22,514 nucleotides of DNA. It comes from a virus. The notes below the pieces were generated by a model. That model made no database searches. It saw nothing but the letters and a program-made list of their open reading frames with translations, and had not been told where the DNA came from. Within the stretch, counting starts at the first letter, position 1, and each line of letters opens with the position of its first letter. Positions 1 through 22,514 of this stretch are shown here, one piece after another. A program made the translations under genes and the position numbers. The DNA lies in the IMG/VR virus record IMGVR_UViG_3300001472_005889, positions 1-22,514 of that record, one strand, 5' to 3'.

Positions 1-18
1 TTTTTTTTTTCTATATAG
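1..18 (+). promoter_or_regulatory. T-run (possible terminator tail) followed by TATATAG, possible late promoter
   Basis: The window opens with ten T residues followed directly by CTATATAG, 24 bases before the first ATG. The same layout, a terminator T-run followed at once by CTAAATAA, occurs at 19454-19468. This suggests the tail of an upstream terminator abutting a T4-like late promoter (T4 consensus TATAAATA). The hairpin stem would lie outside the window, so this is tentative. Confidence 0.25.
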
Positions 19-41
19 ATGTAGATTTCAATTTTATTAAA

Positions 42-278
42 ATGTCAATACAAGGAAAAGCAGCAAAGTCTGCAAGTGGAGCAGCAATGTCAAAATATGA
101 TGTTGAAGTTGAATCCAGACTTCAGGCTCTAGAATCTAAATCTACAGCAGCACCAGTGATTGGTGGTTCTGATTATGATAGACTTGCAGAAGTTGAGAAA
201 AAACTTGATTTATTGTATAAAATTGTTGCTGAATTGGATTCAGGGTTTCCAAACCTTGTCAAAAAGTTTGGTGGTTGA
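42..278 (+). CDS. small conserved-looking coiled-coil protein, function unknown
   Basis: A 78-residue soluble protein with no recognised domain. Residues 16-35 and 44-66 have spaced leucines and many charged residues, suggesting two short helices that could form a coiled coil, separated by an Ala/Pro/Gly linker. No signal peptide or membrane segment is seen. The first ATG (42) has no Shine-Dalgarno sequence. The internal ATG at 87 (protein beginning MSKYDVEVESRLQAL) has GGAG five bases upstream and is a credible alternative start giving 63 residues. The gene is separated from the glycan operon: it lies between a T-run at the window edge and a promoter whose -35 box is inside its own 3' end. 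A small virion or late protein would fit a possible late promoter just upstream, but that is inference. Confidence 0.7.
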   Translation: MSIQGKAAKSASGAAMSKYDVEVESRLQALESKSTAAPVIGGSDYDRLAEVEKKLDLLYKIVAELDSGFPNLVKKFGG

Positions 279-284
279 TATAAT
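256..284 (+). promoter_or_regulatory. sigma70-type promoter for the glycan operon
   Basis: TTGTCA (256-261) and TATAAT (279-284) are separated by exactly 17 bases; only one of the twelve consensus positions differs. Transcription would begin near 291, about 16 bases before the ATG at 307. The -35 box lies within the last codons of the preceding small gene and the -10 box begins just after its stop codon. T4-like cyanophages use host RNA polymerase with host sigma factor for early genes, so this predicts early expression of the operon. Confidence 0.7.
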
Positions 285-306
285 AAAGGTATAACAAACA
301 ATAAGT

Positions 307-1374
307 ATGGCACAGTATGTAAAGAAAGCGCTAGTTCTTGGCGCTGGTGGTTTTATTGGTAGTCACATGGTCAAGAGACTGCGTGATGAAGGTTATTGGG
401 TTAGAGGAGTTGATCTTAAAAAACCTGATTTCAGTGAATCTGAAGCAAATGAGTTTGTTTATGGTGATCTCAGAGATAGGAGATTTGTAGAAAGAGTCTT
501 AGAATATAAAGGTGATAGAGGAAACTTCTTTAACTCAGTTCCTTATCGTTATATTCAACCTTTTGATGAAGTTTATCAGTTTGCTGCTGATATGGGTGGT
601 GCTGGATACATCTTTACAGATGAACATTCAGCAGATATCATGCATAACTCTGCCTCTATCAACTTAAATGTTCTTGAGGCACAAAAAGTAATGAATGATA
701 GAGTAGGAAAGAATGTAACTAAGATTTTCTATAGTTCTTCTGCCTGCATGTATCCAGAGCATAATCAACTTGATCCTGACAATCCTGATTGTCGTGAAGA
801 TTCAGCATATCCAGCAGCACCAGATTCAGAATATGGATGGGAAAAACTCTTCAGTGAGCGTCTCTACTTTGCTTACAATAGGAATCATGACATTCCTGTC
901 AGGGTTGCTAGGTATCACAATATTTTTGGACCAGAAGGAACCTGGGATGGAGGAAAGGAGAAAGCACCAGCTGCAATCTGTCGTAAAGTCGCTAACCTCC
1001 CAGACGTTGGTGGAGCAATCGAAGTGTGGGGAGATGGCTTACAAACTCGTTCCTTCCTGTTCATTGACGAATGCATTGAAGCAACTAGACGATTGATGGA
1101 TAGTAACTTTATGGGACCAGTTAATATTGGTTCTGAAGAGATGGTTTCTATTAATGAACTAGTAGATACTGCTGCTAAGGTTTCTGGTAAGATTGTTAAG
1201 AAGATGTATAAACTTGATGCACCACAAGGTGTAAGAGGAAGAAATTCTAATAATAATCTGATTAGAGAAAAACTTGGATGGGATTATTCTCAAACACTAG
1301 AAGAGGGAATTAATAAAACTTACAGTTGGATTTCTGAACAAATTGTTGAAAGAAAGGATAATCAATTAGTATAA
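307..1374 (+). CDS. GDP-mannose 3,5-epimerase-like extended SDR epimerase
   Basis: A 355-residue NAD-dependent extended short-chain dehydrogenase. It shows the dinucleotide-binding GAGGFIG (12-18), the active-site segment SSSACMYP (143-150) with the cysteine typical of GDP-mannose 3,5-epimerase, the YxxxK pair (Y176, K180), the RYHNIFGP block (202-209) and EKAPAA (218-223). This combination, with the FAADMGGAGYI stretch (92-102), is characteristic of the plant/bacterial family that turns GDP-mannose into GDP-L-galactose and GDP-L-gulose. Length fits the family. It is the first gene after a strong promoter and ends 8 bases before a glycosyltransferase. Family membership is clear. The substrate is not: with hddA and gmhA downstream, a GDP-manno-heptose is a possible alternative. 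Confidence 0.9.
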   Translation: MAQYVKKALVLGAGGFIGSHMVKRLRDEGYWVRGVDLKKPDFSESEANEFVYGDLRDRRFVERVLEYKGDRGNFFNSVPYRYIQPFDEVYQFAADMGGAGYIFTDEHSADIMHNSASINLNVLEAQKVMNDRVGKNVTKIFYSSSACMYPEHNQLDPDNPDCREDSAYPAAPDSEYGWEKLFSERLYFAYNRNHDIPVRVARYHNIFGPEGTWDGGKEKAPAAICRKVANLPDVGGAIEVWGDGLQTRSFLFIDECIEATRRLMDSNFMGPVNIGSEEMVSINELVDTAAKVSGKIVKKMYKLDAPQGVRGRNSNNNLIREKLGWDYSQTLEEGINKTYSWISEQIVERKDNQLV

Positions 1375-1382
1375 ATTAGAAA

Positions 1383-2450
1383 ATGATTAAAATCTATACT
1401 TACTCTCATAATAGACCTGATTTGATCAGACCTCAGTATGAGAGCATGAAAAAGCATGTTAAAGATGATTTTGAATATATTGTCTTCAATAATGAGAGAG
1501 CAGGATCAAACCCTTTCAGTGGATACAAACCTGAAAGGGTTCAGGAGATTAATGATGTATGTGATTCATTAGGTGTCCAGTGCATCAGAGTTGATCTAGA
1601 TCCAGATCTACAGTATATCAATGGGTACAAACAGTTTGAAGGTGATTCATTTACTGGAGATGGAAGTCAAGTTTGTGGTTATGCTTTTTCATGGGGATGG
1701 AAACATTACATCACCAAGAATGACTGTATGTCTATTCTTATAGATTCTGATATGTTTTTTATCAACGATATCTCATTAGAAGATATGATGAAGGGACATA
1801 ATCTTTCTTTTATCCCATCCTATAGATACTCTCAGAAATACTCTGAGCACAGCAGAGGAGAGATTGCACTTAAGTATCCTTGGAATGGTTTGGTAATTGC
1901 TGATATTCCTAATATGCCCAATCCAAATGAACTTAAGTGGGATCTTGGAATTTTTAATGGAGAATCTTGCGATGTTGGTGGAGGAGGTTACAAGTATCTA
2001 CTTGACTATGAAGATCAATTAAAGATTAAGTATCTTGATCACGTAAGTGTTCAGAGAGATGCAGACTCTGGTGATAAACATACTCCACCTGATGGATTTA
2101 TTGAGATGGGATTTAATGGATGTTCTCCTATGCATGTAAATCTTGTAGACAAAGAGTTCATTATCCTTGACTATCAACATTCAGATACCCAAACATTTCC
2201 TCATCAAAAAGAAAGAGAAGATTATTGGCAATACGTTTATGATTGCTTCACATATATGGTAGAGTATGCTACCAAACATGAGTTTCCTAAACCAACATTT
2301 ATTGATCTTATTAAATTTGAAACTGATGATGATATGAATGATGCATTTGTATTACACTATAAAAATGCTAGTAATGGAAATGCTTGGCAAACAGATGAGT
2401 ATAATGCTGCTAAAACTAAAGCACTTGTAAGAGCACTTGGAGATAATTAA
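1383..2450 (+). CDS. probable GT-A-fold glycosyltransferase
   Basis: A 355-residue cytoplasmic protein. The N-terminus (IKIYTYSHNRPDLIRPQYES) has the beta-strand and RPDLI pattern of nucleotide-sugar binding in GT-A enzymes. ILIDSDMFF (118-126) supplies a DxD metal-binding motif at the end of a hydrophobic strand. I cannot assign a numbered GT family. A glycine-rich GGGGY segment lies near the middle (about residue 198), and the last third is acidic and aromatic. There is no signal peptide or membrane segment, as expected for an enzyme working on the inner face of the membrane or in the cytosol. It starts 8 bases after the epimerase gene and its stop overlaps the next start by one base (TAATG). 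Confidence 0.7.
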   Translation: MIKIYTYSHNRPDLIRPQYESMKKHVKDDFEYIVFNNERAGSNPFSGYKPERVQEINDVCDSLGVQCIRVDLDPDLQYINGYKQFEGDSFTGDGSQVCGYAFSWGWKHYITKNDCMSILIDSDMFFINDISLEDMMKGHNLSFIPSYRYSQKYSEHSRGEIALKYPWNGLVIADIPNMPNPNELKWDLGIFNGESCDVGGGGYKYLLDYEDQLKIKYLDHVSVQRDADSGDKHTPPDGFIEMGFNGCSPMHVNLVDKEFIILDYQHSDTQTFPHQKEREDYWQYVYDCFTYMVEYATKHEFPKPTFIDLIKFETDDDMNDAFVLHYKNASNGNAWQTDEYNAAKTKALVRALGDN

Positions 2451-3226
2451 TGAGAGTATTTGACTGCTTTATCTTCAATCATGAAGTTGAATTGCTTGAG
2501 ATTAGACTTAATATCTTAGATAACTACTGTGATTTCTTTGTAATTACAGAGGGTGATATAACATTCTCTGGAAAACCAAAGATTAGTCATTATCTTAATA
2601 ATAAAGAGAGATTTGCTAAGTGGGAGCATAAAATAATTCACAATCAGATCAAGTTACCTGATCTAGAAGGACCTTGGCATCGTGAAATTTATTCAAGAAA
2701 TTCAGTAATGAATCTTGACATCTTTGAGGATGAAGATTTAATTGTAATGAGTGATGGAGATGAGATACCAAACCCAGAAGTAATTGAACATGCTGGTGAA
2801 TGGATTTCTGATAATACTCATTTTACTTTTCAACAGTCAGCATATCATGGTTATCTGAATAACCTCTATACTGATACTTGGTTTGGATCTAGAGCAGCCT
2901 CATATAAGTTTATGAAACAAACTACAGTAGATGATATTAGAGAGGGTACAGAGGATGAGAGTAAGATTACAGGGTCTATCATTACAAATGGAGGATGGCA
3001 TTTTACATACTGTGGTGATGCTGAACATGTGAAACAAAAGATTAATTCCTTCTGTGACACACAATTTAATGTTCCTCAAGTTCTTGATAGTGTGTCAGAG
3101 AATCTTAAGAGTGGAAAGGATGTTTTGAGTAGAGGTAATATGAGTTACAGAACTGTTGATATTGATGATTCATTTCCACAATATATAATTGACAACAAAG
3201 AAAAATATGCTCACTTGATAAAATGA
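2450..3226 (+). CDS. glycosyltransferase family 17 (GT17)-like
   Basis: A 258-residue protein with the signature of GT17, the family of eukaryotic bisecting beta-1,4-N-acetylglucosaminyltransferases and their bacterial/viral relatives. It begins FDCFIFNHEVELLEIRL (4-20). It continues with the E-x-x-x-TFSGKPK block (34-44), then a metal-binding SDGDEIP (101-107), and ends with the GGWHF motif (181-185). The protein is essentially the bare catalytic domain, with no membrane anchor. It probably transfers a sugar (GlcNAc in characterised members) onto an acceptor sugar, but donor and acceptor here are unknown. Its start overlaps the previous stop (TAATG) and its stop overlaps the next start (ATGA), suggesting translational coupling. 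Confidence 0.85.
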   Translation: MRVFDCFIFNHEVELLEIRLNILDNYCDFFVITEGDITFSGKPKISHYLNNKERFAKWEHKIIHNQIKLPDLEGPWHREIYSRNSVMNLDIFEDEDLIVMSDGDEIPNPEVIEHAGEWISDNTHFTFQQSAYHGYLNNLYTDTWFGSRAASYKFMKQTTVDDIREGTEDESKITGSIITNGGWHFTYCGDAEHVKQKINSFCDTQFNVPQVLDSVSENLKSGKDVLSRGNMSYRTVDIDDSFPQYIIDNKEKYAHLIK

Positions 3227-4266
3227 TTGTATCTGAAATTTATAATGGATCTGGTCTTGGAAATCAATTATGGAACATAGTTGCTCCCAGATGCATTGCT
3301 GAACACAGAGGATTTAGATGGGGTGTTAGGAGAGATGTTACAAATAGTGGTGGTGGAGCATCAAACACTCAGACAGTAGGTCTTAAAACATTTAAGGGGT
3401 GTAATTTTCTTACTAATATTGATTGGGGAGATGAAGTAACTGGAGGAGAAACACCTGTAGAAGGTCAAGAACCCTCTGTTCTTCCTGATGGTATTGAGTT
3501 TTATGGTAGAGAAAGAGTAGATGAGTATCCTTATGGTTTTCATGCTCTTCAGAATGAAGACTCTATGATTTACGATGAACTCTTATACGAAACTGTTCCA
3601 GATAATACTAAGATTGATGGTACATTTCAAAGACTCAGATATATTAATGATAGGAGAAGTGATATTATTGAATGGTTGAAACCTAATATTACAGTCACTG
3701 ATTATTCAAGTGATGATTTTTGTGTTATTCAATTTAGAGGAGGAGAGTATCTTATTACATCTGCATGGTGTCCTCCAGAATATTACAGGATGGCAGCAGA
3801 TAGGATGCTTGAGATCAATCCCAATATGAAATTTGGAGTGATTACTGATGATCCTGAAAATGCCAAAAAATATATTCCTTGGGCACCAATTATTGGAGCA
3901 TCATCTACAGATGAGATTGATCCACTAGCACATCTACAAGGTTCTGGATTTTATGTTTATAAGGGTGGACCAATTGGTATTGATTATTCAATCTTAAACA
4001 ATGCTGTCAATTCAATCCTCACATCATCCACATTTGCTTTCTGGCCAGCATGGACTAATACTAAAGCAAAGAATATTATTGCTCCAAAATATTGGAATGA
4101 CTATAAAAGGTCAACAGGATATTGGAGAGGGGATGATAATATTGTTGATGACTGGAAATATATTGACAATAGTGGTAGAATGATGAATGGAGTTGACTGT
4201 AAAGAAGAGTATAGAGAGTATAGAAAACAACATGAGTTCTACAATGATAAACCAGATGTTGTCTGA
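3223..4266 (+). CDS. GT11-like (alpha-1,2-fucosyltransferase-related) glycosyltransferase
   Basis: A 347-residue protein with the layout of the fucosyltransferase/GT11 group. An N-terminal glycine-rich loop GSGLGNQLWN (9-18) corresponds to the GxLGNQMFQ loop of GT11. A central CVIQFRGGEYL (167-177) corresponds to HxRRGD. A C-terminal SSTFAFWPAW (268-277) corresponds to the conserved SSFSWWGAW, followed by IIAPKYW. The His of HxRRGD is a Gln here (IQFRGGE), so donor specificity may differ from GDP-fucose. It is longer than the two better GT11 copies in this operon (261 and 264 residues). It starts at an ATGA overlap, and its 3' end overlaps the next gene by 11-80 bases depending on that gene's start. 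Confidence 0.7.
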   Translation: MIVSEIYNGSGLGNQLWNIVAPRCIAEHRGFRWGVRRDVTNSGGGASNTQTVGLKTFKGCNFLTNIDWGDEVTGGETPVEGQEPSVLPDGIEFYGRERVDEYPYGFHALQNEDSMIYDELLYETVPDNTKIDGTFQRLRYINDRRSDIIEWLKPNITVTDYSSDDFCVIQFRGGEYLITSAWCPPEYYRMAADRMLEINPNMKFGVITDDPENAKKYIPWAPIIGASSTDEIDPLAHLQGSGFYVYKGGPIGIDYSILNNAVNSILTSSTFAFWPAWTNTKAKNIIAPKYWNDYKRSTGYWRGDDNIVDDWKYIDNSGRMMNGVDCKEEYREYRKQHEFYNDKPDVV

Positions 4267-4936
4267 CAAAATCTCATATTACAATGATCCTTTTGACCAC
4301 TGGGTTATTGATGACTTTTTTGACATTGATGAAGCCAATAAACTAAGTGATGAGTTTATTGATTTTAACGATGAAAAGGATGTAGTTCATTATAAAGGTT
4401 GGATTGGAGATAAAAAAACCTGTAATGTATGGAACAGATTTCCACCATCTACTTACAATGCTTTTTTTAAATTATTATCTTTAGATTTTACATCTGAAAT
4501 ATCTGATTTAACAGGCATAGCACCATTATATCCTGATGTTGGACTGCATGGTGGTGGTTGGCATATGCATAGATCAGGTGGTAGTCTTGCTGTTCATCTT
4601 GATTATGCAACTCATCCTAAACTCAATCTTCTTAGAAAGTTAAATCTCATCATTTATCTTGAAAAGGATTATAATCCTGAATGGGGAGGTAGTTTAGAAT
4701 TTTGGTCACATGATTCTAAAACTAACAAACCATCTAAAAAGATTACACAAATACAACCTGTTTTTAATAGAGCAGTTTTATTTGATACATCACAAAATTC
4801 TTGGCATGGATTTGCTAAACCCATACAATGTCCAGAAGGTAAAATGAGAAAAAGTTTTGCTGTTTATTATCTAACAGATCTTGAACCATTATCTGCTAAA
4901 AGATACAAAGCACTATATGTAGATACAAATGACTAA
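4244..4936 (+). CDS. 2-oxoglutarate/Fe(II)-dependent oxygenase (prolyl-hydroxylase-like)
   Basis: Numbering from the ATG at 4244 gives about 230 residues. It opens with a DHWVIDDFF strand typical of phage and bacterial 2OG-Fe(II) oxygenases. The iron ligands are visible as HLDYATHP (H118, D120) and NSWHGF (H188), and the 2OG-binding basic residue lies in RKSFAVYYL (R202/K203). The turn YNPEWGGSLEFW is also typical. The family hydroxylates small molecules, proteins or sugars using O2 and 2OG. Position inside a glycan operon suggests a sugar or a glycan-carrying protein as substrate, which is inference. The start is uncertain: ATGs at 4187, 4232, 4244 and 4256 are in frame and none has a good ribosome site. 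Homology-like sequence begins after the last one, so the long 4187 start is unlikely. Confidence 0.85.
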   Translation: MINQMLSDKISYYNDPFDHWVIDDFFDIDEANKLSDEFIDFNDEKDVVHYKGWIGDKKTCNVWNRFPPSTYNAFFKLLSLDFTSEISDLTGIAPLYPDVGLHGGGWHMHRSGGSLAVHLDYATHPKLNLLRKLNLIIYLEKDYNPEWGGSLEFWSHDSKTNKPSKKITQIQPVFNRAVLFDTSQNSWHGFAKPIQCPEGKMRKSFAVYYLTDLEPLSAKRYKALYVDTND

Positions 4937-5702
4937 ATTAAAACTAAAAAACACTACTCTATCTACAATGTATGTACCTTGGGATAAGAGTAAGATTGAT
5001 GAATCTAATCTTCAGGATGGTGAAAAGAGTAAAACTCTTGATAATGGAGTAGAGGATACAATTCGTGCTATCTACACATGTATGGACTTTGCTGACTTTG
5101 ATTCTGTGAAGTTTATAACATCAAAAGAAGTTATTGATGCTAAAGGTAAAGATCTTCTTGAAGATGGTATTGTATGTGAGGAACCTAGCATTCCAATCAC
5201 AAATATGAAAGATTATGCTAGATTTATGATCTACCATCTGACTGAGCATATCAATACAAACTTCACACTTACTATTCAGCATGATGGATTTATTATTAAT
5301 CCAGATGAATGGAAAGATGAGTTTTATGAATATGATTATATTGGTGCTCCATGGCCATGGAGAGAGCAGGGATTTGTGACTCCATATGGTGATCATATTG
5401 CAGTTGGTAATGGTGGGTTCTCATTTAGAAGTAAAAAATTACTTGATGTTCCATCAAAGGTTGAAGTTCCATTTGATGTAGTAGCGATGAATGATTTCTA
5501 TAAAATGTTTGGTGGGGTTAATTGGAATGAAGATGGAAACATCTGTGTTCATAATAGACACATCTTTGAATCTCAGGGATGTAAGTTTGCTCCTGTGGAA
5601 GTTGCCAAACACTTCTCACACGAAAGTACCCTAGATATTAATCGTGGAATGATTCCTTTTGGGTATCATGGCAATCTTCCACAAGGTGTTCAAATTTCTT
5701 AA
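4929..5702 (+). CDS. DUF5672-type putative glycosyltransferase
   Basis: A 257-residue protein matching the pattern of DUF5672 proteins. These are found in glycan clusters and are thought to be GT-A-like transferases. Visible signature parts are FTLTIQHDGFIINP (112-125), with the central QHDG, the EYDYIGAPWPW block (134-144) and the VGNGGFSFRSKKLL segment (159-172). The NGGFS(F/L)R element resembles the acceptor-side motif of galactosyltransferase-like enzymes. No membrane segment is seen. The start overlaps the oxygenase stop by 8 bases. The stop is followed by a 15-base gap holding a strong ribosome site for the next gene. The activity is not established for the family in general. Confidence 0.75.
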   Translation: MTKLKLKNTTLSTMYVPWDKSKIDESNLQDGEKSKTLDNGVEDTIRAIYTCMDFADFDSVKFITSKEVIDAKGKDLLEDGIVCEEPSIPITNMKDYARFMIYHLTEHINTNFTLTIQHDGFIINPDEWKDEFYEYDYIGAPWPWREQGFVTPYGDHIAVGNGGFSFRSKKLLDVPSKVEVPFDVVAMNDFYKMFGGVNWNEDGNICVHNRHIFESQGCKFAPVEVAKHFSHESTLDINRGMIPFGYHGNLPQGVQIS

Positions 5703-5717
5703 TTATAGGAGAGTTAA

Positions 5718-6506
5718 ATGAAATACGATCTTGACCATTCAACTGCATATTTTCAACAAATTTTCAGTGAAGTAAGTAATAATGATATGACAGGAGGAGT
5801 TGAAGCACTTGAAAGTTTATCAACATATCTCAAGAAAAATCATTATCTCCTAAACAAGGGAGCAACTGAATATAAACCACCATCTTGGTCAGAACAGGAT
5901 AACATTTTTCCTTCAGATGCACCTGTTCATCCAATGACTCATATTGAATGGGCAGCAATTCTTAAGGGTCTTGGTCTTGAGGGAGATGCATTAGAATTTG
6001 GAGTAGCATCTGGTGGTACTATTCGTGACTTTGCTGTTATTGAACCAAGCAAAAGATTTCATGGGTTTGATCATTTTCAAGGTTTAGAAAAAACCAATCA
6101 ATTCATTCCAACTTATGCTGGATGGCATGAAGGAGCTTTTGCTCTTGATGGTCCTGAATACAAACAAACTTATGAGACAGTTATTGATGATCTCTCTCAA
6201 TTTGAAAACATTGGATTAATTGTTGAGGATGTTCACAATCTTGAAGAACCCTCTGAGTATGATATTGATAAAATTTGTGCTGTTCATATTGATGTAGATA
6301 TCTATGAACCTACTGTATCATCTTTAAATTTTGTTGATAAATGTGAATGGAATAAAATTTATATGAGATTTGATGATTGGCATGGTCATGAACCACATTA
6401 TGATAATCATGAAAGACTTGCATGTAAAGAATGGATTGATAAGAATGGATATGAATTTGAATTGCTTAGAAATGGTTTACATGGAGAAATGATTGTTACT
6501 AGATGA
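5718..6506 (+). CDS. TylF/MycF-like class I SAM-dependent O-methyltransferase
   Basis: A 262-residue protein. The SAM-binding motif I is ALEFGVASGGTIRDFA (91-106). It is followed by HGFDHFQGLEK (115-125), which corresponds to the FGFD(S/T)F(E/R)GLP block of macrocin O-methyltransferase (TylF/MycF) relatives. VHIDVDIYEPT (189-199) and FDDWHG (218-223) carry the acidic residues that bind the metal in sugar O-methyltransferases of this group. A sugar hydroxyl is therefore the likely target. About 75 residues precede the catalytic domain. Its ATG has a strong AGGAGAG ribosome site, the best in the first part of the operon. The stop overlaps the next start. Confidence 0.8.
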   Translation: MKYDLDHSTAYFQQIFSEVSNNDMTGGVEALESLSTYLKKNHYLLNKGATEYKPPSWSEQDNIFPSDAPVHPMTHIEWAAILKGLGLEGDALEFGVASGGTIRDFAVIEPSKRFHGFDHFQGLEKTNQFIPTYAGWHEGAFALDGPEYKQTYETVIDDLSQFENIGLIVEDVHNLEEPSEYDIDKICAVHIDVDIYEPTVSSLNFVDKCEWNKIYMRFDDWHGHEPHYDNHERLACKEWIDKNGYEFELLRNGLHGEMIVTR

Positions 6507-7213
6507 TGAAAGTTTCTATTGCTGTTCCAGTATTTGAGTATTATGGATTTGGTGTTGAGATGCTGGATGATATGTTTCGTACAGTCTCACAACAAACTCT
6601 AAAGGATATTGAAGTTGTTGTCTCTGATCACAGTGTTAATACTGACATCAAAGATTATTGTGTAAAAAATGAGTATGATTTAAATATCAAATACATTCTT
6701 AATGAGGAAGGCAGGGGAAACCCTGCTATTAATACGAATAATGCTATTGATAATTCTTCAGGAGAGATTATTAAAATTTTTCAACAGGATGATTTTTTGT
6801 ATGATACAGAAGCATTAGAAAAAATGTATAAAGTGATGAATGAATCATCAGCACAATGGTATGCTTGTGGTGCAATTCATACCAGAGATAATGGTCATTC
6901 ATTCTTCAATCCTATGCTGCCACTTCTTCATGAGAAGATGATTACTGATCCTGGATTCAACTTTATAGGTGGATTGTCTGTACTGACAATTAAAAATGGG
7001 GTTGATATTAGGTTTGATCCTAATGTTAGAATGTGTTTAGATGTGGACTTCTATTACTCTATGCTGCTTAAATATGGTGAACCTATTTTACATCATGATG
7101 TTCTGATTGCTAATAGGGTAAGAGATGATAATACCCTGATGGCAGACGTATCAGAAGAGGAAACACAACAGGAATTTGAATATGTTCATAAGAAGTTTGG
7201 TATTGTAAAATGA
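6503..7213 (+). CDS. family 2 glycosyltransferase (GT2)
   Basis: A 236-residue GT-A enzyme. MKVSIAVPVFEYYGFGVEML (2-21) is the usual first strand and loop of GT2. VVVSDHS (38-44) supplies the first acidic site. GNPAINTNNAID (72-83) is the N-x-x-x-x-x-A helix. IIKIFQQDDFLY (89-100) carries the DxD-equivalent QDD metal motif. Later a D-V-D-F pair near residue 180 may be the catalytic base region. It has no membrane segments and is short, so it is a soluble transferase of the O-antigen type rather than a processive synthase. Two adjacent ATGs (6503, 6506) can start it; the first overlaps the methyltransferase stop. The last bases overlap the next gene (ATGA). Confidence 0.85.
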   Translation: MMKVSIAVPVFEYYGFGVEMLDDMFRTVSQQTLKDIEVVVSDHSVNTDIKDYCVKNEYDLNIKYILNEEGRGNPAINTNNAIDNSSGEIIKIFQQDDFLYDTEALEKMYKVMNESSAQWYACGAIHTRDNGHSFFNPMLPLLHEKMITDPGFNFIGGLSVLTIKNGVDIRFDPNVRMCLDVDFYYSMLLKYGEPILHHDVLIANRVRDDNTLMADVSEEETQQEFEYVHKKFGIVK

Positions 7214-8040
7214 GTCACAAATATTATTTCTCAGTAGCTTCAATGTTCAAGAATGAAAGTTGGAGTTTGAAAGAATGGATTGAACACTACAAATTACATG
7301 GAGCAGATCATGTTTATCTTGTGGATGATTTTAGTGATGATGATTACATGCCTATTCTTCAACCATATATTGACTCAGGGTATGTCACATTATTTAAAAG
7401 TGATATTTCTGAGAGATACGTTGGTAGACAAATTGATATTACAAATAAGTATCTTCTTCCTATTGCTAAAGAATCAAAGTGGATTGCTCAAGTAGATGTA
7501 GATGAATTCCTCTATAGTCCAAAAGCAATTAATTTAAAAGATATACTTTTTAAATATGAAAACTATGGAAGAGTAGTTACTAATTGGGTTTGGTTTAACT
7601 CTAATGATTTAATTGATCATCCTAAAGGTGGAATCGTCAATAATTTTGATAAAAGAGCAGAGTATGATGCCAGAGTTTGGTGTACCATTTACAGTCATGC
7701 TAATCCAAATGGACAAAATGAACCTGAATGGCAGAATCTTAATGCTCCAAAATGTATTGTAAATACTGATTTTGGAATTCAAGCCTTCATGGTTCATGAT
7801 GCTGTAAATGATGGACCATCCATTAATCTTTCTTATAAATCAAATGATGAACCAGAATTACTTTTAAATCATTATCAACTACAATCAAGAGAGTATTGGG
7901 AAAAAGTTAAAATGCATAGAGGTGATTGCAATCACTGGTATACAGGTAATACTAGAGGATGGCACGCTTTTTATTCACTTGATATAGGTGATATAATTGA
8001 TGATAGATTGAAGGAACAAAACAAGGAGATAAAATTATGA
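7210..8040 (+). CDS. family 92 / Glyco_tranf_2_4-type glycosyltransferase
   Basis: A 276-residue protein whose N-terminus, SVASMFKNESWSLKEWIEHY (8-27), is the hallmark of the GT92/Glyco_tranf_2_4 group. It is followed by GADHVYLVDDFSDDD (31-45) and the metal-binding QVDVDEF (94-100). Members transfer hexoses such as galactose onto glycans. An HYQLQSREYWEKV stretch in the last quarter also matches the family. Start and stop overlap the neighbours as ATGA; the 3' end contains AAGGAGAT, which serves as the ribosome site for the next gene. No signal peptide. Confidence 0.85.
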   Translation: MSHKYYFSVASMFKNESWSLKEWIEHYKLHGADHVYLVDDFSDDDYMPILQPYIDSGYVTLFKSDISERYVGRQIDITNKYLLPIAKESKWIAQVDVDEFLYSPKAINLKDILFKYENYGRVVTNWVWFNSNDLIDHPKGGIVNNFDKRAEYDARVWCTIYSHANPNGQNEPEWQNLNAPKCIVNTDFGIQAFMVHDAVNDGPSINLSYKSNDEPELLLNHYQLQSREYWEKVKMHRGDCNHWYTGNTRGWHAFYSLDIGDIIDDRLKEQNKEIKL

Positions 8041-8822
8041 CTATTGGAATGAACAATCTTGGCAAGAATGGAAGATTGGGAAATCAAATGTTTCAATATG
8101 CATCTCTTGTTGGTATTGCTAAACAACGTGGATTTGATTTTGTAATCCCTGAAGACTGTGATCTACCAAAAGGATTTGGTATGCTTCACTGTGGAAACAG
8201 ATATGGACTTATTGATGGTGATGAAGTTGAACTGCATGAATCCCATGAATTTTGTGAAGATCTTTTCAAAGAATGTCCTAATCATATAACTTTGAATGGG
8301 TATTTTCAGACAGAAAAATATTTTAAAAATGCAGAAAAATTAATTAGATTAGATTTTAGATTTAAACAAGAAATACAAGATGAAGTTGAATTAAAATATG
8401 GAGATCATCTTAAGGATGACCCAGTTTCAATCTGTGTAAGATTCTATAATGATAGTTTTGACTATCCTAATTGCAGCAACAATCATAGAAATATTGAAAT
8501 GGAATATTTTGATAGAGCGATTGAAAAGTATGGAAAAGATAGGAAATATATAATCTGTTCAAATGATGTAAATCGTTTTAAGAATCATTTTATTGGGAAC
8601 AACTTTATTTTTAATGATGTTGATGTTGAATCAGAGAAATCTTTCTTTGATCTATGTCTTATATCAAAATGTAAGGACTTTGTGGTATCAAATAGTACCT
8701 TTAGTTGGTGGGGAGCATGGTTGGGAAATGGAAATGTAATTGCTCCTACCCCATGGTATGGTCCAGGTCTTTCTAACATCAATACAGATGATTTGTATCC
8801 AGATAATTGGGAGGTAATTTAA
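8037..8822 (+). CDS. GT11 alpha-1,2-fucosyltransferase-like, degenerate HxRRGD motif
   Basis: A 261-residue GT11-type protein. The N-terminal NGRLGNQMFQYASLVGIA (11-28), the FNGYFQTEKYF-like block (86-96) and NSTFSWWGAWLG (219-230) with VIAPTPW are unmistakable. However, the central GDP-fucose-binding motif HxRRGD is replaced: residues 132-139 read I-C-V-R-F-Y-N-D, keeping only one arginine. Compare the paralogue at 15854-16648, which has an intact HIRRGD. The enzyme may use a different donor or be inactive. The C-terminal codons for WEVI form GGGAGGT, the ribosome site of the next gene. ATG has AAGGAGAT upstream and overlaps the previous stop. Confidence 0.85.
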   Translation: MTIGMNNLGKNGRLGNQMFQYASLVGIAKQRGFDFVIPEDCDLPKGFGMLHCGNRYGLIDGDEVELHESHEFCEDLFKECPNHITLNGYFQTEKYFKNAEKLIRLDFRFKQEIQDEVELKYGDHLKDDPVSICVRFYNDSFDYPNCSNNHRNIEMEYFDRAIEKYGKDRKYIICSNDVNRFKNHFIGNNFIFNDVDVESEKSFFDLCLISKCKDFVVSNSTFSWWGAWLGNGNVIAPTPWYGPGLSNINTDDLYPDNWEVI

Positions 8823-9586
8823 TGAAAGCTACAGTAGTAAGTCATGCTGGTATAGCAAATAGGATAAAAAATATTCTGAGTGCTATGGCAGTTTATGATG
8901 AAGTGTGTACTATCCATGAGACAACAAATTTTCTTTTTCCTGAAATTGAAAAAGTTGATCCACCCAATATGATTTACGAAGAAGACTGGAGACTATATGT
9001 AAAACCAGAAGAAGAGAAATATATTGATAAATTTAAAACCATAGATCTCTTATATGAAAAAACACCAGAATACTTTATCAATAAGTATCTCCAAGTAATT
9101 GGTCATCTTAAAATTAATCCTCAGATTATTGAATATGTTTCCAATTTTGTTGATAATTGGGATAATATGGTGGGAGTTCATATTAGATCTTGGTATTGTG
9201 ATAGAAGAAAATATCATGATAATTCCCTATTTGAAAAGGAGATAGATAGACTACCAGAAGATCAAAAATTCTTTTTTTGTTCAGACAATTCAGATGTTTA
9301 TACTTATTTTGCAGAAAAATATCCTGACAGAATAATCTTATATGATAGGAAAATTTTTAATGATCCAAAATTAGCTGAATCTGGTCATCATGAAGACATC
9401 CAAATTACAACGGATGCTTTTATTGAGTTGTTGATACTATCAAAATGTGCTAAAATTATTGGTACATATGCAAGTTCATTTGATGAGGTTGCATGGTGGT
9501 TTGGTGGTTGTCAATCTGAGGTCATTATACCTAAACCTAAAAACTTTGATGAAGAGTTTAATAATCTAATTTACGTAAAAAAATGA
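8822..9586 (+). CDS. O-fucosyltransferase/NodZ-like superfamily glycosyltransferase (tentative)
   Basis: About 254 residues from the ATG at 8822, chosen because GGGAGGT at 8809-8815 is a correctly spaced ribosome site and the ATG overlaps the previous stop (TAATG). The in-frame ATG at 8807 would put this site inside the gene. The N-terminal HAGIANRIKNILSAM (8-22) resembles the G-x-x-N-R-x-x-x-I loop of the GT-B fucosyltransferase superfamily. GVHIRSWYCDRRK (118-130) is the H-x-R element binding the GDP moiety. ILSKCAKIIGTYASSFDEVAWW resembles their C-terminal S-S-F segment. It is therefore probably a GDP-sugar-dependent transferase, but the exact family is uncertain. Confidence 0.65.
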   Translation: MKATVVSHAGIANRIKNILSAMAVYDEVCTIHETTNFLFPEIEKVDPPNMIYEEDWRLYVKPEEEKYIDKFKTIDLLYEKTPEYFINKYLQVIGHLKINPQIIEYVSNFVDNWDNMVGVHIRSWYCDRRKYHDNSLFEKEIDRLPEDQKFFFCSDNSDVYTYFAEKYPDRIILYDRKIFNDPKLAESGHHEDIQITTDAFIELLILSKCAKIIGTYASSFDEVAWWFGGCQSEVIIPKPKNFDEEFNNLIYVKK

Positions 9587-10341
9587 TTACATTAGAAGCA
9601 ACAAAAACAGTAGCTGATGATTCTCCTGATCACATTTGTCCAGTAGGAGCAGTCAGAGATAATTTTACATCACCTGGATTGATTGATGAAGTTAAGGATG
9701 GATTTGATGGTGAAAGAATTGCCATGCTTGATTTAGGTTGTGCTGGTGGTCAATTTGTTGTTGATTTTATTAATAAAGGTGATATTGGTATAGGTCTTGA
9801 AGGGAGTAGTAATTCTCTTTCTGGAGTTGGAAAAGAAAATTGGGATAAGTATCATGATGAAAATCTTTTCCTATGTGACATAACGAAGGATTATCAACTC
9901 TATCAAGATGGTAAACCTATGGAGTTTGACTTTATTCATTCAGAAGAAGTATTTGAACATATCGCTCCTGAAGATGTTAAACCTATGCTTGATAATATCT
10001 TCAAGCACCTTAAAGAAGGTGGTCTTTGTGTGTTTGGAGTCTCTCTTGTTCCTGATGTAAGAAATGAAAATGGTGAGGATATGGTTCCACCTTTTGCACC
10101 ATATGATAAGACTGTAGGATATGAAGGAAAGTTGTTTACTCTACATCAATCAGTCTTCCCTTCTTCCTGGTGGAAAGATAAAATTGAAGCAGCAGGTTTT
10201 AAAATCTTTAAAGAGGGTCTTCACAACGAAAACCATTTTGGATATCTCTTCAATCATATTGTAAGAGGAGCTGGATACTCTGGTAATGTTCCTGGGTATA
10301 ATGGGTGGGATGAATCTGCTTATTTCTGTTGTACAAAATGA
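9583..10341 (+). CDS. class I SAM-dependent methyltransferase (copy A)
   Basis: A 252-residue Methyltransf_11/23-like protein. Motif I is MLDLGCAGGQFVVDFI (48-63), followed by the acidic GLEGS (71-75) for the SAM ribose. FDFIHSEEVFEHI is the post-II region, and LKEGGLCVFGVSL is motif III. The N-terminal SPDHICPVGAVRDN and the GLEGS...GVGKENWDKYH stretch are shared almost word for word with the methyltransferase at 12090-12896, so the two are paralogues. The substrate is probably a sugar of the same glycan. ATGA overlaps at both ends. Confidence 0.8.
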   Translation: MITLEATKTVADDSPDHICPVGAVRDNFTSPGLIDEVKDGFDGERIAMLDLGCAGGQFVVDFINKGDIGIGLEGSSNSLSGVGKENWDKYHDENLFLCDITKDYQLYQDGKPMEFDFIHSEEVFEHIAPEDVKPMLDNIFKHLKEGGLCVFGVSLVPDVRNENGEDMVPPFAPYDKTVGYEGKLFTLHQSVFPSSWWKDKIEAAGFKIFKEGLHNENHFGYLFNHIVRGAGYSGNVPGYNGWDESAYFCCTK

Positions 10342-11165
10342 TTGATTTAAAAAACTGCACTTTTATTATACCTATTAGAATTGAAAGTGCAGATAGAATG
10401 AGGAATGTGATAACAGTCCTATGCTACCTTCTAAGTAATTTTAATTCTAAGGTAATTCTTAAAGAAGTAGATAGTCAATCTGTATTTAAAGATGAAGTAC
10501 TTCCACAGATAAAAGATTTTCTGGGTGAAAATCTCAACAATCTACATCATGTATTTGAAAAATCTGATGATCCTGTTTTCTATAGAATGAAAATTCTTAA
10601 TGAAATGATTGATATGGCAGATACACATGTTGTAGCAAATTATGATTGTGATGTTCTTTTTAAGAAAGAAACATATGTAAAGTCTGTTAAAATGATTATG
10701 GATGGATTTGATCTTGTCTATCCATATGGATTTGGAAATTATCAGAAGCAAGTCTTTATTGATGATGAAGGAGTAAGTAAATTTATTAGTGAAGACTTTG
10801 ACTTTAATGTTTTAGATGAGAAGTCAAAAATGTATGATGCTCAGTATGGTCATGTGCAATTTGTAAACAGAAACTCTTACATTCATGCAGGCATGGAGAA
10901 TGAAAACTTTAGAGGTTCATCTCCAGAAGATAAAGAAAGATTCTATAGATTTGATAAGATGGGATATTCTGTAGGTAGAATAGATGATATGGTGTATCAT
11001 CTAGAGCACAGTAGAGGATCAAACTCTTGGCCTAATTCTGTTCAGGGAAATCCTTATATGAAAGAAAACTTTGATGAGTGGGAGAAAATTCAGAACATGA
11101 ATGGACATCAATTGAGATCTTATTATTCTAAACAGGAGTATCTTAAAAAGTATGCTAATATCTAA
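10338..11165 (+). CDS. GT-A glycosyltransferase with galactosyltransferase-like C-terminus
   Basis: About 275 residues from the ATG at 10338, which overlaps the preceding stop as ATGA; the in-frame ATG at 10329 lies inside the previous gene. The N-terminal strand is CTFIIPIRIESADRMRNV (7-24). VVANYDCDVLF (98-108) gives the DxD metal motif. HVQFVNRNSYIHAGMENENF followed by the RFYRFDKMGY helix (201-210) resembles the acceptor-binding region of the Glyco_transf_7C (galactosyltransferase C-terminal) family, where G-W-G-x-E-D-x-E is typical. No membrane anchor. The 3' end overlaps hddA by 14 bases and carries an AGGAG for it. Confidence 0.75.
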   Translation: MIDLKNCTFIIPIRIESADRMRNVITVLCYLLSNFNSKVILKEVDSQSVFKDEVLPQIKDFLGENLNNLHHVFEKSDDPVFYRMKILNEMIDMADTHVVANYDCDVLFKKETYVKSVKMIMDGFDLVYPYGFGNYQKQVFIDDEGVSKFISEDFDFNVLDEKSKMYDAQYGHVQFVNRNSYIHAGMENENFRGSSPEDKERFYRFDKMGYSVGRIDDMVYHLEHSRGSNSWPNSVQGNPYMKENFDEWEKIQNMNGHQLRSYYSKQEYLKKYANI

Positions 11166-12099
11166 CTGCCCATTAAGAGTATCTCTGTTTGGTGGATCTA
11201 CAGATAATCCATTCTTTGTAGAAAAGTATGGTCATGGATCTGTCATCAGTTTTACATCAAATCTTAAAACTTATATTACTCTTCATCAAGATCAATTGGG
11301 ATATAATGCTGAGTCAAGCAAATATATTGTCAATTATTCTAAGAGAGAAGAAGTACAACATATTCATGATATTAAGAATGAATTAGTTAGGATTGTATTG
11401 GATCATTTTAATTGTAATCCTATGAACATTTCTATGACTAGTGATGCTTATTCTCAAGGTAGTGGACTTGCATCTTCCTCATCGTATATTATCAGTTTGA
11501 TTAAGGGCATTTCTATGTTCAACGAATTGAGTATGACTGATGTTGAAATTTGTAAGTTAGCATATAAACTTGAACTGAAAATGAATCCATATTGTGGGTA
11601 TCAGGATCCATATGGATGTGGTATTGGAGGATTTAAAAAGATAGATTTCTTCAAGGGTGGGATAGTTAAGTATGATTTTCTATCAACTGATTTATTCAAG
11701 TATTATGATATGGCTCTTGTTTTTACTGGTGTTACCAGAAACTCAAAGAGTGTACTAAAAAGTGTCACAGAAAATCTTGATAAGGCAGTACCTCTTATGC
11801 AGACTGTAGAGAATGCATATGATGCTCTACTGGATGAAGATTATCCTGAGTTCTTAGAGTTGTTAAATTTAAGTTGGGATCAAAAAAAGAAAACAACATC
11901 TCACATCACAGAGAATAAAACTATTAGAAGTATGGATAAGGTTCTTGAAGAAAGTGACTCTGTGATCTCACATAAATTATGTGGGGCAGGTAATGGTGGT
12001 TTCTTCTTGGTGTTTTCTAAAAAGAATGACTTGAATATTCCATATGAATCTGTTAAAATTAATGTATCGCCTAATGGAGTAAAGGGTAAATGTCTTTGA
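11152..12099 (+). CDS. hddA: D-glycero-alpha-D-manno-heptose-7-phosphate kinase (HddA-type GHMP kinase)
   Basis: A 315-residue GHMP-family sugar kinase. PLRVSLFGGSTDNPFF (7-22) is the substrate loop seen in HddA. SQGSGLASSSS (101-111) is the ATP-binding GHMP motif 2. NPYCGYQDPYGCGIGG (145-160) contains the QDPYG stretch that distinguishes heptose kinases of this type. GAGNGGFFL near the C-terminus is GHMP motif 3. HddA phosphorylates heptose-7-phosphate at the anomeric carbon in the GDP-D-glycero-D-manno-heptose pathway. The next two steps are plausibly served by the genes at 12898 and 13398. Length is slightly below the usual ~340. It overlaps both neighbours, and AAAGGG near its end is the ribosome site of the next gene. 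Confidence 0.88.
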   Translation: MLISNCPLRVSLFGGSTDNPFFVEKYGHGSVISFTSNLKTYITLHQDQLGYNAESSKYIVNYSKREEVQHIHDIKNELVRIVLDHFNCNPMNISMTSDAYSQGSGLASSSSYIISLIKGISMFNELSMTDVEICKLAYKLELKMNPYCGYQDPYGCGIGGFKKIDFFKGGIVKYDFLSTDLFKYYDMALVFTGVTRNSKSVLKSVTENLDKAVPLMQTVENAYDALLDEDYPEFLELLNLSWDQKKKTTSHITENKTIRSMDKVLEESDSVISHKLCGAGNGGFFLVFSKKNDLNIPYESVKINVSPNGVKGKCL

Positions 12100-12896
12100 T
12101 TACTTTAGAAACTGAATTTCCTGTAGCTTTGGATTCTCCTGATCACATTGCTCCTGCAGGAACTATTGTAGATAATAGAACTGAACGTAATTATGTTGCA
12201 GAAGTAAAAAAATATTTTGGTGATGGTCTTAAAATTTTAGATATGGGATGCGCTGGTGGTCAAATGATCACAGATTTTGTTGATGAAGGATATACTGCTG
12301 TTGGACTTGAAGGATCTACTCATGTGTTAAATGGTGCTGGATCACATAATTGGAAAAAATATCACAATAAAAATCTTTTTAATGTAGATCTTTCTAAACC
12401 ATTTCAACTTTTGGATGATGGAGAACCATTAAAGTTTAGTTACATTCATAGTTGGGATGTGATTGAACATATTCATCCAGATGATCTTGGTATTTGGTTT
12501 GATAATGTAAAAAATCATCTTACAGATGATGGTGTATTTTGTTGTGTTCTTGCCACAGTTCCTGATTATGAAATGAAAGATGGTGAACTGGTAATTAGAC
12601 ATAGGTCTATGTTTAATTCTGCTGAATGGATTAACATTTTCTTTGATAATGGATTTGAACTTTGTGTTGAAAATGACTGGCACTCTTATCCAGTGGGTAG
12701 AAACTATCCTCAGTCAGTAAAACCACAGAGTGATCATGAAGCTGCTGGAGTTCTTGGCACTGAAAATGGTTTATACTTTGGATATTTGTTTGGTAGTAAT
12801 CAGTTCAGTAACCATGATAATAAAGGAGCAAATATATACTTCTGTGTAAGAAAGAAACAAATTCACGAACAACGCATCCCATCAAACTGGAATTAA
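12090..12896 (+). CDS. class I SAM-dependent methyltransferase (copy B)
   Basis: A 268-residue protein. Motif I is ILDMGCAGGQMITDFV (49-64), followed by GLEGS and a YIHSWDVIEHIHPDD post-II segment. The N-terminal SPDHIAPAGTIVDN and the GAGSHNWKKYHNKNLF segment match copy A at 9583-10341, so the pair arose by duplication or common recruitment. It sits between hddA and the isomerase gene. This makes methylation of a heptose residue attractive, as in Campylobacter capsules where modified heptoses are O-methylated, but that is inference. ATG at 12090 has AAAGGG upstream and overlaps the hddA stop by 10 bases. Confidence 0.8.
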   Translation: MSLITLETEFPVALDSPDHIAPAGTIVDNRTERNYVAEVKKYFGDGLKILDMGCAGGQMITDFVDEGYTAVGLEGSTHVLNGAGSHNWKKYHNKNLFNVDLSKPFQLLDDGEPLKFSYIHSWDVIEHIHPDDLGIWFDNVKNHLTDDGVFCCVLATVPDYEMKDGELVIRHRSMFNSAEWINIFFDNGFELCVENDWHSYPVGRNYPQSVKPQSDHEAAGVLGTENGLYFGYLFGSNQFSNHDNKGANIYFCVRKKQIHEQRIPSNWN

Positions 12897-12897
12897 T

Positions 12898-13401
12898 ATG
12901 AATCCATTTAAAGAATATACTGATGCTCTACAAACTGCTCACATGGAAAGTGAGTTTGAGAAGTATCAAACAGCATTTAATCAATATAAAAGAATTATTA
13001 TCTTAGGAAATGGTGGGAGTAATTCTGTTGCTTCCCACATCTCTCAAGATTACATGAAGTTTCATAATAAGAAAGTTTCAATTCTTTCTGATCCTTCTAT
13101 GATCACCATGCTTACTAATGATTTTGGATATGATTATGCATATAAGAAATTTTTAGAATACTATGTTGAAGATGATACACTAGTAGTCATTTTAAGTTCT
13201 GGTGGTGAATCTAAAAATATGCTGAAGTGTGTTGATTGGTGTGAAGATAATAAAACATCTTATGGTGTGTTAACTGGATTTAATAGTAATAACACTATTA
13301 GAAATGAAGCAACCAATGCCCTTTGGAATTACCATATTGCCAGTGAGTCATATGGTGTGGTAGAATGTGTTCATCAAATTTTCCTACACGGAGTGGTATG
13401 A
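12898..13401 (+). CDS. gmhA: phosphoheptose isomerase (GmhA-like SIS-domain protein)
   Basis: A 167-residue SIS-domain protein. RIIILGNGGSNSVASHISQD (32-51) matches the GNGGSAADAQHFAAEL region of sedoheptulose-7-phosphate isomerase. VVILSSGGESKNM (96-108) is the second phosphosugar loop. The C-terminal VVECVHQIFLH (154-164) matches the E-x-x-H-x-x-x-x-H end that supplies the catalytic histidine. The position equivalent to the catalytic glutamate of E. coli GmhA appears to be Asp51 by eye. The protein is slightly shorter than the usual ~190 residues. It would make D-glycero-D-manno-heptose-7-phosphate, the substrate of the kinase two genes upstream. Its last bases overlap the next ATG (ATGA). 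Confidence 0.85.
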   Translation: MNPFKEYTDALQTAHMESEFEKYQTAFNQYKRIIILGNGGSNSVASHISQDYMKFHNKKVSILSDPSMITMLTNDFGYDYAYKKFLEYYVEDDTLVVILSSGGESKNMLKCVDWCEDNKTSYGVLTGFNSNNTIRNEATNALWNYHIASESYGVVECVHQIFLHGVV

Positions 13402-14126
13402 AATATTGCTTTGACCTTGATGGCACCATCTGCAATACACCATGTAATTCAGATGGTCATGGGCAGAGATATTGGGATTCTACACCTATTACTTTTATGG
13501 TAGAGACAGTAAATCGTCTCTTTGATGAAGGTAATCATATCATTATTATGACTGCTAGAGGAAGAGGATCAGGTAAGGATTGGACTAAACTTACTACAGA
13601 TATGCTTGCTGAGTGGGGAGTAAAGTATAATGAATTGGAACCTATGTTTCATAAACCCACTGCAGATATTTTTATTGATGATAAAGGTATTAATGTAGAG
13701 GAGTGGAAAAAGACTCAACCACTGAAGAAAGGTATTGTTGCAGGAGCATTTGACTTGATTCATCCTGGATACATTAGGATGTTTAAGGATGCTAAAAATC
13801 ACTGCAATCATCTTACGATAGCACTACATGAAGATCCCTCAATGTCTAGACCTAATAAGATGACACCAGTTCAATCTTTAGAAGACAGAAAAGAAATTTT
13901 AAAATCAATTAAATATGTTGATGATGTAGTTGTATATCAAGCAGAAGATACTTTTCTTTCGTATCTTGAAGATTATGATATTCGTTTTATTGGTGACGAT
14001 TATATTGATGGATCATACACAGGCAAGGATATCAAAATTCAGATTAAGTTTATTGATAGAATGAGTCATGGATATTCAACATCATCTTTAAAAAATAAAA
14101 TTTATAACTCAGTGAGGGTAAAATGA
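13398..14126 (+). CDS. fusion: HAD-type phosphatase + TagD/HldE-like nucleotidyltransferase
   Basis: The ATG at 13398 overlaps the gmhA stop; the in-frame ATG at 13365 is inside gmhA. The 242 residues hold two domains. Residues 1-105 are a compact HAD hydrolase: FDLDGTIC (D6, D8), MTARG (T52), HKP (K86) and IDD (D94, D95) give all four HAD motifs. Residues 112-235 are a cytidylyl/adenylyltransferase: GIVAGAFDLIHPGY (112-125), the DRKEILKSIKYVDDV stretch (163-177), IGDDY (198-202) and GYSTSSLK (225-232), the equivalent of ISTT. The HxGH motif reads HPGY here. Beside gmhA and hddA, the expected jobs are removing the 7-phosphate of heptose-1,7-bisphosphate and activating heptose-1-phosphate with a nucleotide. 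This assignment is inferred from context; glycerol-phosphate or another polyol is an alternative. Confidence 0.85.
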   Translation: MKYCFDLDGTICNTPCNSDGHGQRYWDSTPITFMVETVNRLFDEGNHIIIMTARGRGSGKDWTKLTTDMLAEWGVKYNELEPMFHKPTADIFIDDKGINVEEWKKTQPLKKGIVAGAFDLIHPGYIRMFKDAKNHCNHLTIALHEDPSMSRPNKMTPVQSLEDRKEILKSIKYVDDVVVYQAEDTFLSYLEDYDIRFIGDDYIDGSYTGKDIKIQIKFIDRMSHGYSTSSLKNKIYNSVRVK

Positions 14127-14980
14127 ATATTACAATTTTAGGATCTGCTGGACAGATTGGTGCTTATCTATCTGAGTACCTAAAAGACAAAGGACATCAT
14201 GTAACTGATGTTGATATTGTAAATGGTGTTCAATATGATCTGAGAGTGACACCAAGCACAGTTATAGAGAACACAATTAAATATGCTGACTTTGTTTTCT
14301 TCCTTGCTTTTGATGTTGGTGGTTCAAGGTATTTGAAAAAGTATCAAAATACTTTTGACTTTGTGAATAACAATACTCGTATGATGGCAAATACTTTTCG
14401 TTTACTTGGCAAATATAAAAAGAGATTTGTCTTTGCTTCATCTCAAATGAGCAACATGTCTTATTCTCCTTATGGTGTAATGAAGCGTGTTGGTGAACTG
14501 CATACTACTGCACTCAAAGGACTGACTGTCAAATTCTGGAATGTTTATGGAATTGAAAAAGATCATGAGAAAGCTCATGTGATCACTGATTTCATTCGTA
14601 AGGGGTTTGAAGAGGGTCAATTTGAGATGATGACAGATGGTACTGAAGAACGTCAATTCCTTTATGCTGAAGACTGCTGTGAAGCATTAGAGACAGTTAT
14701 GGAAAACTATACTGACTTCAAACCAGAAGATCCACTTCATATTACATCATTTAGATCAGAGACAATCAAAGAAGTTGCCTCTATTATTAAAGGATGTTTT
14801 GCTATTGATGATAATTTTGATATTGAAATTAAACCTGGTTTAGCAAAAGATAGTGTTCAGATGGATAAGAGAAATGAAGCAGACAATTATATTTTAAATT
14901 GGTGGGTTCCCAAGACTACTATTGATGTTGGTATTAGAAAAGTGTATAATGAAATGAAGAAGGAGTATAAAAATGATTAG
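14123..14980 (+). CDS. NAD-dependent epimerase/dehydratase (extended SDR)
   Basis: A 285-residue extended SDR. It has the Rossmann loop GSAGQIG (7-13), an FVFASSQMS strand (103-110) carrying the Ser active-site position, a YGVMK catalytic pair (Y117, K121), FWNVYG and RQFLYAEDCCEAL, the usual C-terminal sugar-nucleotide block. Glycines in the first motif are conserved except for Gln in place of the usual Gly/Phe. The specific reaction (epimerase, dehydratase or reductase) cannot be told by eye. Following the heptose genes, it could modify an NDP-heptose, much as Campylobacter uses SDR enzymes to make 6-deoxy- or altro-heptoses; that is inference. ATG overlaps the preceding stop and has GAGGG upstream. 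Confidence 0.8.
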   Translation: MNITILGSAGQIGAYLSEYLKDKGHHVTDVDIVNGVQYDLRVTPSTVIENTIKYADFVFFLAFDVGGSRYLKKYQNTFDFVNNNTRMMANTFRLLGKYKKRFVFASSQMSNMSYSPYGVMKRVGELHTTALKGLTVKFWNVYGIEKDHEKAHVITDFIRKGFEEGQFEMMTDGTEERQFLYAEDCCEALETVMENYTDFKPEDPLHITSFRSETIKEVASIIKGCFAIDDNFDIEIKPGLAKDSVQMDKRNEADNYILNWWVPKTTIDVGIRKVYNEMKKEYKND

Positions 14981-15857
14981 TCTGGTTACAGGTGGAGCTG
15001 GTTTTATTGGATCAAATCTTGTTGATTTTTTACTTGAAAAAGGTCATGAAGTAGTTTGTATTGATAATGAAAGCGCTAATAATGATAAGTTTTATTGGAA
15101 TAATAAAGCAATCAATATTAATGTTGATGTATGTGACTACAAAGTTTTGAAGAGTTGTTTTTCTAATGTAGACTATGTTTTTCACTTAGCAGCAGAATCT
15201 AGATTACAACCAGCTATTGAAAATCCCATTCAAGCAGTTTATAGAAATTGTGTTGGCACTGCAACTGTGCTACAATGTGCCAGAGAAGTGGGTGTAAAAC
15301 GTTTAGTTTATTCATCTACTTCTTCTGGGTATGGTAATAATTCTTATCCAAATGTAGAAACACAATCTGATGATTGTCTTAATCCATACTCAGCATCTAA
15401 AGTTGCTGCTGAAAAATTCTGTAAAATGTATAGTGACTTGTATGGTCTTGAAACAGTTGTACTAAGATACTTTAATGTGTTTGGTGAAAGATCCCCAGAA
15501 AGAGGTCAATATGCACCTGTAATTGGAATCTTTCAAAGACAAAAAGATTCAAATGAACAACTCACAATTGTTGGAGATGGAACACAAAGACGTGATTTTA
15601 TTCATGTAAAGGATGTTGCAAGAGCAAATTATCTTGCTGCTACTCAATCAATTGATGAATTTGGTGAAGTTTTTAATGTTGGTTCAGGTAAATGCTATTC
15701 AGTCAATTCTATTGCTGATAGTATTTCCTCCAATCAAATAAATATCCCCCCAAGATCTGGAGAGATGGATACTACATTTGCTGATATTAAAAAAATTACT
15801 GAAACCTTTGGTTGGAAACCTGAAATTGATGTTATTGATTGGATTAAAAGTCAATGA
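14973..15857 (+). CDS. UDP-hexose 4-epimerase-like extended SDR
   Basis: A 294-residue sugar-nucleotide epimerase. Visible are VTGGAGFIGSNLVDFL (5-20), HLAAESRLQPAIENP (71-85), YSSTSSGYG (113-121), the YSASK catalytic pair (Y139, K143), RYFNVFG and the GDGTQRRDFIHVKDVA block. These resemble the GalE/WbpP/TviC group, which interconverts UDP-Glc/Gal or UDP-GlcNAc/GalNAc (and uronic acids). The protein is somewhat shorter than the ~340 residues common in that group. Its ATG has AGGAG upstream and overlaps the previous SDR gene by 8 bases. It probably supplies a galacto-configured donor to the glycosyltransferases of the operon. Confidence 0.85.
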   Translation: MISLVTGGAGFIGSNLVDFLLEKGHEVVCIDNESANNDKFYWNNKAININVDVCDYKVLKSCFSNVDYVFHLAAESRLQPAIENPIQAVYRNCVGTATVLQCAREVGVKRLVYSSTSSGYGNNSYPNVETQSDDCLNPYSASKVAAEKFCKMYSDLYGLETVVLRYFNVFGERSPERGQYAPVIGIFQRQKDSNEQLTIVGDGTQRRDFIHVKDVARANYLAATQSIDEFGEVFNVGSGKCYSVNSIADSISSNQINIPPRSGEMDTTFADIKKITETFGWKPEIDVIDWIKSQ

Positions 15858-16648
15858 TTGGATTTAATCATCTTGGTAGACTTGGACAACTTGGTAATCA
15901 GATGTTTCAATATGCCTCACTCAGGGGAATTGCATCTAATAGATCATACTCATGTATCTGGCCTAACTATACTGATCCTATTGATGATGGGATTGGTAAT
16001 TGGATAAAAACAGAACTAACTAATCCATTTTTACCTTCACAACCTGTAGGACAAATCAATACTCAGAGGTATATACAAGAACCTCACTATCACTTCAGTC
16101 AAGATCTCTTTGATAATTGTCCTGATAATGTCTCACTATTTGGTTTTTTTCAATCTGAAAAATACTTCAAAGACATTGATCAAGAGATACGAAAAGATTT
16201 CAAATTCAGAGAAGAAATTGAAAATCCATGTCTTGAAATGATGAATAATATTGACTCAAGTCCTATTGCTTTACATATCAGACGTGGTGATTTTCTAATT
16301 AACTCTGCTAATCATTTTAATCAAAGTCTTCAATATTATGAAGAATCTTTAAAAAAGTTTGATAGTAATAGGCAAGTCATAATTTTTTCTGATGATACTG
16401 CCTGGTGTAAAAAGCAAAACTTATTTGCAGATGATAGATTTCTTGTATCAGAAGGACAAGATCAATATCATGATATGTGTTTAATGTCACTATGTTCTGA
16501 TTTCATTATTGCTAACTCTTCATTTTCATGGTGGGGAGCATGGTTAGCAAATAAAGGAAAGGTTATTGCTCCATCAAAATGGTTTGGACCAAATAATGCA
16601 AACAATAATACTAAAGATCTATACTGTGATCACTGGGAGGTAATATGA
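15854..16648 (+). CDS. alpha-1,2-fucosyltransferase (GT11), intact motifs
   Basis: A 264-residue GT11 enzyme with all expected motifs. LGQLGNQMFQYASLRGIA (10-27) is the N-terminal loop. LFGFFQSEKYF (95-105) follows. The GDP-fucose-binding LHIRRGDF (140-147) is intact, as is NSSFSWWGAWLA (221-232) with VIAPSKWFG. GT11 enzymes form alpha-1,2-fucosyl linkages. No gmd/fcl genes for GDP-fucose are in this window, so GDP-fucose would have to come from the host or from elsewhere on the phage genome. GDP-L-galactose, made by the first gene of the operon, is a known alternative donor for some fucosyltransferases. The C-terminal WEVI codons again form a GGGAGGT ribosome site for the next gene. Confidence 0.9.
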   Translation: MIGFNHLGRLGQLGNQMFQYASLRGIASNRSYSCIWPNYTDPIDDGIGNWIKTELTNPFLPSQPVGQINTQRYIQEPHYHFSQDLFDNCPDNVSLFGFFQSEKYFKDIDQEIRKDFKFREEIENPCLEMMNNIDSSPIALHIRRGDFLINSANHFNQSLQYYEESLKKFDSNRQVIIFSDDTAWCKKQNLFADDRFLVSEGQDQYHDMCLMSLCSDFIIANSSFSWWGAWLANKGKVIAPSKWFGPNNANNNTKDLYCDHWEVI

Positions 16649-17439
16649 GAGATAAAAATAAATCACTATACAAGTTAAATGGTATAGGTCCTATCTACTG
16701 TATCAATCTTGATGATCAACCAGATAGATGGGAGTATATGAAGGAGCAGTTTGATTACTGGGAACTTGATAATGTTCATCGCATTTCAGCTTATGATGGT
16801 AGAGATGATGATCTAAGTGATATTATTAAAGGAAGATATCCTGACATGATGACATCCAGTGAGATTGGATGTACAACATCTCATCTTAAAGCTATTAAGC
16901 ACTGGTATGAAACATCAGATTCACCTTATGCAGTTATCATGGAAGATGATTGTAATATGGATGTAGCAAGATTTTGGAATTTCACATGGAAAGATTTCTA
17001 TGCTAAGATTCCTTATGATTGGGATGCTGTTCAGATTGCAATTATCTGTACTGGAGATTTGCATGTAAGAATTCATAAAAGATTTGTTAATGAATTCTCC
17101 ACAGCATGTTATATTATCAACAGACACCATGCTGAAAAGTTAATTCGTCTTCACTGTAGAGGTGAAAAATATAAACTTGATAATGGTGTAAGACCAAGAC
17201 CTGTTGCTGATGATTTACTTTACAACTCAGGAAACACATATTCTCTTCCTCTATTTTTATATAAAATTGAATTAGGTTCATCAATTCATCCTGAACATGT
17301 TGATGCTTTCCATCGTGGAAACCATGACTCTCAACTTAACTATTGGACTAATATGGGAGCACAAATGAGTATAGATGAACTCATGAATTTTGATCCATAT
17401 CTTGGAAGAGTGGTGGAAACCTCACAATCTTCATCTTGA
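16645..17439 (+). CDS. glycosyltransferase family 25 (LPS/LOS type)
   Basis: A 264-residue GT25 protein. IYCINLDDQPDRWEYMKEQF (17-36) is the family-defining start. RISAYDGRD follows, then SSEIGCTTSHLKAIKHW (71-87), with the G-C-x-x-S-H element, and YAVIMEDDCNM (95-105), with the metal-binding EDD. GT25 members are typically beta-galactosyltransferases of lipooligosaccharide, or collagen-type transferases. The C-terminal third is less typical. This is the last gene of the operon. There is no hairpin after its stop; instead a -35 box begins three bases later. The start overlaps the GT11 stop (ATGA), with GGAGGT only three bases upstream, closer than ideal. Confidence 0.88.
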   Translation: MRDKNKSLYKLNGIGPIYCINLDDQPDRWEYMKEQFDYWELDNVHRISAYDGRDDDLSDIIKGRYPDMMTSSEIGCTTSHLKAIKHWYETSDSPYAVIMEDDCNMDVARFWNFTWKDFYAKIPYDWDAVQIAIICTGDLHVRIHKRFVNEFSTACYIINRHHAEKLIRLHCRGEKYKLDNGVRPRPVADDLLYNSGNTYSLPLFLYKIELGSSIHPEHVDAFHRGNHDSQLNYWTNMGAQMSIDELMNFDPYLGRVVETSQSSS

Positions 17440-17441
17440 AC

Positions 17442-17470
17442 TTGACACATTTTTAGTTTTACAATATACT
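17442..17470 (+). promoter_or_regulatory. consensus sigma70-type promoter of the porin-like gene
   Basis: TTGACA (17442-17447) and TATACT (17465-17470) are 17 bases apart, 11 of 12 consensus positions matching. The -35 box begins right after the last glycan gene. Expected transcription start is near 17477, giving a leader of about 210 bases before the ATG at 17687. The -10 box overlaps a CTAAATAA that resembles a T4-like late promoter, so dual early/late use is possible. Confidence 0.7.
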
Positions 17471-17508
17471 AAATAATGTTAATACAAAGAAGAAAATATA
17501 TTTCTTAG

Positions 17509-17590
17509 ACGATCTCCTCAATTACTCGAGTTAGTCTTTCAGTTTTGGTATATTAAACAAGAAACGATCTCCTCAATTACTAGAGTTAGT
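17509..17590 (+). repeat. 27-base direct repeat pair in the 5' leader
   Basis: Two copies at 17509-17535 and 17564-17590 begin ACGATCTCCTCAATTAC and end GAGTTAGT. They differ at one base (TCGAG versus TAGAG) and are 55 bases apart start to start. Each is followed by a T-rich stretch. A separate inverted pair, TTTTGGTA (17543-17550) and TACCAAAA (17601-17608), brackets the second copy. The pair lies wholly in the untranslated leader of the porin-like gene. An RNA-structure, RNA-pairing or protein-binding role is possible; the function is unknown. Confidence 0.8.
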
Positions 17591-17622
17591 TTTTTAATCA
17601 TACCAAAATTATTAACACAAAC

Positions 17623-17641
17623 AGAACCAAGTCGAGGTTCT
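17623..17641 (+). promoter_or_regulatory. small leader hairpin
   Basis: AGAACC and GGTTCT form a perfect 6-bp stem closing a 7-base loop (AAGTCGA), about 45 bases before the start codon at 17687. It has no T-run, so it is not a terminator. It may shape or stabilise the leader. Confidence 0.45.
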
Positions 17642-17686
17642 TATCATCCGTGGAATAATTTCTACGAGACATAAAAGGTACAAAAA

Positions 17687-18052
17687 ATGTTTAAATCTGT
17701 ATTCGCAGCTTCCGCTGCTCTGCTCACTTCTGCTGGAGCTGCATTTGCAGGTCCCTACGTCAACATCGAAACAAATGCTGGTTGGGTTGGCGACGATTAC
17801 ACTGCTGCAACCACAGATCTTCATGTTGGGTTTGAAGGAGAAGTTGGTGCTGCTGCATACTATGTTCAGGCTGGTCCTGCAATTGTTGCTGTTGATGGCG
17901 AAGACACTGACACCCAGTTCTCTGGTAAAGTAGGTCTTGGAGTTCCCGTTTCTGATGCACTGAGTGCATATGGAGAGGTTTCTTTCTTAACTGCTGAAGA
18001 TGAAGATGACTTTGGTCTGGGTGGTAAGTTGGGCGTCAAGTACAACTTCTGA
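17687..18052 (+). CDS. secreted porin-like outer-membrane beta-barrel protein (putative)
   Basis: A 121-residue protein with a clear Sec signal peptide: a basic start (MFK), a hydrophobic Ala/Leu core and an AFA cleavage site after residue 21. The mature part, about 100 residues, alternates polar and hydrophobic residues in repeated strands (VNIETNAGW, TDLHVGFEGEVG, AAYYVQAGPAI, SGKVGLGVPV, LSAYGEVSFL, LGGKLGVKYNF). It ends in the aromatic residue typical of outer-membrane barrels. Length suits a small barrel or a single porin-like unit. The gene is markedly richer in G+C (about half in its first 120 bases) than the glycan operon, suggesting later acquisition or selection for high expression. 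It has its own promoter, a long leader, an AAGGT ribosome site and a terminator. Export to the outer membrane is inferred. Confidence 0.75.
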   Translation: MFKSVFAASAALLTSAGAAFAGPYVNIETNAGWVGDDYTAATTDLHVGFEGEVGAAAYYVQAGPAIVAVDGEDTDTQFSGKVGLGVPVSDALSAYGEVSFLTAEDEDDFGLGGKLGVKYNF

Positions 18053-18057
18053 TCTTA

Positions 18058-18085
18058 TAGACACATATCATCTAGATGTTATACT
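18058..18085 (+). promoter_or_regulatory. candidate sigma70-type promoter overlapping a terminator
   Basis: TAGACA (18058-18063) and TATACT (18080-18085) are 16 bases apart, just upstream of the terminator stem. Initiation near 18092 would start inside the hairpin, so a new transcript could not form the terminator, and the leader would be about 20 bases before the ATG at 18112. Weaker than the other three promoters. Confidence 0.4.
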
Positions 18086-18086
18086 A

Positions 18087-18111
18087 GGGGTGCGACAGCA
18101 TCCCTTTTTTT
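18087..18111 (+). terminator. Rho-independent terminator after the porin-like gene
   Basis: GGGGTGC pairs with GCATCCC (7 bp, one G-T pair) around a GACA loop, followed by seven T residues. The next start codon directly abuts the T-run. Confidence 0.85.
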
Positions 18112-18318
18112 ATGAAAAAATACCTTATAAAGTTTATAACAAATCCAGGAACGCTGACATCCCTTCTAATGCTAGGAATGATAGCACTGATAGGGGCACT
18201 GCATAACCACGCTCACCATGCAATGACTATGGATGCAGATTCTTACGTTAGACAATGGTGTAGAGCATCAGCAGAAAACAAAAAGACCTGCATCAGTTAT
18301 GGTGGAGACATGGATTAA
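18112..18318 (+). CDS. small membrane-anchored protein, unknown function
   Basis: A 68-residue protein. A basic N-terminus (MKKYLIKF) precedes one hydrophobic segment (residues 15-30), then a His-rich stretch HNHAHHAM (31-38) and a polar tail with two cysteines (C49, C60) that could form a disulphide if exported. This suggests a signal anchor with an outside C-terminus. The ATG follows immediately on the T-run of the preceding terminator and has no Shine-Dalgarno sequence; alternative in-frame ATGs at 18169 and 18178 would remove most of the membrane segment. The short sequence matches no family I recognise. Metal binding by the histidines is only a thought. Confidence 0.6.
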   Translation: MKKYLIKFITNPGTLTSLLMLGMIALIGALHNHAHHAMTMDADSYVRQWCRASAENKKTCISYGGDMD

Positions 18319-18320
18319 TA

Positions 18321-18524
18321 ATGAAAAAGAAAGTAAAAAAGATGTTGAAGTGGTTTTATGATGACTCTGAAAGAGGAAAACAAAATATCTCTGAATGTAA
18401 AAATATTTACGAATTAGTAGAGAAACTTCAGTGGAGAATTGAATCTTTAGAGAATGAACACCTACTTTTGTTAGCAGAAATCAACAAACTTAAGTTAGGA
18501 GTTTGTGATACAGAAAGTATTTAA
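18321..18524 (+). CDS. small basic/coiled-coil protein, unknown function
   Basis: A 67-residue soluble protein. The N-terminus is strongly basic (MKKKVKKMLKW). Residues 28-58 form a likely amphipathic helix with regularly spaced leucines (LVEKLQWRIESLENEHLLLL), a probable coiled coil. There is no membrane segment. It starts two bases after the previous stop, with GGAG 14 bases upstream, so the two are probably co-transcribed. It ends 18 bases before a terminator. Function unknown; a small regulatory or scaffold protein would fit. Confidence 0.6.
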   Translation: MKKKVKKMLKWFYDDSERGKQNISECKNIYELVEKLQWRIESLENEHLLLLAEINKLKLGVCDTESI

Positions 18525-18542
18525 GTATAAATTACTACACTG

Positions 18543-18568
18543 TTCCCCTTGACAGGGGAATTTTTTTT
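18543..18568 (+). terminator. Rho-independent terminator with a -35 box in its loop
   Basis: TTCCCC pairs with GGGGAA (6 bp) around the loop TTGACA, followed by eight T residues. It ends the two-gene unit starting at 18112. The loop sequence is also the -35 element of the next promoter. Confidence 0.85.
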
Positions 18569-18577
18569 ATATATAAT
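18549..18577 (+). promoter_or_regulatory. perfect-consensus sigma70 promoter of the hli operon
   Basis: TTGACA (18549-18554) and TATAAT (18572-18577) are exactly 17 bases apart, matching the E. coli consensus at all 12 positions. The start would be near 18584, and the hli ATG at 18604 follows an AAAGG ribosome site. The spacer contains the T-run of the overlapping terminator. Early, strong expression by host polymerase is expected. Confidence 0.85.
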
Positions 18578-18603
18578 ATGTAAAGATTCATTACAAAAGG
18601 TAA

Positions 18604-18822
18604 ATGACTGTAACAACAAATGATCGTGGCCAGCAAAATCTGTTCGCTAAAGAACCCCAAATGTATATCTCTCAGACCGACGCAGAGCGTTATGGTTATG
18701 AATCATATGCAGAAAAGGCAGAGAAATTGAATGGACGCACTGCTATGCTTGGATTTGTTGCTGCTGTTATCTCTTATGCTACTTCTGGTAGTGTATTTTT
18801 CTTTGGTGTCTTTGGATTCTGA
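18604..18822 (+). CDS. hli: high-light-inducible protein (HLIP), 72-residue form
   Basis: A member of the chlorophyll-a/b-binding-like HLIP/SCP family. The single membrane helix carries the signature AEKLNGRTAMLGF (39-51), with the E and N/R residues that ligate chlorophyll and lock the helix dimer, continuing VAAVISYATSG. About 35 polar residues precede the helix, as in longer cyanophage HLIPs. These proteins sit in thylakoid membranes, bind pigment and protect photosystem II and chlorophyll synthesis from excess light. Phage copies are thought to sustain host photosynthesis during infection. It is the first gene after a perfect-consensus promoter and begins an overlapping array of microprotein genes. 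Confidence 0.95.
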   Translation: MTVTTNDRGQQNLFAKEPQMYISQTDAERYGYESYAEKAEKLNGRTAMLGFVAAVISYATSGSVFFFGVFGF

Positions 18823-18908
18823 TGACTGAGATTATTTTCACCGTCACGACAGTTGCTTTTTTCTGTCTGCTCGGTTATACTGTGGAACAACTTTCAGAAA
18901 CCTACTGA
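18822..18908 (+). CDS. 28-residue single-span membrane microprotein
   Basis: An ORF of 28 codons starting at the TGATG overlap with the hli stop and ending at another TGATG overlap with the next gene. The protein begins MTEIIFTVTTVAFFCLLGY and ends VEQLSETY: one hydrophobic span with an acidic tail, the size and shape of the small subunits of photosystems or cytochrome b6f. I do not recognise it as any of PsbI, PsbK, PsbT, PetG or PetN. The exact one-base stitching to both neighbours is the best evidence that it is real; the ribosome site is weak, so translational coupling is likely. Confidence 0.6.
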   Translation: MTEIIFTVTTVAFFCLLGYTVEQLSETY

Positions 18909-19141
18909 TGGAACCCTCTTTACTTGAAATTCTGACATATTATGTAATTGGAGGTGCTCTTTTAATTGGTGCTCCAGGAGTATTCTTTTTTGTAGTGTTT
19001 ATGTCTGCTCTGCAGAATACAAAAGGGAGAATGGTTGGTTACAAAGACCACAAACAATATGGTGACATTTCCTCTTATGAAAATGCACCAGTAGATCAAA
19101 GCAAATTTTATTTTACATTAGGAGAACAAAAAAATGTTTAA
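18908..19141 (+). CDS. 77-residue single-span membrane protein (PsbM-like helix?)
   Basis: A short acidic N-terminus (MEPSLLEIL) precedes one long hydrophobic span (about 11-33: YVIGGALLIGAPGVFFFVVF). A polar C-terminal tail of about 40 residues is rich in Tyr, Lys and Asp. The GAPGVFFFVVFMSA stretch is reminiscent of the VGVPTIFLIGLF core of Prochlorococcus PsbM, a small photosystem II subunit, but the resemblance is from memory and weak. It starts on the stop of the 28-residue gene (TGATG). Its last codons contain the ribosome site (AGGAG) and ATG of the second hli gene. Probably thylakoid-directed by context. Confidence 0.7.
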   Translation: MEPSLLEILTYYVIGGALLIGAPGVFFFVVFMSALQNTKGRMVGYKDHKQYGDISSYENAPVDQSKFYFTLGEQKNV

Positions 19142-19244
19142 CGAAAAAGCAGAACGTATTAATGGTTGGGCAGCAATGATTGGTGTTTTGGCTGCTATGG
19201 GATCTTATGCCACTACAGGTCAACTGATTCCAGGTTTGTGGTGA
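19134..19244 (+). CDS. hli: high-light-inducible protein, minimal 36-residue form
   Basis: A 36-codon gene too short for many gene finders. The start MFNEKAERINGWAAMIG has the HLIP core E-x-x-N-G-x-x-A-M-x-G, here ERINGWAAMIG, with Trp in place of the arginine that usually follows NG. A short helix tail AAMGSYATTGQ follows. It is essentially just the one chlorophyll-binding helix. It overlaps the previous gene by 8 bases, with AGGAG nine bases upstream of the ATG, and its stop is stitched to the next start (TGATG). Role as for the first hli gene: pigment binding and photoprotection in host thylakoids. Confidence 0.88.
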   Translation: MFNEKAERINGWAAMIGVLAAMGSYATTGQLIPGLW

Positions 19245-19312
19245 TGGGATTTATAGTAGCAGCGCTGCTGTTTCTTATACCAATTGGTGCAGCAGCTAGG
19301 AAATCCTCATGA
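19244..19312 (+). CDS. 22-residue hydrophobic microprotein
   Basis: A 22-codon ORF beginning MGFIVAALLFLIPIGAAAR: a single membrane span with a short basic tail. It starts on the stop of the second hli gene (TGATG) and ends in an ATGA overlap with the next gene. Its size is at the lower limit, comparable to the smallest known thylakoid subunits. Stitching on both sides supports expression, but the short length keeps confidence moderate. No family recognised. Confidence 0.5.
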   Translation: MGFIVAALLFLIPIGAAARKSS

Positions 19313-19446
19313 GTATAGAATGGGCACAAGCAATTATTTTTTTCTTGACACCTTTATTCTTTATGCTCCTCTTCATAGAAACTAATGAAGATGATGATGG
19401 ACCACCTGATGGGGGACTCATGACACCAGTATATCAGGGGGTTTAG
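19309..19446 (+). CDS. 45-residue single-span membrane protein with acidic tail
   Basis: Begins MSIEWAQAIIFFLTPLFFML: one strong membrane span (9-23). An acidic cluster (NEDDD) and the polar end PPDGGLMTPVYQGV follow. AGGAAA lies a proper distance before the ATG, which overlaps the previous stop (ATGA). The stop codon TAG lies in the loop of the terminator that closes this operon, so the final codons double as the terminator's 5' stem. Unknown function; likely membrane-inserted with the acidic tail on one face. Confidence 0.65.
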   Translation: MSIEWAQAIIFFLTPLFFMLLFIETNEDDDGPPDGGLMTPVYQGV

Positions 19447-19460
19447 TACCCCCTTTTTTT
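19437..19460 (+). terminator. Rho-independent terminator of the hli operon
   Basis: GGGGGT pairs perfectly with ACCCCC around a TTAGT loop, followed by seven T residues. The 5' arm and loop include the last codons and stop of the preceding gene. Confidence 0.9.
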
Positions 19461-19469
19461 CTAAATAAA
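19460..19469 (+). promoter_or_regulatory. possible T4-like late promoter
   Basis: TCTAAATAAA follows directly on the terminator T-run, 18 bases before the ATG at 19488. It resembles the T4 late consensus TATAAATA, and no -35 element is visible. A late class for the following gene is only suggested. Confidence 0.35.
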
Positions 19470-19487
19470 TTAGTTGCTTCACAACAA

Positions 19488-19916
19488 ATGCCTGAAGAGG
19501 TTAAGAAGGAAGATTCTAAGAAGAAAGGTATTATTGGAAAGATAAAGGAGGCAGCAAGTGACAAAGAAGAACAGCTTGCTATCCTTTCTACTTTTGTTAG
19601 GCTTGGTATCCTTGTTTGGAGTGGCGGAATACTCACGTTGGCTTACATCAAGTTACCTCCAGCCCTTGGTATTCCAGAACAGAAATTAGATCCAACTTTT
19701 ATTGCAAGTGTCTTTACTGGAGTGCTTGCTACTTTTGGTGTTCAGGCAGCAAAGAAAGCAGGAGAAAGTAATGGAAATGGTGGTGGTATTAGTAAAGCAG
19801 ATATGGAAAGATTGATTGCAGCAGCAAAAGAAACTGCACCTGCTCAAACTATTCGTATTGAACAAGCACCTATGAAAATTGGTTTTGCATCAACAGATAA
19901 CAGTTATAAAATGTAA
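19488..19916 (+). CDS. membrane protein with charged N-terminus and glycine-rich linker, unknown
   Basis: A 142-residue protein. Residues 1-30 are highly charged (many Lys/Glu). Residues 36-56 form one probable membrane span (VRLGILVWSGGILTLAYI). A second moderately hydrophobic stretch (69-87, FIASVFTGVLATFGVQAA) may be another span. After a Gly/Asn-rich linker (94-100) comes a helix (ADMERLIAAAKETAP) and a polar end. Two spans with charged ends could suit a holin-like or virion-associated membrane protein, but I do not recognise a family. There is no ribosome site before the ATG. It lies after a terminator and a possible late promoter, so its expression class may differ from the hli operon. 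Confidence 0.75.
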   Translation: MPEEVKKEDSKKKGIIGKIKEAASDKEEQLAILSTFVRLGILVWSGGILTLAYIKLPPALGIPEQKLDPTFIASVFTGVLATFGVQAAKKAGESNGNGGGISKADMERLIAAAKETAPAQTIRIEQAPMKIGFASTDNSYKM

Positions 19917-19995
19917 AAAAAATTGTTTGAATATTCTAACAATTAAATATTAATCAGTAAGTAATATTAATAGATAGTGTAGTTGAAAAAAAAGT

Positions 19996-20319
19996 ATGAA
20001 ATTCTTTTTTTCTTTAATTGCTACACTATTTTTTGCTGTGCCTGTATGGGCAATTGATGTTACAATGGGTGCTAATGGTAACCTAGTGTTTGAACCGAAT
20101 GAGATCACAATCTCTGCAGGTGATACAGTTCATTTTATGAATGAATCACTACCTCCTCACAATATCATTGTAGAAGCTCGCCCTGATCTTTCTAGAGAAG
20201 CACTATTGTTTGCTCCTGGAGAATCGCAGGACGTTGTATTTGCTGACACAGGAGACTATAACTTTTTCTGTGGTCCTCATCAGAGTGCAGGTATGACTGG
20301 CGTTGTACATGTAAATTGA
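19996..20319 (+). CDS. petE: plastocyanin
   Basis: A 107-residue precursor. Residues 1-19 are a Sec signal peptide (basic MK, hydrophobic core, VWA cleavage site) for delivery to the thylakoid lumen. The mature ~88-residue cupredoxin has all four type-1 copper ligands: H55 in LPPHNIIV, then C92, H95 and M100 in FFCGPHQSAGM. FEPNEITISAGDTVHFMN is the usual N-terminal strand pair. Plastocyanin carries electrons from cytochrome b6f to photosystem I (or an oxidase). Phage copies probably sustain electron flow during infection. It is somewhat shorter than the usual ~97-100 mature residues. The 79 bases upstream are very AT-rich, without a clear promoter or ribosome site. Its stop is stitched to the next start (TGATG). 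Confidence 0.95.
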   Translation: MKFFFSLIATLFFAVPVWAIDVTMGANGNLVFEPNEITISAGDTVHFMNESLPPHNIIVEARPDLSREALLFAPGESQDVVFADTGDYNFFCGPHQSAGMTGVVHVN

Positions 20320-20405
20320 TGAGTACATTATTTGTATTTGCTTTCATATCGTTGATTATTATTGGAATGCAGTTAACATGGCCTATAAGATATAGAGGAA
20401 AATGA
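20319..20405 (+). CDS. 28-residue single-span membrane microprotein after petE
   Basis: A 28-codon ORF starting MSTLFVFAFISLIIIGMQLT and ending in the basic tail RYRGK. It has one membrane span with positive charges on the C-terminal side, which predicts a cytoplasmic C-terminus. The start is stitched to the petE stop and the end to the next start (ATGA), while its own codons AGAGGAAA form the ribosome site of the next gene. Likely translationally coupled to petE. Not recognised as a known small subunit. Confidence 0.55.
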   Translation: MSTLFVFAFISLIIIGMQLTWPIRYRGK

Positions 20406-20611
20406 ACCCAATAGTTCTTCTGGCATGTTTTCTTCCTTTAGGAATTATTTTCATAGTGGTTAAACTTGCTGTTTGGGCATCTGCCGTAAATGCTGAATCG
20501 AATTATGTTCGAAAAGAACCTTTACGAAAACGAGGACCCTATGTGGAAAATCCATATGAGGATGTTGATGACCAGGAAGAAGAATATGGAAATAGCACAG
20601 ACTATAGATGA
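20402..20611 (+). CDS. 69-residue single-span membrane protein with acidic tail
   Basis: An N-terminal membrane span (3-32: PIVLLACFLPLGIIFIVVKL and onward) could act as a signal anchor. It is followed by a basic stretch (RKEPLRKRG) and an acidic C-terminus (YEDVDDQEEEYG). There is a good ribosome site (AGAGGAAA) immediately upstream. The charge pattern suggests a membrane protein with a large polar cytoplasmic tail. No family recognised. The 3' end overlaps the next gene by 26 bases. Confidence 0.65.
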   Translation: MNPIVLLACFLPLGIIFIVVKLAVWASAVNAESNYVRKEPLRKRGPYVENPYEDVDDQEEEYGNSTDYR

Positions 20612-20726
20612 TGCTTTGTATGAATATTATTCTGAAAAAGGTCTACCAGTACCAAACTGGAAAACACAGAAAGATCCACAATGGTGGATTGATTATCTTA
20701 AAGAATTAGATCCAAGAAATCCATGA
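20586..20726 (+). CDS. 46-residue soluble small protein, Trp-rich
   Basis: The ATG at 20586 is preferred because AGGAAGAAG lies just upstream; the frame is open back to 20490, but that portion would simply overlap the preceding gene. The protein starts MEIAQTIDDALYEYYSEKGL and continues through PVPNWKTQKDPQWWIDYL. It has three tryptophans, is mainly helical and acidic, and has no membrane segment. Its stop overlaps the next start (ATGA). Unknown function. Confidence 0.6.
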   Translation: MEIAQTIDDALYEYYSEKGLPVPNWKTQKDPQWWIDYLKELDPRNP

Positions 20727-20893
20727 TAAAATATTTTCCAGATTTTAGTTGTGAAGATTACAAACTTATTATTGAAGCACTAGAAAAAAGACAACATAAT
20801 TATATTGCAGGTGATAAGATGCATAATGAATATGCATCTTTAGCAGGTGAGATGCGTCGTAGATCTGAAAGTGCTGTACTTAGGAGAGTTTAA
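20723..20893 (+). CDS. 56-residue soluble helical protein
   Basis: A 56-codon ORF starting MIKYFPDFSCEDYKLIIEAL, with a second helix near DKMHNEYASLAGEMRRRSES. It is charged, has no membrane span, and is compatible with a helical hairpin. It starts with an ATGA overlap and its stop is stitched to the next gene (TAATG), whose AGGAGAG ribosome site lies in its final codons. Its stitched position and continuous reading frame support a real gene. Unknown function. Confidence 0.6.
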   Translation: MIKYFPDFSCEDYKLIIEALEKRQHNYIAGDKMHNEYASLAGEMRRRSESAVLRRV

Positions 20894-21360
20894 TGAAAGT
20901 TGGAATGATTGGTTTAGGTCGCACTGGTGAAGGTATGGCTCAACGTATGATTGAAAAGGGAATTGAAGTTTGGGGTTATAGTAGTACTAACTATGAGAAT
21001 GCTTGTGGACAATATGAAGCAGGATGCCTTAGTGGATGTGTAACCTCAATAGAGTATCTTGTCCGAGCAGTTAAAACTGATAATAAGAAATTTACCAGTG
21101 CTGGTAGAATTCCTGGTATCTTTCAGATTACACTCCCAGAGCAAAAGGCAGAAGACATACTTGATGAGTTACTACCATTACTTGAAGAGGGTGATATCAT
21201 TATTGATCATAGTAACAGTGACATAACAAAATGTCAGGAGCTTGAGAAGTATTGCTCTAAGTTGGGTATATCCTATATCTTCTCTGGAGTATATGGAGCA
21301 CCTTATGCTATTGATACTTGCTCTAAAATTTTTAAATCACTATCACCTGGTAATGTTTAA
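20893..21360 (+). CDS. gnd: 6-phosphogluconate dehydrogenase-like NAD(P)-binding domain, truncated
   Basis: A 155-residue protein corresponding to the N-terminal domain of the 6-phosphogluconate dehydrogenase/beta-hydroxyacid dehydrogenase superfamily. It has the dinucleotide fold MKVGMIGLGRTGEGMAQRM (1-19), a FQITLPEQKAED segment (78-89), GDIIIDHSNSD (100-110, where typical Gnd has GGNS) and SGVYGAP (131-137, where Gnd has SGGVWG). Full-length enzymes continue for another 150-300 residues, with the catalytic lysine and helical dimerisation domain. Here the frame ends soon after SGVYGAP, and no matching C-terminal sequence follows in any frame I checked. Cyanophages are known to carry gnd, thought to boost pentose-phosphate NADPH. 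This copy is therefore a remnant or a repurposed cofactor-binding domain. The ribosome site AGGAGAG is strong and coupling is by TAATG. Confidence 0.75.
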   Translation: MKVGMIGLGRTGEGMAQRMIEKGIEVWGYSSTNYENACGQYEAGCLSGCVTSIEYLVRAVKTDNKKFTSAGRIPGIFQITLPEQKAEDILDELLPLLEEGDIIIDHSNSDITKCQELEKYCSKLGISYIFSGVYGAPYAIDTCSKIFKSLSPGNV

Positions 21361-21833
21361 TGAGTTTATGTATTGGACCAAGTACGATTGTTGGAACACT
21401 AACAACCGCAATGCTTGGAGTTATGAGTCCTGATGAGGTGAAAACTTATGTTCAAGTTAATTTAGAACCATATAATAGTCATCAAATACTCTTGAAAGAA
21501 CCTGTAGGTTCCTTTGGTATTGAATATGATACGTACAAACATTTAAGATTGTTTGCTGAACATCTTTCATCACCAATGCAGTGTGATGATCATCCTGGTA
21601 TCAATCATGCAGGTGTAAAATTTTTAGCACCACTATCACCAGACCTTACAGTATACAGTGGTATATCTTTGAATAATTCAAAGTTTGATAGTAAAGATAA
21701 TTTTGAAGGTCCTTTAGGATCTATTGGTATTGAATATGGTAAGGATTTAAAATTATTTGCTGAATACCTAGGCAGCATAAAAGAATTTGAGGGTGGCAGA
21801 ACATCTCTAGGATTAAAGGTATTTTTTAAATGA
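21360..21833 (+). CDS. beta-rich protein with internal repeats, unknown function
   Basis: A 157-residue protein. After a weakly hydrophobic start (STIVGTLTTAMLGVM), not a convincing signal peptide, it is made of alternating beta-type segments. An internal duplication is visible: residues 48-72 (PVGSFGIEYD ... LRLFAEHLSS) and 118-140 (PLGSIGIEYG ... LKLFAEYLGS). Between them lies GVKFLAPLSPDLTVYSGISL, echoed by the final SLGLKVFF. The strand-turn-strand pattern and aromatic-rich end suggest a small beta-barrel or beta-sandwich, distantly like the porin-like gene product at 17687-18052. The gene overlaps the truncated gnd stop by one base (TAATG) and its own stop overlaps the next start. Confidence 0.75.
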   Translation: MSLCIGPSTIVGTLTTAMLGVMSPDEVKTYVQVNLEPYNSHQILLKEPVGSFGIEYDTYKHLRLFAEHLSSPMQCDDHPGINHAGVKFLAPLSPDLTVYSGISLNNSKFDSKDNFEGPLGSIGIEYGKDLKLFAEYLGSIKEFEGGRTSLGLKVFFK

Positions 21834-21961
21834 CTTTAGAAAATGTTTTATTGTGGGTCTCAATTCCATTTGTGTTACTAACTATATCCTTTGGACTATA
21901 TAGAGGCGAAAATTTCTACTATGAAAGTAATAAGTATGATGGAAATGGAACAGCACATTAA
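21830..21961 (+). CDS. 43-residue single-span membrane protein with a Tyr-rich tail
   Basis: Starts MTLENVLLWVSIPFVLLTIS: one membrane span, followed by the polar tail LYRGENFYYESNKYDG and an end reading GTAH. The span-plus-YRGENFYYES arrangement looks like a conserved small cyanobacterial/cyanophage membrane protein, but I cannot name it. The ATG overlaps the previous stop as ATGA; AAAGG lies 13 bases before it. The 3' end overlaps the next gene. Thylakoid targeting is possible by context only. Confidence 0.65.
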   Translation: MTLENVLLWVSIPFVLLTISFGLYRGENFYYESNKYDGNGTAH

Positions 21962-22154
21962 AAAACGTTATGATTTTATTATGAGTTCATTCGCTAGAAT
22001 GTATGGGGTGAGTCACGTTAATAGTAATAAGCAAATTTTTAAATTTTGTAAAAAATGGGCCAACACTGAAGAAGAACCTATTCCTGTAGGAAGTTTAACT
22101 TCAGTAGATTTTTATTTTAGAGATCTTTGGAAAATCTGGGGAGGATACGTATGA
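21936..22154 (+). CDS. about 70-residue soluble basic protein, unknown
   Basis: The start is uncertain: in-frame ATGs occur at 21891, 21921, 21936, 21939 and 21945, none with a clear ribosome site; 21936 gives a modest 26-base overlap with the preceding gene. From there the protein runs MMEMEQHIKKRYDFIM. It then has a basic stretch (FKFCKKWANTEEEP) and ends in an aromatic, strand-like segment (VDFYFRDLWKIWGGYV). No membrane span. The end of the gene supplies the GGGGAGGA ribosome site of the next gene, and its stop overlaps that start (ATGA). Unknown function. Confidence 0.6.
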   Translation: MMEMEQHIKKRYDFIMSSFARMYGVSHVNSNKQIFKFCKKWANTEEEPIPVGSLTSVDFYFRDLWKIWGGYV

Positions 22155-22324
22155 CCCACATCGCACATATAGCAGCACACTTTGCTGCTGCCACACTCAA
22201 TAATCCTTTTGGGATTGGTTCACTAAGTCTTGCATTAGTTGTTGTACCTATTATTGGTATGAATTATGTTCACAAATATGGGTGGCAACACTGGGCACCT
22301 TTTAGTAATGAATCTCATACTTAA
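22151..22324 (+). CDS. 57-residue single-span membrane protein, His-rich N-terminus
   Basis: The ATG at 22151 is chosen because GGGGAGGA lies a proper distance upstream and it overlaps the previous stop; the in-frame ATG at 22127 lies before that ribosome site. The protein starts MTHIAHIAAHFAAATLNNPF, with three histidines spaced along a helix. A span (SLSLALVVVPIIGMNYV, 28-44) and a short aromatic tail (YGWQHWAP) follow. Pigment or haem binding by the histidines is conceivable but unsupported. It overlaps the next gene by 17 bases if that gene starts at 22308. Confidence 0.65.
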   Translation: MTHIAHIAAHFAAATLNNPFGIGSLSLALVVVPIIGMNYVHKYGWQHWAPFSNESHT

Positions 22325-22514
22325 ACCTCTTGATAATCCAAATGATCCTGTATGGTCTGTGATCATTATGATAATCCTTGCTTTAGCCATGACAGTATAT
22401 GTTGTCATATACATATTAGGTATAGATGAGAGAGAAGAACATGGGAGCACTGGTGCCACCAAGCAGGAAAAGTTGTTACAACTTCCGAGTGACGGAGATC
22501 AATCGTGTTCTTGA
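22308..22514 (+). CDS. 68-residue single-span membrane protein at the window edge
   Basis: From the ATG at 22308 the protein starts MNLILKPLDNPNDPVWSVII. It has one strong membrane span (16-40, ending YVVIYILGI) and a charged, polar tail (DEREEHGSTGATKQEKL). The stop codon is the last three bases of the window, so the gene is complete at its 3' end. An in-frame ATG at 22266 would extend it by 14 residues into the previous gene and is less likely. No ribosome site is obvious, so coupling to the upstream gene is probable. Unknown function. Confidence 0.6.
   Translation: MNLILKPLDNPNDPVWSVIIMIILALAMTVYVVIYILGIDEREEHGSTGATKQEKLLQLPSDGDQSCS

Follow-up and report, generated by a model that had tools for sequence, protein, structure and literature searches.

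A predicted terminator with the -35 box of hli at its apex recurs among cyanophage hli leaders with changing stem sequences

In T4-like phages, promoter-early stem-loop (PeSL) cassettes, which combine a stem-loop with an early promoter, are reported to mediate gene shuffling (Arbiol 2010, PMC2839356; Comeau 2014, PMC4122927; both as presented in excerpts of PMC4503421). According to these excerpts, the terminator stem-loop and a strong sigma-70-like early promoter are located between genes in plastic regions, modules are exchanged at the element, and few PeSLs are present in S-PM2. In RB49, the PeSLs are tandem (i.e., the center of the -35 box is mostly +29 to +46 nt after the loop and never on it), and PeSLs occur as many near-identical copies per genome. 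Cyanophage early genes use host-type sigma-70 promoters (Sullivan 2010, PMC3037559; review, PMC2984593; excerpts of both), and sites with the NtcA consensus GTA-N8-TAC have been predicted genome-wide in cyanophages (excerpts of PMC3037559). The excerpts of these two articles contain no description of promoters superposed on terminators. No earlier description of a terminator-promoter superposition was found in the literature searched, in which the original PeSL papers were represented by PMC4503421.

We analyzed such a superposition upstream of hli in a 22,514-nt stretch of viral DNA (IMG/VR record IMGVR_UViG_3300001472_005889; referred to here as the window). On the plus strand, genes for glycosyltransferases and a cyanophage outer-membrane beta-barrel protein (PF24653) are followed by a pair of small genes without a known function (phrog_2587 and phrog_29699), hli, and later a plastocyanin-like gene. 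The phrog_29699 gene (67 aa; 18321 to 18524), annotated as "FtsB" in S-SCSM2R, ends 17 bases before a terminator hairpin (18542 to 18561), which was identified on the basis of the sequence, a scan, folding, and covariation. The hairpin consists of a 5' arm (18542 to 18548), the apex TTGACA (18549 to 18554), and a 3' arm (18555 to 18561), and it is followed by a U-tract of eight T residues (18561 to 18568), with an RNA 3' end expected at about 18568. According to the sequence, the promoter scan, and a comparison of leaders, the apex is also the -35 hexamer of a promoter whose -10 hexamer, TATAAT (18572 to 18577), lies at a spacer of 17, so that the U-tract is inside the spacer. The letters of the window read GTTCCCC-TTGACA-GGGGAAT, T8, ATA, and TATAAT. 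Transcription is predicted to start at about 18583 to 18584, and hli (72 aa; phrog_178, high light inducible protein; 18604 to 18822, plus strand) would be the first gene of the new transcript. Because this predicted start is 3' of both the hairpin and the T-run, the RNA of hli itself would not contain the hairpin.

The hli promoter (TTGACA-17-TATAAT) matched the sigma-70 consensus at 12 of 12 positions and was the top site of the half-window covered by the promoter scan, in which the runner-up scored 11 of 12. The latter (17442 to 17470; TTGACA-17-TATACT) precedes the outer-membrane protein gene at 17687. The same scan listed the hairpin as a terminator, and its G+C-rich stem directly abuts the U-tract, as expected for an intrinsic terminator. 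The RNA fold of the hairpin contained 8 pairs (minimum free energy, -11.2 kcal/mol; z score, -3.0), one of which joins T18549 to A18554, leaving a predicted tetraloop, TGAC. An initial annotation of the window had claimed a terminator superposed on a promoter, with the T-run lying within the 17-base spacer of a perfect consensus promoter for hli, and this anatomy was recovered in full (i.e., an 8-bp hairpin and eight T residues, with the -35 box at the apex and TATAAT 17 bases farther on). Its description of TTGACA as a six-base loop was correct in that the hexamer forms the whole apex, but the outer T and A are paired and the loop is TGAC. In simulated windows with a matched dinucleotide composition, there were 0.06 perfect promoters per window, and the superposed element appeared in none of 300 simulations. 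We confirmed that the superposed element in the window is real rather than a product of chance, its recurrence in related phages being far above that in shuffled controls. A lone coincidence is weak evidence because it was chosen after looking at the sequence, and the comparative data described below carry the case.

For this comparison, 83 distinct hli leaders were gathered on the basis of the -10 and leader sequence or the Hli protein; the hairpin was not a criterion. TTGACN was present at a spacer of 17 in 73 of the 83 leaders, and TTGACA was present in 58. Of these TTGACA leaders, 27 had flanks that paired at no fewer than 7 of 8 positions, compared with a mean of 5.3 and a maximum of 13 in 2,000 shuffles in which the right flanks were dealt out anew among the leaders, although many leaders are related and the counts therefore overstate independence. 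Most stem positions in these 27 leaders carried two or more Watson-Crick types, with pairs alternating among C-G, G-C, T-A, and A-T (i.e., compensatory changes), while the apex was constant (TTGACA). In TTGACG leaders, a flanking C pairs with the G. About one-third of the hli leaders, including those of the nearest relatives, retained the promoter (TTGACA-17-TATAAT) and lacked the hairpin, indicating that the hairpin is dispensable for hli expression; in these hairpin-less leaders, the TGA stop codon of the upstream gene is often within or beside TTGACA. A minimum of 16 changes in the state of the hairpin was counted on the hli gene tree, a rough figure given that the tree is based on a short gene and has many open forks.

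The initial annotation had asked whether TTGACA-loop terminators are present in other cyanophage hli leaders and whether the loop is conserved in related phages. The apex is indeed retained while the letters of the stem change, and the terminators recur with compensatory changes; they are not universal, given the hairpin-less third. Its further suggestion that a single set of bases is designed to terminate one transcript and to initiate the following one is favored by the anatomy and the covarying leaders. Its idea that initiation could be altered by read-through polymerase or by a hairpin in single-stranded DNA gained no support. The preservation of the arrangement in related phages despite changing hairpin letters points to a real and reused form of gene punctuation at hli, a photosynthesis-protection gene.

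We consider it likely that the 35-base region is a composite gene-punctuation element that terminates upstream RNA and both starts and insulates hli. RNA from the upstream 67-aa gene would fold into the hairpin, and the polymerase would halt at the U-tract at about 18568. For a host sigma-70-type polymerase, this DNA would serve as a perfect -35/-10 promoter, from which hli RNA would start at about 18584; the hairpin could not terminate this RNA, which starts downstream of it. We infer that, in infected cells, termination, initiation, and insulation at this site would leave hli shielded from upstream transcription and independently driven, in the fewest bases. The superposition would work because TTGACA can form an apex (T pairs with A) and because a T-rich spacer can double as a U-tract.

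The locus shares several features with PeSLs. A sigma-70-like early promoter and a terminator stem-loop occur in one intergenic region at hli, and gene-exchange junctions are located at the element. Sequence shared with the nearest relatives extends to 18317 and resumes at 18570, and 21 to 22 bp in these relatives replace 252 bp of the window (18318 to 18569, plus strand). This exchanged block comprises the 67-aa gene, an NtcA-like box, the hairpin, and the -35 box, and its right junction falls between the -35 and -10 boxes. Behind the same box and hairpin, the upstream gene varies (PstS in Bellamy, a small hypothetical gene in S-SM2, and others elsewhere). One leader (L123) has a left half from a hairpin leader and a hairpin-less right half, joined at TTGACA. 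The promoter would be the fixed part, with arms and upstream genes swapped by recombination at junctions inside the promoter, as in PeSL shuffling. In contrast to the tandem PeSLs of RB49, in which the promoter follows the stem-loop, the offset at hli is 0. The copy number also differs, with one copy of the hli element in each of S-SM2 and Bellamy; the record of the window is only 22.5 kb. On the basis of sequence comparisons, we file the hli element as one that may work like a PeSL in a superposed instead of a tandem form.

KVP40 carries another superposed form: a repeated AAAGGG-TTGAC-N4-GTCAGCCCTTT...TATTAT sequence superposes a promoter and a hairpin in this T4-like phage. In KVP40, however, TTGAC lies within the 5' arm and is paired with GTCA, the T-run is short, and the spacer is 18. 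By inspection, about seven copies of the KVP40 element were present (L750 to L762; e.g., L754:5859), followed by TATTAT-like sites.

The NtcA-like box of the window (GTATAAATTACTAC; GTA-N8-TAC; 18525 to 18538, plus strand) has its center at about -52 relative to the start predicted for hli. Such a box occurred in 35 of 57 hairpin leaders versus 2 of 30 hairpin-less leaders, and its distance to the hairpin is fixed in related leaders, whatever the upstream gene. At class II NtcA-activated promoters, the box is centered near -41.5; the box at hli is about one helical turn farther upstream. The box, which is conserved together with the hairpin, is a putative NtcA site. We also considered, and rejected, a gp55 late promoter as the identity of a conserved TATAAAT that precedes the hairpin: in most true late sites, the eighth base is A, whereas it is variable here. 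The NtcA reading is preferred because this base varies while GTA...TAC is kept.

The relative placement of terminators and promoters was measured in 2.02 Mb of cyanophage DNA (hli neighborhoods and several genomes or large contigs; 310 distinct terminators) as the distance from the loop center to the -35 center of the best nearby promoter, with scrambled hexamers as the control. Two registers stood out, each with 30 cases compared with a mean of 1 to 2 for scrambled hexamers, the copies in both being partly homologous and not independent counts. In class A, to which the hli element belongs, the -35 center is within 5 nt of the loop center (peak, 0), and in class B, it is 30 to 40 nt upstream of the loop center (peak, -36). 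Eight of the class A elements are strict hli leaders; by inspection, about 8 more belong to hli but have a variant -10 box or leader, and 14 precede other genes. In class B, which numbers 31 when that of the window is included, the predicted start is 2 to 6 nt before the loop center, the start codon is within 15 nt of the stem in 29 of 31 cases, and about 26 different protein starts follow. The class B element of the window (18058 to 18111, plus strand) has a -35 box TAGACA (18058 to 18063), a -10 box TATACT (18080 to 18085), and a start predicted at about 18092, near the loop of a hairpin, AGGGGTGC-GACA-GCATCCCT (18086 to 18105), whose T-run (18105 to 18111) directly precedes the ATG of a 68-aa gene at 18112. 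On our reading, both registers spare the promoter's own RNA the full hairpin, and only two placements fit well because G+C-rich arms cannot overlap A+T-rich hexamers. This amounts to a simple rule of geometry for the sharing of DNA between terminator and promoter where phage genomes are compact, and it helps to predict operon boundaries in cyanophages. A far broader generalization appears improbable to us, namely, that cyanophages and other phages punctuate genes with two fixed registers (apex on the -35 box or on the start site), the dyad ending incoming transcription yet remaining invisible to its own transcript, and polymerase in the -35 register being passed straight to the promoter.

Several other explanations of the hli element were weighed. 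The palindrome observed in the window is centered on the -35 box, a classic place for an operator, and a dimeric repressor or activator bound there could regulate hli, with termination being incidental. The arms, however, vary widely in sequence among leaders that retain the pairing and the T-run, a pattern expected of an RNA hairpin rather than of a conserved protein site, and the T-run is on one side only. We rejected the operator reading on account of the unconserved arms and regard it as very unlikely. Equally unlikely is the idea, which extends one in the initial annotation, that the -35 box is hidden or exposed by extrusion of the hairpin when the DNA is single-stranded or supercoiled and that initiation is gated in this way. 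The DNA strand does fold (-6.4 kcal/mol; z score, -3.6), but the same promoter is kept in hairpin-less alleles, and the arms here are 7 to 8 bp, which is short for cruciform extrusion from duplex DNA.

Because the terminator lies inside the promoter, a terminated polymerase might stay on the DNA and reinitiate with sigma at the same promoter, such that upstream transcription would feed hli. At intrinsic terminators in vitro, Escherichia coli polymerase that has released its RNA mostly stays on the DNA, diffuses, and can reinitiate at promoters close by if sigma is present (PMC6978380). Reuse after termination at hli is conjectured by analogy with E. coli polymerase and not with a cyanobacterial one, a complex on the U-tract would also occlude the promoter and could make the net effect negative, and compactness explains the element equally well; we regard such a handoff as doubtful. 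These elements are natural templates for asking whether the polymerase that ends one transcript is reused for the next. To compaction only, in which two ordinary signals come to be superposed because short intergenic regions are selected for and there is no regulatory coupling, we give an even chance. It is consistent with the upstream TGA stop codon being often inside or next to TTGACA in hairpin-less alleles and with class B elements abutting start codons, which reflects the same economy. Nothing argues directly against compaction, under which termination and initiation should neither interfere with each other nor be linked by a handoff. It is the minimal form of the composite-element explanation and compatible with it.

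Related geometries were also observed outside the cyanophages. In Staphylococcus phage vB_SpsS-DH5 and Arcanobacterium phage TPWB06, which share the geometry of the hli element, the sequence reads GGAATCCT(A/G)-TTGACA-GGGTTCC-T6...TATACT. The two records (L495:1200-1240 and L496:1200-1240) are nearly identical over the element despite the differing phyla of their named hosts, and one of the two host labels may be doubtful. Among viral-wide CCCC-N6-GGGG hairpins with a T-run and a spaced TATAAT, loops were TTNACA in 34 of 121 cases versus 4 of 128 terminators selected without TATAAT; exact TTGACA loops accounted for just 4 of the 121, and the signal is TTNACA. The IMG/VR count of CCTTGACAGG...TATAAT refers to elements among the matches listed and says little on enrichment. 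When CCCC/GGGG terminators have a spaced TATAAT, their most frequent loops are TTCACA and TTTACA (L497 to L611; IMG/VR), which suggests that the device is also used with other variants of the -35 box. A recurrent AACTGG-N6-CCAGTTGACACC...T-run...TATAAT form, in which the 3' arm of the hairpin runs into TTGACA, was observed in many contigs (L332, L334, L336, L344, L346, L364, L367, L369, L373, L375, and others).
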